DNA of 64,000 nt from Prochlorococcus marinus str. MIT 0919 (GTDB taxonomy: Bacteria; Cyanobacteriota; Cyanobacteriia; PCC-6307; Cyanobiaceae). Below, piece by piece: positions 1 through 64,000 of this stretch. The position numbers and the translations under genes were made by a program. A model generated the notes under the pieces. The model searched no databases. It was not told the DNA's origin and saw only the letters and a program-made list of their open reading frames with translations. Every line of letters begins with the position of its first letter. Positions within the stretch are counted from its first letter, which is position 1. The DNA lies in NCBI RefSeq assembly GCF_027359375.1, contig NZ_CP114779.1, positions 1,240,001 through 1,304,000 on the forward strand, given 5' to 3'.

Positions 1-1920
1 AAGACTGGCTTCTATATGATTTATAAAACGTTGAGCATCATCAATTTGTAAGTTTCCTTTTTGTATTGCTAATTCACTTGCTATTCGTAACCTTTCTAAT
101 AGTTGCTCTGATTCGTGTTCCATTGCATTAAGTACTTCTGCTTTAGTATTCCCCCGTATCACATGTTTTAATTTGTAGCTTCCATTTGCTGATAATCGTA
201 TATGTATTGAATTTGTACTTCCAAATAAATTGTGTAAGTTACCCATTACCTCTTGATATGCACCTCCAAGAAACATTCCTATCCAATAATCTTCAGATGG
301 GTAAAGAGTATGTAACTCAAGCAAGGGTTTTACTTGACCATTATCTATAAATCTTGCTAATTTCCCATCAGAGTCACACGTTAAGTCTGCAAAATGGCCT
401 AATTGAGTTGGTTTTTCATTCAATCGATGTATTGGCATAATAGGAAATAATTGGTCGATAGCCCATGTATCTGGGGCTGATCGGAAAACTGATAAATTTG
501 AATAATATATTTCTGCTAATGATGTATTTAACTCCTGAAGTTCTTCAGGAACTAATTTATTTTTCGGTAGTTGTATTGATAATGCTTTAGCACATGCCCA
601 GGTCAGTTGTTCGGCTATTGCTCTTTCTAATAGGTCAATGTACCCCAATCGAAAAGCGGCAAGTGCATCTTCCTTAAACTTAAGCGCATCATTCCAAGCT
701 TCTTGTAATTTTGATATATCAGCTTGATTTTGTACATTTATATTGGATATTGTAGTTAATGTCATACGTAGATTCTGAACACTGAGGCATTCGTCAGCTC
801 TTTGGATTGGAATATCAGTAGGAACTGAACTTACGCCTAGTATATTGAATACTAATAAAGAGAAATGACTAGATAAAGCCCTTCCACTTTCACTTATCAA
901 TGTAGGAACTTTTATATTTTTTGCTTTACAACATTCTTGAATAGTAGCTACCACATCATTAGCATAATTTTGTAGTGAATAATTTGTAGAAGCTAAAGTA
1001 GCTGTTCTGCTTCCATCATAATCGACCCCTAAGCCACCTCCTACATCTAGGTATCCCATTGGAGCACCTAGTTTGCTTAGCTCAATATAAATTTGCCCTG
1101 CTTCTTGTAGTGCATTTTTCAAAATAGCAATGTCATTAATTTGGCTACCTACATGAAAATGTAGGAGGATTAATTCATTGATTAAATTGGCATCGGCTAA
1201 TTTTTTGACAGCTTTTAAGATTTCTGGGATTGATAATCCAAATTTCGAATTTGCTCCAATAGAGTTTCCCCATCTTCCACTACTTTCACTTGAGAGCTTT
1301 GCTCTTATGCCGATTAGTGGTGCTGCGCCTAGTACCTTGCTGGCTTTAATAATTCTATCAACTTCATCAGACTGCTCAATAACGACTACTGGTTGCCGCC
1401 CAATTTGTCTACCAAGAATAGCAGTCTCTATATACCTTTGATCTTTATAACCATTGCATATTAATAATGCTTCAGGGTCATCTAATAATGATAGTGCAAT
1501 TAATAACTCTGCCTTACTGCCTGCCTCGAGGCCGAAATTCCATTGCTTTCCACATCTAACAATTTCTTCTAAAACATGTCGTTGTTGATTGCATTTAATA
1601 GGAAAAACTCCTTTGAATTTAGCGGAGTATTCATATTGATGAATGGCTGTTTCGAAAGAAACATGTAACTTTTTTAACCTATCTTCAAGTATGTCATCAA
1701 AACGGAGGATTAGAGGGGTTTTTATGTTTCTACTTTTTAACTCTTTGACTAAATTTTTTAGATCGAGAGATTCGTTTTTGTTTCCTTTAGGATAGACGTT
1801 AATATTTCCTAATTCATTAATTGAAAAATAATCTTTCCCCCATAGGTCTAGCCCGTATAAAAGAGCACTATCTTCTATGCTCCATTCATTCTTCTTACTA
1901 GTTTCGTTTCTGGGAGACAA
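1..1920 (-). CDS. speA: Biosynthetic arginine decarboxylase, C-terminus cut by window edge
   Basis: PLP-dependent arginine decarboxylase, converting arginine to agmatine, the entry to polyamine synthesis. About 640 residues are visible and only the last few C-terminal residues are missing. The reading frame shows the PLP-binding lysine segment GVFPIKCNQQ near residue 105, the HFHVGSQI motif, and the glycine-rich LDVGGGLGVDYDGS segment, all typical of the SpeA (alanine-racemase-fold) family. The two nearby ATGs do not work: the one at 1947 is followed by a stop two codons later in this frame and the one at 1942 is in another frame that stops at once. I therefore place the start at TTG 1920, giving an N-terminus beginning MSPRNETSKKNEWSIEDSAL. 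It is transcribed divergently from ndk, with a TATAAT box 35 bases upstream. Confidence 0.93.
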   Translation of the reverse strand, partial: MSPRNETSKKNEWSIEDSALLYGLDLWGKDYFSINELGNINVYPKGNKNESLDLKNLVKELKSRNIKTPLILRFDDILEDRLKKLHVSFETAIHQYEYSAKFKGVFPIKCNQQRHVLEEIVRCGKQWNFGLEAGSKAELLIALSLLDDPEALLICNGYKDQRYIETAILGRQIGRQPVVVIEQSDEVDRIIKASKVLGAAPLIGIRAKLSSESSGRWGNSIGANSKFGLSIPEILKAVKKLADANLINELILLHFHVGSQINDIAILKNALQEAGQIYIELSKLGAPMGYLDVGGGLGVDYDGSRTATLASTNYSLQNYANDVVATIQECCKAKNIKVPTLISESGRALSSHFSLLVFNILGVSSVPTDIPIQRADECLSVQNLRMTLTTISNINVQNQADISKLQEAWNDALKFKEDALAAFRLGYIDLLERAIAEQLTWACAKALSIQLPKNKLVPEELQELNTSLAEIYYSNLSVFRSAPDTWAIDQLFPIMPIHRLNEKPTQLGHFADLTCDSDGKLARFIDNGQVKPLLELHTLYPSEDYWIGMFLGGAYQEVMGNLHNLFGSTNSIHIRLSANGSYKLKHVIRGNTKAEVLNAMEHESEQLLERLRIASELAIQKGNLQIDDAQRFINHIEASL

Positions 1921-1954
1921 ATTTTTAGGAGAAAAAGTTCATTGCATACTTCTA

Positions 1955-1960
1955 ATTATA
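1955..1960 (-). promoter_or_regulatory. Candidate -10 box of speA
   Basis: A perfect TATAAT reads on the minus strand 35 bases upstream of the speA TTG start. No convincing -35 hexamer lies 16-18 bases further upstream, which is common in these AT-rich cyanobacteria. Inferred from sequence only. Confidence 0.45.
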
Positions 1961-1980
1961 AGAACAGATGTTTTTTCATC

Positions 1981-2024
1981 CTATGGCTTGACTTGCCAAG
2001 GGGGTCCTTGACAGTAGACCATAG
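1981..2024. promoter_or_regulatory. Nested inverted repeats between speA and ndk
   Basis: CTATGG at 1981 and CCATAG ending at 2024 form an outer inverted repeat. Inside it CAAGG-GGGT-CCTTG (1997-2010) makes a five-pair hairpin with a four-base loop. CTTGAC occurs twice and the second copy forms TTGACA (2008-2013), a perfect -35 hexamer pointing toward ndk, although no good -10 follows at standard spacing. This is either an operator or a leader hairpin for ndk. Confidence 0.35.
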
Positions 2025-2048
2025 CTCCATCTGCATTTATTTATTTCC

Positions 2049-2507
2049 ATGGTTGTCGAAAGAACTTTTCTTGCGATCAAGCCTGACGGCGTGCAGCGAG
2101 GATTGGTGGGTGAAATCGTGTCTCGTTTTGAACGTAAGGGGTTTAAATTAATTGCTCTTAAGCAACTTATTCCAAGTCGGGAGCTTGCTGAGAAGCATTA
2201 TGGTGTTCATAAGGAGCGTCCTTTTTTTCCTGGTTTAGTTGACTTCATTACTAGTGGACCCGTTGTCGCGATGGTATGGGAAGGGAATGGTGTAATAGCT
2301 GGTGCCAGAAGGGTAATCGGTGCAACAAAACCTCTTGAGGCTGATCCTGGAACTATTCGAGGAGATTTAGCTGTAGATATCGGAAGAAATGTGATTCATG
2401 GATCTGATGGTGAGGAAACTGCTGGTTTTGAAATCAACTTATGGTTTGATTCATCTGAGATTAATGATTGGCAACCTGCTGACCAATCATGGAGGGTAGA
2501 AAACTAG
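2049..2507 (+). CDS. ndk: Nucleoside diphosphate kinase
   Basis: Transfers the gamma phosphate of ATP to NDPs through a phosphohistidine to balance nucleotide pools. The 152-residue length is normal for the family. The N-terminal [20 protein letters not shown] segment and the active-site NVIHGSD (catalytic His near residue 117) are intact. The ATG at 2049 gives the standard N-terminus [14 protein letters not shown]. The stop codon overlaps the end of the convergent thiO-like gene by four bases, so no terminator separates them. Confidence 0.97.
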
Positions 2508-3619
2508 TTTTGCTTTAGAAAACGATTCCAGTTAAAGATTTTGAGAAATTCTTTTTCTTCATCAGTAAGCGATTCATTACAAATGGATTTAGCTAATAGT
2601 TCAGAAGTAATAGCAGACAAAAGGACTCCATTTCGATTATGACCTGTCGCAAGCCAAAGACCTTGAATAGGTGATGTACCAAGTATTGGCTTTGAATCAG
2701 GTGTGCAAGGTCTAAACCCCCACCAGCGTTCCATTTGTGGCCATGATGAAGCATGTGGTAACAGGCTATGCATGCCTTTTTGTAATTCCTGTTGTCCATG
2801 GGGTGTAAGGCCTTCAGTAAAGCCAACTTTCTTCTCACTTGTTGCTCCAACTACAATTAGACCATCTTCTCTTGGGACTAGATATATCCCTGGTCCAAAG
2901 AGAATTTTTTGGAGTGTATTTTGGGGACCTTGTATTGAAAACATTTGCCCCTTTACTGGAAAAATAGGTATTTTTTTCAACAGTTGATTACTCCATGCCC
3001 CACAGCACAAAAGAGCTTCCTTGGAATATATTTTCTCTCGTTGACGTTCTTCATTAGACACAAGAACTCCTTCAAAAGTATTTGCTTTTGTTATTAATTC
3101 AAGCACTTCTACTCCTTCTCTAAATCTGACTCCTAATGCAACACAAGCTTTCTGAAGGGCTTTCATTAAAAGACGTCTATTGTCTATTTGCCCATCTTTG
3201 GGAAAAAGTAATCCTGTTTTCCATTTAAATCCAATGCCTGGGATTTCTTTTTCTAGATCCTGACGACTTAGAATTTCACCTAAGTAAGCAGTGGGATAGT
3301 TATTTCTTGCTTCATCATTTAAAAATGGAACAATTATTCCGCAGAACCTTAAGCCACAATTGATTTGACTATTTTTTTCAATTTCTTTGATCCATTCAGG
3401 TATTTTAAATAGACTGGCTCTGCCAAACTCTAAGAGACTTTTACTGAGACCTTCTGCATGTGGCGCGAGCATTCCTGCAGCTACAAAACCGGCAGCTTCA
3501 TTTCTACTCCTGCTTAATATCTCTACAGCTCGCCCTTTCCTGGCTAACTCATGAGCAATTGCGAGTCCAATAAGACCACCGCCGAGAATTAGCAATCGTT
3601 CTGTTTTGCGAGTGACCAT
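2504..3619 (-). CDS. thiO: FAD-dependent glycine/D-amino-acid oxidase (ThiO-like)
   Basis: Flavoprotein of the DAO family. ThiO members oxidise glycine to iminoglycine (dehydroglycine) for the thiazole moiety of thiamine. Residues 9-18 carry the Rossmann FAD-binding GGGLIG pattern, and the C-terminal [16 protein letters not shown] segment is the second FAD-contacting motif of this family. Length 371 residues is typical. It is a stand-alone gene here rather than part of a thi operon, so the assignment to thiamine synthesis rather than general D-amino-acid oxidation is inferred from family resemblance. It starts with ATG. Confidence 0.82.
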
Positions 3620-3724
3620 TGTTTGGCTTTTCTAAAATTAATTTTGAATTGTTTAGATCCACTTGTCTATTACAACTGTTCAATTCTTCCATAGGATGGA
3701 GGGATGTTGGGTGGTATTTGAGTC

Positions 3725-5200
3725 ATGACTAAATCTAATACTGATTGGGAAGCAGTGATTGGTTTAGAAACTCATGTTCAGTTAGGTACTGAAAGCAAGA
3801 TCTTTACATCTGCTTCTACGCAATTTGGAGATGCACCAAATACTCATATAGATCCGGTCGTTTGCGGTTTGCCTGGAACATTGCCTGTTTTAAACAAAAA
3901 AGTTCTTGAATATGCAGTCAAAACTTCCATGGCTTTAAATTTGCAAATAGCTAGACACTGCAAATTTGATAGGAAGCAATACTTTTACCCTGATCTTCCT
4001 AAGAATTATCAGATATCTCAATTTGATGAACCTATTGCAAAAGAAGGGTGGATAGAAGTGGAAGTTGCTCAAAAAGGTAAAGAGACTTATCTCAAAAAAA
4101 TTGGTATTGAAAGGTTACATATGGAAGAAGATGCAGGGAAATTGGTTCATGCAGGAAGTGATCGCTTGGCAGGTTCTTCACATTCCTTAGTTGATTACAA
4201 TCGTGCAGGTGTTGCTTTGGCTGAGATAGTTAGCAAGCCAGATTTGCGCACTGGCAGAGAAGCAGCTGAATACGCCTCAGAAATTAGACGAATAGTGAGA
4301 TATTTAGGTGTTTCAGATGGCAATATGCAAGAAGGGTCTTTGCGATGTGACGTTAATATTTCAGTTCGACGGGGCCCTAAAGCTCCCTTTGGCACCAAAG
4401 TCGAAATTAAGAATATGAATTCCTTTTCTGCTATTCAGAAGGCTTGTGAATATGAGATTGAAAGACAAGTTAAACTATATGAAAATGATGGGATTGTTAA
4501 GCAAGAAACAAGATTGTGGGATGAATCTAAACAGTTAACTAAAAGCATGCGATCTAAGGAAGGAAGTAGTGATTATCGATATTTCCCAGACCCAGACTTA
4601 GGTCCTATAGAAGTTAGTCCTGAAATCCAATCAAAATGGGAATCTGAATTACCTGAGTTGCCTTCAATGAAGAGACATAGATATGCTAAAGAGCTTGGTT
4701 TATCTACATATGATGCAAGGGTTTTGACAGATGAATTATCAATGGCACAGTATTTTGAAGAAGTCGTTTCAGAAGGGGTTGATCCCAAAATGGCATCTAA
4801 TTGGATTACTGGAGATTTAGCAGCTTACGTTAATGCGAATAAGAAGAATCTTCTTCAACTGCCATTTCAGCCAAAACAATTAGCTGAAATGGTTCAAATG
4901 ATTGACAGTGGAAAAATTAGTGGAAAAATCGCTAAGGATATTCTTCCAGAATTACTTAAGTCTGGTGGCTCTCCGAAAGATATCGTCGAGAAGAAAGGTT
5001 TGGGAATGATAAGTGACCCTAAATTGATCACTTCAATGGTTATTGAACTCCTGGAAAGTAATCCTCAAGAAGTAGAAGCATTTAGAGGAGGTAAGACAAA
5101 GTTACAAGGATTCTTTGTTGGTCAATTGATGAAGAAAACGAGTGGGAAGATAGATCCAAAATTAGCTAATAAAATTCTTCTAGAGAAGCTACAAGCTTAA
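3725..5200 (+). CDS. gatB: Aspartyl/glutamyl-tRNA amidotransferase subunit B
   Basis: tRNA-binding and kinase subunit of the GatCAB complex, which amidates misacylated Glu-tRNA(Gln) (and Asp-tRNA(Asn)). The N-terminal catalytic module has GLETHVQLGTESKIFTSA and LPGTLPVLNKKVLEYAVKT. The GSLRCDVNISVR and EIKNMNSF segments follow, and the C-terminal YqeY-like tail (from about residue 410) is present, ending at a normal 491 residues. gatA and gatC are not in the window, as is usual in cyanobacteria where gat genes are scattered. The ATG at 3725 fits the family start. Confidence 0.97.
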   Translation: MTKSNTDWEAVIGLETHVQLGTESKIFTSASTQFGDAPNTHIDPVVCGLPGTLPVLNKKVLEYAVKTSMALNLQIARHCKFDRKQYFYPDLPKNYQISQFDEPIAKEGWIEVEVAQKGKETYLKKIGIERLHMEEDAGKLVHAGSDRLAGSSHSLVDYNRAGVALAEIVSKPDLRTGREAAEYASEIRRIVRYLGVSDGNMQEGSLRCDVNISVRRGPKAPFGTKVEIKNMNSFSAIQKACEYEIERQVKLYENDGIVKQETRLWDESKQLTKSMRSKEGSSDYRYFPDPDLGPIEVSPEIQSKWESELPELPSMKRHRYAKELGLSTYDARVLTDELSMAQYFEEVVSEGVDPKMASNWITGDLAAYVNANKKNLLQLPFQPKQLAEMVQMIDSGKISGKIAKDILPELLKSGGSPKDIVEKKGLGMISDPKLITSMVIELLESNPQEVEAFRGGKTKLQGFFVGQLMKKTSGKIDPKLANKILLEKLQA

Positions 5201-5205
5201 ATTAT

Positions 5206-5811
5206 CTAAATTAAAGACTCTACATTTTTATATAATTGACTTAGGCTCCCATTATTTAGAATTACTTTATCTGATAACTTTTCTTTAATTTCCAAAGACC
5301 ATTGAGCAGAAATTCTTTGCTCTGCGATTTCTCTAGTCACTTTATCCCGATTAATTATTCGATCGATTTGTTTTTCTTTACTGCAACTAACAAGCCATAT
5401 TTCACTACATAGATAACTCAAATTTGCCTCAAATAGTAGTGGTATTATTAGTACGATTGTAGGGGAAAATTTATTTTTATCAAGCTCAGAGTTAAATCTT
5501 TGCTCTACTATTGGATGCAATATACTTTCTAGCCAAATTTTTTCTTGTTTGTTTTGAAATATAATCTCTCCTAATTTTTTACGATTGATTATTTCAAGAT
5601 TACTTTTCTTTTCGAGAATAATGGAACCGTATCTTTTTACCACAGCTTTTGTGGATATTGTCCCCGGAGCAAGTGCTTGTCGTGAAAACAAGTCTGCATC
5701 CAAAATTATTAAATTTTTCTTTTCTTCTAAGTATCTTCCTGCTGAGGTTTTGCCACTAGCAATACTGCCAGTTATCCCTATACGACGTTGAGAAACTTTC
5801 CACTTTTGCAA
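5206..5811 (-). CDS. coaE: Dephospho-CoA kinase
   Basis: Last step of coenzyme A synthesis: phosphorylates the 3'-hydroxyl of dephospho-CoA. A P-loop, GSIASGKT, lies at about residues 15-22 and is followed by the DADLFSRQ segment (D-A-D motif) and a LID region with an Arg-rich helix (DRIINRDKVTREIAEQRI). 201 residues is a normal length. The only in-frame start giving a complete P-loop is TTG at 5811; no ATG is available. Converges with gatB, five bases between stops. Confidence 0.93.
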   Translation of the reverse strand: MQKWKVSQRRIGITGSIASGKTSAGRYLEEKKNLIILDADLFSRQALAPGTISTKAVVKRYGSIILEKKSNLEIINRKKLGEIIFQNKQEKIWLESILHPIVEQRFNSELDKNKFSPTIVLIIPLLFEANLSYLCSEIWLVSCSKEKQIDRIINRDKVTREIAEQRISAQWSLEIKEKLSDKVILNNGSLSQLYKNVESLI

Positions 5812-5881
5812 ATTAGTTGCCTTCTGACATTGTTCTCCTATAAAGAAGGATAATGGTTAACCTTCTTTCGTAGGAAAGGTA

Positions 5882-7123
5882 TTGAGCACTTCCAAATTAT
5901 CGCTATGGACTCCTATCCCGGGCGGTGTAACTGCTCCGGAGGGATTTAGCGCGTCAGGAATTGCTGCGGGGTTAAAACCTTCTGGCAATCTAGATCTTGC
6001 ATTAATTCTCGCTCCTGAAGGTTCTATATGTGCAGGTGCTTTTACACAATCAATAGTTAGAGCATCATGTGTTGATCTTTCTAGAGATAGGTTAAAAAGC
6101 ACTTTTGGAAAAGTAAGAGCAGTTCTCATTAATTCTGGTCAGGCAAACGCTTGTACAGGTGAGAGAGGTTTACTTGATACTTTGAGCGCTTCATCGAAAT
6201 TAGCTGATCTTTTAGGGCTAAAAAATGATCAGGTTGTAATGTGCTCTACAGGTGTGATTGGAGAGCCAATCGCAATGCCTAATTTACTTTCAGGCTTAGA
6301 AAAACTTGTTGCAAGCTTGAACGATGAGGATGGAACTAACGCAGCTAACGCAATATTGACTACGGATTTAGTCACTAAACAAATAGCTTTTGAAAGAATT
6401 TTAGGAGATACAAAAGTCAAAGTTGGTGGAATGGCTAAAGGTTCTGGGATGATTCATCCCGATATGGCAACTATGCTTGGATTTTTGACTTGTAATATAG
6501 GCGTGCCTTATCCAATTTGGTCTGAAATGGTTAAAGAGGCTGTTAACAACTCATTTAATTCAATAACGGTTGATGGAGACACAAGTACTAACGATACTTT
6601 TTTAGCTTTTTCTGCAGGACCTCCTTTGCATACTAAATATTTTGACTTACTACAAGATGGTTTGAATATGGTTACTCAATCTTTAGCTAAATCCATTGTT
6701 AGGGACGGTGAGGGTTCTAATTGTTTGATAGAAGTTCAAGTTGATGATGCACATGACTCTGCATCTGCTTTAAAAATGGCCAGGACTATTTGCAGTTCTT
6801 CTTTAGTGAAAACTGCCGTTCATGGTTCAGATCCCAATTGGGGGAGAATCTTAGCGGCTGCAGGTCGCTCAGAAGTAAGCTTTGATCCTGATCAAATATC
6901 ATTGTGGATCGGCTCTCATCAATTAATACAAAATGGGTTTCCTATAGATTTTGATAGGGATCAAGTCTCTATTTATATGAAAAGCAAATTGCAAAATATT
7001 AGTGATCAAAATAATACTTTATTGATTAGGTTAAGTCTTGGGAATGGTGTTTCGCAAGGTGTTGCATGGGGATGTGACCTTTCAGAAGAATATGTCAGAA
7101 TTAATGCCGATTACACTACATAG
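5882..7123 (+). CDS. argJ: Bifunctional glutamate N-acetyltransferase / ornithine acetyltransferase
   Basis: Arginine biosynthesis: regenerates N-acetylglutamate by moving the acetyl group of N-acetylornithine, and can also use acetyl-CoA. The precursor is self-cleaved before the catalytic threonine in KGSGMIHPDMATML, here Thr197. The segment GGVTAPEGFSASGIAAGLK and the C-terminal GSDPNWGRILAAAGRS are diagnostic. The start is TTG at 5882, the first start codon compatible with the family N-terminus. Transcribed divergently from coaE. The 3' side opens into the longest gene-free stretch of the window. Confidence 0.96.
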   Translation: MSTSKLSLWTPIPGGVTAPEGFSASGIAAGLKPSGNLDLALILAPEGSICAGAFTQSIVRASCVDLSRDRLKSTFGKVRAVLINSGQANACTGERGLLDTLSASSKLADLLGLKNDQVVMCSTGVIGEPIAMPNLLSGLEKLVASLNDEDGTNAANAILTTDLVTKQIAFERILGDTKVKVGGMAKGSGMIHPDMATMLGFLTCNIGVPYPIWSEMVKEAVNNSFNSITVDGDTSTNDTFLAFSAGPPLHTKYFDLLQDGLNMVTQSLAKSIVRDGEGSNCLIEVQVDDAHDSASALKMARTICSSSLVKTAVHGSDPNWGRILAAAGRSEVSFDPDQISLWIGSHQLIQNGFPIDFDRDQVSIYMKSKLQNISDQNNTLLIRLSLGNGVSQGVAWGCDLSEEYVRINADYTT

Positions 7124-7173
7124 TTCATAATCCAAGTTATAGCAATTACCTTCAAGGTGGATTTTTTGACGAT

Positions 7174-7191
7174 ATATCATTGCAATGATAT
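7174..7191. repeat. Perfect 18-base palindrome
   Basis: ATATCATTG followed directly by its reverse complement CAATGATAT, with no spacer, 51 bases downstream of the argJ stop. There is no T-tract of the usual kind after it on either strand, so it is more like a protein-binding site than a terminator. Function unknown. Confidence 0.5.
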
Positions 7192-7531
7192 TGTCGATCA
7201 GTGGGCAGAATGACCTTAATAGCTTTTTAAATTTTAATCACAATATTTTAGTAGCTATAGACTCCCATCATTACTTGAACTTTGAGACATATTTATAAAA
7301 TAACGATTAAAATCGTAATAGAGCTCTATTAATTGCAATAGATCTAGTCGACTTTTGATCATGGACTGTCAAATTACTGGATGAACCATTAATTTGCATG
7401 CTAAGAAGATGTTATGCAGTTGGTTAAATCCCTACACAGACAGCTTTTGCGAATCGCTACTTAAAATCCATTAACTTTGGACTGGTAGAGGTTCTTATGA
7501 TTAATTGTAAATAGTTACTGTGAGGTTGTAA

Positions 7532-7537
7532 TATAAT
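7532..7537 (+). promoter_or_regulatory. Candidate -10 box of rpmG
   Basis: TATAAT lies 39 bases upstream of the rpmG ATG. The predicted leader contains a small CCTA-TCAAAG-TAGG hairpin (about 7551-7564) close to the start codon. A -35 element is not clear. Confidence 0.45.
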
Positions 7538-7576
7538 ACTGACTTCTCTACCTATCAAAGTAGGACTTATTATCGT

Positions 7577-7774
7577 ATGGCAAAAAAAGGTACCAGGATA
7601 ATTGTCACCTTAGAGTGTACTGAGTCTCGCTCGGTTCCTAGTTCAGAGAAGCGTTCTCCTGGAGTTTCAAGATACACAACAGAAAAAAACCGTAGAAACA
7701 CAACTGAGAGGCTGGAACTTAAGAAGTTTTGTCCAGAGTTAAATAAGATGACTATCCACAGAGAAATTAAATAA
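7577..7774 (+). CDS. rpmG: 50S ribosomal protein L33
   Basis: Small protein of the large ribosomal subunit. It is recognised by the segment [20 protein letters not shown] followed by LELKKFC. The 65 residues are the normal picocyanobacterial length. The paired Cys-X-X-Cys ligands of zinc-binding L33 are mostly gone: the N-terminal pair reads ECTES and the C-terminal pair CPEL, so this is a zinc-independent form. In most cyanobacteria and in plastids rpmG is followed by rpsR. Here no rpsR follows and the next gene is an unrelated membrane protein on the other strand. Confidence 0.93.
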
Positions 7775-7875
7775 TCATTGCTCCAGTTTACTCCTGAATA
7801 TTTCAGTCACCTTAAATTAAATATATATAAACTCTTTGCAAGTTAATAGAGTAGACCTTCTGGCTTGGATGAAAT

Positions 7876-8511
7876 TTAGCTATAAAGATATGCATCTTTG
7901 TATCCATAGAATACTAGTGAATTAAAGAATACATATGACACCCAACCTAAAAAATAGTTGAGGATTAATCCTAGGAAGATAAAGCCTTCGCGCATAAAGA
8001 GCAAGTAATTAATTAGATTAAATGGTAAAAATATCATTACGAAAATCACTATTAGACCCAACACCTTCCATCCATTTATTTCTGCCAAGTATCGACTTTT
8101 TCTCATTGATTCTAGTGGTCCTAGCATTTCCATTTCACTTATCACTCCAACATAAAGATATCTTTTCATTAGAATCAAACCCGGAATTATCAAAAATATT
8201 AAACCTCCAATGATACATGGAATAGTTATCAAATTGACTATGAATACTTTCCAGGCCTTTTTTACAATTAGATTTGTCTTAGGATATAAAAATGATGATT
8301 TTTTTTCGTAACTTCTTAAGGAAGTCATTAATATTGGGAAGAATAATAAACCACCTATTAAGTCAAGGAACCATAGGGCTGGGTAAAACCCAGCAATGAG
8401 TGAAGTAATTCCAACCAGGCAAATAAATGATGGAACTGTTTTTTGAACAACTTCTGTGTTAAATGGTGTAGATAATGACTTTGAAATTAAATTAGCTTTT
8501 AATGTGCTCAT
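7876..8511 (-). CDS. Polytopic membrane protein, YciC/GDPD-membrane-domain-like
   Basis: An integral membrane protein of 211 residues with about five hydrophobic segments (roughly residues 28-60, 95-118, 145-165, 170-190 and 185-205). The pattern IPGLILMKRYLYVGVISEM followed by GPLESMRKSRYLAEINGWK resembles the loop between helices in YciC-like (UPF0259) and glycerophosphodiesterase membrane-domain proteins, where a hydrophobic helix is followed by a stretch of the type 'A(L)xxSxxL..G.wW'. Substrate and role are unknown. It lies downstream of an ABC exporter on the same strand, 104 bases apart, and could be co-transcribed with it. Confidence 0.65.
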   Translation of the reverse strand: MSTLKANLISKSLSTPFNTEVVQKTVPSFICLVGITSLIAGFYPALWFLDLIGGLLFFPILMTSLRSYEKKSSFLYPKTNLIVKKAWKVFIVNLITIPCIIGGLIFLIIPGLILMKRYLYVGVISEMEMLGPLESMRKSRYLAEINGWKVLGLIVIFVMIFLPFNLINYLLFMREGFIFLGLILNYFLGWVSYVFFNSLVFYGYKDAYLYS

Positions 8512-8615
8512 TCATCTAAAAATGGCTTTAGCATCACTGTAATGGATGTCTTGATTTAGTCACTCACTATCCTTACATTAGTATTTCTTACCAAGTTGAA
8601 TCTGGAGCCTGTAAC

Positions 8616-10448
8616 TTAAAGGATTTGGTTGTATTCTTTATTATTGGTCATCTCTTGAAACGAAGCAGATTTTTCTCTAAGAATTTCAAAATTACCCGAA
8701 GCTTTTATTCTTCCATTCTCAAACTCATAGATACAATCAGACTCTGTAACAGTTGATATTCTATGTGCAATTACAATTATTGTACTTCTTCTTCCAATAA
8801 TTTCTATAGACTCCATCACTTGCGCCTCTGTATTATTGTCTAGAGAACTTGTGGCTTCGTCTAAAATTAATAACTTTGACTTTCTATAAAATGCTCTAGC
8901 AATAGATATTCTTTGCCTCTGCCCACCCGATAATTGAATACCATTTTCACCAATTTCTGTGTAAATTCCTTCAGGCATTTGACAAATTAGATCAGCTATT
9001 TGTGCCGCTTGTAATGAATCCCAAACTCTATCTATATCAATTTTTTCAGTAGGTATTCCATAAGCAACATTTTCTAAGACATTACTGTTTAGAAGATTTA
9101 TATATTGAGGTACATAAGAACAACATGCCTGCCATGCCGGAATCTCTGATTCTGTAACATCAACTCCATCAATTTGGAGAGATCCTGTAATTGGCCTTAG
9201 CAATCCTAATAGTTGGTTTGCCGTTGTTGTTTTCCCGCTTCCTGTTTTGCCTACAAATGCTATTCTTGCACCTACGGGTATAGTCATACTTATATTTTTG
9301 AGAATCAAGTCATCACTTTTGGGATATTTATAATTAATTTTATTTAGTCTAATATATTTTTTTGGCTCTATCCCTTTTGGTGAAGGTACGGAATTAGAAT
9401 TAATTGTTATTCTATTATCTTTTTGCTTAATTAATTTGATCATCTCTTCCAAATCTGGTGTTCCTGACCTCAGTACAGTTAAACTTTTGAAAAGTGATTG
9501 AAGAGGAGGTGTAAGTTTTAATGATGCATAAGCAATTGTGGCAATAAAAGGAAGGACTTCAAGAACATTTGCCGTTTCCCCACTCTTAATAACTGGTGAC
9601 ATACCTATTAAGAATATTAATGTAATTCCAAATGCTTCTAATAAAGCACGTGGTGCTTGAGATAATGCTTGTGCTTTCCATACATAGGGTATAACCTTAT
9701 CACCGACACGTTGATATTTATTTTCAAAATAACTTTCAGAACTTGTTAGATGAACATCTATTATTGTTCTCATTGATTCCGTAAAAATATTGTTTGTGGC
9801 TTTTTCAAGTTCATTCCTTTTACGATTTGAAAATCTTATAAAAGGAGTAATGGAGAAAGTAAATACTAGGTAACATATTACCATGCTGATTATTATATAG
9901 ATTGCAGCTTTTTTAGTAATAGCTATTACAGCTATAGAGACAAATACTATTGAAAAAATTGTACTTAAAACTTCTAGAACCGCTAAAACACTTTCTTCAG
10001 ATACTCTTCTAATGACAACCAATGCTGTTGTTGATATATCGCTATTTTTTTGGCCTATAAAATATTCATATGGACTTAACAAGGTGTTTCTTAAGGCTAT
10101 TGCGGAAAGGTCTTTATAGATAAGTGCTTTAAGTCTGCTTTGCTGCCCTATCAAAAATAATTTTAGAAAGTTAGCTACCCAATTCATGCCTATATATATG
10201 AAAACAAGTATTAATATCTTCGTGTTTGGATTCTCTGGGAAGAGATTTCCTAGCGGAATCGTAGGGGCATTCTCCTGACCAGCTATTAATGTGAATATTC
10301 GTCCTATTAAGGCAACAACTATTACATCAGCAGTTGCCGTTGTAATCGATAACGGCAATAGGCGAATTAAGGACTTCTGTCTTTTTTTAGGCAGAGTCTT
10401 AAAAAGACTCAGCAGTAGCCTGTAGGTTTTACTTCGCAAAACGGCCAT
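8616..10448 (-). CDS. ABC exporter, fused permease-ATPase (MsbA/PglK-type)
   Basis: Half-transporter of 610 residues. An N-terminal exporter transmembrane domain (about residues 20-330, around six helices) is fused to an ATP-binding domain with Walker A GKTGSGKTT, signature LSGGQRQRISIAR, Walker B LLILDEATSSLD and the H-loop AHRIST. The family (MsbA, PglK, HepA relatives) exports lipids, lipid-linked oligosaccharides or polysaccharide precursors, and the transmembrane region looks closer to PglK/HepA-type flippases than to peptide exporters. The cargo cannot be deduced. No glycosyltransferases are adjacent. ATG start at 10448. Confidence 0.88.
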   Translation of the reverse strand: MAVLRSKTYRLLLSLFKTLPKKRQKSLIRLLPLSITTATADVIVVALIGRIFTLIAGQENAPTIPLGNLFPENPNTKILILVFIYIGMNWVANFLKLFLIGQQSRLKALIYKDLSAIALRNTLLSPYEYFIGQKNSDISTTALVVIRRVSEESVLAVLEVLSTIFSIVFVSIAVIAITKKAAIYIIISMVICYLVFTFSITPFIRFSNRKRNELEKATNNIFTESMRTIIDVHLTSSESYFENKYQRVGDKVIPYVWKAQALSQAPRALLEAFGITLIFLIGMSPVIKSGETANVLEVLPFIATIAYASLKLTPPLQSLFKSLTVLRSGTPDLEEMIKLIKQKDNRITINSNSVPSPKGIEPKKYIRLNKINYKYPKSDDLILKNISMTIPVGARIAFVGKTGSGKTTTANQLLGLLRPITGSLQIDGVDVTESEIPAWQACCSYVPQYINLLNSNVLENVAYGIPTEKIDIDRVWDSLQAAQIADLICQMPEGIYTEIGENGIQLSGGQRQRISIARAFYRKSKLLILDEATSSLDNNTEAQVMESIEIIGRRSTIIVIAHRISTVTESDCIYEFENGRIKASGNFEILREKSASFQEMTNNKEYNQIL

Positions 10449-10709
10449 TTATAAAAAATACTCAGCATTAGCACTTTTGCGAGCTGGGTTGGCCAGTTTC
10501 TATGCTGTTTAGACTTTTTAGAAAAAGAATGTTTGCAATTGAAGCCTTATATAATTAACTCTTAAAGATTTTATAATTAAGCTAACTTCATTTTAATTTA
10601 GTATTGATTTTGTTAATTATACTTGGATATAAATTTAGTATATATATTGTTTAGCTTCATTTTCTTTATTCCAAATTAGTTTTTATTTAACTGTAATTTT
10701 GCTTCTTTT

Positions 10710-11017
10710 TAGGAGCATGAGTAGAAGGGGTCTTTCAACCCCTATGGATCATTTGGTTAATAAGGCTGATCTAACCCCATCTCCTTACAAAGGGTCAAGC
10801 AGCAACAGGGGCTGTTTGACGGGAGAAACTAACGATGTTGTTAGCGTTTATGGTTTTGCTCATACCGAGCAGGCTTCAGTCACCCGCCTTATATTCCGTC
10901 GAAACCATTGCAGCCCCTCTAAGTAAGAAAATGGAGCTGAGCGGAATCGAACCGCTGTCCGAAATACTGGTGTGGATCACCTAGTCCATTTAGAAATGGA
11001 CATCTTTATTTTTGCAG
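10710..11017 (-). ncRNA. ssrA: Circularly permuted two-piece tmRNA
   Basis: Trans-translation RNA that rescues stalled ribosomes. Read on the minus strand, the acceptor piece comes first and ends with the T-arm and 3' acceptor strand (GGTTCGATTCC then CAGCTCC, A at 10932). A 14-base spacer follows, and then the coding piece starts with GGGGCTG at 10917 and GGTTTCGACGG. The strands GGGGCTG and CAGCTCC pair as the acceptor stem, so the gene is permuted relative to one-piece tmRNA. The tag frame, beginning at GCT 10843-10845, encodes ANNIVSFSRQTAPVAA and stops with TGA (10795-10797). CCA is not encoded. A GC-rich hairpin (10726-10743) lies near the 3' end. Outer ends are estimated. Confidence 0.93.
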
Positions 11018-11024
11018 GATTCTT

Positions 11025-11052
11025 GCTATACGGGTAATAATTTTGAGATCAA
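11025..11052 (-). promoter_or_regulatory. Candidate tmRNA promoter
   Basis: On the minus strand TTGATC (11052-11047) and TATAGC (11030-11025) are 16 bases apart, placing the start of transcription near 11017, just ahead of the acceptor piece. Weak matches to the -35/-10 consensus, but well placed. Confidence 0.35.
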
Positions 11053-11081
11053 TGAATGATTTTTCAAATTTTTAGTAAGTC

Positions 11082-12206
11082 ATGAAAGTCTTAGCTGTTT
11101 TACCACCAGGTCTTGAAACTGAAGGGGCAAATGAATTGCAGGCTTTAGGAGCTTTAGATGTTAAACCCTTTAAGGGGAGTGTATTTTTTCAAGCAGATTT
11201 GAGTTGCTTATATAGGGTAAATCTTTTAGCTAGACTTCCATTTCGTTTTTTAAGAGAAATTGCTCGTTTCTCTTGTCGAAGCCCAAAAGAACTTTATTGG
11301 AATATTCAAAATGCATTTAATTGGAATATATGGTTACACCCTTCTAAAACTTTTCGAGTAGATGTTTCGGGTATTAGTGATTTATTGCCTCATACACACT
11401 TCACAGCTTTGCAAGTTAAAAATGCTCTCGTCGATTTTCAACGAAATAATTGGGGGCATCGGTCAGACATAGATACAGAAGAACCAGATATTTGTTTTCA
11501 TTTGCACCTAAATGGTCATGAAGCCGTTTTGAGCCTTGATACAGCAGCATTCAGCCTTCATAGAAGAGGTTATCGACCCGCTATGGGTCTAGCCCCATTG
11601 AAAGAGAATCTTGCTGCTGGATTAATACGATTAACTGGATGGGATTTTTCGACACCGTTAGTTGATCCATTATGTGGCTCAGGTATTTTATTAATAGAAG
11701 CCGTAAGTATGGCTATTGGAATAGCACCTGGATTAAATAGATCTTATCTTTTTGAAAATTGGCCAGATTTTGATTCAGATTTGTGGGATTCTCAAAAGGA
11801 TTTTGCTCAAGGAAAAGCTTTATCTAGGCCAAAAATATCTAAGATCATTGGTTGCGAGAAAGATTTCAATGTAGCTAACCAAGCAAAAGACAATATTAAA
11901 GAAGCTGGATTGGAACAATTTATTGAAATTCACAATAGTGATTTTGGTGATCTGGAACTACCCAATCAGAAAGGTTTTCTTGTATGCAACCCCCCGTATG
12001 GTAAAAGAAGTGGAAGTGAAGAAGACTTGCCAAGTCTTTATCAAAAATTAGGTTCTTTTTGTAAGCAAAATGCATCTGGTTGGCAACTTTGGTTGCTGAG
12101 TGGAAATCCAAACTTAAGTAGATATTTATATCTAAAAGCTAATAAACGTGTTCCTATTAGCAATGGAGGCATTGACTGTCGATGGTTACATTATTCAATT
12201 AAATGA
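11082..12206 (+). CDS. THUMP-domain RNA N2-guanine methyltransferase (RlmL/YpsC family)
   Basis: AdoMet-dependent RNA methyltransferase of 374 residues. The N-terminal half (about 1-160) is THUMP-like and includes the HFTALQVKNALVD segment. The methyltransferase half has the AdoMet motif VDPLCGSGILLIEA and the catalytic VCNPPYGKR (N-P-P-Y), which is typical of exocyclic-amino methylation of guanine (or adenine). In related bacteria this family modifies 23S rRNA G2445. It lacks the second methyltransferase domain (RlmK) seen in E. coli RlmKL, as in YpsC-like proteins. The exact target base is an inference. Confidence 0.88.
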   Translation: MKVLAVLPPGLETEGANELQALGALDVKPFKGSVFFQADLSCLYRVNLLARLPFRFLREIARFSCRSPKELYWNIQNAFNWNIWLHPSKTFRVDVSGISDLLPHTHFTALQVKNALVDFQRNNWGHRSDIDTEEPDICFHLHLNGHEAVLSLDTAAFSLHRRGYRPAMGLAPLKENLAAGLIRLTGWDFSTPLVDPLCGSGILLIEAVSMAIGIAPGLNRSYLFENWPDFDSDLWDSQKDFAQGKALSRPKISKIIGCEKDFNVANQAKDNIKEAGLEQFIEIHNSDFGDLELPNQKGFLVCNPPYGKRSGSEEDLPSLYQKLGSFCKQNASGWQLWLLSGNPNLSRYLYLKANKRVPISNGGIDCRWLHYSIK

Positions 12207-12210
12207 TCAA

Positions 12211-12603
12211 TTAAGGCTTACCAAAAACTGCTTTGGTTGTCTTTGTGATTCCTTCAAGTGTTTCCGGGAGATAAGGACCTTTTGCAAGATGACCACCAAG
12301 TCTCAAGCAAGCTCCAGCAATGGTGATATTGATCAAGCTGAGAACTATAAGGGTCCCTTCAAAATTTAAATTAGTTCGACTCTGTAGCCATAGTCCTAAT
12401 AATATTTCGCATGCGATTAGTGCAAATAACATCAGTATTCCCCCTGTAGCAAGAAAAATACCTCCACTGATTAATCGACGTTTTTCTCTATCCATTTCTT
12501 GCAAGGCAATTCGGACGTGAAGGTCCATAACTGAACTTGCAAGAGCTGTTACTCTTGCTGCTGCTCCTAATTTTTGTTTGTTTGTTTGATGATGATTTTC
12601 CAT
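12211..12603 (-). CDS. Small membrane protein, Holin-X-like
   Basis: 130-residue protein with a basic-acidic amphipathic N-terminal region (residues 1-45) and two hydrophobic helices (about 50-75 and 83-103), matching the architecture of the phage-holin-superfamily III/Holin-X (PF07332-like) membrane proteins common in cyanobacteria. Despite the name nothing suggests a phage origin. The start codon overlaps the stop of the upstream gene (TAATG), so the two are translationally coupled. Confidence 0.65.
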   Translation of the reverse strand: MENHHQTNKQKLGAAARVTALASSVMDLHVRIALQEMDREKRRLISGGIFLATGGILMLFALIACEILLGLWLQSRTNLNFEGTLIVLSLINITIAGACLRLGGHLAKGPYLPETLEGITKTTKAVFGKP

Positions 12604-13061
12604 TAAGATCTTTTACCTCCCGCGAGCAGTATTCCGAGTAAAACACCTAAACCAGTTGCAATGCCAATAGCAAGTAACGGTCTTTTTCGAATTGGCTTCT
12701 CAATACGTGGTCTTAAGGTTTGATTTAATTCATCTAGTAGATCTTCTAATTGCTTCTCTAAAGGTTCTAGGCTGTCCGCAAGATCCTTGGTGCGATCAGA
12801 GGCAGAATTAAAGAGTTCTTCTAATTGTTCTTTTACTCCATACGAAGTTTTGCCTGAATGTGAGGAAATAACACGAACCACTTCATCAAGGCTTCCCTTT
12901 GTAGCTTCTAGCGTTTGCTTGGCGACTTCAGGCCATCGCTCTTGGATTCTTGGTAGCAAGGCATCAAATTGATCACTGAACCATTGCTCAGAAAGATCTT
13001 TATGAGATTCAGTGTTAGCTGATGCCTGGGCTTCGAAGGGCGAGGAATTCACAGATTCCAT
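12603..13061 (-). CDS. Tail-anchored coiled-coil protein, DUF883/YtxH-like
   Basis: 152 residues. A hydrophilic helical region with heptad-like Leu/Glu spacing (about residues 25-120) ends in a single C-terminal hydrophobic segment (RPLLAIGIATGLGVLLGILL) and a short basic tail. This resembles ElaB/YqjD (DUF883) inner-membrane proteins, which tether ribosomes or other factors. It is the first gene of a two-gene unit with the Holin-X-like gene, overlapping by one base. Function unknown, and the family call is by architecture rather than by a diagnostic motif. Confidence 0.6.
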   Translation of the reverse strand: MESVNSSPFEAQASANTESHKDLSEQWFSDQFDALLPRIQERWPEVAKQTLEATKGSLDEVVRVISSHSGKTSYGVKEQLEELFNSASDRTKDLADSLEPLEKQLEDLLDELNQTLRPRIEKPIRKRPLLAIGIATGLGVLLGILLAGGKRS

Positions 13062-13273
13062 AAATCCAGACTATTTTTTCAAGCCTAGTAACCACATTGA
13101 CTCAATGGAACCCTTGTATTAGTTGATCTTTTCAAATCAACGCAACAATTCGATTTCATTTGGATATTGTTTTTCTTAAGGTTTAAAGACATTGAAAAGT
13201 CTTCTTTGCTTACATTCATTTGCTATATGAAGGCTTCTAGTGCTAGAGGTCTTGTGTAACTTATTTAGTGATC

Positions 13274-13405
13274 ATGGACGTCGGATTGTCTGCAATGTTT
13301 TTTGCGTCCAATACTATCCCTACCGATTTTGGCCTTATTCTTGCCTCTATAGCTGGTGCAGGGAGCTTGCTTTTGATTGCATTGCGGTTTGTTCCTGGGG
13401 ATTGA
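13274..13405 (+). CDS. 43-residue membrane protein, function unknown
   Basis: An ORF starting MDVGLSAMFFASNTIPTDFG, followed by one hydrophobic helix (residues about 18-38, LILASIAGAGSLLLIALRF). A strong terminator begins 33 bases after its stop, which supports a real, separately terminated gene. It has the size and topology of photosystem or NDH single-helix subunits, but I do not recognise it as any known Psa, Psb, Pet or Ndh protein. Confidence 0.6.
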   Translation: MDVGLSAMFFASNTIPTDFGLILASIAGAGSLLLIALRFVPGD

Positions 13406-13437
13406 ATCCAAGCTCTTTTACGCTTTAATATCTCTAT

Positions 13438-13470
13438 AAAATCCCTATACGGTAGGGGTTTGTTTTGTTT
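13438..13470 (+). terminator. Rho-independent terminator
   Basis: A nine-pair stem AAATCCCTA / TAGGGGTTT (one T-G pair) with a five-base loop is followed by GTTTTGTTT. It ends the transcript of the 43-residue membrane protein. Confidence 0.8.
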
Positions 13471-13572
13471 CGAGTGCATTTTTCTCTGAACAAAGACTTT
13501 GCATTAATTAATTTTTGTCTAAGTTCAGTATTCGCTAAAAGTTCAAAATTTAACTTCCTGTTTATTAAAGTT

Positions 13573-13785
13573 ATGTCTTGCAAGGAATCAATTGATTTGA
13601 ATCTTCAGCAAAAATTTCAAACTGAGCAATTAATTAGAATTATTTATGCTTGTGAAGATGTAGGAATGCTTAGAGATATAGCCGTTGAGCTAGTAAAACT
13701 AAATCAAAAGAAAACAGCTATAGCTAATTTTTCAGCTAGAATGGCATGTAAGACCGAACAGTTAAAGCTGAACAAGAAAATGTAA
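13573..13785 (+). CDS. Hypothetical protein, 70 residues
   Basis: I place the start at ATG 13573 (MSCKESIDLNLQQKFQTEQL). The open frame extends upstream, but that part crosses the terminator and reads as non-coding. The protein is helical and charged, with IRIIYACEDVGMLRDIAVELV and a Lys-rich C-terminus. No domain recognised. It lies 20 bases upstream of the LigD-PE-like gene on the same strand and may be co-transcribed with it. Confidence 0.6.
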   Translation: MSCKESIDLNLQQKFQTEQLIRIIYACEDVGMLRDIAVELVKLNQKKTAIANFSARMACKTEQLKLNKKM

Positions 13786-13805
13786 CTTCATTTTTATTCA
13801 CTCTA

Positions 13806-14177
13806 GTGATTAAATTATTTCAAAGAAGATGGATTTTGCTTGAGCATAGAGTTTCCAGAAATCAGATAGATGATATGCACTTTGACTTTCTTCTAGAAGA
13901 TAAGATTGATTGTAGAACTTGGAGATTAGAAGCAATACCTAAACTCGAAGGCCCCTCCATTTTTGTTAAGGATAGTTCTCCACATAAACTTAAATGGTTG
14001 GATGTAGAACAGTCTTATATCTCTGGAGGAAGAGGCTGGGTCAAGCGTGTTGAAGGGGGTATTTTTTTAGGGGATTTGCCACGAGATCCTCAAGAGAGAA
14101 TTTTGATAGAGCTAAGAAGTCAGACCATCTTTGGCAACTTTGAGTTAGTTAAAAATACTTGCAGACTATATCTTTAG
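13806..14177 (+). CDS. Stand-alone LigD 3'-phosphoesterase-like protein
   Basis: 123 residues matching the N-terminal phosphoesterase domain of bacterial DNA ligase D (PF13298-type), but without any ligase or polymerase domain. The visible signature is H14 in WILLEHRV, H25 and D27 in MHFDFLLE, W39, H60 in SPHKLKWLD, and SGGRGWVKRVEGGIF (73-87). The LigD domain removes 3'-phosphates and ribonucleotides at DNA ends. Here the position after HFDF that is Arg in LigD is Leu, and the Tyr four residues after the second histidine is Trp, so activity may differ. GTG start at 13806. The gene lies between a small hypothetical gene and smc. Confidence 0.65.
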   Translation: MIKLFQRRWILLEHRVSRNQIDDMHFDFLLEDKIDCRTWRLEAIPKLEGPSIFVKDSSPHKLKWLDVEQSYISGGRGWVKRVEGGIFLGDLPRDPQERILIELRSQTIFGNFELVKNTCRLYL

Positions 14178-14260
14178 AAAAATTCAATTTCATTTAGCTA
14201 ATGAAGACTTGAGCTTCTTGAAGGCTTCGCTAGTCTTTGGTCTCTATAGCTTTTGTCCTG

Positions 14261-17200
14261 TTGGTTTACATCAATCAGGTAGAGCTTACACATTTTAAGT
14301 CCTTTGGGGGATCGATGAGGATCCCTTTGGAAAAGGGATTTACTGTTGTAACTGGACCTAATGGATCTGGTAAAAGCAATATTCTTGATGGAATTTTGTT
14401 TTGCCTTGGCTTGGCTACGAGCAGAGGCATGCGAGCTGATAGGTTGCCTGATCTTGTTAATAGTGGGGTTTTGAGAGCGGGTAAATCAGCAGAGACAGTT
14501 GTTTCGGTTAGGTTTGACCTCCATGATTGGGAACCTGATTTAGCAGAAGATGGCCTAGAGATTCCTGAAGAAGGACCATGGATTAAGCATGGTCAGAAAG
14601 AGTGGATTGTTTCTAGACGTCTACGAGTGATGCCAGGAGGTTCCTATAGTTCTATTTACAGTTCGGATGGTGAGATATGTACTTTGCAGCAACTTCAAAC
14701 TCAATTGAGACGTTTGAGAATTGACCCTGAAGGAAGCAACGTAGTGATGCAGGGTGATGTAACTCGAATTGTTTCTATGAGCAATAAAGATCGCCGGGGA
14801 CTGATTGATGAATTGGCAGGTGTTGCACTTTTTGATCATCGCATTGAGCAAGCTCGTACAAAGCTTGACAATGTTTTTGAACGTCAAGAACGTTGTCGAA
14901 TTGTTGAGCAAGAGTTACTTGCCTCTAAGCAGCGCTTAGAGAAAGATTGTGAAAAAGCTAGGCTATACAAACAGCTTAAAGATGAATATCAGCTTGTTAG
15001 GCAGCAAGAATCTGTCTTAGCTTTTAAGGCCGCCAAAGAAGCTTTTGAGGAGCTTAAAATCCGTAGAAGGAAGTTATTAGAAAAAGAAACACTTGATAGA
15101 AACTCTCTTCTTGAAGTAGAAAAAAAACTTGCAGACTCCTCCAATAAATTGCAAATACTGCAAAAAGAAGTTAAAGCTTTAGGAGAAGATAAATTAATCG
15201 CTGTTCAAGCAGAAATAGCAGGCTTAGAAACTCAATCACGTGAGCTAGATAGGCAAGCTATTCACAACAAAGAAGAAGGTCAAAAATTGCAGGAAACAAG
15301 AAAAGATTTAATTGCCCGACAACATTCAATACAAGAAGAAACTCCTTCAAGAATAGATTCTGACTTACCTTTCAAACTTCAAACTGCAGAGGCTAAATAT
15401 AAAGATGCTCAAGCAGCTTTAGAAGTTTCAAAAAGAAGACTTGCTGATATAGCAGGCCATTCAGGGGATTTGATTGATCAGCAAAGGGATTTAACAGCAA
15501 CTCGTCAAACATTGCATCTAGAGCTTAGGCCTCTTCAGGAAGAGCAACAAAAATTGGAAGAGGGACTTTTACAGATTGGAGAAAGAGTAAAAGAGCTTAC
15601 AGCTGATCAGGATCGAGACACTGTGGAGGATCAAAAAATACAAAACGAGTTGGAAGGCCTTAATAGAGAATGGGAGCAACTCCTAAATGAGATTGAGACT
15701 ACAAAGCAAGAGATTAAAGTGAAAAATGACCAGTTACTTTTACAGGAAAGAACTCGATTACGTCTTTCTAAAGATCAAACAAGAATTGAGAAAGAAATAG
15801 CTCGTTTAGAAAGTAGGAGAGAAACTTTACAGGAAAGCAGAGGTACTGGGGCTCTAAGGCTTTTACTCCAATCTGGGTTGGAGGGTATTCATGGACCTGT
15901 AGCAAAGTTAGCTGAAGTAGATAATCATCATCGCCTTGCTTTAGAAGTTGCTGCAGGAGCGAGAATTGGACAGATAGTGGTTGATGATGATCATATTGCT
16001 GCGAAGGCAATTGATTTGTTAAAAAAGAAAAAAGCAGGAAGATTAACTTTTTTACCTCTTAACAAAATCCGTAAGTTAGGAGTTTCAAGAAATCAAGATC
16101 ATTTATTAAGGGGTACAAATACAAACATTAATGGCCTCCTTGGTAAAGCAGTTGACCTTATTGCATTTGATCCAATTTATAAATGCATTTTTGCTTATGT
16201 CTTAGGAGAAACTCTTGTTTTTAATGATATTAATTCTGCTCGAGATCATTTAGGCAAATATCGTTCTGTAACTCTTGCTGGAGAACTATTAGAAAAAACT
16301 GGTGCAATGACAGGTGGTAGTTTGATAGGTAGAAGTAGTTATTTAAGCTTTGGCAATAGTTCTGAAACAGATGAAATAGAGCCTTTACGAAACAGATTGC
16401 TTGACTTAGGAGAAACTCTTTTAAAGTCTGCTCAAGAAGAAAATGATTTAATTAACTTTTTAGAAAACCATCGCTCTTTGTTAAGGAACTTAGAGCAGAA
16501 ACAGGCTTCCTTAGATGCTCAAAGGTCAGCATTTAAGCGTTCTAATGGCCCTTTATTTGAACGAACCAAAGAAAGAAATGATAGATTAAACTCTTTAGAT
16601 AATACTAAAAATGATTATACGAAACGATTAAACTTGCTTGCCAAGAAAATTAAACCCTTAATTGCTCGGCTGGAAGATATAGATAAGAATTACAAGTTAT
16701 TTGATGCTGGTGAGCATTCTGATAATTGGCGTCAAATGCAGGAGGGATTTAAAATTGCAGATTTAAATTTTGAAGAAGCTCGTGCAGACAGAGATCAAAT
16801 TTTAAATGAAAAAAGGAAGGGTGAATTAGTTTTAGAACGGATGGAAGACAAAAAGAATTCACTTTTTATTGAGCAAAACCGTTTACAGGATGCAATAGAT
16901 TTATTAGCTAAACAACATAAGCAATGGAAAGAACAAAGTATAATTTTAGTAGAGAAAAAAAATAAACTTGAACTAGAGAAAAAAAATCTTGAAACAAGTT
17001 TTGGTGAAAAGCGTAAAGAAAGGGATAAGGCAGAGGCTGAACTTTCAAATGCTCGTCAATTATTTCAGGATATGCAATGGAAATTAGAAAGATTAGTAGA
17101 AGATATTAAAAGCCTTGATGAGGAATTAAGGTCAAGTGAGGTTAGAATTTGTGAATTAGAAAAAAATCTTCCCGATCCATTACCTGAGATTTCAGAAGAA

Positions 17201-17860
17201 GTTATTTCACAAGGATTAGAGGCCCTGCAGAATCAATTAAAAGACATTGAAAAACGTATTGAAGCGTTAGAACCAGTCAATATGCTTGCTTTGGAAGAAT
17301 TAGAAAAACTAGAATTGAGACTCACGGATCTTGCTGAAAAGCTAGAAGTTTTAACCGAAGAACGCTCTGAATTACTTTTGCGTGTTGAAACTGTTGCGAC
17401 TTTGAGGCAAGAGGCTTTTATGGAAGCTTTTCAAGCGGTAGATGGTTATTTTCGTCAAATTTTTGCGAGTTTGTCTGAAGGCGATGGGCATCTTCAGCTT
17501 GATAATTCTGACGATCCTCTTGAAGGAGGACTTACTTTAGTTGCTCATCCAAAAGGTAAAGCTGTGAGAAGACTGGCTGCGATGTCTGGAGGGGAAAAGT
17601 CATTAACTGCTTTAAGTTTCTTATTTGCATTACAACGTTTTCGCCCTTCACCATTTTATGCATTAGATGAAGTTGATAGTTTTCTCGATGGCGTCAATGT
17701 TGAACGTTTATCAGCTTTAATTGCTAGTCAGGCAGAGGATGCACAGTTTATGGTTGTTAGTCATCGTAGGCCAATGATTGCCGCTGCAACAAGAACTATT
17801 GGTGTCACTCAAGCACGCGGATCTCATACACAGGTTGTTGGTTTGCCTACTGCTGCCTGA
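14261..17860 (+). CDS. smc: Chromosome segregation protein SMC
   Basis: Condensin-type ATPase that compacts and segregates the nucleoid as a dimer, with ScpA/ScpB as partners. The N-terminal head has Walker A GPNGSGKSN. Long coiled coils (about 170-500 and 680-1020) flank a hinge (about 530-660, including HGPVAKLAEV and GGSLIGR). The C-terminal head carries the signature MSGGEKSLTAL and Walker B YALDEVDSFLD. About 1199 residues, normal. I chose TTG 14261 (MVYINQVELTHFKSFGG) over TTG 14237 because the family N-terminus begins at the YIxxxELxxFKSF strand. Confidence 0.96.
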   Translation: MVYINQVELTHFKSFGGSMRIPLEKGFTVVTGPNGSGKSNILDGILFCLGLATSRGMRADRLPDLVNSGVLRAGKSAETVVSVRFDLHDWEPDLAEDGLEIPEEGPWIKHGQKEWIVSRRLRVMPGGSYSSIYSSDGEICTLQQLQTQLRRLRIDPEGSNVVMQGDVTRIVSMSNKDRRGLIDELAGVALFDHRIEQARTKLDNVFERQERCRIVEQELLASKQRLEKDCEKARLYKQLKDEYQLVRQQESVLAFKAAKEAFEELKIRRRKLLEKETLDRNSLLEVEKKLADSSNKLQILQKEVKALGEDKLIAVQAEIAGLETQSRELDRQAIHNKEEGQKLQETRKDLIARQHSIQEETPSRIDSDLPFKLQTAEAKYKDAQAALEVSKRRLADIAGHSGDLIDQQRDLTATRQTLHLELRPLQEEQQKLEEGLLQIGERVKELTADQDRDTVEDQKIQNELEGLNREWEQLLNEIETTKQEIKVKNDQLLLQERTRLRLSKDQTRIEKEIARLESRRETLQESRGTGALRLLLQSGLEGIHGPVAKLAEVDNHHRLALEVAAGARIGQIVVDDDHIAAKAIDLLKKKKAGRLTFLPLNKIRKLGVSRNQDHLLRGTNTNINGLLGKAVDLIAFDPIYKCIFAYVLGETLVFNDINSARDHLGKYRSVTLAGELLEKTGAMTGGSLIGRSSYLSFGNSSETDEIEPLRNRLLDLGETLLKSAQEENDLINFLENHRSLLRNLEQKQASLDAQRSAFKRSNGPLFERTKERNDRLNSLDNTKNDYTKRLNLLAKKIKPLIARLEDIDKNYKLFDAGEHSDNWRQMQEGFKIADLNFEEARADRDQILNEKRKGELVLERMEDKKNSLFIEQNRLQDAIDLLAKQHKQWKEQSIILVEKKNKLELEKKNLETSFGEKRKERDKAEAELSNARQLFQDMQWKLERLVEDIKSLDEELRSSEVRICELEKNLPDPLPEISEEVISQGLEALQNQLKDIEKRIEALEPVNMLALEELEKLELRLTDLAEKLEVLTEERSELLLRVETVATLRQEAFMEAFQAVDGYFRQIFASLSEGDGHLQLDNSDDPLEGGLTLVAHPKGKAVRRLAAMSGGEKSLTALSFLFALQRFRPSPFYALDEVDSFLDGVNVERLSALIASQAEDAQFMVVSHRRPMIAAATRTIGVTQARGSHTQVVGLPTAA

Positions 17861-17927
17861 AAAAAATGCCAATATTCTTACTTTTGAGTCAAAATGATTT
17901 GAACACTTCAGAAAATAAGGACATAGT

Positions 17928-19007
17928 TTGACCAATACGCAATTCCCCAGCGACTCATCTGAAGCGATACCAACTGACAGGCTTTGGTTGCGTGCAGAAT
18001 TGATGGGAACGCAGGTCATTACTACTGATACAGGGCGCCGTTTAGGAGTTGTTGGAGAGGTTGTTGTTGATATAGACAGACGTGAAGTGATAGCGCTTGG
18101 ATTGAGAGATAACCCATTGACTCGTTTTTTACCTGGGCTTCCAAAATGGATGCTTCTTGATCGAATTCGACAAGTAGGGGATGTAATTTTAGTTGACTCA
18201 ATTGACTCTTTAAGTGAAAACTTTGAATCTGATAGGTATAGCAAGGTAATCAATTGTCAAGTGATTACTGAATCAGGTGAGCAATTAGGAAGAGTCCTTG
18301 GCTTTTCTTTTGATATTGAGACTGGAGAGTTGATTAGTTTAGTTATGGGTGCGTTGGGTGTGCCGCTTTTAGGGGAGGGTGTTTTAAGTACTTGGGAAAT
18401 CCCTGTAGATGAAATCGTTAGTAGTGGTGCTGACAGAATTATTGTTTATGAGGGAGCAGAAGAGAAATTGAAACAATTAAGTAGCGGTTTGCTAGAAAAA
18501 TTAGGAGTAGGAGGTACTAGTTGGGAAGAAAGAGAAAGAGAAAGATATCGAGTCAATCTTGTGCCAGTAGAGAATCAATTGTCTTCTGGGGAAGATTTGG
18601 TACAGGAGCAAAAGGTTTTACAAGCTTCATCTCAAGAAGTGTTTCAAGAAGAAGAACAAGAATTAGAATATGTTGAGTTAGAAGATAGTAATAAATTCAG
18701 AGAATTAAAATCTAGATACTTAGAAGATCCGATTCCTACAAGTACGGATCAATATAACGAATACTATGAAGATGATATTCAATTAGGTCAATACAATGAA
18801 GAATATCGCTCAGCTTCAAAAAAACGGAATATAAATGACCAGCCTATTAATGAAGTCCAGATGCAGAGTCGTCGAGCAATACAAAATAACGATGAATTAT
18901 TAGATGTTGAACCGATGGAAGAAAATAGTTTAGAGAATACAGAAATTCCAATTACAAAAGATCAATCGATCTTAGATAATCATGATTCAATCGAGGATCC
19001 TTGGTAA
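17928..19007 (+). CDS. Double PRC-barrel protein with acidic tail
   Basis: 359 residues. Two PRC-barrel-like beta domains, about residues 22-100 (LMGTQVITTDTGRRLGVVGEV) and 105-185 (VINCQVITESGEQLGRVLGF), are followed by a long, probably disordered acidic region rich in Glu, Gln and Asp. PRC barrels occur in photosynthetic reaction-centre H subunit and in RimM. The role of the cyanobacterial two-barrel protein is not established. TTG start at 17928. It lies 67 bases downstream of smc on the same strand. Confidence 0.75.
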   Translation: MTNTQFPSDSSEAIPTDRLWLRAELMGTQVITTDTGRRLGVVGEVVVDIDRREVIALGLRDNPLTRFLPGLPKWMLLDRIRQVGDVILVDSIDSLSENFESDRYSKVINCQVITESGEQLGRVLGFSFDIETGELISLVMGALGVPLLGEGVLSTWEIPVDEIVSSGADRIIVYEGAEEKLKQLSSGLLEKLGVGGTSWEERERERYRVNLVPVENQLSSGEDLVQEQKVLQASSQEVFQEEEQELEYVELEDSNKFRELKSRYLEDPIPTSTDQYNEYYEDDIQLGQYNEEYRSASKKRNINDQPINEVQMQSRRAIQNNDELLDVEPMEENSLENTEIPITKDQSILDNHDSIEDPW

Positions 19008-19024
19008 TACTTTTCTAATTTATT

Positions 19025-20338
19025 TTAAACATTTTTATCATTAACAAATGATTTAGGTATTAAGTTAATTATTTCAACTGCCATTCTTTCTGCTGCACCA
19101 GGTTGACCTCTTAAACTTCTTAAATCTTCTTTTTGACCTTTAAGTCTTTCAGGGGAAGATATCCATTCAAATGCTTCCTTTGCTATGTCTTTAGGGTAAA
19201 TATCACCAATTCTTTCAGGCACAATCATTTTATTTGCAGTTATATTTGGCCATGCCATATAGCGATTTTTTCTCATCCGCCATAGTGAGATTAAAATACC
19301 AATAAAATATTTTAATATTGGTAGTCTAGAAATTATTCCCATTAATCCATCCCATGCTTCCATAACGTGAATATGTTGTGTGGGAACAATCACAATCATT
19401 GGTATACCTAAAGCTCCTAATTCAGCAGTATTTGCACCTACTGTTGTTAAGGCTAATTGGCATTGAATAAGAGCCTTGTGGGCTGGATGATCTTCGATTA
19501 GCTCTATCTCAGTCCCGTTCAATGTGATCAATTTTTTACACTCTTTATTTTCGAAAGACGAACTAATTTGCTTAATACCGGATTTATATTTACTAGCAAT
19601 GGAGTTGTGTTGCGCATTACTAAAGTATTCTAATTCTTGTATACATGTAGTAGGTGCAACGGGTAGTAAGAAGTGACATTCCGGCATCAATTTTGATAAT
19701 TGATCTGCTAACTCTAGAAAAAAAGGAATACCTACGGAAAGTTTGGCTTTTTTAGAGCCTGGTAACAAAGCGATCCATTTATCTTTAGTTAAAGAGTACT
19801 CGTTGCTGCCCTGAATATTTAAATCAGCCATTAAATCACCCACAACTGTACAACGATTCCTAATGGATTTAGGGATAGATTTTTTTACTTTATTTGACAT
19901 CGCTGCAATACGATTATTCCAATGTGGCCACCTTGCAACCCATTCAGCATAAGTTATATGCTGAAAGCCTAATCTTAAAGATAATAAAACAGTCCAGAAT
20001 TGATCTCCGCCCAGAAAAATTACGATCCCTTCATTTGAGAATGAATGATATTTATGAGGCTTAATTAATAAATGCCAGAATGATTTCGGACGAGATATTG
20101 TTTCAAAATAATTCCATTTTTTAGCAACTTCATGCTCACTCCCTGTTGCATTTGGGCATGGGACTAAAACCAAATGCTTTTTGATTAGAACAGATTTAGT
20201 TTTATGAATGGCTTCTATTTTTGAATTTAGTTTTTCTACAACAGGTTTAACCCAAGTAGATATTTCCCCTGGACCATTAGAAACAATTACCAATGAAAAA
20301 GTTTTTGATTTATTTTTTGTGGTGGTTATTGAATGCAA
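19025..20338 (-). CDS. Lipid-A-disaccharide synthase-related glycosyltransferase
   Basis: 437-residue GT-B-like protein of the cyanobacterial LpxB-related family. SNGPGEISTWVKPVVEKL lies near residue 20, LLPGSKKAKLSVGIPFFLELAD is in the middle, and LTTVGANTAELGALGIPMIVIVPTQH near residue 300 is the nucleotide-sugar-binding region. Prochlorococcus-type cyanobacteria make a simplified lipid A, so the acceptor may not be the classic LpxB substrate. The only in-frame start with an upstream stop nearby is TTG at 20338, just 15 bases after the 3' end of a tRNA gene on the same strand. Confidence 0.75.
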   Translation of the reverse strand: MHSITTTKNKSKTFSLVIVSNGPGEISTWVKPVVEKLNSKIEAIHKTKSVLIKKHLVLVPCPNATGSEHEVAKKWNYFETISRPKSFWHLLIKPHKYHSFSNEGIVIFLGGDQFWTVLLSLRLGFQHITYAEWVARWPHWNNRIAAMSNKVKKSIPKSIRNRCTVVGDLMADLNIQGSNEYSLTKDKWIALLPGSKKAKLSVGIPFFLELADQLSKLMPECHFLLPVAPTTCIQELEYFSNAQHNSIASKYKSGIKQISSSFENKECKKLITLNGTEIELIEDHPAHKALIQCQLALTTVGANTAELGALGIPMIVIVPTQHIHVMEAWDGLMGIISRLPILKYFIGILISLWRMRKNRYMAWPNITANKMIVPERIGDIYPKDIAKEAFEWISSPERLKGQKEDLRSLRGQPGAAERMAVEIINLIPKSFVNDKNV

Positions 20339-20353
20339 TTTCTAGTTAAATCA

Positions 20354-20435
20354 TGCGGATGGCGAGACTTGAACTCGCAAGGCCAAAGCCACACGCTCCT
20401 TAGACGTGCGTGTCTACCAATTCCACCACATCCGC
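20354..20435 (-). tRNA. tRNA-Leu, anticodon apparently AAG
   Basis: An 82-nucleotide cloverleaf on the minus strand. The acceptor stem is GCGGATG / CATCCGC with discriminator A, CCA is not encoded, the D-arm has GTGGAATTGGTAGACAC, and the T-arm has GTTCAAG. The long variable arm is typical of leucine tRNA. By alignment to E. coli tRNA-Leu the anticodon stem is CACGT / GCGTG and the loop CTAAGGA, so positions 34-36 read AAG. Confidence 0.9.
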
Positions 20436-20553
20436 TTGAGAATCTAAGTCAAAAGACTAGGTTCAATCAGATCATAACGGCAACCATTATTCAAGATCTT
20501 TCGAATAAAGGGGTCGAGCACTGATACGATCCGCTAAATATTAGAGATTGTGC

Positions 20554-21903
20554 ATGCCTATCGGCAAGGTTCTAATTGCTAACCGCGGCGAGATTGCGTT
20601 ACGCATTCTCCGCAGTTGCAGGGAGTTAGGCATTTCTACTGTGGCTGTATATAGCACCATTGATAGAAATGCATTGCATGTGCAACTTGCTGATGAGGCA
20701 GTTTGTGTGGGCGATTCCCCCAGCAATAAAAGTTACTTAAATGTTCCAAATATTTTGGCTGCAGCAACATCTAGAGGCGTGGATGCCATTCATCCAGGTT
20801 ATGGATTTTTAGCTGAAAATGATCGATTTGCAGAAATGTGCTCTGATCATGGAATTGTTTTTGTAGGCCCTGCCGCAAATGCAATTCGTTCAATGGGCGA
20901 TAAAGCAACAGCTAAGTCAACAATGATTAATGTCGGAGTTCCAACTGTTCCAGGGACAGATGGCTTGCTGGGTAGCCCTGAGGAGGCCGCAACATTCGCT
21001 AAGCAAATAGGTTATCCAGTTATGATTAAAGCCACTGCAGGAGGCGGTGGACGCGGTATGCGCTTGGTTCCCGGTCCAGATAGCCTTGAAGATTTGTTTA
21101 AAGCTGCTCAGGGTGAGGCAGAGGCTGCATTTGGCAACCCTGGCTTATATATGGAAAAATTTATTGACCGACCTCGCCATGTAGAGGTGCAGATTTTGGC
21201 AGATAGCCATGGCAATGTTGTACATCTGGGAGAAAGGGATTGCTCTATTCAAAGACGTCATCAGAAATTATTAGAAGAATCACCTAGTCCAGCATTAGAT
21301 TCTAATTTAAGACTTCGGATGGGAGAAGCTGCTGTTTCAGCTGCGAAAAGTATCAAATATGAAGGAGCAGGTACGGTTGAATTTTTGCTTGACCGTCAAG
21401 GTAATTTTTATTTCATGGAAATGAATACACGCATCCAAGTAGAGCATCCAGTAACAGAAATGGTTACTGGTATTGATTTAATTGCAGAACAACTTCGTAT
21501 TGCCGGAGGGGAAGCAATTTCATTTACTCAGGATGATGTGCAACTTCGTGGACATGCTATTGAATGCAGGATTAATGCTGAAGATTCGTCTCATAATTTC
21601 CGTCCTTCTCCTGGCAAAATCACTGGTTGGCTTCCTCCTGGAGGTCCTGGTGTAAGAGTCGATAGTCATGTATATACAGGTTATGAGATACCCCCTTTTT
21701 ATGATTCTTTAATAGGGAAGTTAATTGTTTGGGATCATGATCGTCAGTCAGCGCTTAAAAGAATGAGGCGAGCACTTAATGAATGTGCAGTTACTGGCAT
21801 TCCAACTACTATTGACTTTCATTTGCAATTACTTGATCGACAAGACTTTTTAAATGGAGATGTTCATACGAAATACGTTGAGCAAGAAATGCTCAATAAT
21901 TAA
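20554..21903 (+). CDS. accC: Biotin carboxylase subunit of acetyl-CoA carboxylase
   Basis: ATP-dependent carboxylation of the biotin on BCCP, the first half-reaction of fatty-acid synthesis. The ATP-grasp motifs are visible: [10 protein letters not shown] near residue 164, [43 protein letters not shown] (catalytic Glu and Arg), and [11 protein letters not shown] near the C-terminus. 449 residues is normal. I use ATG 20554 ([19 protein letters not shown]) rather than the TTG six bases upstream because the family starts this way. Confidence 0.97.
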
Positions 21904-21930
21904 TTAGTGATGAAAAACTAAAGATGCTCC

Positions 21931-22251
21931 TTATTGGAAAGAATGGCTATTGAAAATTATCTGAGAAATGATTCCTTGCTGACCAACTAATAACTCTCGT
22001 ATGAGGCTTATTATTCCAAACCAAATAACTGGAGTGATATCCACTCCTCCAATTGGAGGAATAAGCCGTCTTGTATTTTTTAAGAAAGGTTCAGTTGGAA
22101 AGACAAATAAAATCCAGATCTTCCCTTTGAAATTTTCCTGGGAATACCATGTCATGACAATCCTCATAAGGAATGCGAGAGAGAATGCTGCCAAAAATAT
22201 GCTCAATGAGAAAGCTAGAATTGGAAGTCCTTGAATCAAGATTGGCGTCAC
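21931..22251 (-). CDS. YggT-family membrane protein
   Basis: 106 residues with two hydrophobic segments (about 12-34 and 72-92) and the family core SFVMRIV-like segment MRIVMTWYSQ, followed by a loop ending VFPTEPFLKNTRRLIPPIGGVDITPVIWF. YggT proteins are implicated in cell division, osmotic response and, in plastids (CCB3), in cytochrome b6 haem attachment. Which role holds here is unknown. GTG start at 22251. Confidence 0.85.
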   Translation of the reverse strand: MTPILIQGLPILAFSLSIFLAAFSLAFLMRIVMTWYSQENFKGKIWILFVFPTEPFLKNTRRLIPPIGGVDITPVIWFGIISLIRELLVGQQGIISQIIFNSHSFQ

Positions 22252-22336
22252 AAAGCTCTAAGGATATGTACATCTATCGTATAAACATGCGATTAATCCG
22301 TAAGATTGTCTAGCTTTTGGGTTTGAAACAGCTGTA

Positions 22337-22513
22337 ATGGCTTTTCCTGTGTTAAATCTCTTCCTAGATGTTGCCATTTCCAGTCAGGCAGCGACTAACT
22401 CTGCCATCGGAATGATTGGCAGCTTTTTAGCAGCAGCAGCATTAATTGTTGTTCCTGCAGCGTCGTTTTTGATTTGGGTTTCTCAGAAAGATGCTTTAGA
22501 AAGAAGGGGGTAA
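22337..22513 (+). CDS. psbX: Photosystem II protein PsbX
   Basis: 58 residues with one transmembrane helix (about 26-47) in the pattern [20 protein letters not shown] followed by a short basic tail. This is the extended PsbX form found in marine picocyanobacteria, associated with the QB site of PSII. It sits upstream of ycf66, as in other Prochlorococcus. ATG start. Confidence 0.8.
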
Positions 22514-22546
22514 GCCCTAGGCAATTCTTGCTTCTTTCTTAGACTG

Positions 22547-22588
22547 CTGTTACGAGGTTCTTTTTTGACCTCGTAACAGGTCGTTTTT
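22547..22588 (+). terminator. Strong hairpin terminator after psbX
   Basis: CTGTTACGAGGT (22547-22558) pairs perfectly over 12 bases with ACCTCGTAACAG (22568-22579) around a nine-base loop, and TCGTTTTT follows. It lies between psbX and ycf66 on the plus strand and should terminate the psbX transcript, at least partly. Confidence 0.85.
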
Positions 22589-22601
22589 GGGGGCTTAACT
22601 T

Positions 22602-23573
22602 TTGGTCAATGCCAGTCTTAATTGGGCCAGCATTGTAGGTATTGTCTTGGCCGTATCCGGTGCGGGTCTCTATTTCTTGCGATCCTTCAAGCCAGCTTTG
22701 GCTAGGGATTACGATGTTTTTTTTGCGGCTATAGGTTTGTTATGTGGCGGGATTTTATTTTTTCAGGGTTGGCGCCTAGACCCGATTCTTCAATTTGGAC
22801 AATTTCTACTTGCTGGAACAACAGTTTTCTTTGCTTATGAAAGTGTTCGCCTAAGAGGAGTTGCCACTGATCAGGCTAGGAGGTCATCTTATTTTGATGA
22901 TGATTTTGATTCTCCTGTTCCTCCTAAAAGGAGTTATAGGTCTTCAGATGAAGACGATTTTGATCAATTCGAAGAACCTCAGTCAATTAGAAGGAGATTT
23001 TCTGGTTCTGATAGAGATGATTATGGACAATCAGACGAAGATTTCTATAGACCAAAAAGAACTCCCCGTCCTGCTATTCCTGAACAAGCAGCTAGTAGGA
23101 GAAGTCGCGTCCAAAGTGATTCTTTAAATCAGGACCCTGAGCAATCTAGAAGAATGGCAAGATTTCGAAATTCTTCGGATCAATTGGATAAAAGATCTAG
23201 TTTTGGTGATCGAAGAAGTTTTAGGCAAGATCAGAGGAGAGGTAGTAGGCCAGTAGCTACTAGAGACCCTTCAGTAAATAGAAGATCTAGAGATCTAGAT
23301 GATGGCAAACGGAATAATGCTCAAAATGACCAAAGCCCTTCTTCTAGAAGATTTAGAGAGCCAAAGGGAGCGCCTATTAACAGAAATGCAGAGGACGCTG
23401 CGTTTTCTCCATCAGTTAAAAGAGGTACTAGATCATCTGGTTCAGGATCAGGGAGAGTAAACCCTTCTGCAAGAGCCCAACAAAATTTTTCTGATAATGA
23501 TGATAGATCCCCTAGATCCCCTAGAACTTCAAACTCAAGGCCAAGAGATAATAGTTCAAGATTTGATGATTGA
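22602..23573 (+). CDS. ycf66: Ycf66-family membrane protein with long charged tail
   Basis: Residues 1-85 form the Ycf66 domain with three hydrophobic segments (about 8-27, 40-57, 63-80), including GAGLYFLRSFKPALARDYDVFF. Residues about 95-323 are low-complexity and rich in Arg, Ser, Asp and Pro, repeating short units such as RSSDEDD and RFDD. The tail looks disordered and RNA- or protein-binding. Ycf66 is linked to photosynthesis in cyanobacteria and plastids, but its function is not known. TTG at 22602 is the only usable start near the domain. Confidence 0.85.
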   Translation: MVNASLNWASIVGIVLAVSGAGLYFLRSFKPALARDYDVFFAAIGLLCGGILFFQGWRLDPILQFGQFLLAGTTVFFAYESVRLRGVATDQARRSSYFDDDFDSPVPPKRSYRSSDEDDFDQFEEPQSIRRRFSGSDRDDYGQSDEDFYRPKRTPRPAIPEQAASRRSRVQSDSLNQDPEQSRRMARFRNSSDQLDKRSSFGDRRSFRQDQRRGSRPVATRDPSVNRRSRDLDDGKRNNAQNDQSPSSRRFREPKGAPINRNAEDAAFSPSVKRGTRSSGSGSGRVNPSARAQQNFSDNDDRSPRSPRTSNSRPRDNSSRFDD

Positions 23574-23608
23574 TATTCTTGATTGACTTAAGATTTCAAG
23601 TGAAAAAT

Positions 23609-23854
23609 TTAGGAGATAAATCCTGCCCATTCAAGGAAGTTAGATCTGCTTAATGCTTCTATTAGCAGAATTGCTATGAATCCAACCATTGCAAAACGTC
23701 CATTTACCCTTTCAGCGTATGCACTCCAACCAAAAGCAGGGATATCTGAGGTTGTAGCAGTAGCTAAATCATTAGAAGAATCATTATTATTTTCGCTGAC
23801 TGGATTAATAGATGGTTCCACTGCTTGTAGGTTTGTAGGTTTGTTTGTGCTCAT
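23609..23854 (-). CDS. hli: High-light-inducible protein (CAB/ELIP/HLIP fold)
   Basis: 81 residues. A variable hydrophilic N-terminus (1-40) is followed by the single chlorophyll-binding helix with the AERVNGRFAMVGFIAILLIEAL motif (E and N-G-R ligands). HLIPs bind chlorophyll and carotenoid and quench excess energy or deliver chlorophyll during photosystem repair. It sits next to ycf66 as a convergent gene, and ends nine bases before the ABC transporter start region on the same strand. Confidence 0.95.
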   Translation of the reverse strand: MSTNKPTNLQAVEPSINPVSENNNDSSNDLATATTSDIPAFGWSAYAERVNGRFAMVGFIAILLIEALSRSNFLEWAGFIS

Positions 23855-23863
23855 AAAAGCATT

Positions 23864-25849
23864 TTACGATCTTTCAAATTTGTAGCTACTTGCAGATAGT
23901 AGTTTCCATGAACCCTGACCCATTAGCTCTAGTACAGATTCATGAAATTCTATTAGCGTTGGCCTATGCCCAACACTAATTACAGATAGATCACGTTGCT
24001 TGAGAAGTTCATATAACATTTTTTCTGTTTTTACATCTAGAGCGCTAGTTGCTTCATCTAATACTGCAAACCTTGGCGAATTTAAAAGCAATCTGCCAAA
24101 TGCTAATCTTTGCTGCTCTCCCAGGGAGAGTATCCTTGGCCAATCTTGTTTAACATTTAGATCAGGATATCTATTTATCATTGATGAAAGGTTAACTTCT
24201 TCAAGTACAGACCTAAGATGATCATCAGTAAACTTGTTGACATCTGTTGGGTAACATAGTTGCTCTCTTAAAGAACCAAGTATCATATAAGGCTTTTGCG
24301 GAATAAATAACAAATCTCCTGTCTCAGGTCTTTCAACAACACCTCTAATTGGTTCCCATAAGCCACTAATCATCCTAAGTAATGAAGTTTTTCCACAACC
24401 AGAAGGGCCCACTACTAATAAACTTTCAGAATAATTAACATTTACACTGAGATCTGAGATGATGGGAGTATTACTACCTGGTGGATATAAATCAGCATTT
24501 TTAATAAGAATTGAGTTCGAAGAAGAGTTAATTTTTTCTTGAGAAGGTTTCCTTTGACTAACTTTTTCAACTTTTGATTGAAAGCCTTCAAGGCGGCCTA
24601 CGCCAGCAGTAAATTTCGCAAGTTCATCTATTTGATTAACTATAAAGAATAGAGAACCTTCAACCATATTAAAGGCAAAACTTGCTTGAATAAATCTTCC
24701 ATAATCAATTTCACCATTAAAATATGGCACTGCCATTATTAAATAAGGGAAAAATATACCTGCATAATTTAGAGATCGCTTCATTGCAAATATGATTGCT
24801 TTCCAGACAATTAGAAGATTGAAATTTCGAACTACTTCTGTTAACCGTCTTTGAGTCTCAGTTCTTTCTGAGTTTTCACCAGAATAAAATGCAATTGATT
24901 CTGCATTGTTACGAATATGAACTAAACCATATCTAAAATCAGCTTCATACCTTAATTGGTCAAAATTTATCTTAACTAGATTTTTACCGGCAATAATTAA
25001 AATAGTTGTAGCAATAGCTGCATAGATAAATAATGATAATGTTAGGATTTTACTTATACTAATTAAAATAATTATATTTAAAGAAAATGTCAGAAAAGCG
25101 TCGAATATGCCAAGAGTAAAATTCAAACTTTGTTCAGTAAATGCCTTTGTATCTTCTGTAATCCGTTGATCTGGATTGTCTACATCAGTAGCTTCTTCAT
25201 CGTTAGGGTTAAGAATAAAATATGTTTTATTTTTTAAATAATCAAAAATCAAACTTTTTGATAACCATTCTCTCCAAATAATCGATAATTTAAAGGTAAA
25301 AAATATTTGAGAAACACGAATTGGTAAAGCAATAATAAAACAACATGCATAAATTCCTAAAATCTTATAAAATCCAGCTTCTTGTTTTTCAACTAGAGCA
25401 TTTGTCAGGTCTCGTGCAATGAACCCTATGCCTGCATTAATGCCATTTATAGCTAATAACATAACAACAACTATCCCAAGCAAAGACCAATGAACCCACC
25501 TTTGATTTCTTATTTGAAGTCTGTAATTGAAAAAGGTAATACTTCCTACAAAAAATAGTGCCGAAAAAATCCAACCCCAGAAACTAGTCCAGATATATTT
25601 AATTGTTTGTACTACACCATTGAAATACTTCTCTAATAGAAGAGGGAAAATCTTTTCTAAGATTTCTATTAATCCAGTAAGAGATACCAGTACCAGGCCT
25701 CCTACGCAAAATAGCAGTGAAACTAGCAGCCAAACAAATTCCCATCCACTGTTTTGTTCTAAAGGTAAAAAGAAAGGCTGTGTTAAACGCCTTAATTTTG
25801 AAAGCTGACCTTTAAGATTTTCTATTTTTGAAATCGGTGATTTGGCCAT
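23864..25849 (-). CDS. ABC transporter, SbmA/YddA (ABCD-like) type
   Basis: 661 residues. An N-terminal ABC_membrane_2-like domain with about six helices (residues 30-420) is fused to an ATPase with Walker A GPSGCGKTS, signature LSLGEQQRLAFGRLL, Walker B FAVLDEATSALD and a His-switch GHRPTLIEFHES. The DNPDQRITED segment near residue 220 is the loop motif of the SbmA/peroxisomal ABCD group, whose members move fatty-acyl or peptide cargo. The cargo here is unknown. ATG start. Confidence 0.9.
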   Translation of the reverse strand: MAKSPISKIENLKGQLSKLRRLTQPFFLPLEQNSGWEFVWLLVSLLFCVGGLVLVSLTGLIEILEKIFPLLLEKYFNGVVQTIKYIWTSFWGWIFSALFFVGSITFFNYRLQIRNQRWVHWSLLGIVVVMLLAINGINAGIGFIARDLTNALVEKQEAGFYKILGIYACCFIIALPIRVSQIFFTFKLSIIWREWLSKSLIFDYLKNKTYFILNPNDEEATDVDNPDQRITEDTKAFTEQSLNFTLGIFDAFLTFSLNIIILISISKILTLSLFIYAAIATTILIIAGKNLVKINFDQLRYEADFRYGLVHIRNNAESIAFYSGENSERTETQRRLTEVVRNFNLLIVWKAIIFAMKRSLNYAGIFFPYLIMAVPYFNGEIDYGRFIQASFAFNMVEGSLFFIVNQIDELAKFTAGVGRLEGFQSKVEKVSQRKPSQEKINSSSNSILIKNADLYPPGSNTPIISDLSVNVNYSESLLVVGPSGCGKTSLLRMISGLWEPIRGVVERPETGDLLFIPQKPYMILGSLREQLCYPTDVNKFTDDHLRSVLEEVNLSSMINRYPDLNVKQDWPRILSLGEQQRLAFGRLLLNSPRFAVLDEATSALDVKTEKMLYELLKQRDLSVISVGHRPTLIEFHESVLELMGQGSWKLLSASSYKFERS

Positions 25850-26089
25850 GGTTATATCTTTGTCTCTATTGATTTAGGAGAACTAATTAATTTGAATTCT
25901 ATATCTTTGAAAGAGATTAAGAGTTTCTAGCTTCCAAAAAAGGACAAAAGCAAATTTTGTATAGATCCTAATAAAAGAAGTTTTCTACCAAATTTTGACC
26001 AGTTGATAATTTTGGTCCCTACCCTCTAAAAATTTCAACCACCAAGGTCTCTATGTTAATTGAAGGTGTAATAAGAGTCAGAAGCAAGT

Positions 26090-26431
26090 TTAGCCAGGAG
26101 GCCAATTTAGCTTTCTTCCACCAATAACATGGATATGTAAATGAAAAACAGTTTGGCCAGCTTCGGCTCCAGTATTGATAATTGTTCGCCAATTGCTCAA
26201 TTTTTCTGCTTGGGCTACTTGTGCAGAAACTAATAATAAATGTCCTAATAATTTGCAGTCCTCATGACCAGCTGCTTTAAGGCTTGTTAATGGTTTCCTT
26301 GGGATAACAAGAAAATGGACAGGTGCTTGTGGTTGTATGTCACGAAAAGCTAAGCATTCAGCGTCACTATATATTTCATCACAAGGAATCTCTCCTTGAA
26401 GAATCCGACCAAAAATAGTTTCTTCTGCCAT
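26090..26431 (-). CDS. HIT-family nucleotide-binding hydrolase
   Basis: 113 residues with the histidine triad HLHIHVIGG near the C-terminus and an N-terminal FGRILQGEIPCDEI. This is the HINT/HIT branch, hydrolysing nucleotide monophosphate esters. The cellular substrate is unclear. I use ATG at 26431 rather than the TTG one codon upstream. Confidence 0.93.
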   Translation of the reverse strand: MAEETIFGRILQGEIPCDEIYSDAECLAFRDIQPQAPVHFLVIPRKPLTSLKAAGHEDCKLLGHLLLVSAQVAQAEKLSNWRTIINTGAEAGQTVFHLHIHVIGGRKLNWPPG

Positions 26432-26434
26432 CAA

Positions 26435-26693
26435 AAAGCTTTTACGTAACCAAATTGATATTAGTGAATTTTTATGGGCTTATCTCGATAAGGCTGTGGA
26501 CCTATGGCAGGGGGCAAATCATTATGGGACGTTGGACTTCCAATGGTGAACTCCAGGGCTTCAGCTAGCCAAGACTTTAGGCTTTGAAGAGGTTTAGGCA
26601 TTGCTTAGTTCAATCTCTAAACTTATTTTGGCTAAATTCTAATTTCCTTAAAAGAGTAATTTCACTCTATTTTGTGCATCTTCAGAAATGCTC
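26435..26693 (-). other. Intergenic region between rpsU and HIT gene, with hairpins
   Basis: About 260 bases with no supported ORF on the coding strand. CTTATCTCGATAAG (26479-26492) and a TGGACTTC / GAACTCCA hairpin (26533-26555) give local structure. It serves as the 3' region of rpsU and the 5' region of the HIT gene. Whether it holds a small RNA cannot be decided by eye. Confidence 0.4.
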
Positions 26694-26864
26694 TTATCTA
26701 CGCCTGTGTCTTTGTAATTGTTTTCTCTTGTATTTTTCAACAGGAGTTTCATGGTGCCTGAGGCGCTTTATATCCATAAAAATACCTGCTTTTGACACTT
26801 GCCTTTTGAAACGACGAATAGCCGATTCAATACCTTCGTTTTCTCCAACAGTAACCTGAGCCAT
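26694..26864 (-). CDS. rpsU: 30S ribosomal protein S21
   Basis: 56-residue reading frame, [20 protein letters not shown] at its start and an Arg/Lys-rich end ([13 protein letters not shown]). The core [18 protein letters not shown] is the S21 signature. S21 binds the 30S subunit near the Shine-Dalgarno interaction site. A TATAAT box lies 24 bases upstream. Short, but unmistakable by sequence. Confidence 0.95.
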
Positions 26865-26887
26865 TCAATAATCTAAATAAGCATTTA

Positions 26888-26893
26888 ATTATA
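26888..26893 (-). promoter_or_regulatory. Candidate -10 box of rpsU
   Basis: A perfect TATAAT on the minus strand 24 bases upstream of the rpsU ATG, giving a leader of roughly 16 bases. Confidence 0.5.
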
Positions 26894-26946
26894 GCAAAAG
26901 CTATTTCGTATCAATTGAGTTTCTTCAAAATGATCAGTTTATGCCT

Positions 26947-27588
26947 TTATGGTATCGACATCACATCCTTTTGTTGAAAACCATGCTCTGTTAATTCTTT
27001 ATTTAAATCTTCTTGATTGGTCACTCTATCTACAAATAAAACTCCATTGAGATGATCCATTTCATGCTGAATACAACGTGATAAAAGGCCATCGGCGCTG
27101 AGTTTTTTAGGTCGCCCCATTTCATCGCGATAATTTAATTTGATAGAGGATGGCCTAATTACATTGAGATAAACACCAGGGATGCTTAAGCATCCCTCTT
27201 CATATGTTTCTATTGAAGCGCTAAATTCTGTTATTTCTGGATTAATTAAAATAATTGGCGGAGTGGTGGAGTTTTCAATATCTAAATCTATTACTAGAAG
27301 TTGCTGATGGATTCCTACTTGCGGAGCTGCTAAGCCAATTCCTTTTGCTGAATACATGCTGTGAAGCATCTTTTTAATTATTGTTCTTATAGAATCATCA
27401 ACTTTGCTAATGCGTTTTGCGGATTGTCGTAAGCCAAGGTTGCCTAATGTATGGATCTCTAGTGATGGTTTTTCCGTAGGTTCTTTAGAAACAAGAATAT
27501 TGCTTCCGCCTTTTTCTGCGTTTTTTGCGAGTTGAGCAAAATTCCTAGCCAAGGCGAAATTCTTAAAGCTATTACAGACTTTACTCAT
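26947..27588 (-). CDS. def: Peptide deformylase
   Basis: Removes the formyl group from nascent N-terminal methionine; Fe/Zn metalloenzyme. All three motifs are present: GIGLAAPQVG, EEGCLSIP (metal-binding Cys) and QHEMDHLNG (two metal-binding His and catalytic Glu). I favour ATG 27588 (213 residues) over ATG 27615, because the longer form adds nine unneeded residues and would overlap the start of the divergent S9 peptidase gene. Confidence 0.95.
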   Translation of the reverse strand: MSKVCNSFKNFALARNFAQLAKNAEKGGSNILVSKEPTEKPSLEIHTLGNLGLRQSAKRISKVDDSIRTIIKKMLHSMYSAKGIGLAAPQVGIHQQLLVIDLDIENSTTPPIILINPEITEFSASIETYEEGCLSIPGVYLNVIRPSSIKLNYRDEMGRPKKLSADGLLSRCIQHEMDHLNGVLFVDRVTNQEDLNKELTEHGFQQKDVMSIP

Positions 27589-27600
27589 TTTTAAGATGGT

Positions 27601-29547
27601 ATGGATAAAAAACACTCATCAAAAAATCAAAAATTTATAGATGCAGAGTTTGCTTTGGGTCAAATTCCAAAAATTAAATCTCCCAAATTAATAAGAAATT
27701 GGATTATTTGGTTAGAGCAACGCCCTTATGAACAAGGGAGAACAACCTTAATGGCTAGACCTTGGGGCAATTCAAACTTTGTATCGAAGGAACTCACATC
27801 AAACACTGTCAACATTAAAAGTCGTTTGCATGGTTATGGCGGCGGTGAATATGCATGTGCCAATTTAGGTAATGAGTTGATCATCACTTGGATTGACGAT
27901 ATTGATCAAGGTCTATGGCTTCAAAAGTGGAGCTTTCAGGAGAGTAGTTCTCATGGCCAAGTAACAGAGATAAAAGAAAGTTCTACTCCAATTTGTTTAT
28001 GTGTTCAGGAGGGTTACATAGTGGCAGATGGCTTGATTGATTTGGAGAGGAATAGATGGATAGGAGTTATGGAAAAAAACAAGCAAGACTACTTAGTTTG
28101 TTTTTCTTTAGATGCTGCATATCAAGCACCACAAATTCTTTATAAAGCAACTGATTTTATTGGTTATCCATCATTAAGCCCTGATGCAAAAAAACTGTCA
28201 TGGGTTGAATGGCAAAATCCTTATATGCCTTGGGATTCAAGTCAAATTTGCTTGGGCTTATTAGATGGTATGGGGGAATTATTTTTTCCTTCTATCTTGC
28301 AAAAGATAAAGGACTTTAATACAGAACAAAACTCTATTTTTCAACCTATATGGTTAACAAACGGACAGTTGGTTCTTGCAGAAGAAAGCTCCGGATGGTG
28401 GAATTTGGCTGTTATAGCAGCTGACATATCAGAAGAACATTTTGCTGACTTTCACAAACTATGGCCAATGAAAGTTGAGTTGGCATCTCCACAGTGGATT
28501 TCTGGTATTTCAACTATTTCTCCAATAGAGAATGGAATTCTTGCTCTAGGTTGTGAAGAGGCCAAATGGTCCATGCAAACTTTGGATAAGCAAGGGATAG
28601 TTCAAAAAATTCAACTGCCTTTTCATAATCTGAGTTCTTTAAGCTCTGAACGACATAAAGCAGTTGCAATTGCGAGTAATTCTTATACGAGTCCTGGATT
28701 GCTTGAGGTTGATTTGAAGACAGGAGAATGGAAACATCAAGCTTCTAAGGAAAATCTCTTAAATAGTGCGGACATTAGTTCGGCTCAATCATTTTGGTTT
28801 AAAGGCTTTGGAGGCGCAATGACTCATGCTTGGTATTACCCTCCAATTCAAGGTAGATCTGCATATTCACCTCTTTTAGTTAAAGCTCATAGTGGCCCTA
28901 CTTCTATGACTAATAGTGGCTTGGATTTGGAAATTCAGTTCTGGACTTCTAGAGGATGGACCGTTTTGGATGTTAATTACTCGGGATCATCAGGATTTGG
29001 GAGAGCATATCGTGATCGATTGAAAAATAAATGGGGTGAGGCCGATGTGGTGGATTGTTCAGCTGCAGCCCTGGAATTAGTAGAGGCTGGAAAAGTTGAT
29101 CAAAACTTGATTGCTATAGAAGGTTCTAGTGCAGGGGGTTTTACTGCCTTATGTTGTTTATGCTTTACAAAAACTTTTAAGGTTGCTTCTTGTAAATATC
29201 CTGTGAGTGACCTTATTGCCATGCAAAAATCAACACATCGTTTTGAAGAATATTATTTGGATTATTTGGTAGGTAAATTTGAAACTTATTCAAAATTATA
29301 TGAAAGCAGATCACCAATTAATAATGTAGAAAAAATAGATTCTCCTCTAATTCTTTTTCAGGGTATGAAGGATCAAGTAGTTTTACCTGAGCAAACTATT
29401 AACATCTTTCAGAATTTAGACTCAAGAAATATACCTGTTGAATTGTATACTTATAAAAATGAAGGACATGGTTTTCGAAATGGTAATACACGCGTTGATG
29501 TTTTAAAGAAAACGGAATCTTTTTTTAGGAAGCATCTTTTAATTTAG
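27601..29547 (+). CDS. S9-family prolyl oligopeptidase
   Basis: 648-residue serine peptidase. An N-terminal beta-propeller-like region (1-390) precedes an alpha/beta hydrolase domain (about 400-645) with the nucleophile elbow GSSAGGFTAL, an Asp in QGMKDQVVLP, and a His in NEGHGFRNG. No signal peptide is evident, so it is probably cytoplasmic, cleaving short peptides. The start is 12 bases from the divergent def start, so the promoters must overlap the genes. Confidence 0.9.
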   Translation: MDKKHSSKNQKFIDAEFALGQIPKIKSPKLIRNWIIWLEQRPYEQGRTTLMARPWGNSNFVSKELTSNTVNIKSRLHGYGGGEYACANLGNELIITWIDDIDQGLWLQKWSFQESSSHGQVTEIKESSTPICLCVQEGYIVADGLIDLERNRWIGVMEKNKQDYLVCFSLDAAYQAPQILYKATDFIGYPSLSPDAKKLSWVEWQNPYMPWDSSQICLGLLDGMGELFFPSILQKIKDFNTEQNSIFQPIWLTNGQLVLAEESSGWWNLAVIAADISEEHFADFHKLWPMKVELASPQWISGISTISPIENGILALGCEEAKWSMQTLDKQGIVQKIQLPFHNLSSLSSERHKAVAIASNSYTSPGLLEVDLKTGEWKHQASKENLLNSADISSAQSFWFKGFGGAMTHAWYYPPIQGRSAYSPLLVKAHSGPTSMTNSGLDLEIQFWTSRGWTVLDVNYSGSSGFGRAYRDRLKNKWGEADVVDCSAAALELVEAGKVDQNLIAIEGSSAGGFTALCCLCFTKTFKVASCKYPVSDLIAMQKSTHRFEEYYLDYLVGKFETYSKLYESRSPINNVEKIDSPLILFQGMKDQVVLPEQTINIFQNLDSRNIPVELYTYKNEGHGFRNGNTRVDVLKKTESFFRKHLLI

Positions 29548-30785
29548 GAATTGTCTTTCAACAGGTTAATAACTGAAATTAATTGTTCAACAAAGAGGTC
29601 AATTTCATTTATTGTAGATGTGAAATTAAGACTTGCCCTTGCTGAGGAATTGATTCCAAAAAATTTATGCAATGGCTGACAGCAATGATGTCCACTTCTA
29701 ATGCAAATATTGTTAGCATCTAGTAAGGATGCAATATCATTTGAATGTATATTTTTGATTGTAAAAGTTGCCAGTGGAGCGCGATTAATATCTTTGTCAG
29801 GCCTTGGACCCATTATATAAATATCTTCTATAAGCTCTAATTTTTTAAATAGATATTCCGTAAGCTCTCGCTCATAACTTTTTATATTATGTAGTCCAAT
29901 AGATTGTAGATATTTTAATGCGGCTCCCATCCCTATAGCCTCTGCTATGGCAGGTGTTCCTGCTTCGAATTTATGTGGCAAATCAGCCCAGGTAGCACTA
30001 TCTAGAGAAACATCTTGAATCATTTCACCTCCACCTAGAAATGGGGGCATATTCTCAAGAGTTTTTTCTTTGGCCCATAAAAAGCCACTCCCAGTAGGAC
30101 CACATAATTTATGCGCTGAACCAGCAAGAAAATCTATTTTTAAATCCCTTACATTGATAGGTTGATGAGCTAAACTTTGGCAAGCATCAATCATAATTAA
30201 AGCCCCAAAATTATGTACCTTTTCTGCAATTTTATTAATAGGATTGCAACAGCCAAGAACATTACTTACATGTTGAATACTGCAAATACGAGTTTTTTCA
30301 TTTATTTTTGAAAAGGCATCATCAATATCTAATTCTCCATTATGTGTAATCCCTATATATTTAATTATACATTTTTTTCTTTTTGCTAAAAGTTGCCAAG
30401 GTACTATATTGCTATGGTGTTCCATTAAACTAATTAATATTTCATCGCCTTCTTTTAAATTTGAATCTCCCCATGAATAAGCTACTAAATTTATTGCTTC
30501 AGTTGCATTTCTAGTGAAAACAATTTCTCTACTAGATTCAGCATTAATAAACCCTGCAGTTATATCACGAGCATTTTCAAATGCTTTGGTCGCCCTACAG
30601 CTTAATTGATGTGCACCCCTATGAACATTTGCATTATCAAATTCATAGTAATACTTTAGAGCATCAATTACTTTATATGGTTTTTGACTTGTAGCGGCAT
30701 GATCTAAGTAAATAAGATTTTTATTATTGGATATTAAAGGGAAATCAATCCTTGTAATTTCAGCGATATTATTTTTCTTTTGCAT
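29544..30785 (-). CDS. sufS: Cysteine desulfurase SufS
   Basis: PLP enzyme (group II) supplying sulfur for Fe-S clusters, last gene of the sufBCDS operon. The PLP lysine lies in FLAGSAHKLCGPTGSGFLW and the active-site cysteine in RSGHHCCQPL. 413 residues is the usual size. It ends overlapping the convergent peptidase stop by four bases. Eight bases separate it from sufD. Confidence 0.96.
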   Translation of the reverse strand: MQKKNNIAEITRIDFPLISNNKNLIYLDHAATSQKPYKVIDALKYYYEFDNANVHRGAHQLSCRATKAFENARDITAGFINAESSREIVFTRNATEAINLVAYSWGDSNLKEGDEILISLMEHHSNIVPWQLLAKRKKCIIKYIGITHNGELDIDDAFSKINEKTRICSIQHVSNVLGCCNPINKIAEKVHNFGALIMIDACQSLAHQPINVRDLKIDFLAGSAHKLCGPTGSGFLWAKEKTLENMPPFLGGGEMIQDVSLDSATWADLPHKFEAGTPAIAEAIGMGAALKYLQSIGLHNIKSYERELTEYLFKKLELIEDIYIMGPRPDKDINRAPLATFTIKNIHSNDIASLLDANNICIRSGHHCCQPLHKFFGINSSARASLNFTSTINEIDLFVEQLISVINLLKDNS

Positions 30786-30793
30786 TGTTTTTT

Positions 30794-32014
30794 TTAAATA
30801 GCTAAAAGATTATTTAAAAAGGCCCACCTTTTAGGTTGTAAAGGAATATTTTGGACAATCTCTTTTGCGTATCCTGCAAGAATTAATAATGAGGCATCAT
30901 TTCTATTAATACCCCTACTGTTTATATAGAAAAGCTCTTCTTCTTCTAATTGACTAATAGTTGCACCATGGGTGCATGAAACATCATCTGCGATAATTTT
31001 TAATTCTGGCTTTGTATTGATCTCTGCTTTTTCAGATAAAAGAAGATTTTTGCTCAATTGAGAGGCTTTAGTTTTTTGAGCAACCTTTGGAACATCAATT
31101 ACACCATGAAAGATAGAGTGTGAGCTATTAAAAGCTATAGCCTTTTGCAATTGCTCCAAGCTGCCTCCAGGACCATTGAACTTTACATATGTATGTGTAG
31201 ATAGCTGTTGATCATCCCTTGAGATTTGCAGACCATTTAACCTAGATTTTGCAAGACCTTTTAATTGCTTGATAGAAGGTTCTATTCTGCTTAACCCCCA
31301 ACCCTCTTGCATAAAGTGCAAGGAATAATCACTGTTTTTATCTTGCAATATTGAGGGCTTGGCTAATAGAGATAATGAATCATTACCTATGGCAATTAAA
31401 CCATGATTAATTCGTGCATTTTCTTCTAAGTATATTTCTGTCAAGTGACTTTGAGCTGCATTATTTTCTCCTGATATAATTTCTAGTAAATCAAGCTTTG
31501 CATTTTTTTCTAGTAAAATCAACACTCTAGTAGATGTTAATTGACTCTTAATTGTAGGCACAATAACTTCCAGTGAGTGCTTATTTTCAGCTGATACTTT
31601 GATTCCTAATATATAACTGGATGATGCTTGATTAATTGCCATTGTCCAGCTAGATGAAGAGTTTGCATATATTTTTTTTGCCAATGATTCAATTTCCTTA
31701 GAGTCTAGAAGACTAATTCCTTTAGGAAGAGCAGACTGCTTTATTTCTTCTATACTAAAATCTAATTGCACCCTAAAGGAATTACTTGCTGTTTCAGGCA
31801 TTCTTGCAAAACTAATATTTTCTTGTAAATCATTGATAGGCATTGATAACATATGTTTTAATTTTTTTATATCTGTAAACTTCCATTCTTCAGAAGTTTT
31901 GCTTGGCAGACCATATTGATTTAATTGCTTTTTGGCTTTTTCTTGGCTTTTTGTTAAGAAGCCTTTATTCTCTGGGAGTTTGTCTACCCATTCTTTTATT
32001 GAATTTTTAATCAT
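30794..32014 (-). CDS. sufD: Fe-S cluster assembly protein SufD
   Basis: 406-residue scaffold subunit of the SufBC2D complex, right-handed beta-helix domain with the C-terminal [22 protein letters not shown] motif. It overlaps sufC by four bases, indicating translational coupling. Confidence 0.94.
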
Positions 32015-32805
32015 TTCTTATCTTGTTGTGAATCTTGGATTCTTTTAAAGCCACCTTTTTCCAGTTCAATTGCAAGATCTATTGTTCCTGTTTTAATAAT
32101 CTTACCTTCATTCATGATATGCACGAAGTCAGGTTTAATTTCATCAAGTAGTCTTTTATAGTGGGTAATTAATATTGTAGATGTTTTTTTTGTGGATAAT
32201 TTATTAATAGCTTGAGAAACTATTCTTAAAGAATCTATATCTAAGCCAGAATCTGTTTCATCCAGAATTGATACTATTGGTTCTAAAATAGCCATTTGTA
32301 GGATTTCATTTCTTTTTTTTTCACCACCTGAAAAGCCTTCATTCAGATTTCTTTCTAAAAATGAGCTATTCATTTGTATAACTTCTAGGCAAGTAGTTAC
32401 AAATTCATCAAATTCAAATGTATCTAATTCTTCTTTCTTAAGGTATTTTCGCCTGGCATTTGTTGCAGCTCTTAGAAATTCACTATTACTCACACCTGGA
32501 ACTTCAACAGGGTATTGAAATCCCAGGAAAATCCCCATAGCTGCTCTTTCTTCAGGCTCTAAATTATTTATAGCTTTACCTTGAAAAGAGATTTCTCCTG
32601 AATTAATGGTGTATAGAGGATGGCCAGCTATTACCTTAGATAAAGTACTTTTACCACTTCCATTCCTGCCCATGATTGCGTGAACTTCTCCTTCACGAAT
32701 TTTTAAATTAACACCATTTAGTATCTTTTTAGCCTCAATTGAAGCATGTAGATCATTGACTTCCAATAATAAAGCTTTCTTTTGATTAGACACTTTGTGT
32801 AGCAA
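32011..32805 (-). CDS. sufC: Fe-S cluster assembly ATPase SufC
   Basis: Soluble ABC ATPase of the SufBC2D scaffold. Walker [10 protein letters not shown], signature [13 protein letters not shown] and Walker [13 protein letters not shown] are all present. The SufC-specific [15 protein letters not shown] segment is present too. The start is TTG at 32805, but a GTG four codons in is possible. Confidence 0.95.
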
Positions 32806-32834
32806 TTTTTTGTTCAGTTGGAAGTTAGAGGGGC

Positions 32835-34298
32835 TTACCCTACGGAGCCTTCTAGCTTGAGTGCAAGTAGGCTGTTGGCTTCAGAAGCAAATTCCATTGG
32901 CAACTGGTTAAATACATCTTTACAGAATCCATTTACCATCATCGATAATGCCTCTTCGTTACTAATTCCTCTACTCTGAAGATAAAATAATTGCTCTTCC
33001 GAAATTTTGGATGTACTTGCTTCATGTGCAACATTGGCGGAGGGTTGCTTTGAGTGGATATAAGGATAAGTATTGGCTTCTGCTTCAGCTCCAATTAGTA
33101 ATGAATCACATTGACTAAAGTTTTTTGCACCTTTAGCACCAGCTCGCATTTCGACTAGGCCTCTATAACTATTTTTAGAATTGCCAGCACTTATCCCCTT
33201 ACTTATTATCGTAGAACGTGTTTTATTCCCAATATGTATCATCTTAGTCCCTGTATCTGCTATCTGCTTGTTATTTGTTAAAGCTACAGAGTAAAACTCT
33301 CCTATAGAATTCTCCCCTATCAAAAGACAACTGGGATATTTCCATGTTATTGCAGAACCTGTTTCTACTTGAGACCAACTGATTTTGCTGTTTTTACCCC
33401 TACAGTGACCTCTTTTAGTAACAAAGTTATAAATACCGCCAACACCTTCTTCATTACCTGCATACCAATTCTGAACTGTTGAATATTTAATAGAAGAGTC
33501 ATCAAGAGCAATTAACTCTACTACTGCGGCGTGTAGTGTATTAGTGTCAAACATTGGTGCAGTGCAACCCTCCAAATAACTTACAGATGAGCCTTCTTCT
33601 GCAATAATTAATGTTCTTTCAAATTGACCTGATTCTCCTGAGTTAATTCTAAAATATGATGATAATTCCATCGGGCAATTGACACCTTTTGGTATAAATA
33701 CAAATGAACCATCACTAAATACTGCAGAGTTTAAGGCTGCAAAGAAATTATCATTTTTAGGGACTACGGTTCCTAAATAACGCTTCACTAGTTCTGGGTA
33801 TTTTTGAACAGCTTCACTGATTGAGCAGAATATAACTCCATCTTCAGCCAGCTTTTCTTTGAAAGTCGTTGCAATAGAAACACTATCAAAAACTGCATCA
33901 ACGGCAACATTAGTTAAACGTTTTTGTTCATTAAGTGGTATTCCTAGCTTTTCAAAAGTTTCTAATATTTCTGGATCTACTTCATCAAGGCTTTTTTTCT
34001 TTTCGATATCTTTGGGTGCGCAATAATAAACTATATCTTGATAATTAATTTCTGGATAGCTTAGATCAGCCCATTTAGGCTCTTTCATCTTTTCCCATTT
34101 TCTATAAGCATCTATTCGGAAATCTAGGAGAAAGTTAGGCTCATTTTTTTTGGCTGAAATTAATCTAATAATATCTTCATTCAAACCTTTAGGTATTTTT
34201 TCGGTTATGACATTTGTCGAAAACCCATATTTATAAGAACTGGTGGAAGATACAATTTCTTCAATTGAGCTGGTTGTAGTCATAGGGCTAATTGACAA
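32835..34298 (-). CDS. sufB: Fe-S cluster assembly protein SufB
   Basis: 487-residue core scaffold of the SUF system, with [21 protein letters not shown] and the C-terminal region [20 protein letters not shown] carrying the conserved His/Glu near the cluster site. First gene of the operon. The start is TTG at 34298, but the ATG five codons further in (34283) is also reasonable. In other cyanobacteria a divergent sufR repressor gene sits upstream; none does here. Confidence 0.96.
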
Positions 34299-34378
34299 AC
34301 CTTTCTCGAAAAAGAGTCCAGCAATTAAGAGCAGTTATTCTTTTGTACTCTAGGTTACATCCTATCGAAACATTTTAG

Positions 34379-34741
34379 GTGAATAATACTGAGATGCCAA
34401 TTGAAGGCCCTTTAAATCTTGAGGATATTGAGAAGATTGATTTAGTGGAGGCTTCTAGTCTTGATAAGCATTATTTACGGCTGATGGCTCATTGCCTGGC
34501 TTCTTTTAAATTGATGTATCAAGAAACTCCCCGGAAAGGTTTCCCTTCGGAAGACGTCCGTTTGGAATGGTGCATGAACCAAGACGTATTAAAAAACCAG
34601 CCAGAATTCATTCCTGTTTTAATGAAGCAATTCGCTTCTGCTGAAAGCTATCTGGAGAACGTAGCTGCAAGTTATAGAGTTTTACCTTTGGAGCTCACGC
34701 TAGATCATTTGATCTCATATAGCCTTAACCCCAGCCTTTAA
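34379..34741 (+). CDS. Conserved-looking hypothetical protein, 120 residues
   Basis: Unrecognised. Mostly helical and soluble, with a central region HYLRLMAHCLASFKLMYQET and EWCMNQDVLKNQPEF. It occupies the position where many cyanobacteria have the SUF repressor sufR but shows no helix-turn-helix or cysteine cluster of SufR. The GTG at 34379 or the ATG at 34394 may be the start. Confidence 0.65.
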   Translation: MNNTEMPIEGPLNLEDIEKIDLVEASSLDKHYLRLMAHCLASFKLMYQETPRKGFPSEDVRLEWCMNQDVLKNQPEFIPVLMKQFASAESYLENVAASYRVLPLELTLDHLISYSLNPSL

Positions 34742-34966
34742 TCTCAGGCTTAAGAATTATTCTCGTATCTAATCGAATCAATAATCCATGATCCCAAAGC
34801 AAACATGATGGATGTGCAATTTTTGGATTAATGCTTTGTTTCTTTAGGAACAAATTTTTTTATGATTTTTCTCGTTTCAACTTTTGATCTCGTTCCTTAA
34901 AACCCTTGCAGTTCAGCTTGTTTCGAAGAACATATCAAGTTTTCTAAAATTTTCAGTAGTCAGTAG

Positions 34967-36139
34967 ATGCTGACCACAGTCGAGATCTACGCCCAATCTG
35001 ACGAAAATCAGAACATACTGATCCCGAACAAAAACGGAGGTTTTAAAGACGTGGCCCAAGATATTGATTCCCTGTCACGTCTAACACTGCGTCAACTTAG
35101 ACTGAAAGCTAGTGATTTAGGCGTGCCTTTATATAGCCGTAAAACAAAAGCTGTTCTTGCAAATGAGATTGTTTTGTATCAAGAGAAAAAAAAGTCTGAA
35201 GAGAAATTACTAGATGAAGATGCAGCTCCTAAAAAGAGAAAATTTTTAGGCTCTTCACTTTTTCAATCAAAAACTTCTACAAGGGTTGTTTTTCTTCCAA
35301 GGGATCCAGAATGGGCATATATTTTTTGGGAGATTTCAGAAAATGATCGCAAACGTGCTCAAGCGCAAGGGGCTAGTAGATTATCTCTTCGTTTGGCTGA
35401 TGTAACCGGTTATCAAAATGGTGAGGTAAATTCTGGGACTCTCAGAGAAGTCACAGTAGATAGTCATAGTACTGAGTGGTATTTGCCAATCCCTGTAGGA
35501 GATAGAGATTATCGAGTCGAGCTCGGTTATAGATTTGGTGCAAAATGGATTTCTTTAGCTTCGTCTTCTATTGCTCGGGTACCTTCTTTGCATCCTAGTG
35601 ATCAAATCCTTGATCAGTTTGTGCCTTTTAGTTTGGAATCTCCTTCAAGTGATTTTGTGGAGAGCACTCAATTGCTTGAGAAATCGGATAGTGGATTGCA
35701 TGAGAGGCTATATCAGAAAGCTACTAATCATTTTAGGAAAACTCGTGTTGGATCAGAAGAATTTCAGGAAGGTCGTTTGGCTAACAAAGATTTTAATGAT
35801 TCGGGAGCTGGACTTTGGGCTAGTGGTTTAAATGAGTCTGGTATTGGCGGTATTGCACCCAGAGAGAGAGCTTTTTGGTTAGTTGCTGATGCAGAATTAA
35901 TTGTTTATGGCTCAACAGACCCTTCTGCAAAATTGACAATAGGTGGAGAAGAAGTTCCTTTGGCTTCTGATGGAACTTTTCGATTGCAGGTTCCTTTTAG
36001 AGATGGTTCGCAGAATTATCTAATAGAAGCTGAAGATTCCTCTGGTCAACAAAAAAGAAACGTTAATATGAAATTTGAACGCGTTACTCCAGAGGACAAT
36101 ACAAATCCAGTTGATAAAGCTAAATCCGAATGGTTTTAA
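34967..36139 (+). CDS. DUF4912 protein with Rho_N-like N-terminus
   Basis: 390 residues. Residues about 35-65 (LTLRQLRLKASDLGVPLYSRKTKA) resemble the Rho N-terminal / SAP-like nucleic-acid-binding helix pair, and the middle region (about 95-200, VFLPRDPEWAYIFWEISEND) is DUF4912. A C-terminal beta-rich part (about 300-380, GSTDPSAKLTIGGEEVPL) looks like an Ig-like fold. A nucleic-acid- or surface-binding role is possible but undemonstrated. Confidence 0.8.
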   Translation: MLTTVEIYAQSDENQNILIPNKNGGFKDVAQDIDSLSRLTLRQLRLKASDLGVPLYSRKTKAVLANEIVLYQEKKKSEEKLLDEDAAPKKRKFLGSSLFQSKTSTRVVFLPRDPEWAYIFWEISENDRKRAQAQGASRLSLRLADVTGYQNGEVNSGTLREVTVDSHSTEWYLPIPVGDRDYRVELGYRFGAKWISLASSSIARVPSLHPSDQILDQFVPFSLESPSSDFVESTQLLEKSDSGLHERLYQKATNHFRKTRVGSEEFQEGRLANKDFNDSGAGLWASGLNESGIGGIAPRERAFWLVADAELIVYGSTDPSAKLTIGGEEVPLASDGTFRLQVPFRDGSQNYLIEAEDSSGQQKRNVNMKFERVTPEDNTNPVDKAKSEWF

Positions 36140-36162
36140 ATCCATCTAATACTGGTTAAAGA

Positions 36163-36333
36163 ATGTTGCGTTGGTTTGTAGCACTAACTCCTATTGCAGG
36201 TGCAATTATTCTTCCATTAGCTGTGCCAATTATTATTGAGCGCTTTGGCATATCTTCAGGAGTAATTGCCGTTTTACTTCTTACATCTATTTGGTTTGTT
36301 GCCATGTTACGAACATCTGAAATGCCCCACTGA
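36163..36333 (+). CDS. 56-residue membrane protein
   Basis: A small ORF with two hydrophobic helices (about 5-24 and 30-49; MLRWFVALTPIAGAIILPLA at the start) separated by a short charged turn IIIERFGI. It starts 24 bases after the DUF4912 stop. Length, clean start and helical hydrophobicity support a real gene. Unknown function. Confidence 0.65.
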   Translation: MLRWFVALTPIAGAIILPLAVPIIIERFGISSGVIAVLLLTSIWFVAMLRTSEMPH

Positions 36334-36382
36334 AATTTAGTTTAATTAAATTTTTTGATTATTTCCCTACGCCATCAACTCA

Positions 36383-38044
36383 ATGCCTTTCCAAAACAAT
36401 TCCAACAAATATATTCCGTATAGGGTAGATTTAGATACCCCTTTTCTAGATCAAAAACCAGGTACATCTGGTCTCCGTAAAAGCACAAAAGAATTTCAAC
36501 AAACAAATTATTTAGAAAGTTTTATTGAAGCAATATTTAGGAATTTGGATGGAGTTAAAGATGGTGTTTTAGTTTTAGGAGGTGATGGTCGATTTGGTAA
36601 TAGGAAAGCAATTGATGTAATCCTTAGAATGGCAGCTGCGCATGGTGTGGGGAGGGTTATAACAACGGTAGATGGAATTCTATCAACTCCTGCTGCTTCT
36701 CATTTAATTAGAACTAACAATGCAATTGGCGGCATTATTCTTTCAGCAAGTCATAACTCAGGAGGCGAGCAAGGGGATTTCGGTGTAAAAATTAATGGCT
36801 CTAATGGAGGTCCAGCTCCAGAATATTTAACTAATAATATTTATGAATGTACCAAAATAATTGATTCATATAAGATAATTTCCCATGAAGAAATTTTATT
36901 ATCTTCACCAGGTAAATATGCAATTAACTCTATGGTAATAGAAGTTATTGATGGGGTAGATGGTTATATCAATTTGCTATCAAGTATTTTTGATTTTGAA
37001 AAAATTCGCTCTCTTTTGCGTGGTGATTTTACAATTGCTTTTGATGCACTTAATGCAGTTACTGGTCCTTATGCAAAGCGACTATTAGAAGAGATTTTAG
37101 GTGCTCCTTCAGGCACTGTTAGGAATGGTATACCTTTGGAAGATTTCGGGGGTTGTCATCCTGATCCAAATCTCACATATGCCAAAGAATTGGCAGATTT
37201 ACTTCTTTTAGGTACAGATTATTCATTTGGTGCTGCATGTGATGGAGATGGAGATAGAAATATGATTTTAGGCAGAGGTTGTTTTGTTAACCCTAGCGAT
37301 AGCCTTGCAGTGTTAGCAGCTAATGCAAATTGCGTACCAGCTTATTCTGATGGTTTGTTAGGCGTAGCTCGCTCTATGCCAACCAGTGGAGCTGTGGATA
37401 TTGTTGCTAAAGACTTGGGCATCGAATGTTATGAAACACCTACTGGGTGGAAGTTTTTTGGTAATTTACTCGACTCTTCTCAAATAACTTTGTGTGGGGA
37501 AGAAAGTTTTGGAACAGGCAGTAATCATGTAAGGGAAAAAGATGGATTATGGGCCGTACTTTTTTGGCTACAAATATTAGCTCATAACAAATGTTCGGTA
37601 GAAGAGTTAATGCATCAACATTGGGCTAAATATGGAAGACACTATTATTCTCGTCATGATTATGAATCCATACCTTTAGATAAAGCTAACGAGTTATATT
37701 CAAGACTTGAGTTAATTCTTACTTCTTTACCTGGGAAAAACTTTGCTGGGCGACTTGTTTCTCATGCAGATAATTTTTCTTATAAAGATCCCGTTGATCA
37801 TTCAATTACATCTAATCAGGGCTTAAGAATTTTATTGAATGATGGTAGTAGAGTGATTGTTAGATTATCTGGTACTGGGACTAAAGGAGCTACTTTAAGA
37901 ATTTACTTGGAAAAATATGCTTCGCCTGATTCAAATTTGCACTTAGACCCTCAAGAGGCTTTATCTGATTTAATTAAAGAAATAGACTCCCTGGCAGAAA
38001 TTACTAAACGGACAGGTATGAAATCACCTACAGTGATTACTTAA
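36383..38044 (+). CDS. pgm: Phosphoglucomutase
   Basis: Interconverts glucose-1-phosphate and glucose-6-phosphate, feeding glycogen and sucrose metabolism. The active-site serine lies in LSASHNSGGEQGDFGVK, the metal-binding loop is CDGDGDRNMI, the sugar-binding loop GEESFGTGSNH, and the phosphate-binding loop RLSGTGTKGATLRIY. 553 residues matches the PGM1-like family. Confidence 0.96.
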   Translation: MPFQNNSNKYIPYRVDLDTPFLDQKPGTSGLRKSTKEFQQTNYLESFIEAIFRNLDGVKDGVLVLGGDGRFGNRKAIDVILRMAAAHGVGRVITTVDGILSTPAASHLIRTNNAIGGIILSASHNSGGEQGDFGVKINGSNGGPAPEYLTNNIYECTKIIDSYKIISHEEILLSSPGKYAINSMVIEVIDGVDGYINLLSSIFDFEKIRSLLRGDFTIAFDALNAVTGPYAKRLLEEILGAPSGTVRNGIPLEDFGGCHPDPNLTYAKELADLLLLGTDYSFGAACDGDGDRNMILGRGCFVNPSDSLAVLAANANCVPAYSDGLLGVARSMPTSGAVDIVAKDLGIECYETPTGWKFFGNLLDSSQITLCGEESFGTGSNHVREKDGLWAVLFWLQILAHNKCSVEELMHQHWAKYGRHYYSRHDYESIPLDKANELYSRLELILTSLPGKNFAGRLVSHADNFSYKDPVDHSITSNQGLRILLNDGSRVIVRLSGTGTKGATLRIYLEKYASPDSNLHLDPQEALSDLIKEIDSLAEITKRTGMKSPTVIT

Positions 38045-38130
38045 AGATTGACGTTGATTTTCATTAAATATCTAACTAGTAGTTAAATACTTTTAAAGTA
38101 TTACTAAAATAAAATCTATTTTCATTTGCC

Positions 38131-39468
38131 TTGGTTAAAGATCTATTTACCTTCCAAACGGACGAAGAGCGCAAGAAAAATGCACCTCTTGCGGATAGGT
38201 TACGTCCCACTTCGCTTGATGAGTTTGTTGGACAACAAGACATTGTTGGAAGTGGGCGCCTTCTCAGAAGAGCTATTGAGGCAGATCGCGTAGGTAATAT
38301 TCTTCTACAAGGCCCTCCAGGAATTGGTAAGACGACTTTGGCGCAAATTATTGCATTAAATACCAGGGGTCATTTTAGTGTTCTAAATGCAGTTTTATCG
38401 GGGATTAAGGATTTGCGTCAAGAGGTTGAAGAAGCAAAGCATAGGTTAGGTAAATATGGCTTAAAGACTATTCTTTTTATTGATGAAGTACATCGATTTA
38501 ATACTGTTCAACAAGATGCTTTATTACCGTGGGTAGAAAATGGAACCTTTACTTTCATAGGAGCAACCACTGAAAACCCATTTTTTGAGGTTAACCCTGC
38601 TTTAGTTAGTCGATCTCGTATCTTTCGTTTGAAGCAATTGGATGTTTCTGATCTGTATAAGCTGTTAGATAGGGCATTAAAAGATACTAAAAAAGGTTAT
38701 GGCAATAAGTCCATTACTATTACTGATGAAGCCATAGATCATTTGATTGATATTTCGAATGGTGATGCACGTAGTTTGTTAAATGCTTTAGAACTTGCTG
38801 TAGAGACTACTTATCCTGATAAAGAAGGTCAAATAAATATTGATCTATCTATAGCCGAAGATTCTATCCAAAAACGTGCTCTATTGTATGACAAGCAGGG
38901 AGATACTCATTTTGATACTATTAGCGCTTTTATTAAATCATTGAGGGGTTCTGATCCAGATGCAGCCTTATTTTGGTTGGCTCGTATGCTTGAGTCCGGT
39001 GAACATCCAAATTACATTTTTCGAAGAATGTTAATAGCAGCATCTGAAGATATAGGGCTGGCTGACCCTCAAGCAATTGTTGTTACTCAATCTTGTGCCT
39101 CCGCTTTTGAAAGAGTCGGTATGCCAGAAGGTAAATATTTTCTTTCACAGGCTGCTATTTATTTGGCCTGCACTGAAAAAAGCAATAGTGTGTTAGGTAT
39201 TAATTCTGCGTTGGAAACTGTACAAAACTCAAAAAATCAAAATGTTCCTAAGCACTTACAAGATAATCATCGAAAAAGTGATAGCTCTAAAGATAACTGT
39301 GATTATAAATATCCTCATGATTTTGAAGATAATTGGGTCCCTCAAAATTATTTACCATTAGAATTGCAAACAGAAATTTTTTGGGAACCTACTATTAATG
39401 GTTGGGAAGGAAGAAGAAGATTTTTATTCTCTGAAAGAAAAAGAATACAAAATTCTAATCAAGATTAG
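38131..39468 (+). CDS. rarA: Replication-associated recombination protein RarA (AAA ATPase)
   Basis: AAA+ clamp-loader-like ATPase acting at stalled forks. Walker A GPPGIGKTT, Walker B ILFIDEVHRFNT, sensor 1 GATTENPFFEVN and the C-terminal tetramerisation region (SDPDAALFWLARMLESGEHPNYIFRRML) are visible. 445 residues. TTG start at 38131, with the family N-terminus DRLRPTSLDEFVGQQ nearby. Confidence 0.93.
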   Translation: MVKDLFTFQTDEERKKNAPLADRLRPTSLDEFVGQQDIVGSGRLLRRAIEADRVGNILLQGPPGIGKTTLAQIIALNTRGHFSVLNAVLSGIKDLRQEVEEAKHRLGKYGLKTILFIDEVHRFNTVQQDALLPWVENGTFTFIGATTENPFFEVNPALVSRSRIFRLKQLDVSDLYKLLDRALKDTKKGYGNKSITITDEAIDHLIDISNGDARSLLNALELAVETTYPDKEGQINIDLSIAEDSIQKRALLYDKQGDTHFDTISAFIKSLRGSDPDAALFWLARMLESGEHPNYIFRRMLIAASEDIGLADPQAIVVTQSCASAFERVGMPEGKYFLSQAAIYLACTEKSNSVLGINSALETVQNSKNQNVPKHLQDNHRKSDSSKDNCDYKYPHDFEDNWVPQNYLPLELQTEIFWEPTINGWEGRRRFLFSERKRIQNSNQD

Positions 39469-39510
39469 CTTGAGTCTCTCTAGTTGATTAGACAACTTTT
39501 TTAGATGAGA

Positions 39511-40188
39511 TTAAATAGTACAAATGATTGGATAATATTTTATTTTTGATTTGCTTATCGCTATACTAATACTCCATAATTTGTAATCAAATTTATGAAT
39601 TTTTAATTGTGTCTTTGTGAGATCATTATTTACCATATTTGTGCTTTTATTCCAGTTCCAATATTTTAAACCTTCTATTAGTTTTCCTTCTTGCCATTTG
39701 ATTGCAGCCTCTTTAACAATCCATTCTTCAAGAATATTTAATCTCGTATTGTCTTTATATATATTTATTGATTGACTTTTTTTGCTAAAGAAACGATTTG
39801 CTAACGCATTAAATTTAAAAGTTCTATCAGTTCTTTCTAAGTCAACACCTAATTTTTCTTGGCACCACCCTAATAGCAAAGCATCAGAGCAGTGACTAAA
39901 GCTTATATAACCTAAACCCTGTTCCAGATGTGGTGCTTTGCCTGGAGTGGCCTTCATTGGAATGTCTAAGGGTTCAATTCCTAATAGTTCGGAGAGAGCA
40001 GACCTTACGTTTCCTCTGGAGTGTCGGTATTCTCTAGCTCTCCTTTTAGATAATCCAGTAGCTATCCTCTCTTCTTCAGGAGTAATTTGTTTTAATGGAC
40101 CGTTCCTCTTAAATAGCCAAAGAGGAAGTACTCTTGAATTTAGAACTTCAGTTGTTTGCAATGGCTCTTCAAGTTGGTGATAAAGCAC
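39511..40188 (-). CDS. 4'-phosphopantetheinyl transferase (Sfp/HetI type)
   Basis: 225 residues. Activates acyl carrier proteins by attaching the phosphopantetheine arm. LGVDLERTDR (Mg-binding D-x-E) and EEWIVKEAAIKWQEGKLIEGL (W-x-x-K-E-A) are the two family signatures. The start is not certain: GTG at 40188 or TTG at 40161. The first overlaps the divergent peroxiredoxin start. Confidence 0.87.
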   Translation of the reverse strand: MLYHQLEEPLQTTEVLNSRVLPLWLFKRNGPLKQITPEEERIATGLSKRRAREYRHSRGNVRSALSELLGIEPLDIPMKATPGKAPHLEQGLGYISFSHCSDALLLGWCQEKLGVDLERTDRTFKFNALANRFFSKKSQSINIYKDNTRLNILEEWIVKEAAIKWQEGKLIEGLKYWNWNKSTNMVNNDLTKTQLKIHKFDYKLWSISIAISKSKIKYYPIICTI

Positions 40189-40631
40189 CAGAATTTACTC
40201 TCCTAGATCAAGATGGCACATCAATCAGCCTTTCTTCATTTAGAGGTCAAAGAGTTGTCATTTATTTCTATCCAAAAGATGACACGCCAGGATGTACTAA
40301 AGAAGCTTGTAATTTTCGTGATAGGTGGGGTAAGTTTCAATCTAATGACATAAAAGTGTTTGGTATAAGTAAAGACTCGGATAAATCGCATCTGAAATTT
40401 ATTGATAAGTATCAATTGCCATTTACTCTGCTTACAGATAATGAACCTTGTTTAGTTGCCTCTTCTTATGAGAGTTATGGATTAAAAAAATTTATGGGTA
40501 GGGAATATATGGGGATGATGCGCAAAACTTTTGTGATTGATCCAAATGGAAATATTGAGCTAATCTATAACAAGGTTAAGGCAGATAGTATGGCAAATGA
40601 AATTCTTTCGGACCTTAAAATTGAAGCCTAG
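40161..40631 (+). CDS. bcp: Thiol peroxidase, BCP/PrxQ-type peroxiredoxin
   Basis: 156 residues. The peroxidatic Cys45 and resolving Cys50 are in DDTPGCTKEACNFRD, typical of the BCP subfamily. It reduces H2O2 and lipid peroxides with thioredoxin. ATG 40161 gives the normal N-terminus MALQVGDKAPEF. Confidence 0.95.
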   Translation: MALQVGDKAPEFTLLDQDGTSISLSSFRGQRVVIYFYPKDDTPGCTKEACNFRDRWGKFQSNDIKVFGISKDSDKSHLKFIDKYQLPFTLLTDNEPCLVASSYESYGLKKFMGREYMGMMRKTFVIDPNGNIELIYNKVKADSMANEILSDLKIEA

Positions 40632-40635
40632 TGCT

Positions 40636-41322
40636 TTAGTGAAGCAAGCCTACCATCCCTTCTAAAACTAAGTTCGGAGAGTAGATTATTTCATAATCAA
40701 ATTGTATAAGATACCTATAAAGCGTTAACGAATCTCCCCCACAAATCCATATGGGAGTCGATGATTCCTTTCTCGCTTCAAGTAACGCTCCTATTAAAGA
40801 TTGAAAGCTACCTTTCAACATTGCTTCCTTTGTATCTGAGGGGAACATTTTACTTGGGATATTTAAGTCTAAAGGCTCTTTCAGGTTTTCTGCACCTAGA
40901 GCCATAGCCTTTTGTTGAAGCTTTAATCCTGGGATAAGCTGACCACCCTCAAATTCACCTGCAGATGTAAGTTTTGTCAGAGAAAAGACTGTACCTGCAT
41001 CTGCTATTAGAATCCCATTTTGATTTAACCCCTGAGCTTTAGCTTCTTGCAATGCAGCCCAACAGCCTAAGGCTCGATCAACACCTAACCATTCAGGCAA
41101 ATTTAAAAGTGGAATATCTTTTGTTCGCAACTTTTTAGATTTTTCGAGGATAGTTGTATGTGGAACTTCACCTACTGCTGCCCATTGGACTAGTAGTAAT
41201 TCATCAGAATTCAGTTTGTGGGGATTAGGTGATGTGTGGGAAAAATGCCATTCTTGATTTGACTTACATGCCCAATGCCATCGCGAATTGCCAATTAGTA
41301 GACAGCATTGTGTTCGACTCAT
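40636..41322 (-). CDS. coaX: Type III pantothenate kinase
   Basis: First step of CoA synthesis in bacteria using the CoaX fold. 228 residues. The C-terminal motifs ADAGTVFSL and FEGGQLIPGL and VDRALG are present. The first phosphate loop, D-x-G-N-T in most CoaX, reads LLIGNSRWHW here, without the Asp, a divergent form. It overlaps the upstream cysH by four bases, so both are one operon. Confidence 0.82.
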   Translation of the reverse strand: MSRTQCCLLIGNSRWHWACKSNQEWHFSHTSPNPHKLNSDELLLVQWAAVGEVPHTTILEKSKKLRTKDIPLLNLPEWLGVDRALGCWAALQEAKAQGLNQNGILIADAGTVFSLTKLTSAGEFEGGQLIPGLKLQQKAMALGAENLKEPLDLNIPSKMFPSDTKEAMLKGSFQSLIGALLEARKESSTPIWICGGDSLTLYRYLIQFDYEIIYSPNLVLEGMVGLLH

Positions 41323-42068
41323 TTTTGACTCTCCTTCTCTTGGTTTTCAAGATGAATTCCACATTCTTGTTTTAACCCACCGAATCTTGTCTCACGCCCT
41401 ATCCCTTCATTTCCATCTGGGCCACTTGAATGCGAATCTCCTACTGTTGAATACCCTTTCGCAAATAGTGGGTGTTGTGGGAGCTCATTTTCTTTCATAT
41501 AGTAAAAAATATCTTTTGTAGTCCATTCTAGAATTGGTCGCAATGAAAGCCTTCCTCTGATCTTGTCTAATACATTCATGGATCGACGAGTATCAGTTTG
41601 ATTTTTGCGTACTCCACTCGCCCAGCAATGTATGTTGAGATCAGTAAGAGTTTCTTCTAAAGGATTAATTTTACGAATTAAATGATATTTTTCTAGATCT
41701 TCTTTAGAATTATTTTTCCATAATTGCCCATAGATTGCCTCCATTCTTGCGGGTGAAATATTACTTTGAGCAACTGATATATCTAAATTCAGTTTGTTGG
41801 AAAGTAATTCTGCATATTGGTACGTTTCTGGAGGTAAATAACCGGTGTCGACCCAAATGATTTTTATATCTTTCTTGTCGAGTTTATAGAGCATATGCAA
41901 TAACACAGCTGATTGGATCCCAAAACTGGTTGTGATTGCTAATTTGTCTCCAAATTGCTCATAGGCCCATTCCAGCCGATGACGCGGAGAAATGCTTTTA
42001 AGATGCTCTTGGGCCTCTGATAAAGGAATTTTCAAAAAGGAATTGTTTTTCACTTTGCTATTAGTCAT
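41319..42068 (-). CDS. cysH: Phosphoadenylylsulfate (PAPS) reductase
   Basis: 249 residues. Reduces PAPS to sulfite with thioredoxin. ITTSFGIQSAVLLHML is the PP-loop, WVDTGYLPPETYQ follows, and the catalytic cysteine is in the C-terminal ECGIHLE. There is no Cys-Cys plus Cys-x-x-Cys set of 4Fe-4S APS reductases, hence the PAPS type. ATG start. Confidence 0.93.
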   Translation of the reverse strand: MTNSKVKNNSFLKIPLSEAQEHLKSISPRHRLEWAYEQFGDKLAITTSFGIQSAVLLHMLYKLDKKDIKIIWVDTGYLPPETYQYAELLSNKLNLDISVAQSNISPARMEAIYGQLWKNNSKEDLEKYHLIRKINPLEETLTDLNIHCWASGVRKNQTDTRRSMNVLDKIRGRLSLRPILEWTTKDIFYYMKENELPQHPLFAKGYSTVGDSHSSGPDGNEGIGRETRFGGLKQECGIHLENQEKESQK

Positions 42069-42140
42069 GCTTTTTTATCCATTATCGCTTTTTATAAGAT
42101 GTTCTTTTAGTCTCTGTGGATTTCCTCAGATCTGGTTCTA

Positions 42141-43328
42141 ATGGCTGAAGATTTTCAAAATTCTGGACCTGTTGTTGTAATAGGAGGTGGATTTGCAGGC
42201 TTAACAACAGTTCTTTCTTTGTCTAGGTCTAGGCCTTCAACTCCAATTGTCTTGATAGAACCTCGCAATAGGTTTGTTTTTGTACCACTCCTTTATGAAC
42301 TTTTAAGTGAAGAATTACAATTGTGGGAAATAGCGCCTTTCTATCGAATTTTGTTAGCAGGCAAAGGAATAGTTTTGGTAGAAGATTTTGTAGAGAGAAT
42401 TGATATAAATACAAGACAAGTCTTCACATCTTCTTGTGAGGTTATTGATTATGGGCAATTGGTAATTGCTACTGGCTCAACACCAGATTTCTATGGAATA
42501 TCTGGTGTTAAACAGAATGCCTTGAGCTTTAATCAAGTTAAGGATGTTCAGAAATTGAAAGATGTAATTTTTAAACTAAATAATTTATCTCAAGATAATA
42601 AATCTTTAGTAATTGTTGGTGCTGGAGCAACAGGGGTCGAACTTGCCTGTAAAATTGCAGATCTTGTACAAGAAGGTATAACTGTCAATTTGATTGAGGT
42701 AGGTGCAAGAGTTTTGCCTAAAGGTCAATCTTTTAATCAAGAGCAAGTTGAAAGAGTCTTAAATAAAAAAGGTATTAAATTATTTCTAAACACTAGTGTT
42801 GAAGCAGTAACTTCCAACTCTGTTCACATTAAAAATATTTCGGAAGAGGGTTCTGACATTTCCTTGATTCCTCATGCAGGTTTGATTTGGACTGCGGGTG
42901 TGAAGCCATTAGTTCCATTGGGAATACCTTCTGAGTGTTTTTGTGATAGCAAGGTATTAATAGATTCTTATTTGAAAGTAAATTCATTGGACAATGTTTT
43001 TGCAGTTGGCGATATCTCTTGCGATTTGGAAAATCCTTGTATTCCTTCTGCTCAATTGGCAATGCAGCATGGTGAATTGGCCTCCCAAAATTTAGTTGCT
43101 TTTCTTGAAGGAAGGCCTCTAAAGCCTTTTGTATTTAATGACCGAGGAGAAATGCTGAGTTTAGGGATTGGAGATGCCACTATTACTGGTCTAGGGTTAA
43201 CAATGTCAGGTTCACTAGCTTTCAAATTGAGGAGAATGGCCTATTTATCTAAAATGCCAAATCTATCATTATCTATTCGGTCTGCTGGTGCGTGGCTATT
43301 GCCTTTTAATGGCAAGAAATCATTTTAA
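42141..43328 (+). CDS. Type II NAD(P)H dehydrogenase (NDH-2)
   Basis: 395-residue flavoprotein with two Rossmann motifs: VVVIGGGFAGLTTVL (FAD) and LVIVGAGATGVELACKIA (NAD(P)H), plus AVGDIS near residue 290. NDH-2 passes electrons to plastoquinone without pumping protons. It precedes the SLC13-Ktr block on the same strand. Confidence 0.9.
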   Translation: MAEDFQNSGPVVVIGGGFAGLTTVLSLSRSRPSTPIVLIEPRNRFVFVPLLYELLSEELQLWEIAPFYRILLAGKGIVLVEDFVERIDINTRQVFTSSCEVIDYGQLVIATGSTPDFYGISGVKQNALSFNQVKDVQKLKDVIFKLNNLSQDNKSLVIVGAGATGVELACKIADLVQEGITVNLIEVGARVLPKGQSFNQEQVERVLNKKGIKLFLNTSVEAVTSNSVHIKNISEEGSDISLIPHAGLIWTAGVKPLVPLGIPSECFCDSKVLIDSYLKVNSLDNVFAVGDISCDLENPCIPSAQLAMQHGELASQNLVAFLEGRPLKPFVFNDRGEMLSLGIGDATITGLGLTMSGSLAFKLRRMAYLSKMPNLSLSIRSAGAWLLPFNGKKSF

Positions 43329-43421
43329 TTGAGAGAATAGTGACTAGGGTTTAGTGAACCCTTTTTGAATTTTCTTCTTTTGCAGTAGGAATTATGCATG
43401 AGCCATATATAAACAAAAAAT

Positions 43422-45245
43422 ATGTATGAGCTAAGAGCAGTTTTAGAAAACCCTCAGGCGCTAATTACCCTGGGAGTTTTACTGTTAGCAATAGTGCTTT
43501 TTATTAGTGGTTATTTAGCCCCTGAATTAACAGGTTTATTGAGCGTTGCGTTGTTAATGGCTACAGGAGTTTTATCGCCGCAAAAGGCTTTATCCGGTTT
43601 TGGCAGCCCAGCCTTAATAACTTTAATGGGACTTTTTGCTGTATCAGCTGCCTTATTTAAAAGTGGTGCTCTAGATAGATTGCGAGAGTTAATTGCATCA
43701 GACAGCATTAGGACTCCACGAAGATTAATAGCATTTTTAGGTTTTGTTGTCGCTCCTATATCTGGTGTTGTTCCTAATACTCCAGTAGTTGCTTCACTAC
43801 TACCTGTTATCGAAGCTTGGTGCTTAAAACGGAAACTATCTCCCTCTAGGGTTTTATTGCCTCTTTCATTTGCAACCGTTTTAGGAGGAACCCTTACTTT
43901 GCTTGGTAGTTCGGTCAATCTTTTAGTCAGTGATATTAGTCAGCAACTTGGTTATGGTTCTTTAGAGCTCTTTAGTTTCACTGCTATAGGAGTTCCTATT
44001 TGGCTTTTAGGGACGGCTTATTTATTGATGGCCCCTCAAGGCTTGTTGCCTGATCGAGGTAGAGATAATACTGAATTTGTCGGCAGTCCAGGTCAAACAG
44101 GTTATTTCACTGAGGTCACCATTCCCAGTGACTCTGAATTAGTTGGCAAGTCTTTGCATAACAGTCGATTACAACGTCGCTTTGATGTCGATGTCTTAGA
44201 GCTTCAGAGAGGCAAGGAAAGATTGTTACCTCCTCTTGCAGATCGAATGATTGAACCTGGAGATAGATTATTACTTCGTGTGACCCGAACAGATTTGTTA
44301 CGTCTTCAGCAGGAACATACTGTTCAGTTAGCTCAACAATCTCTTAGCAATCATTCAGAACAACGATCTAACTTACTTGAAGAAGAAGGTCAAAAAACTG
44401 TAGAGGTTCTTCTTCCAGCAGGGTCAACTTTAGCCGGAGCTAGTCTTCGTGAATTAAGGTTTCGTCAAAGGCATAATGCAACTGTATTGGCTCTAAGACG
44501 TGGTCAGCAAACCGTGCAAGAACGTTTGGGTCAAGCAATCTTGAGGGAAGGAGATGTATTACTTTTACAGGCTCCTATAGATTCTATACGAGGTCTGCAA
44601 GCCAATAATGATTTACTTGTATTAGATCAATTTGAGAATGATTTACCAACTGTCAGTAGAAAACCAATTGCTATTGGAATTGCAATTTCCATGGTGCTTT
44701 TACCAACTTTTACGTCTTTACCATTAGTAGCTTCAGTTTTGATTTCTGTTATTGCTATGGTTGTCGGAGGATGTTTGCGTCCGGCTGAAGTACAGAGATC
44801 TATACGTCTTGATGTCATACTTTTGTTGGGGTCTCTGTCTAGCTTTAGTGTTGCAATGCAGGCCACGGGACTTGCAGATGCGTTTGCAGGAAGTCTTGAC
44901 GATTTCCTTGTTGGTTTACCTACATATATGGCTCTATTAGTTGTTTTTTTCTTAACAACTATCTTTACTCAATTTATTAGTAATGCCGCTTCAGTAGCAT
45001 TATTGGCTCCAGTCGCGGTCCAATTGGCTCCTGGGATGAATCTTCCCCCAATAGCTCTTTTGATGACTGTTTTGTTTGGTGCTAGTCAGTCTTTTTTAAC
45101 ACCAATGGGTTATCAGACTAACTTGATGGTTTTTGGCCCTGGTCGTTATCGATTTCTTGACGTCACAAGGTATGGTGCTGGTTTAACAGCATTGATGACA
45201 GTTTTTGTTCCTTTATTAATTATTTGGCAATACGGAGGTAATTGA
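43422..45245 (+). CDS. SLC13/DASS-type anion permease with two RCK_C domains
   Basis: 607 residues. N-terminal membrane region (about 1-205) and C-terminal membrane region (about 400-605) form the divalent-anion:sodium symporter fold. Two TrkA-C (RCK_C) domains sit between them, about 220-300 (TIPSDSELVGKSLHNSRL) and 320-400 (LLPAGSTLAGASLRELRF). Family members take up sulfate or dicarboxylates. RCK_C domains usually sense small ligands or nucleotides. cysH sits about 1.4 kb away on the other strand, which fits a sulfate role. Confidence 0.88.
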   Translation: MYELRAVLENPQALITLGVLLLAIVLFISGYLAPELTGLLSVALLMATGVLSPQKALSGFGSPALITLMGLFAVSAALFKSGALDRLRELIASDSIRTPRRLIAFLGFVVAPISGVVPNTPVVASLLPVIEAWCLKRKLSPSRVLLPLSFATVLGGTLTLLGSSVNLLVSDISQQLGYGSLELFSFTAIGVPIWLLGTAYLLMAPQGLLPDRGRDNTEFVGSPGQTGYFTEVTIPSDSELVGKSLHNSRLQRRFDVDVLELQRGKERLLPPLADRMIEPGDRLLLRVTRTDLLRLQQEHTVQLAQQSLSNHSEQRSNLLEEEGQKTVEVLLPAGSTLAGASLRELRFRQRHNATVLALRRGQQTVQERLGQAILREGDVLLLQAPIDSIRGLQANNDLLVLDQFENDLPTVSRKPIAIGIAISMVLLPTFTSLPLVASVLISVIAMVVGGCLRPAEVQRSIRLDVILLLGSLSSFSVAMQATGLADAFAGSLDDFLVGLPTYMALLVVFFLTTIFTQFISNAASVALLAPVAVQLAPGMNLPPIALLMTVLFGASQSFLTPMGYQTNLMVFGPGRYRFLDVTRYGAGLTALMTVFVPLLIIWQYGGN

Positions 45246-45252
45246 ATTAATT

Positions 45253-46656
45253 GTGCTTGTGAATAAAACAATTTATAAAAAATCCGCTTGGTATAGAAGG
45301 TTAACTGTTCCTCAATTCACAGTAGTAACTGGTTTGTTAGTTGTAACTTTAGGAACAATTATTTTAGCTGCTCCGATTTGTTCTAGCGAAGATGTAGGGA
45401 TATGGGAGTCTTTTTTTACGGCAACCTCTGCAGTAACTGTAACAGGCTTAACTATTATTGATGTAGCAAGTGATTTAACTATTTTTGGACAAATTATTTT
45501 AGCATTTATGCTTTTAATTGGAGGTTTAGGGTTAATGGCTATAACTACTTTTCTTCAAGGTTTTGTTATCAGTGGTACAGAATTAAGATGTCGCTTGGAT
45601 CGAGGTAAAACACTTGATGAGTTTGGTGTTGGTGGCGTAGGAAAAACGTTTTGGGGGATAGCACTTACTGCTTTTATTTTAATTGGTATAGGAGCATTTT
45701 TCTTATTTTATTTTGGCTTTACAGATATCCCTTCTTTAGGAGAAAGGCTTTGGGTATCACTTTTTCATAGCATTTCTGCTTATAACAATGCTGGCTTTGG
45801 CCTCTGGTCTGACAGTATGAGTTCTTATAGGTCAAATGGGACAGTAAACCTTGTTATTCTTTTGCTAATTATCTTAGGTGGATTGGGTTGGCGAGTGACA
45901 AGTGACCTCTGGACAAATCGTAAACACTTTAATTTTAGAAAGCTGAGCCTTCATACACGCTTAGTACTTAGAACCTCTCTGTTCTTAATTGTTTTAGGAA
46001 CATTGGGATTGCTTGTTACGGAATCAATCGGTCAGGGATATTTTTTCTCAGGTATGGGATTTAAAGAGCGCCTTACAGCATCATTATTTCAGTCAATCAG
46101 CGCACGTACTGCTGGCTTTACCAATATCCCGATATCCATTGAAAGTATTACTGATTCCGGACTGTTGCTGCTCATGACATTGATGTTCATTGGTGCGAGT
46201 CCAGGGGGTACTGGAGGTGGAGTGAAAACAACAACTATTGCTGCTTTAATGGCTGCCACTAGATCTACTCTGAGAGGCCAAGATGATGTTGTAATACGCT
46301 ACCGACGTATTTCAGACAAGGTTGTTTTAAAAGCTGTTGGCATTACGGTTGGATCTTTGATTTTTGTTTTGATGATGGCATTATTAATAACAATGACTAA
46401 TAGTCTTAATGGTACAGAGCTCTTTTCATTTTTAGAGATTTTATTTACCTGTATTTCTGCATTCGCCACAGTTGGTTTCGACATTGGTGTAACACAGCAA
46501 TTAAGCCACTTTGGTCAATTTGTGCTTATCGTCGGTATGTTTGTGGGAAGATTAGGTATCCTTTTACTACTAAGTGCAATTTGGCAAGTTTTAAACAGAG
46601 GGAGATTTCACAATCAAAATCGAATTGGCTACCCAAGAGAGGATCTATATGTTTGA
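45253..46656 (+). CDS. ktrB: Potassium uptake channel subunit (TrkH/KtrB type)
   Basis: 467 residues. The four selectivity-filter glycines can be seen: SAVTVTGLT, SAYNNAGFGL, SARTAGFTNIP and SAFATVGFDIG. Eight or so membrane segments in 2TM-P repeats. Works with the KtrA regulator encoded next. The GTG at 45253 is the annotated start; a second GTG two codons later is possible. Seven bases follow the SLC13 stop. Confidence 0.93.
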   Translation: MLVNKTIYKKSAWYRRLTVPQFTVVTGLLVVTLGTIILAAPICSSEDVGIWESFFTATSAVTVTGLTIIDVASDLTIFGQIILAFMLLIGGLGLMAITTFLQGFVISGTELRCRLDRGKTLDEFGVGGVGKTFWGIALTAFILIGIGAFFLFYFGFTDIPSLGERLWVSLFHSISAYNNAGFGLWSDSMSSYRSNGTVNLVILLLIILGGLGWRVTSDLWTNRKHFNFRKLSLHTRLVLRTSLFLIVLGTLGLLVTESIGQGYFFSGMGFKERLTASLFQSISARTAGFTNIPISIESITDSGLLLLMTLMFIGASPGGTGGGVKTTTIAALMAATRSTLRGQDDVVIRYRRISDKVVLKAVGITVGSLIFVLMMALLITMTNSLNGTELFSFLEILFTCISAFATVGFDIGVTQQLSHFGQFVLIVGMFVGRLGILLLLSAIWQVLNRGRFHNQNRIGYPREDLYV

Positions 46657-46680
46657 ATTTTTTATGATTGAGGAAACATC

Positions 46681-47385
46681 ATGAGTGAGTGGTGGCAATG
46701 GCTCCCTAAAAAGGATGCTGATTCGTTTGGGTTTGCTGTTGTAGGCATAGGACGTTTTGGAAGTGCTGTATGTCGTGAGCTAATTAGAAATGGCGCGGAT
46801 GTACTGGCGGTTGATTCTTCTGAGAAAGCTATTGAGGAATTACGTCAATTAGAACCTTCTATAGAGGCAAGAGTAGTTGATTCAACTGATGAAGAATCTA
46901 TGAAAGAAGCTGGTGTTCTTGAAATGGGAACAGTAGTAGTAGGGATTAGTGAGCCAATTGAAGCAAGCATTACTACTACCCTGATTGCGAAAGATACTGA
47001 GGGAAGTCGTGTACAGCAAGTAATTGCAAGAGCAACTAGTGACTTACATGAGAAAATGCTCAAGCGTGTTGGTGCCGATAGAGTAGTTTTTCCTTCCAGA
47101 ATGCAGGGAGAGCGTTTAGGGCTTGAGCTTGTTCGACCTAATTTGATAGAAAGATTAGAATTAGATAATCAGACAGGAATTGATGAAATTAAAGTCCCTA
47201 CATCTTTTGTAGGTAGCTCTTTAAGAGATCTGAATCTTCGTAAAAATTACCTTGTAAATGTTTTAGCGGCAGGTCCTGCAGAACGTTTAACCGTAAATCC
47301 ACCGGCAAAATATATTTTAGAAGAAGACCATGTACTAGTAGTCATGGGCTTGATGGAGGACTTGCAAAAATTACCTGAAACATAG
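46681..47385 (+). CDS. ktrA: Potassium channel regulator (TrkA/KtrA type)
   Basis: 234 residues with one RCK_N ([15 protein letters not shown], Rossmann glycines) and one RCK_C domain (about 155-230, [16 protein letters not shown]). This is the cytoplasmic nucleotide-binding ring subunit of a Ktr system, distinct from full-length TrkA, which has two of each. Confidence 0.93.
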
Positions 47386-47387
47386 AT

Positions 47388-48527
47388 ATGTATGTTTTGG
47401 GTTTAATGAGTGGTACCAGCGCAGATGGCGTGGATGCTTCTTTGGTTGAATTTAAAGGTAATCCATACCGTCCTAAATGGAGATTAGTAAATTCAACTTA
47501 TACGCCATATTCTTTGAATTTACGAGAAGAGATTATTAATTGTGGTCAAGGGCTCAAATTGAATAGTCAACGCTGGCTAGAGCTTGCAGAATCCATTACG
47601 GAATTTCATGCTCTAGCAGCTAGAACTTGTGATCCGAAGGGTAAAGCAGTAATAGTTGGAGGTCATGGTCAAACGGTTTTTCATAGACCTCCTTGTTCTT
47701 CTAAGAGAGGAGCAAGTTTGCAATTGTTGCAGGCGCCTTTATTAGCAACTTTGCTACACAAGCCAGTTATTTATGATTTTAGAGCTAAAGATTTGGCCTT
47801 GGGTGGTGAAGGAGCTCCTTTGGTTCCCCTTGCTGATAAGGCCTTGCTTGGAAGAGGATTGGGCTGGCGTGGAGTCTTAAATATAGGAGGCATTGCAAAT
47901 ATTTCTTTAATCCCTCCACGATTTGGTCCAGATAGAGATTTTCCTGTTTTGGGTTGGGACTGTGGTCCAGGAAATACTCTTATTGATCTGGCTGTGCAGA
48001 CTGTTTGCAGGGGCAAATTAACCTTCGACTGTAATGGTTTGATTGCTTCAAAGGGGTCTCCAGATTTATACCTTATTGAGAAATGGCTGGAAGAACCTTT
48101 TTTTAAAAAAATACCACCAAAATCCACTGGGAGAGAGACATTCGGTTTAGAGGATTTAGATAGACGTTTGACTGAGATGAGTCAAATGACCTCTAATGAT
48201 TTAATAGCTACCTTAACGGTTTTTTCTGCCTGCGTAATAGCACAAGATTTGAGGAGTTTATATAACACCAAATCTATTCTTCCTATTGAGCTTTTTGTTG
48301 CGGGTGGAGGGGCAAAAAACCCTTTTTTAATGCGAGAAATTGCTTCAAGATGCCATGGGATTAAAGTGCAAACTATTGATTTAATAGGAATTCCAGTTGT
48401 AGCTAGAGAGGCAATAGCTTTTGCACTTTTGGCATGGTGGAATGTTTTAAATACACCAGGCTCTTCTAGCTTGACAACAGGTGTTTCTAGACCAGTAGTA
48501 CTTGGGACTAAAGCGACTCCAAATTAA
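47388..48527 (+). CDS. anmK: Anhydro-N-acetylmuramic acid kinase
   Basis: 379 residues. Phosphorylates and hydrolyses 1,6-anhydro-MurNAc from peptidoglycan turnover. [18 protein letters not shown] (phosphate loop), [24 protein letters not shown] and [12 protein letters not shown] are visible. It starts two bases after the ktrA stop, so it is the last gene of that plus-strand operon. Confidence 0.93.
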
Positions 48528-48535
48528 ATAAATTC

Positions 48536-48841
48536 TTAGTTTCCAGGTCTTAAAAGTTTAAATCTGCGAGGAGCGCCTCTGAGTCTTCTTGTTTGTTGAG
48601 CTTCTAATGCAGAGATAAATTGTTCTCTGTTTTTGATCGAAGAGTCTTCATTAGTGCCTCTCAAGGCAGATGAATCAAGACGTTGTATTCCTTCTTGAAT
48701 TAAAACCTTTGCCATATTGCTTACGGTCCTTGATTCTCTGGCGGCTAAGAAATGTAATTTTTCGCACAATTCTTCAGTTAGGACAACTTGAATCCTTGGA
48801 GATTTTGGTTTGCCATTTGATGAGTTTTGACGGGTAGCCAT
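48536..48841 (-). CDS. Ribbon-helix-helix (CopG-like) DNA-binding protein
   Basis: 101 residues. A beta strand PRIQVVLTEELCEKLHFLAA followed by a helix SRTVSNMAKVLIQEGIQRL gives the RHH fold of CopG/Arc regulators. The C-terminal half is basic (RRLRGAPRRFKLLRPGN). Palindromic sequences just upstream (48870-48899) are candidate operators. No toxin-like partner gene is adjacent, so an antitoxin role is not supported. Confidence 0.75.
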   Translation of the reverse strand: MATRQNSSNGKPKSPRIQVVLTEELCEKLHFLAARESRTVSNMAKVLIQEGIQRLDSSALRGTNEDSSIKNREQFISALEAQQTRRLRGAPRRFKLLRPGN

Positions 48842-48869
48842 GACTCAGCAAAACTAACGGTTAATAAAT

Positions 48870-48899
48870 AGTGTACACTGGTGTGCAAGGATAGTATCC
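48870..48899. promoter_or_regulatory. Two palindromes upstream of the RHH gene
   Basis: AGTGTACACT (48870-48879) is a perfect 10-base palindrome and GGATA-G-TATCC (48889-48899) a second one. They start 28 bases upstream of the RHH start. RHH regulators often bind such short palindromes in their own promoters. Confidence 0.4.
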
Positions 48900-49015
48900 A
48901 CGAGTATGATTTTGCTAACCACTTTCAAAAATCATTTTGAGTCATCCTTGCCGGTGACAAGTTATTTCTCAACTTATTAGTTGATTTCCTAGTTCAGTTA
49001 GTCAAAGGATTTTCA

Positions 49016-49381
49016 ATGTCTAAACCAATTCTTCCTAAAGCACCTTCTCGCAGGTCCCCTCGCCCCTCTAAATCCATTGAAGGCAAAGTTGTTCCTAAAG
49101 TGAAAACCAACAGGAAACGACAGAGTGCGAAGGAGAATAGTGATGTATTGGTCTCAGCAGTCATTAGCTCCTATTTACTTACTCATTTGCACCATGTTTT
49201 GCAAAGGGCTGAATTGGTTGCTAGTCAAGAAGGTAGAGGTGTTCAAGCAGCTAACTTTGCTCAATTGAGGAAGGTACTTTGCATGGATGCCAGAAGTATG
49301 CAAGATGCTTCTGCCTTAGGTTTTGCAGATGGTGACTTAGATAAATTTCATGATTCAAATTTTGGGTCAAAAGTTGCTTAA
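49016..49381 (+). CDS. Hypothetical protein, 121 residues, basic N-terminus
   Basis: A Lys/Arg/Pro/Ser-rich N-terminal tail (1-45) followed by a helical domain VLVSAVISSYLLTHLHHVLQ and AQLRKVLCMDARSMQDA. No family recognised. It lies 33 bases upstream of the Nif11-like gene, both on the plus strand. Confidence 0.6.
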   Translation: MSKPILPKAPSRRSPRPSKSIEGKVVPKVKTNRKRQSAKENSDVLVSAVISSYLLTHLHHVLQRAELVASQEGRGVQAANFAQLRKVLCMDARSMQDASALGFADGDLDKFHDSNFGSKVA

Positions 49382-49414
49382 TTGAATAGGGTTAATGTAG
49401 ATACATTGATTTTC

Positions 49415-49645
49415 ATGAGCAGCAATGCGGCGAAGCTCTATCACAAAATTGAAGCAGACGCTTCATATACAAAGATGCTTTTTCGCCAGGCTCTTCAAGA
49501 TCCACAAGGAGCCTTGAAGTCAATTTGTGATATAGGAGAACAAATAGGGCTTCCTGTGACGAAGGAAGAAGTAAAAGAATATCTTTCTACCTTGGATGAT
49601 TCAGATACAAAGCAATGGCTGATAAAAGCTAGAGGAGGGTTGTGA
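49415..49645 (+). CDS. Nif11-like small protein ending in Gly-Gly-Leu
   Basis: 76 residues from ATG 49415. The segment AKLYHKIEADASYTKMLFRQ and the ICDIGEQIGLPVTKEE stretch match the helical Nif11 domain, seen both in nitrogen-fixation-associated proteins and as the leader of some lanthipeptide precursors (prochlorosins). The protein stops three residues after a double glycine (ARGGL), where a leader would normally be cut, so no core peptide follows. It could be an orphan leader or simply a short Nif11 protein. Confidence 0.5.
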   Translation: MSSNAAKLYHKIEADASYTKMLFRQALQDPQGALKSICDIGEQIGLPVTKEEVKEYLSTLDDSDTKQWLIKARGGL

Positions 49646-49648
49646 ATT

Positions 49649-49816
49649 TTAATTCTTGGTAGATGGTTTAGGTTCAAGTTTCTGAATTAAAGGAGCTTCG
49701 GTCGCTTCTCTTCTGTCATAACCACCCCCACCTGCCAATGTCCAAAAGAACCAATAGCTTGGTATCGCTAATGCAGCAGCCAAGAAAATGGCAGTAATTT
49801 GTTCCAGTCTTATCAT
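49649..49816 (-). CDS. Small single-helix membrane protein
   Basis: From ATG 49816, 55 residues: MIRLEQITAIFLAAALAIPS begins a hydrophobic helix running to about residue 28, followed by a Gly-rich and charged tail. A longer frame from 49885 exists but its extra residues look like leader. It converges with the Nif11-like gene, three bases apart. Function unknown. Confidence 0.55.
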   Translation of the reverse strand: MIRLEQITAIFLAAALAIPSYWFFWTLAGGGGYDRREATEAPLIQKLEPKPSTKN

Positions 49817-49899
49817 TTCTGAAGATCCGGAATGATTAATATGAGACTCTTGTTTGTTATCAATTCTAGAACTATACCCATGCATGAGGTTTGCTCATA

Positions 49900-51621
49900 G
49901 TGATAAGACTAGAGAGAGTTAGCAAAATTTATTCCACTGGGGAAGTTCTTAAAGACGTTACTTGGGAAATCAAGTCTGGGCAAAGGGTTGGCCTTGTCGG
50001 TGTAAATGGTGCTGGTAAATCAACTCAATTGAGAATCATTGCTGGTTTAGAAGAACCGTCCGCTGGAGAAATTGTTAAACAAGGAGAACCAGCTATTGCA
50101 TATTTACAACAAGAATTTGATGTTGACCCTTCTAGAACTGTTAGGGAAGAATTATTTCAGGCTTTTTCGGAAGCATCATTGGTTTTAAATCAAAAAATCG
50201 AAGTCGAGCATTCATTAGAATCGCCGAAAGCTATTAATGACTCTATTTATTTAGGTCAACTAGTTAAAGAGTTGGGTGCTCTTCAAGCACGATTTGAGGC
50301 GGTACATGGTTATGAACTTGAAGCAAAGATTGATAAGTTGTTACCAACTATAGGTTTTCGAATTGATGAGGGGAATCAATTAGTTGGTAATTTTTCTGGT
50401 GGATGGCAAATGAGAATAGCGTTAGGTAAAATACTTTTACAAGAACCAGATCTATTATTATTAGATGAGCCTACGAATCATTTAGATTTAGATACAATCG
50501 AATGGCTAGAAAATTATTTATTGCAGCAGAACTCTGCCATGATAATTATTAGTCATGATAGAAGATTTTTAGATAAAATTTGTACAAATATAGTTCATAC
50601 TGAAAATGGTAAATCGAAGTTTTATATTGGAAATTATACTAAATATCTTGAGCAGAAATCGTTTGAAGAGGAATCTTTAAAAGCAGCTTTTGATCGTCAA
50701 CAGAAAGACTTAGATGTACAAAAAGCTTATATAGATCGCTTTAGGGCAAGTGCTACTAGAAGTACGCAAGCTAAAAGTCGTGAGAAGATGATTAGTAAAA
50801 TTGATCGAATAGAATTGCCAGTTAGTCAATTGGCTCAGCCAAAGTTTTCTTTTTCTAATGCACCTCGCTCAGGTAAGCATATAGCTAGTGCAAAAGATAT
50901 ATCACTTACTTATGAAGATAAAATTATTTTTTTAGGAGCAAATCTTGAGATTGTATCGGGGGATCGTATCGCAATAATGGGTCCTAATGGATCTGGTAAA
51001 TCTACTTTTCTTAGGTTATTGATGGGGATGGAAAAGCCTGAAGATGGCGAAATTAATATAGGTAAATATAATGTTTTAATTAGTTATTTTGAGCAGAATC
51101 AATCTGAAGCTCTTGATTTAAATAAGACAGTTATTGAAACTATATACGAAGCGGCACCGGAATGGCCTCAACGAAAAGTCCGTTCATTATTAGGAAATTT
51201 TGGCTTTACAAAAGATGAAGTATTTAAAAATGTATCTGATTTAAGCGGGGGGGAGAAGGCTCGTCTTGCCTTGGCTTTGATTATAGTGAACCCATGCAAT
51301 TTTTTATTGCTTGATGAGCCTACCAATCACTTAGATATACCTGCAAAAGAAATGCTAGAAGAAGCAATTAATGATTTTAGTGGCTCTGTAATTATCGTAT
51401 CTCACGATAGATATTTTATTTCTAAAGTTGCTAATAAAATTATTGAAATAAGGGATGGCCAGATGTTTCTTTATTTAGGAAATTATGACTATTATAAAGG
51501 TAAAAAATTAGAAGAAGAGAAGAATAAACAAGAGGAGATAGAGCTGGCAAAAAAAGAAGCAAGGCGTTTGGCTAATCGTGACCGTCAAAGGAAAAGAAAG
51601 ATAAAGACAAAAAAATCATAA
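49900..51621 (+). CDS. ABC-F family ATPase
   Basis: 573-residue soluble twin-ABC protein (EttA/Uup/YdiF group) that acts on ribosomes or DNA repair. Two Walker A motifs (GVNGAGKST, GPNGSGKST), two signatures (FSGGWQMRIALG, LSGGEKARLALA) and a long linker (about 235-310) are present, and a C-terminal Lys/Glu-rich coiled coil is seen as in Uup. I prefer GTG 49900 over the upstream TTG because it gives the normal MIRLERVSK start. Confidence 0.9.
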   Translation: MIRLERVSKIYSTGEVLKDVTWEIKSGQRVGLVGVNGAGKSTQLRIIAGLEEPSAGEIVKQGEPAIAYLQQEFDVDPSRTVREELFQAFSEASLVLNQKIEVEHSLESPKAINDSIYLGQLVKELGALQARFEAVHGYELEAKIDKLLPTIGFRIDEGNQLVGNFSGGWQMRIALGKILLQEPDLLLLDEPTNHLDLDTIEWLENYLLQQNSAMIIISHDRRFLDKICTNIVHTENGKSKFYIGNYTKYLEQKSFEEESLKAAFDRQQKDLDVQKAYIDRFRASATRSTQAKSREKMISKIDRIELPVSQLAQPKFSFSNAPRSGKHIASAKDISLTYEDKIIFLGANLEIVSGDRIAIMGPNGSGKSTFLRLLMGMEKPEDGEINIGKYNVLISYFEQNQSEALDLNKTVIETIYEAAPEWPQRKVRSLLGNFGFTKDEVFKNVSDLSGGEKARLALALIIVNPCNFLLLDEPTNHLDIPAKEMLEEAINDFSGSVIIVSHDRYFISKVANKIIEIRDGQMFLYLGNYDYYKGKKLEEEKNKQEEIELAKKEARRLANRDRQRKRKIKTKKS

Positions 51622-51632
51622 TACTCTTACAA

Positions 51633-52769
51633 TTAATTGATTTCGAATAAACTCATGTCAATGGGTCTAACTAGTATTTTTATATTCTTACCATTTCTAA
51701 ATATCTTAAATGTAACTCTTTTTTCAATACCATTATTGCTGATTTCGTTGATCACCTCTTCAGCATTATTAACCATGAGACCATTTATCGAAATTACGAT
51801 ATCATTTAATTTAAAACCAGCTTTTTCTGCAGGACTATTCGGTATCACTCTAGCAACTCTAACTCCTGCATTAAATTTTTTTTCATTTTTAGATTGGACG
51901 TTAGAAAGATTAATACCAATCATTGGGTGTATTGCTTTACCAGTATTTATTAACTGGTTTGCAATTTCTATAGCTTGATTAATAGGTATTGCAAATCCTA
52001 ATCCAGCTCCTGGACCTGTTCTCACGAGTGTGTTAATACCTATTACTTCTCCAGCGGAATTAAGTAATGGCCCTCCAGAGTTCCCAGGATTAATTGCTGC
52101 ATCAGTTTGAATTAACTTCAACCTTTTATCAGAAATACCCAATTGAGAAACATTTCTATTTAAGTTACTAATAATACCTAGAGTAACTGTTTTTTCTAAA
52201 CCGAAAGGGTTGCCTACTGCAATTGCCCAATCACCTACAACAAGTTTGTCTGAATTACCTAAAAGTGCTATAGGCCATGGCCCCTTGCCTTGAATGCGAA
52301 CCACTGCTAGATCAGTTAGATAATCTTGGCCAATAATCTCCGCTGGAAATCTTTTGCCATCTGATAATCCAATAATCAATTTGTCAGTATTTTCAACCAC
52401 ATGTGCATTAGTTAATACCAAACCATCTTCTGAAAAAATGACCCCACTTCCTTGGCTTTTCTGAACATGGTGCTTAGGAGATTGGCTATTTGGAGGGTTG
52501 AAAAATTTCTCAAGATTAGGGTCCACAAAGAAATTTTTGGGAAAGATGTACTGTCTTACTGTTATTTTGCGTTGAGTTTCAATGGTGACGACGGCAGGAC
52601 CACTTTGATTAACCGCTTCTGTCACAAATGATTTTCCTGGGACTAAGCTTCTTGAACTTTCTGTCAGATAAGGGCTATGGAGATTTGGAGATGATTTAAC
52701 GTAATAAGCTGATATGCCCAGTAATAATCCACATAATCCAGAGTTATAAATTAATTGGGCTATTTTCAT
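51633..52769 (-). CDS. HtrA/Deg-type serine protease
   Basis: 378 residues. The N-terminal hydrophobic segment (4-24) is a signal or membrane anchor. The triad is visible as H in TNAHVV, D in LTDLAVVRI and S in NPGNSGGPL. One PDZ domain is at the C-terminus (about 285-370, GVRVARVIPNSPAEKAGF). Envelope protein quality control. Confidence 0.93.
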   Translation of the reverse strand: MKIAQLIYNSGLCGLLLGISAYYVKSSPNLHSPYLTESSRSLVPGKSFVTEAVNQSGPAVVTIETQRKITVRQYIFPKNFFVDPNLEKFFNPPNSQSPKHHVQKSQGSGVIFSEDGLVLTNAHVVENTDKLIIGLSDGKRFPAEIIGQDYLTDLAVVRIQGKGPWPIALLGNSDKLVVGDWAIAVGNPFGLEKTVTLGIISNLNRNVSQLGISDKRLKLIQTDAAINPGNSGGPLLNSAGEVIGINTLVRTGPGAGLGFAIPINQAIEIANQLINTGKAIHPMIGINLSNVQSKNEKKFNAGVRVARVIPNSPAEKAGFKLNDIVISINGLMVNNAEEVINEISNNGIEKRVTFKIFRNGKNIKILVRPIDMSLFEIN

Positions 52770-52995
52770 TATCTTTGGGTTGAAATTCTTTCTTTGGCCA
52801 ATTCAGATGAGATCATCAATTACTAATTAATTTTGAAGCTTAAATAATTTTTTTAGTTTTGTTGTATTGAATTTCTTACTTAGAAAGAACACAACTTATT
52901 TCAACCTATAGTTTTCATAATCTTATTGCCGCCATAGGGGGGTGGACTTCTTTAAGATAGCTATAGGCAACCAATCAAACCATCGATGAGTATAA

Positions 52996-53250
52996 ATGCA
53001 GAGTTATTTCTTCTCATTTTTGTATCTCGTAGCAGTACTTGTTCTTCTATGGCAAGCATTCCGAGTGATGTTCAGGAGCTTATCTAGGGTCGATGAATTA
53101 CCCAGGAAATCCCTTCATGATGGAGATGACCGTACTGGTAGATTAACTATTCATCCTGAATTGCTTAATAAAGAAGGAGAGATAACAGATGAAGACTTGC
53201 TCACAGTTCGTTTCTCTAATGACCTTGAACCTCCACAATCCTCTGAATGA
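52996..53250 (+). CDS. DUF2973 small membrane protein
   Basis: 84 residues. One hydrophobic helix (3-24), then DRTGRLTIHPELLNKEG, the hallmark of the cyanobacterial DUF2973 family. ATG start. Function unknown. Confidence 0.85.
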   Translation: MQSYFFSFLYLVAVLVLLWQAFRVMFRSLSRVDELPRKSLHDGDDRTGRLTIHPELLNKEGEITDEDLLTVRFSNDLEPPQSSE

Positions 53251-53318
53251 TTATCGTATTAGGTTATATGAGATTCTTAAATGAATAAGGTTTTCATTAA
53301 TTACACGGGGGGTTAATT

Positions 53319-53702
53319 TTGGAATCAAGAACTCGAATAGTAGTTGCTGTCCTGAAAACTGTGAAATTGCCACCACGGTTTCGGTTGAAATTATTGAAAG
53401 AAGATCCGGTACGTCTTGAATTAAGCCTGACCCCTGCATATGGCAAGGAGCCTATTCAGGTCGGTTTGGTTGAGTCTCTTGATTTAGTTGCTCGTCGCGA
53501 TAGAGAAGGGCGTATCCCTAGAGATCTGCAAGGGACATGGGATTGGACTGTTCGCCATGAGAAAGTTAGTACAGGAGGTTGGAACCCTTTTCTTAAAGAG
53601 GCTCTACAGACTATGTTTGAGACTGGTTTGCCTGCAATTATTTATGAGGAACTCACAGGCGAGGAATATCATCCTGTTGATGGAGTTAGGCATGTCAGAT
53701 AA
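53319..53702 (+). CDS. Conserved-looking hypothetical protein, 127 residues
   Basis: No family recognised. Soluble and beta-rich, with GTWDWTVRHEKVSTGGWNPF as a striking central segment. TTG start at 53319, preceded by a GGGGGG stretch about eight bases upstream that could serve as a ribosome-binding site. It lies between DUF2973 and a short hli gene. Confidence 0.65.
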   Translation: MESRTRIVVAVLKTVKLPPRFRLKLLKEDPVRLELSLTPAYGKEPIQVGLVESLDLVARRDREGRIPRDLQGTWDWTVRHEKVSTGGWNPFLKEALQTMFETGLPAIIYEELTGEEYHPVDGVRHVR

Positions 53703-53785
53703 GAGGTTTCCAGCTTTAGAAACGATTAGACCATGATTTTTTCTGTATTGTTCGATAAAATTATCAATAAATATTTTGCAAACTA

Positions 53786-53932
53786 ATGAACCAAGATAAT
53801 TCACCTCGATATGGGTTCGTAAATTATGCAGAAATTTGGAATGGCCGCTTGGCAATGATTGGTATTTTGGTTGGTCTCAGTACAGAGCTTTTGACTGGTC
53901 AAGGAATTCTTGGTCAAATTGGTTTCGGCTGA
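53786..53932 (+). CDS. hli: Short high-light-inducible protein
   Basis: 48 residues with the chlorophyll-binding helix AEIWNGRLAMIGILVGLSTE. Short Hlis of this kind are common in picocyanobacteria. It is the second hli gene of the window, 30 kb from the first. Confidence 0.92.
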   Translation: MNQDNSPRYGFVNYAEIWNGRLAMIGILVGLSTELLTGQGILGQIGFG

Positions 53933-53966
53933 ATTTCGTGCTGACTCCTAATCATATTTTCCTAAT

Positions 53967-55121
53967 TTGGATTTAGAACCACTCCCAACTTATTCAGTTA
54001 AGGAGTTAAATCATGCAATAGGTAGCTTGATAGCAAGAGGCTTTGCGCCACGTTTTAACCTTGTAGCGACTGTCTCTAAATCTCAACTAAAGAACGGACA
54101 TCTGTGGCTAACACTTACTGATGGCGAAGCAAGCATTACGGGAGTTATTTGGGCATCTACTTTAAAGAAAGTTAGCTTTCAACCTAACGAGCAAGATGGG
54201 ATTGAAATTTTTGGGAGATTAAATTTTTGGGAAAATAGGGCAAGTTTAGTGGTTCAAGTAATTGCAATAAGACCAACACTTTCAACAGTTCTAAAGAAAT
54301 TTGAAGTAGTTCGTGATTTATTAATTAAGGAAGGATTAATAGATGAAGCAAGACGAAGAAAATTACCAAAGTATCCAAAAAATATAGCTATTTTGACAAG
54401 TGTGCCAAGTTCTGCACTCGCAGATATTTTGAGAACAGCTAAAGAAAGGTGGCCAGCTTCAAAAGTTTTTATTTTTCCTATACCTGTTCAAGGAGATGTT
54501 TCTAAAAAAATAAAGCTTGTAATTGAAAGAGTAATAAATCATCAAAAAAAATTTAAAATAGAAGCCATTGTTTTAGCAAGAGGTGGAGGCAGCAGAGAAG
54601 ATCTAATGATATTTGATGATGAAGAACTTTGTAGGTCTCTTGCAAATTTACCGGTTCCATTAATTACAGGCCTAGGCCATGAGGATGACTTAACAGTTGC
54701 TGATTTAGTGGCAGATCATCGCTCAGCAACTCCTACTGCAGCAATTGTTGATTTATTGCCAAGCCGAGAGATTGCTAAAGAGTATTGCTTACAGATTCGA
54801 AAGAGATGTGATGGTTATTTTGTTTGGGCTCTCAATAAAGAAAAACAAAAACTATTAGAACGGAAATTCCAATGGAATAAAGAATCACCCTTAAAAACTA
54901 TTAAAAGTATTAGGAAGGATTTAGATACGAGAAAACAAATTCTTAAAACTTTATCTCTAGAATCTATTCTGAAAAGAGGTTTTTGTATAATTACAAATCA
55001 ATCAGGTGAGACCATTAGGAATTGCATGAATGTTAAACTCAATGAAAAATTAACTCTTGAGTTAATGGATGGTTATATTGAAACCAAGGTTGAAGATGTT
55101 CAGCTTAATAGGAATTTGTAG
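53967..55121 (+). CDS. xseA: Exodeoxyribonuclease VII large subunit
   Basis: 384 residues. N-terminal OB fold (GHLWLTLTDGEASITGVIW) followed by the catalytic region with ILTSVPSSALADILRT, ARGGGSREDLMIFDDEEL and GLGHEDDLTVADLVADHRSATPTA. Degrades single-stranded DNA with XseB. It is shorter than E. coli XseA, with a reduced coiled coil. TTG start at 53967; the last base is shared with xseB. Confidence 0.93.
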   Translation: MDLEPLPTYSVKELNHAIGSLIARGFAPRFNLVATVSKSQLKNGHLWLTLTDGEASITGVIWASTLKKVSFQPNEQDGIEIFGRLNFWENRASLVVQVIAIRPTLSTVLKKFEVVRDLLIKEGLIDEARRRKLPKYPKNIAILTSVPSSALADILRTAKERWPASKVFIFPIPVQGDVSKKIKLVIERVINHQKKFKIEAIVLARGGGSREDLMIFDDEELCRSLANLPVPLITGLGHEDDLTVADLVADHRSATPTAAIVDLLPSREIAKEYCLQIRKRCDGYFVWALNKEKQKLLERKFQWNKESPLKTIKSIRKDLDTRKQILKTLSLESILKRGFCIITNQSGETIRNCMNVKLNEKLTLELMDGYIETKVEDVQLNRNL

Positions 55122-55420
55122 TGGCTACATCAGACGCTAATAAAAAAAATACTAAAAAGTTTAATGAAACTAAGAAATTAGATGATTACTCATTAAAACA
55201 ATTTATAAAAGAATCAAAAAGTAAAATATCTCATTTGTCTTATGAACAAGCCTTAAATGAGCTTGATATCTTATTGGAAAAAATGCAAACTTCTAATATT
55301 TTAGTAGAGGATTTAAAGAGGTCTTATATTAAAGGGAAATTATATCTGGAACATTGTGAAAAATTATTGGAAAAAGTAGAACAGGAAGTTATTGAAATTA
55401 GCGAAGAAGATTTAAATTAA
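55121..55420 (+). CDS. xseB: Exodeoxyribonuclease VII small subunit
   Basis: 99 residues. The LSYEQALNELDILLEKMQ motif is the family signature. The N-terminus is a longer Lys/Asn-rich extension than usual. GTG start overlaps the xseA stop (TAGTG), so the genes are coupled. Confidence 0.88.
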   Translation: MATSDANKKNTKKFNETKKLDDYSLKQFIKESKSKISHLSYEQALNELDILLEKMQTSNILVEDLKRSYIKGKLYLEHCEKLLEKVEQEVIEISEEDLN

Positions 55421-55752
55421 TCTGACTCTTCAGCTTCTATATCTATTGTTGCAGAGCTGGCAGGTGAATTTGTTTCTTTATTATTATCAGAAATTTCATT
55501 TACTTGCTCTGATCCACATATTGGACATTGATATAGATTTGATGGATATGTTGTTCCACATGAATTACATTGAATCATTCGAGATTTTATAACTTTCCAT
55601 CCTATCCATCCAATTATAGTTAATAATATTGGTATAAATAAACTAAGTAAAATTAAACTGCCAGCTAAATCAAAGAGAAACTTACCTGCTGGTGTAGGCA
55701 ATAGAAAAAGTAATATAATGGCTATAGGAAGCAAACCAGCTGATTTGTTCAT
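55417..55752 (-). CDS. Membrane protein with a zinc ribbon
   Basis: 111 residues. Two hydrophobic segments (about 5-20 and 28-52) precede a four-cysteine zinc ribbon, CNSCGTTYPSNLYQCPICG, and an acidic tail. It lies three bases after the BrkB-like gene on the same strand. Function unknown. Confidence 0.7.
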   Translation of the reverse strand: MNKSAGLLPIAIILLFLLPTPAGKFLFDLAGSLILLSLFIPILLTIIGWIGWKVIKSRMIQCNSCGTTYPSNLYQCPICGSEQVNEISDNNKETNSPASSATIDIEAEESD

Positions 55753-55755
55753 ATT

Positions 55756-56712
55756 TTAAGTTTTAGCTTTGAGAAGTTCTCTTTGTTTATGCCTTTTCAT
55801 TTGACCTGTTGCTAGCACAACACTCCAGCATTGTCCAAAATATAGTATTAATCCAACAAGCCAAATCCAAAGGGTTAATACCAGTACTCCACTAATTAAT
55901 CCATACGCTTGAAAACGTGAACCAAGAGAGAGAATTGTTCTGCTAACGGCGGAATTAAGTAATGTTAATAATGTTCCAATCATTACTGAACCAGGAATTA
56001 ATGGTCTAAGAGGGACTCTTCTAGGTGGAACTAAACTTTGAAATAAAAATGCCATTACAGTAAAACCTATAAATGGAATTACTACTTGCCCTAGTTCTAT
56101 TACCGGTATTCTTGCCAATGTATTTGTGATAGCAGGACTTGAATTCTTCAAGTCTGTCCATACTGCACCTGGTATCAATCTTATATACGCACTTATTTCA
56201 TCAAGAACCATTAAAAAACCAACTAAAAGAACAACTAAGAAAGCTTCTACCCTATTTCGAATAAATCTAAATGCTTGCTCTTTAAATGGTTTTCCTCCAT
56301 TTTTAATTGGGAGAGCATCTTCCCAAAGTCGATCTGCCCCTCTTTGCAAAGTTAGATATGCATTCCCAGCAGTAATGATTAAAAACATTGCTCCAAGTAT
56401 GCCTGCGCCAAATTTTTGATTAACCAGCTTTACTAATGTTGTATCAACTAAACCAACTACTGATGGTGGCAAAACTTGAGCAGCCAAACCAATTATTTGT
56501 TGATCAAGACCTTGTTGGTTGCCTAGAAACCATGACGCTACAGAGAGTGAAATTAATAGAATTGGGAAGAATGACTGAAGTGTGTAATAGGCAAAAGCAG
56601 CACTAAGGTCAACGCAGTCGCATCTACTCCATCTTTGTGATGCGTGCCACAAACTTCTAATCAACCATCTACATTGGCTTTTCCATCGATTAATCACTCT
56701 TGGCCTAGTCAA
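55756..56712 (-). CDS. YihY/BrkB-family membrane protein
   Basis: 318 residues with about six hydrophobic segments and the family segments DLSAAFAYYTLQSFFPILL near residue 35 and RFQAYGLISGVLVLTLWIWL near residue 270. Often annotated as ribonuclease BN by mistake; the actual activity is unclear, probably membrane transport. TTG start at 56712 is the annotated one; a GTG five codons in is possible. Confidence 0.87.
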   Translation of the reverse strand: MTRPRVINRWKSQCRWLIRSLWHASQRWSRCDCVDLSAAFAYYTLQSFFPILLISLSVASWFLGNQQGLDQQIIGLAAQVLPPSVVGLVDTTLVKLVNQKFGAGILGAMFLIITAGNAYLTLQRGADRLWEDALPIKNGGKPFKEQAFRFIRNRVEAFLVVLLVGFLMVLDEISAYIRLIPGAVWTDLKNSSPAITNTLARIPVIELGQVVIPFIGFTVMAFLFQSLVPPRRVPLRPLIPGSVMIGTLLTLLNSAVSRTILSLGSRFQAYGLISGVLVLTLWIWLVGLILYFGQCWSVVLATGQMKRHKQRELLKAKT

Positions 56713-56779
56713 GTTAATTAATATTTTAATAGCTAATCAGAAGATTTCTTGTAAAAGCAATTTTATTTATATTATTAGA

Positions 56780-57631
56780 CTAGTAATTTGCAATTTTGAT
56801 ATTTAACTTAGGATAAATATGCTCCATTAATATATTACTCCATGGCACAAGCTTTTCTAAATCCTGTTCAGATATAGCTGTAATTAAGGGGAAATTTACT
56901 TGGCTTAAATTCCTTCCAGCATCTAAATTTGTTGGATTAATGTCTAACCAACGGATAGGACACTTTAATTCAGTTAAAATTAACCAAGCAGCAGCAATAT
57001 CCCAAATTTTTGGAGTTGCTTCTAATGCTCCAAAGGTTTGCCCAATTGCTACGCTTAGCATATTTAAGCTTGATACACCTAATAGACGAATTTTGCCTGG
57101 AAAAGACTCGCTTGGTCTTTTTTGCAAGACGTTTATTGATCTACTGCAAAGAGAAACGCATTCACTTTTAGAAGTTAATTTCTTTTGAGGATCTATTTTT
57201 TCGTTGTTAACCCATACTCCTTTACCTCTGATTGCAAGAATTCTTTTTTTTAAAGCGGGAATATCTAGTAAAGCAGTTTGAGGCGATCCTCCTGCAAAAC
57301 GGGCAATCGAAATACCCCAATGAGGTATTCCTGCTGCAAAATTTGTTGTTCCATCTAGAGGGTCAACAACCCAATATGCTTGAGAATTAGGCACTATTTT
57401 TGAACCTTCTTCACTTAAAACACCTTCTTGGTTCGAAGTAATCCTTGTAATTTCTCGGACTATGAATTCATCACTCCATCTATCACAACTTGTTATTAAG
57501 GTTCCATCCTTTTTAAGTTCAGTACTTATTTGACCAAAGTCATTAAGTTGGCGAATTACCACTTTATCAACCATCTCATTTATTTCCTTGAGCTGGGTTG
57601 AATGAAGTTGAGTTGGAGTTTCTTGCATCAT
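56780..57631 (-). CDS. Inositol monophosphatase-family phosphatase
   Basis: 283 residues. The metal-binding DPLDGTTNF motif, the upstream EEGSK (second metal ligand) and IWDIAAAWLI are the three family signatures. Members act on inositol-phosphate, fructose-1,6-bisphosphate or PAP. The substrate is not predictable. It is in a minus-strand unit with tolC. Confidence 0.9.
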   Translation of the reverse strand: MMQETPTQLHSTQLKEINEMVDKVVIRQLNDFGQISTELKKDGTLITSCDRWSDEFIVREITRITSNQEGVLSEEGSKIVPNSQAYWVVDPLDGTTNFAAGIPHWGISIARFAGGSPQTALLDIPALKKRILAIRGKGVWVNNEKIDPQKKLTSKSECVSLCSRSINVLQKRPSESFPGKIRLLGVSSLNMLSVAIGQTFGALEATPKIWDIAAAWLILTELKCPIRWLDINPTNLDAGRNLSQVNFPLITAISEQDLEKLVPWSNILMEHIYPKLNIKIANY

Positions 57632-57640
57632 ATATATTTA

Positions 57641-59161
57641 TTATATAAGTTCTTTACAAGGTAAACTCATTTCGTTTGTGTTTGAATTCATATAACTATC
57701 ACTGCCTTCATTTTTTTCCTCCAATTCAACGTCTTTAATTTGTGTACATGCTTGTAAATTATTAATGCCTGTTTCTCTACGTAATTTGATGAGGTTGGAA
57801 TTATAATCTGTTATTGATACAACATAATTTACTTCAGCCTCGGTAAGATCTCGCTGATTGCTAACTACTTCCCGTTGGGTTGTAATCCCTGCTTTTAATC
57901 TTAATAATGCTAATCTTAAAGCTTCTTTCGCTGCTAAAACTTCATTAAAGGTATTATTAATATTATTTTTTGCTATTTCTAAATTGTAAAAACTTTCTTC
58001 TACCTCTTTGCGAATTTGATTTTTTCTTGAAGTAAAATCGGCTTCCAGTTCTTTTGTTTTTTCTTTCCTTGAATGATAAGCAGATTTTCCATATCCACCG
58101 TCAAATATTTTCCAGTCAAATTGCAAACCTATAGTATTACTATCGCTGAATGTATTGTTGCTCATATCTGGATTAGACACGCCAACCTGGCCTTGACTTA
58201 GTGAAGTACTATATGTATTGAATATGCTTAATTTGGGCTGAGAAGAAGCTAAAACAGAGTTAGCTTTGCTATTATTTATTGAGATATCTAGTATTAATTT
58301 CTTTAGTTCTTTTTGGTATGAATATGCATTAATAATACTTTCCTCTAAGGAAGTATTCCAGACTCCAATAATCTCAGGTCTTGAAACTATTATAGGGTTT
58401 GTATTGTAATTGAGATTAAGTATATTTGCTAACCCTCTTTGATTAATTCTCTTTTCTCCCAATTTTCTTGTATGTAATTGCTTATCTTTGGCTAATTGCG
58501 CTTTTGCTTCAAGAACTTCAAATTTGGTACCTATCCCTGCATCTAATCTAATCTCAGCTTCTTCAAGAGATTGCTTGGAAGTTAAAATAGAGTCTTTTGC
58601 TATGCGAACCTCTTCATTCGATTTTTGTAATTGAAAGAATTGTTTGAGTCCTTCAAGAAATAAGTCTCTTAATTTAATCTCATATGCAATTTTTGCATTA
58701 TCTAATTCGTCTCTAGCTGCAGCAATATCAGGTACCCGAGATGGATTTACTAGGTACCATCTTACTGTAGTACTAAGGCTTGCTTTCAATTGCTTACTGG
58801 ATGTGTCAGCGGAGGATTCATTGTAAGTTGTACCTGATAAGTATTGTGGCAAGCCTGTCCCTGAAACATCAAGGTTTGGGTACCAGGAGGAGATTTCACT
58901 TTTTAAAGTATATTTAGCTTGTTCAATTCTACTTCTCATTATTTCTAATTCTTTACTATTAATTTTAATTAGATTCAAAATATCTTCTTTAGCTAAAATA
59001 ATCTCTTTTGTAATCTTTACTTCATTAATTTGACTAGGGACTTTTAGATTAACATCTCTTTCTGCACTTATAACTTTATCGCTGAATGGAGAGATTGCAC
59101 AACATATTGCTCCATTAAAAAGGAGTGTTGTAATAATAAATTTTGAAGAGATTCTTCTCAT
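57641..59161 (-). CDS. TolC-family outer membrane efflux protein
   Basis: 506 residues from ATG 59161, which gives a clean signal peptide (ISSKFIITTLLFNGAICC) ending near residue 25; the TTG three codons earlier is less likely. Two repeated helical-hairpin halves are seen (RLDAGIGTKFEVLEAKAQL and RLKAGITTQREVVSNQRDL), the TolC repeat. Exports small molecules or proteins with inner-membrane pumps. None of the standard partners is adjacent. Confidence 0.92.
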   Translation of the reverse strand: MRRISSKFIITTLLFNGAICCAISPFSDKVISAERDVNLKVPSQINEVKITKEIILAKEDILNLIKINSKELEIMRSRIEQAKYTLKSEISSWYPNLDVSGTGLPQYLSGTTYNESSADTSSKQLKASLSTTVRWYLVNPSRVPDIAAARDELDNAKIAYEIKLRDLFLEGLKQFFQLQKSNEEVRIAKDSILTSKQSLEEAEIRLDAGIGTKFEVLEAKAQLAKDKQLHTRKLGEKRINQRGLANILNLNYNTNPIIVSRPEIIGVWNTSLEESIINAYSYQKELKKLILDISINNSKANSVLASSQPKLSIFNTYSTSLSQGQVGVSNPDMSNNTFSDSNTIGLQFDWKIFDGGYGKSAYHSRKEKTKELEADFTSRKNQIRKEVEESFYNLEIAKNNINNTFNEVLAAKEALRLALLRLKAGITTQREVVSNQRDLTEAEVNYVVSITDYNSNLIKLRRETGINNLQACTQIKDVELEEKNEGSDSYMNSNTNEMSLPCKELI

Positions 59162-59174
59162 TGACAGCAATAGA

Positions 59175-60581
59175 TTAATTAATGATTGTTGACTTTTCTT
59201 CTATCCCTATAGCCTTAGAAATAAAGTCAATTGGTCCATAAACAATTTCTATAGGAACATTGAGAACTCTGCTTACCTCGTTTACTTTCATATTATCAAG
59301 AAAAACATCTTTTTGATGTTTCAGCATTACTGAAGGAAGTAGTAATACCTCTCCTAAGTCTTTTTGATGTAATCCTTCTATAAGATCTTTTCCTGTTAGC
59401 AATCCTGTTACTACTTTATCTTGTCCCCAGTAGTTACTAGGTAGTCCATACAAATAGATTGATAAAGAGCCAACTCTATTTAGTTTCTCGCATATAGGGG
59501 TAAGAGCACTTTCCACCAGCTTGCCAACTACCCAGCTGCAGCATCGTGGCTTTTCAATTCTTTTAGGTAGACCTTGAGTTGCTTTATTCAAATTTTCTAG
59601 AAAGGATCGGATGCTGCCAACGCCATTTTCTTCTTGAGGTAGGTCTTCATATTCTTCTCTCTTTGGTAAGGGTTTTTCTGCTAGCAAGTACCATTCATCA
59701 GAGAGCCATGCAAATCTGGATCCTAGTGAGGCTTTATAAGTTTGTTGAAGCTTTTCAACTTGATTTATAACTGTGTTTGCGCATTCATGACTGACAGGGA
59801 TTAAGCCGTCATTATCAGGTCGAAAACGTGTTAATCCTACTGGGACTACTGCTGCAGATAGCACTGCTGGCCAGTTGCCTTGAGCATATTTAAATAGATC
59901 GTTAAGTGTATTCTCAAGGTTTTTTCCATCATTTAAGCCAGGGCAAACAACAACTTGAGCATGGATTTGTAGATTTCGTTCTGAAAACCATTTTATTTGA
60001 TTCATAATCAATCCAGCACGTTCATTCTTTAACATTTTTGACCTTACTTTTTCATTAGTAGAGTGAACAGATATAAATAAAGGGGAGAGTCTCTGAACCT
60101 CAATTCTTGACCAATCATTTTTGTTCAGATTAGTAAGTGTTAAATAAGATCCATATAAAAAACTCATTCTATAATCATCATCTTTAATGTATAAACTTTT
60201 TCTCTGTCCTTTTGGTTGTTGATCAATAAAACAAAATGAGCAATTGTTATTGCATTGATAGATACCATCAAAGAGAGCTTCTGTGAATGCAAGACCTAGA
60301 TTTTGATCATTATCTTTTTCAAGTTGTATTTCATGTAATTTCCCATTTTTGTCAAGAACCTTTAGTTCTAGCTCTTCTTCAACAATTAAATATCTGTAAT
60401 CAATTAGATCTCGTGGTTTTGTTCCATTTATGCTAATTAATTTGTCTCCAGGCTCAAATCCCAGCTCCTCGCCTATGGAGCCCGGTTCAACATGCTCCAC
60501 TATTGCAGGCTTAATAGCTTTTACTCCCTTGGAATTCAGGGAATTTTCAGCAACTATTTTTTGAGAAGGCTCATTCCACAC
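59175..60581 (-). CDS. Radical SAM protein with PDZ-like and DUF512 domains
   Basis: 468 residues. An N-terminal PDZ-like domain (about 20-85, GSIGEELGFEPGDKLISING), then the radical-SAM cysteine cluster CNNNCSFCFIDQQPKG (variant spacing C-x3-C-x2-C), then a C-terminal DUF512. This is the TIGR03279-type family of cyanobacteria and clostridia. Substrate unknown. GTG start. It precedes tolC by 13 bases. Confidence 0.9.
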   Translation of the reverse strand: MWNEPSQKIVAENSLNSKGVKAIKPAIVEHVEPGSIGEELGFEPGDKLISINGTKPRDLIDYRYLIVEEELELKVLDKNGKLHEIQLEKDNDQNLGLAFTEALFDGIYQCNNNCSFCFIDQQPKGQRKSLYIKDDDYRMSFLYGSYLTLTNLNKNDWSRIEVQRLSPLFISVHSTNEKVRSKMLKNERAGLIMNQIKWFSERNLQIHAQVVVCPGLNDGKNLENTLNDLFKYAQGNWPAVLSAAVVPVGLTRFRPDNDGLIPVSHECANTVINQVEKLQQTYKASLGSRFAWLSDEWYLLAEKPLPKREEYEDLPQEENGVGSIRSFLENLNKATQGLPKRIEKPRCCSWVVGKLVESALTPICEKLNRVGSLSIYLYGLPSNYWGQDKVVTGLLTGKDLIEGLHQKDLGEVLLLPSVMLKHQKDVFLDNMKVNEVSRVLNVPIEIVYGPIDFISKAIGIEEKSTIIN

Positions 60582-60822
60582 AGTTTAAGAGCATGAGATG
60601 TTCAGAGTGAATTTAATGGATAGTTGAAGATCAATGCTTAATTTCAATTGATCAACCCTATGCATAAATTTGTACTCATGTGCATAGGTTTTATCTTACT
60701 TTTCTATAAATATCTCCCTACCAGTTTATTTAATAAAAGGAGAAACTGCTGGCTAGCTAATTTGAATTTGCAACATTCTGAACAACTCTCCCTCCACTAA
60801 AAATCACGCTTGTTTCAATGAC

Positions 60823-61509
60823 GTGTATTTAACGAACCCAAGGACGCTGCAATTTTGGGCTAGTTCACTTGTCGTGCTCCCTGTTTTTTTACAAGCACCA
60901 TGGGTGCATTTTCAACCTTTGTCTGCCCTTTTGTTTACTTTTGTCCTTTTGGGAGTTGGTTTTTATTTAGGTGATTATTGTGATGGGAAATGGTCTCGCA
61001 TTGGTTCACTTTTAGTAGGCGTTAGTGGAAGTTGGTTAGGTGGATGCCTGTTTTGGGGTTGGTTGAGAATGCATCCTGTTCTTCATCTTCCAGTCGAAGC
61101 TGTGGCAACTCCATTGGCTTTGATAGGAATAACGACTAAATGGCGAATAGGAGCAAGTTTCTATTTGGCTTGCTTGCTTGGGACAGCTTTTACAGATTTT
61201 ATGATGGTTCTTACTGGAGTCATGGGTAAATGGCCTGAAGTTGTGAATGCATCTTTTGACAATGCTTCAAAAGCTCTGAACGAAACAGCATTAAATCTTT
61301 TGCACCCTTGGCCAATATTTTTGCTTTTAATTGCAGCTGTTTTCATATTCTTAATTTCAGATCAAATGCGTCAGAGAGGAAATATTGTTATGTCCTTAGA
61401 AGGTGCAACTTGGTTAGTAGCAAGTGCAGCATTAACAACTACTTTATGGGTTGATGGCTTGTTTTTATTAACAACTTTGCTTCAACCTAAATTAAGTGGA
61501 TTGATTTGA
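60823..61509 (+). CDS. DUF3120 membrane protein
   Basis: 228 residues with about six hydrophobic segments and the family segment APWVHFQPLSALLFTFVLLG near residue 30. Cyanobacterial, role unknown. GTG start at 60823. It precedes nadB on the same strand. Confidence 0.85.
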   Translation: MYLTNPRTLQFWASSLVVLPVFLQAPWVHFQPLSALLFTFVLLGVGFYLGDYCDGKWSRIGSLLVGVSGSWLGGCLFWGWLRMHPVLHLPVEAVATPLALIGITTKWRIGASFYLACLLGTAFTDFMMVLTGVMGKWPEVVNASFDNASKALNETALNLLHPWPIFLLLIAAVFIFLISDQMRQRGNIVMSLEGATWLVASAALTTTLWVDGLFLLTTLLQPKLSGLI

Positions 61510-61523
61510 TTCATAAAGTATTT

Positions 61524-63194
61524 ATGGATTTAAATAATTCCTATAAAATAATTCCTTCTAATTGGGATGTAATAGTAATAGGTGCAGGTGCAGCAGGTTT
61601 GATGACTTGCCTTGAAATGCCTGCGAATTTGAAAATTTTGCTTTTAAATAGGAATACAAGTAATAGATCGGCTAGCAGATGGGCGCAAGGAGGTATAGCT
61701 GCTGTTACCCGATCTGAAGATAGTCTGTCAAGTCATGCCGAGGACACTTTTAATGCAGGTGCTGGCTTATGTGATTTTGATTCAGTAAAGATGCTTGTAG
61801 ATCAAGCACCGCAATGTGTTCAACGTCTCCTGAATCTTGGAATGGATTTTGATAGGGATCTCAATGGTCTTGCTACAACTTTAGAGGCGGCTCATAGTCA
61901 TAGGCGTGTCTTACATGTTCAGGATCGAACAGGAAGAGCTTTAGTTGATGTGCTTCGTGATCAAGTCGAACAGCGTTCTAATATTCTTCATCGTCGGGGA
62001 GTTCGAGCTACTCAGCTATTAGTTGAAAATAATCGTTGTTTAGGTGTACAAGTTCTTGATGGACCTCTTTTGCATTGGATTTTTTCTAGAGCAGTGGTCC
62101 TAGCGACTGGGGGTGGCGGTCATTTATTTAAAAACACTACAAATCCTGCTCAAGCATCGGGCGAAGGTATTGCTCTTGCATGGAATGCAGGCGCAGCTAT
62201 TGAGGATCTTGAATTCGTTCAGTTTCATCCGACGGCAATAAAACTTGACGATGCTCCATGCTTTCTAATTTCTGAGGCAGTAAGAGGGGAGGGGGCTGTT
62301 TTAGTAGATCGACAAGGAAATAGTCCTGTAAGCCATTTAGAAAGAAAAGATCTCTCCTCTAGAGATCAGGTAAGTAGAGCTCTTTTTCAAGCAATGCACC
62401 ATCAAAAAATCGATCACATTGGTCTTGATTTAAGAAATATTCCTAAAGACAAATTAGAGATGCAGTTCCCTTCGATTCTTCAAAGATGTAGAGATCTTGG
62501 AGTTGATCCATTGACAAATTTAATACCAGTTGCACCAGCAGCTCATTATTGGATGGGAGGAGTATCAACAGATTTACAAGCGGCGACATCACTTTCAGGT
62601 TTATACGCTGTCGGTGAAGTTGCTTGTACAGGCGTTCATGGTGCCAATAGATTGGCAAGTAATTCCTTAATGGAATGCCTAGTATTTGCGAGGCAAATGT
62701 CTCTGATTGAATTAACAAATATCTCTGACACTTTAAGTATTAGTAAAAAAATAATTACTTCTAATCCTTCTATTCCATTGAGTGAAAATATAAATTCTAA
62801 TTCTTTAATCTCTTCAATAGGTGATTTACGTTCTTTGTGCTGGAAAGAAGCAGGAGTAGATAGAACGGAAAAAGGAATGATTAGGGCAATACGAAAAATT
62901 AAAAAGGATCTTTACTTCTTTAATAATGAGAAATTATTAGATTTTATTAGAAATCAAACTCTTGATAGCTGTACTCACTTCAATGAGAGTAGCCGGAAGG
63001 ATTTAAACTTGCTTTTAGATTTAACTCATAGACAATTAACTAGTCTATTGATGTTACAAGCTTGTTTATTTAGGAAGGAAAGTAGAGGGGGTCATTTTAG
63101 AAAAGATACACCCAGAAAGGTACCTTTTTGGCAGTGCCATTCTAGACAGATTAAAGGAAAAGAAATTTCAACCAGGGCAGTTAAATTTAAATAA
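61524..63194 (+). CDS. nadB: L-aspartate oxidase
   Basis: 556 residues from ATG 61524. First step of NAD synthesis from aspartate, forming iminoaspartate. FAD-binding VIGAGAAGLMTCLEM, RSASRWAQGGIAAV, GGGGHLFKNTTNPAQASGEG, and VGEVACTGVHGANRLASNSL are diagnostic. A TTG six codons upstream is less likely because it overlaps the DUF3120 stop. Confidence 0.95.
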   Translation: MDLNNSYKIIPSNWDVIVIGAGAAGLMTCLEMPANLKILLLNRNTSNRSASRWAQGGIAAVTRSEDSLSSHAEDTFNAGAGLCDFDSVKMLVDQAPQCVQRLLNLGMDFDRDLNGLATTLEAAHSHRRVLHVQDRTGRALVDVLRDQVEQRSNILHRRGVRATQLLVENNRCLGVQVLDGPLLHWIFSRAVVLATGGGGHLFKNTTNPAQASGEGIALAWNAGAAIEDLEFVQFHPTAIKLDDAPCFLISEAVRGEGAVLVDRQGNSPVSHLERKDLSSRDQVSRALFQAMHHQKIDHIGLDLRNIPKDKLEMQFPSILQRCRDLGVDPLTNLIPVAPAAHYWMGGVSTDLQAATSLSGLYAVGEVACTGVHGANRLASNSLMECLVFARQMSLIELTNISDTLSISKKIITSNPSIPLSENINSNSLISSIGDLRSLCWKEAGVDRTEKGMIRAIRKIKKDLYFFNNEKLLDFIRNQTLDSCTHFNESSRKDLNLLLDLTHRQLTSLLMLQACLFRKESRGGHFRKDTPRKVPFWQCHSRQIKGKEISTRAVKFK

Positions 63195-63196
63195 GA

Positions 63197-64000
63197 CTAA
63201 AAATCTCTCGGGCCTTTATAGTTACTAATATTTGCCAATTCCTCTAGAGATTTAACACCTGCTTGAAGTTCACCATTAATTTCCCATGAGGGAAAACCTT
63301 CAATATTCTTTTCTTTACAAAGTTTTGTTTGACTGTTTAAACCATCAGGGGCACATTCCACCAATAAAAGCTTCTTAACAGCCTCTTTGCCAAATATCTC
63401 TTGTTGATCATGACAATGAGGGCACCAATATGCGGAATATTTAACGGCACCAATAGCAGTTAAATGTTCTGCTAATGCTATTGCTGATGTTGTACTCTTG
63501 GACACCACAGCCGGAGGAGCGACACCTTGGCTATTTGATAAAGCTTCTGACCTGCTTGGATCAACAGATGCAGACCATATAAAGCCACCTAGTAAAACTG
63601 CAACAGAAACAAGAAAACCTCTATATATCATTTCTCGCGGTTCATCTAATCCTCCACTAATTATAGTTAAGATCAGAATAATTGTTGATATAAATGCTGA
63701 AAGAATACAAAAGAAACAAAATGCTTTGATTTTGAATAGCATTATCCCTATAAGGAGGAAGCTGAAGCTAACCATGCCTATCGAGATTAGGAAGAGTCCC
63801 CACCAAGTTTGTCTAACTGAATCTTTTTTTCTTTCAACAAGTCCTGGGAATAGAGGTAATATTGCTAGTAGTAGTAGTGTTAAATAGCTAATTAATCCTA
63901 TTAAAGATAATGGAACAGAAAAATTACTCCCATCAAATATATTCCCCCATGGACTACTAAGTACTTTGTCGCAACCTTCAACTCCACCAGGACAAGATAA
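63197..64000 (-). CDS. VKOR-thioredoxin fusion, N-terminus beyond the window
   Basis: Membrane disulfide-forming enzyme. The frame continues past the right edge; I can read 268 residues. The VKOR cysteine pair region CPGGVEGCDKVLSSPWG is at the left end of this read, followed by three hydrophobic helices and the redox CFFC motif (FCFFC). The C-terminal domain is thioredoxin-like with YWCPHCHDQQEIF. Such fusions make disulfide bonds using quinones in cyanobacteria. It converges with nadB, two bases between stops. Confidence 0.93.
   Translation of the reverse strand, partial: LSCPGGVEGCDKVLSSPWGNIFDGSNFSVPLSLIGLISYLTLLLLAILPLFPGLVERKKDSVRQTWWGLFLISIGMVSFSFLLIGIMLFKIKAFCFFCILSAFISTIILILTIISGGLDEPREMIYRGFLVSVAVLLGGFIWSASVDPSRSEALSNSQGVAPPAVVSKSTTSAIALAEHLTAIGAVKYSAYWCPHCHDQQEIFGKEAVKKLLLVECAPDGLNSQTKLCKEKNIEGFPSWEINGELQAGVKSLEELANISNYKGPRDF

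Follow-up and report, generated by a model that had tools for sequence, protein, structure and literature searches.

What is a leader-like protein for if it ends right at the point where a leader would be cut, with nothing left to release? The question is raised by a gene in the window, a stretch of 64,000 nucleotides that corresponds to positions 1240001-1304000 of a single genome of 1,716,770 bases. (Coordinates below are those of the window unless another contig is named.) The gene, which we call N11, lies on the plus strand at 49415-49645 and encodes a Nif11-like protein of 76 amino acids that starts with MSSNAAKLYHK and ends with WLIKARGGL. Upstream, on the same strand, is RKP (49016-49381; 121 amino acids), and downstream, on the minus strand and convergent with N11, is TM (49649-49816; 55 amino acids). 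The first-pass annotation had described the neighbors of N11 as an Arg/Lys/Pro-rich protein and a membrane protein with one helix. Both open reading frames are indeed present, and TM has a single hydrophobic helix. It had also offered three explanations for N11: the remains of a secreted-peptide system, a leader-only regulator, or a normal Nif11 protein.

The reading of the gene's end as ARGGL at a double-glycine cut point, without a core peptide, is correct. The codons for KARGGL and the stop codon occupy 49625-49645, and the stop comes one residue past the Gly-Gly. Nothing follows in frame, because the complementary stop codon of TM begins 3 nt past the N11 stop. At the other end, the N11 reading frame opens at a TTG (49382), and in most of the orthologues that we read an ATG stands where 49415 is in the window. 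The gap between RKP and N11 is 33 nt. A scan of 48400-50100 against Rfam gave no match. Between 48500 and 50000, promoter-like sites were about as frequent as expected by chance (2 versus 3.1) and terminator-like sites were more frequent (5 versus 1.1), with none of these five at the 3' end of N11.

We examined whether N11 is a Nif11 protein. The window's own protein does not match the Nif11 model of Pfam (PF07862) at E values up to 10, nor any Nif11 model in NCBIfam, including TIGR03798; the three matches to PF07862 in this genome are all to other genes. But an alignment of the N11 family (47 of 51 distinct proteins, after dropping those at least 90% identical to a kept one) gives a different picture: with E values of up to 10 allowed, 27 of its 47 members have a match to PF07862 (best E = 1.3e-6) and 4 to TIGR03798 (best E = 5.5e-5). 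Another 5-of-47 result came from NF038399, a model of the NHLP clan (best E = 0.015). When the N11 profile was aligned by hhalign to a profile of 14 single-domain Nif11 proteins, picked by hand from the 28 that we read, the probability was 94.4 and the E value was 9.4e-8 in this one comparison. A profile search of the PDB matched a "Nif11 domain-containing protein" (9zn4_A) over residues 2-65 of N11 (E = 0.0018). So the HMM check fails for the single protein and succeeds for its family, and the annotation was right about Nif11-likeness in the sense of remote homology. By that standard the N11 family is a divergent branch of Nif11.

The predicted structure is consistent with a helical body and a loose tail. 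In the AlphaFold model of N11, which has moderate confidence (mean pLDDT 77.3, pTM 0.63), the main helices lie within residues 4-59 (block pLDDT 77-87) and a short helix spans residues 68-71. The tail is poorly ordered, and the pLDDT of the final two blocks is down to 60 and 51. A fold search with this moderate-confidence model gave no significant match (best Z = 2.5 in a second look), and 9zn4 was listed in neither search.

The tail itself is invariant. We located distinct N11 orthologues by their first 60 residues, and all 94 of them end in KARGGL followed by a stop; most of the loci came from searches with N11 at full length as the query, a choice that may favor genes with the tail retained. 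(At an earlier stage the count was 81 of 81.) Conservation of the Gly-Gly and of the stop codon across strains had been set beforehand as a check, and every copy has the Gly-Gly, then one leucine, then the stop. Even the N11 of genome G010, the most divergent found by the single-sequence search (39% identical) and located in another gene neighborhood, ends in DKARGGL. Among the profile matches listed, the match in G390 stops at position 75.

Is this conservation of protein or of DNA? In 69 genes, which were chosen for having this very tail pattern and so serve only to show codon usage, the tail uses all six arginine codons, all six leucine codons, all four alanine codons, all four glycine codons, and all of the synonymous lysine codons, and all three stop codons occur. 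Therefore, selection acts on the protein and not on the DNA. In the N11 family alignment, the mean identity per column is 64% and 17 of the 76 columns are invariant; if these were placed at random, six consecutive invariant columns at the end would have a probability of 5.7e-5. (The alignment also contains a near-invariant stretch of the type LFRQALQDPQG.) The identity of KARGGL in every copy read suggests that the tail has a job of its own.

N11 is nearly universal in its family of genomes. The named relatives of the window genome are Prochlorococcus, Synechococcus, and Cyanobium, and from the placement of these genera we take the family to be Cyanobiaceae. A search with the N11 profile found a match in 262 of 271 Cyanobiaceae genomes that are at least 90% complete. 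N11 may not be strictly essential, as the search found no match in the other nine of these genomes. They include G023, which was also missed by a single-sequence search, and two of them (G526 and G527) belong to one genus. The single-sequence search found N11 in 33 of 37 family genomes and in 0 of 23 genomes outside the family; the four family genomes that it missed are 69 to 90% complete. In a sample of 291 genomes from the class, 36 family genomes were positive with the profile, and there was no family genome among the misses listed (226 further misses lie beyond those listed). Nine more distant genomes in this sample had weak, partial matches that fell short of the tail.

Among the matches listed, most genomes have one copy of N11, seven have two, and four (G516, G520, G525, and G302) have 3 to 9 profile matches. 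G302, G520, and G525 have seven to nine matches each, and the eight extra matches in G302 are partial. For N11, there was no match in phage records, the 92 pattern matches in viral contigs did not include a relative, and PHROGs gave nothing useful (best E = 0.18). Because it is present in 262 of 271 genomes and its tail is identical in 94 of 94 genes, N11 is a standard, undecayed gene of picocyanobacteria.

We then asked which genes belong with N11. Beside RKP, just outside 49016-49816, there is another gene that the first-pass annotation did not mention. This gene, RHH (48536-48841, minus strand; 101 amino acids), is divergent from RKP and encodes a ribbon-helix-helix protein that matches PF07878 (RHH_5) with E = 7.3e-17 and 61.3 bits, above the cut-off of 26. 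RKP is harder to classify: it has no significant match in Pfam or the PDB, nor, for the window's protein, in NCBIfam, and we judged its AlphaFold model (pLDDT 65.9) too weak for a fold search. An alignment of all 49 distinct RKP proteins shows a basic and variable N-terminal third, a conserved part with two helices (about residues 43-100), and, after a variable linker, a C-terminal alanine. This alanine, mostly in -VA or -AA, is the last residue of all 49 proteins and could be a C-terminal signal. In the class sample, RKP was found in 35 of the 36 family genomes; outside the family, there was one weak match (in G164, E = 0.0064), with stops inside.

RHH and RKP occur together. Among the 37 family genomes, 29 have both genes, eight have neither, and none has one alone (P = 2.6e-8, Fisher exact test, a value that is inflated by the adjacency of the genes, shared ancestry, and incomplete assemblies). 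The divergent intergenic region contains a conserved promoter- or operator-like block (48870-48910, not assigned to a strand) with the elements AGTGTACACT, GGATAGTATCC, and TATGAT. Across 63 distinct RHH-RKP intergenic regions, the box GG[AG]TA[GC]TA[TA]CC is present in 62; in 58 of these 62 it is preceded by GTGTAC at a distance of exactly 18 nt, and the strict form GGATANTATCC is present in 43 of the 63. The exact box GGATASTATCC is found at one place in the window genome, which points to a local regulator. (With one mismatch allowed, there are 13 places, versus 10 for a reversed control, so the exact match alone is informative.) RHH probably represses itself and RKP through this shared, putatively operator-like block.

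Do RHH and its block also control N11 and TM, so that N11, RKP, and TM form one operon-like system? The genes are adjacent in most of the loci that we compared, and in the window N11 follows RKP closely. But four genomes (G010, G011, G024, and G027, three of which are at least 95% complete) keep N11 and have no match to RHH or RKP; in RCC307 (locus L080), RKP and N11 are separated by about 630 nt that contain an open reading frame of 150 amino acids; and in G010, N11 and TM are side by side among different neighboring genes. That a single system spans all three genes is therefore unlikely. The three genes do not look like the one small system of the annotation; the locus holds two units, N11 with TM and RHH with RKP. 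RHH and RKP are a module that is separate from N11 and TM.

RHH invites comparison with TrcR, a ribbon-helix-helix autorepressor of Anabaena. According to PMC10272220, a conserved motif spans the -10 region of the TrcR gene, much as for RHH, and TrcR is missing from some picocyanobacteria such as Prochlorococcus. We considered whether RHH is TrcR because the -10 box TACACT of that paper occurs in the conserved block. The motif match is no better than chance: a 12-base part of the TrcR motif ATACTACACTTGTATTAC matches at 48884-48895 with 3 mismatches, and the window has 49 such matches versus 54.6 expected. There was no TrcR-like motif near L201, an RHH match from outside the family. TrcR has homologues in Nodularia phages; a tblastn search of phages with RHH, at a limit of E = 0.1, found nothing. 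With the motif count at chance and no phage match, we do not identify RHH as TrcR. In searches for defense genes with PADLOC, RHH, RKP, and N11 had no match, and we took a match to TM (9.7 bits, E = 0.047) as chance.

We return to what N11 does. One explanation is that it is a precursor of a secreted peptide, either active or a remnant, whose Gly-Gly is cut by a transporter with a C39 peptidase and whose core is lost or is a single residue. The position and form of the Gly-Gly do match the ends of Nif11-derived leaders as they are given in the portion of PMC2887384 that was available, and one relative (G031) has matches to both C39 and LanC. However, a Gly-Gly end alone is not enough to call a RiPP precursor, and none of the 94 N11 genes has a core. 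A search for the LanC part of lanthionine synthetases and for the C39 peptidase, along the lines that the annotation had proposed, found neither in the window genome (no match to PF05147, LANC_like, or to PF03412). Across the 37 family genomes, LanC has a match in just the one relative and C39 has matches in 16 (in G017 and G030, only below the curated cut-off), versus 33 for N11, which occurs both with and without C39 matches. Many of the C39 matches sit in open reading frames of about 1000 amino acids. The outer neighbors of the locus (presumably an anmK-like gene on the left and an ABC-F-like ATPase gene on the right) are of other kinds, and we recognized no transporter-peptidase or modification enzyme among them. 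Thus the precursor explanation is strongly disfavored, and the idea that N11 is what remains of a secreted-peptide system fails: the gene is nearly universal, its tail is invariant in every copy read, and its own genome lacks matches to C39 and LanC. N11 could instead be a free leader that tunes RiPP enzymes or transporters by occupying the sites where they bind leaders. It does have a leader-like body and end and no core, but genomes that have no match to C39 or LanC (the two kinds of target that were searched for) also retain it, and we consider such a regulator very unlikely. The remaining option of the annotation, a normal Nif11 protein, fits best of the three, except that the C-terminus is unusual and fixed.

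The tail might also be a by-product of the overlapping, convergent TM gene, which has its final codons and its stop on the opposite strand. In the class sample, TM orthologues are found in the same 36 family genomes as N11. TM has no significant match in Pfam or the PDB; a second, weaker TM-like match occurs elsewhere in G215, G269, G006, and other family genomes. Among the 73 N11 genes with TM located (the motif found no TM for the other 21 of the 94), TM overlaps N11 in 58, by 23 nt in 42 of these and by 141 nt in one. In the overlapping species, the stop codon of TM falls at the start of the tail codons of N11; in the corresponding stretch of the window (49625-49651), the two genes are instead 3 nt apart. 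But 15 genes without the overlap have the same KARGGL tail, which refutes the overlap as its sole cause. Also, the synonymous positions of the tail vary freely and the C-terminus of TM is variable. (Our alignment of TM has 31 rows, selected by hand from 47, with one mis-cut fragment excluded.) We give the by-product explanation almost no weight. The pairing of the two genes is constant even where the neighborhood changes: in G010 (locus L146, on G010:C33), N11 and TM lie tail to tail beside two genes that we take to encode a ROK-like kinase and an ABC ATPase, and that genome has no match to RHH or RKP. G011, where neither RHH nor RKP was found, likewise has N11 and TM tail to tail. Since N11 and TM mostly overlap at their 3' ends, the constant pairing can be physical linkage, and TM is only a candidate for a partner of N11.

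Our preferred explanation is that N11 is a docking protein. N11 would be an orphan member of the Nif11 fold family that has ceased to be, or never was, the precursor of a peptide. The helical body may be retained in the cytosol as a module for docking proteins, and what is the Gly-Gly cleavage site in Nif11 leaders may have turned into a fixed and flexible C-terminal recognition tail (W-x-x-KARGGL-COOH), which would bind one conserved partner. We put the probability of this candidate role at roughly 45%. Under it, N11 would stay in the cytosol, would not be cleaved, and would bind a partner with its tail. The main rival is that the tail is a signal for degradation or quality control: an AAA+ protease or its adaptor would read -GGL-COOH, and N11 would be a short-lived regulator. 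Invariance would be just as expected of a tail that signals degradation or is a site of processing; this one is short, poorly ordered, and at the extreme C-terminus, and the adjoining RKP proteins end in a conserved alanine (mostly -VA or -AA). However, degrons rarely require as many as six invariant residues, with an internal lysine, alanine, and arginine among them, and we know of no bacterial GGL degron. Overall, a degradation signal seems rather unlikely, and the other explanations for N11 (remnant of a RiPP system, leader-only regulator, by-product of the overlapping genes) are all less likely still.

How does N11 compare with known Nif11 proteins? Nif11 domains are otherwise treated as RiPP leaders or as "function unknown." The precursors described by TIGR03798 (N11P and the leaders of prochlorosins) resemble N11 in having a helical leader and a Gly-Gly end. 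They differ in that N11 lacks the variable core after the Gly-Gly, is not hypervariable, is present in one copy in most of the genomes listed, and, in the window, is found in a genome with no match to C39 or LanC. The three other Nif11 proteins of this genome do not have a Gly-Gly end. The single-domain members of PF07862 have a related helical body (as indicated by the hhalign result and by 9zn4), whereas the window's N11 does not match that model and has the LFRQALQDPQG-type stretch and the KARGGL end.

Another family of picocyanobacterial proteins also has a fixed tail. In the portion of PMC10783134 that was available, the Nif11 proteins of group F are described as having an N-terminal MALDQL and a C-terminal GEYH/N. 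A protein of this type is encoded at locus L001 (G000:C1:551180-551323, minus strand): it is a coreless Nif11 protein that ends in PGEYN and matches the Nif11 model of Pfam with 56.5 bits (cut-off 23.8). All 22 of the proteins of this type that we read end in PGEY followed by N, H, or T, so group F shares a fixed C-terminal tail with N11, but the tail is unlike KARGGL. Of 29 Nif11 loci in this reading, all but L084, L089, L091, and L103 contributed. In the literature that we searched, we recognized no description of a KARGGL-tailed family, although the supplements of PMC10783134 may include N11. Unk10 of marine Synechococcus also has a Nif11 domain, with no RiPP role described in the available parts of PMC3877281. 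Unlike N11, it has 107-118 amino acids, is found in some strains, and is linked to phycobilisomes and chromatic acclimation, being encoded in the chromatic acclimation island (same parts of PMC3877281). Leaders of the related NHLP kind engage an enzyme via their folded surface, according to the portion of PMC12455567 available to us, and we counted this for docking by N11.

A broader and more tentative proposal is that a Nif11 leader domain became a housekeeping protein of picocyanobacteria, whose uncleaved tail, at the former Gly-Gly cleavage site, would dock one conserved partner, possibly TM, and that N11 and the PGEYN-tailed family may together form a class of "tailed orphan Nif11" adaptors. 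In any case, a nearly universal and coreless protein with a six-residue tail, in Prochlorococcus, Synechococcus, and their relatives, offers a clean and small target for studying a role of Nif11 outside of peptide biosynthesis.
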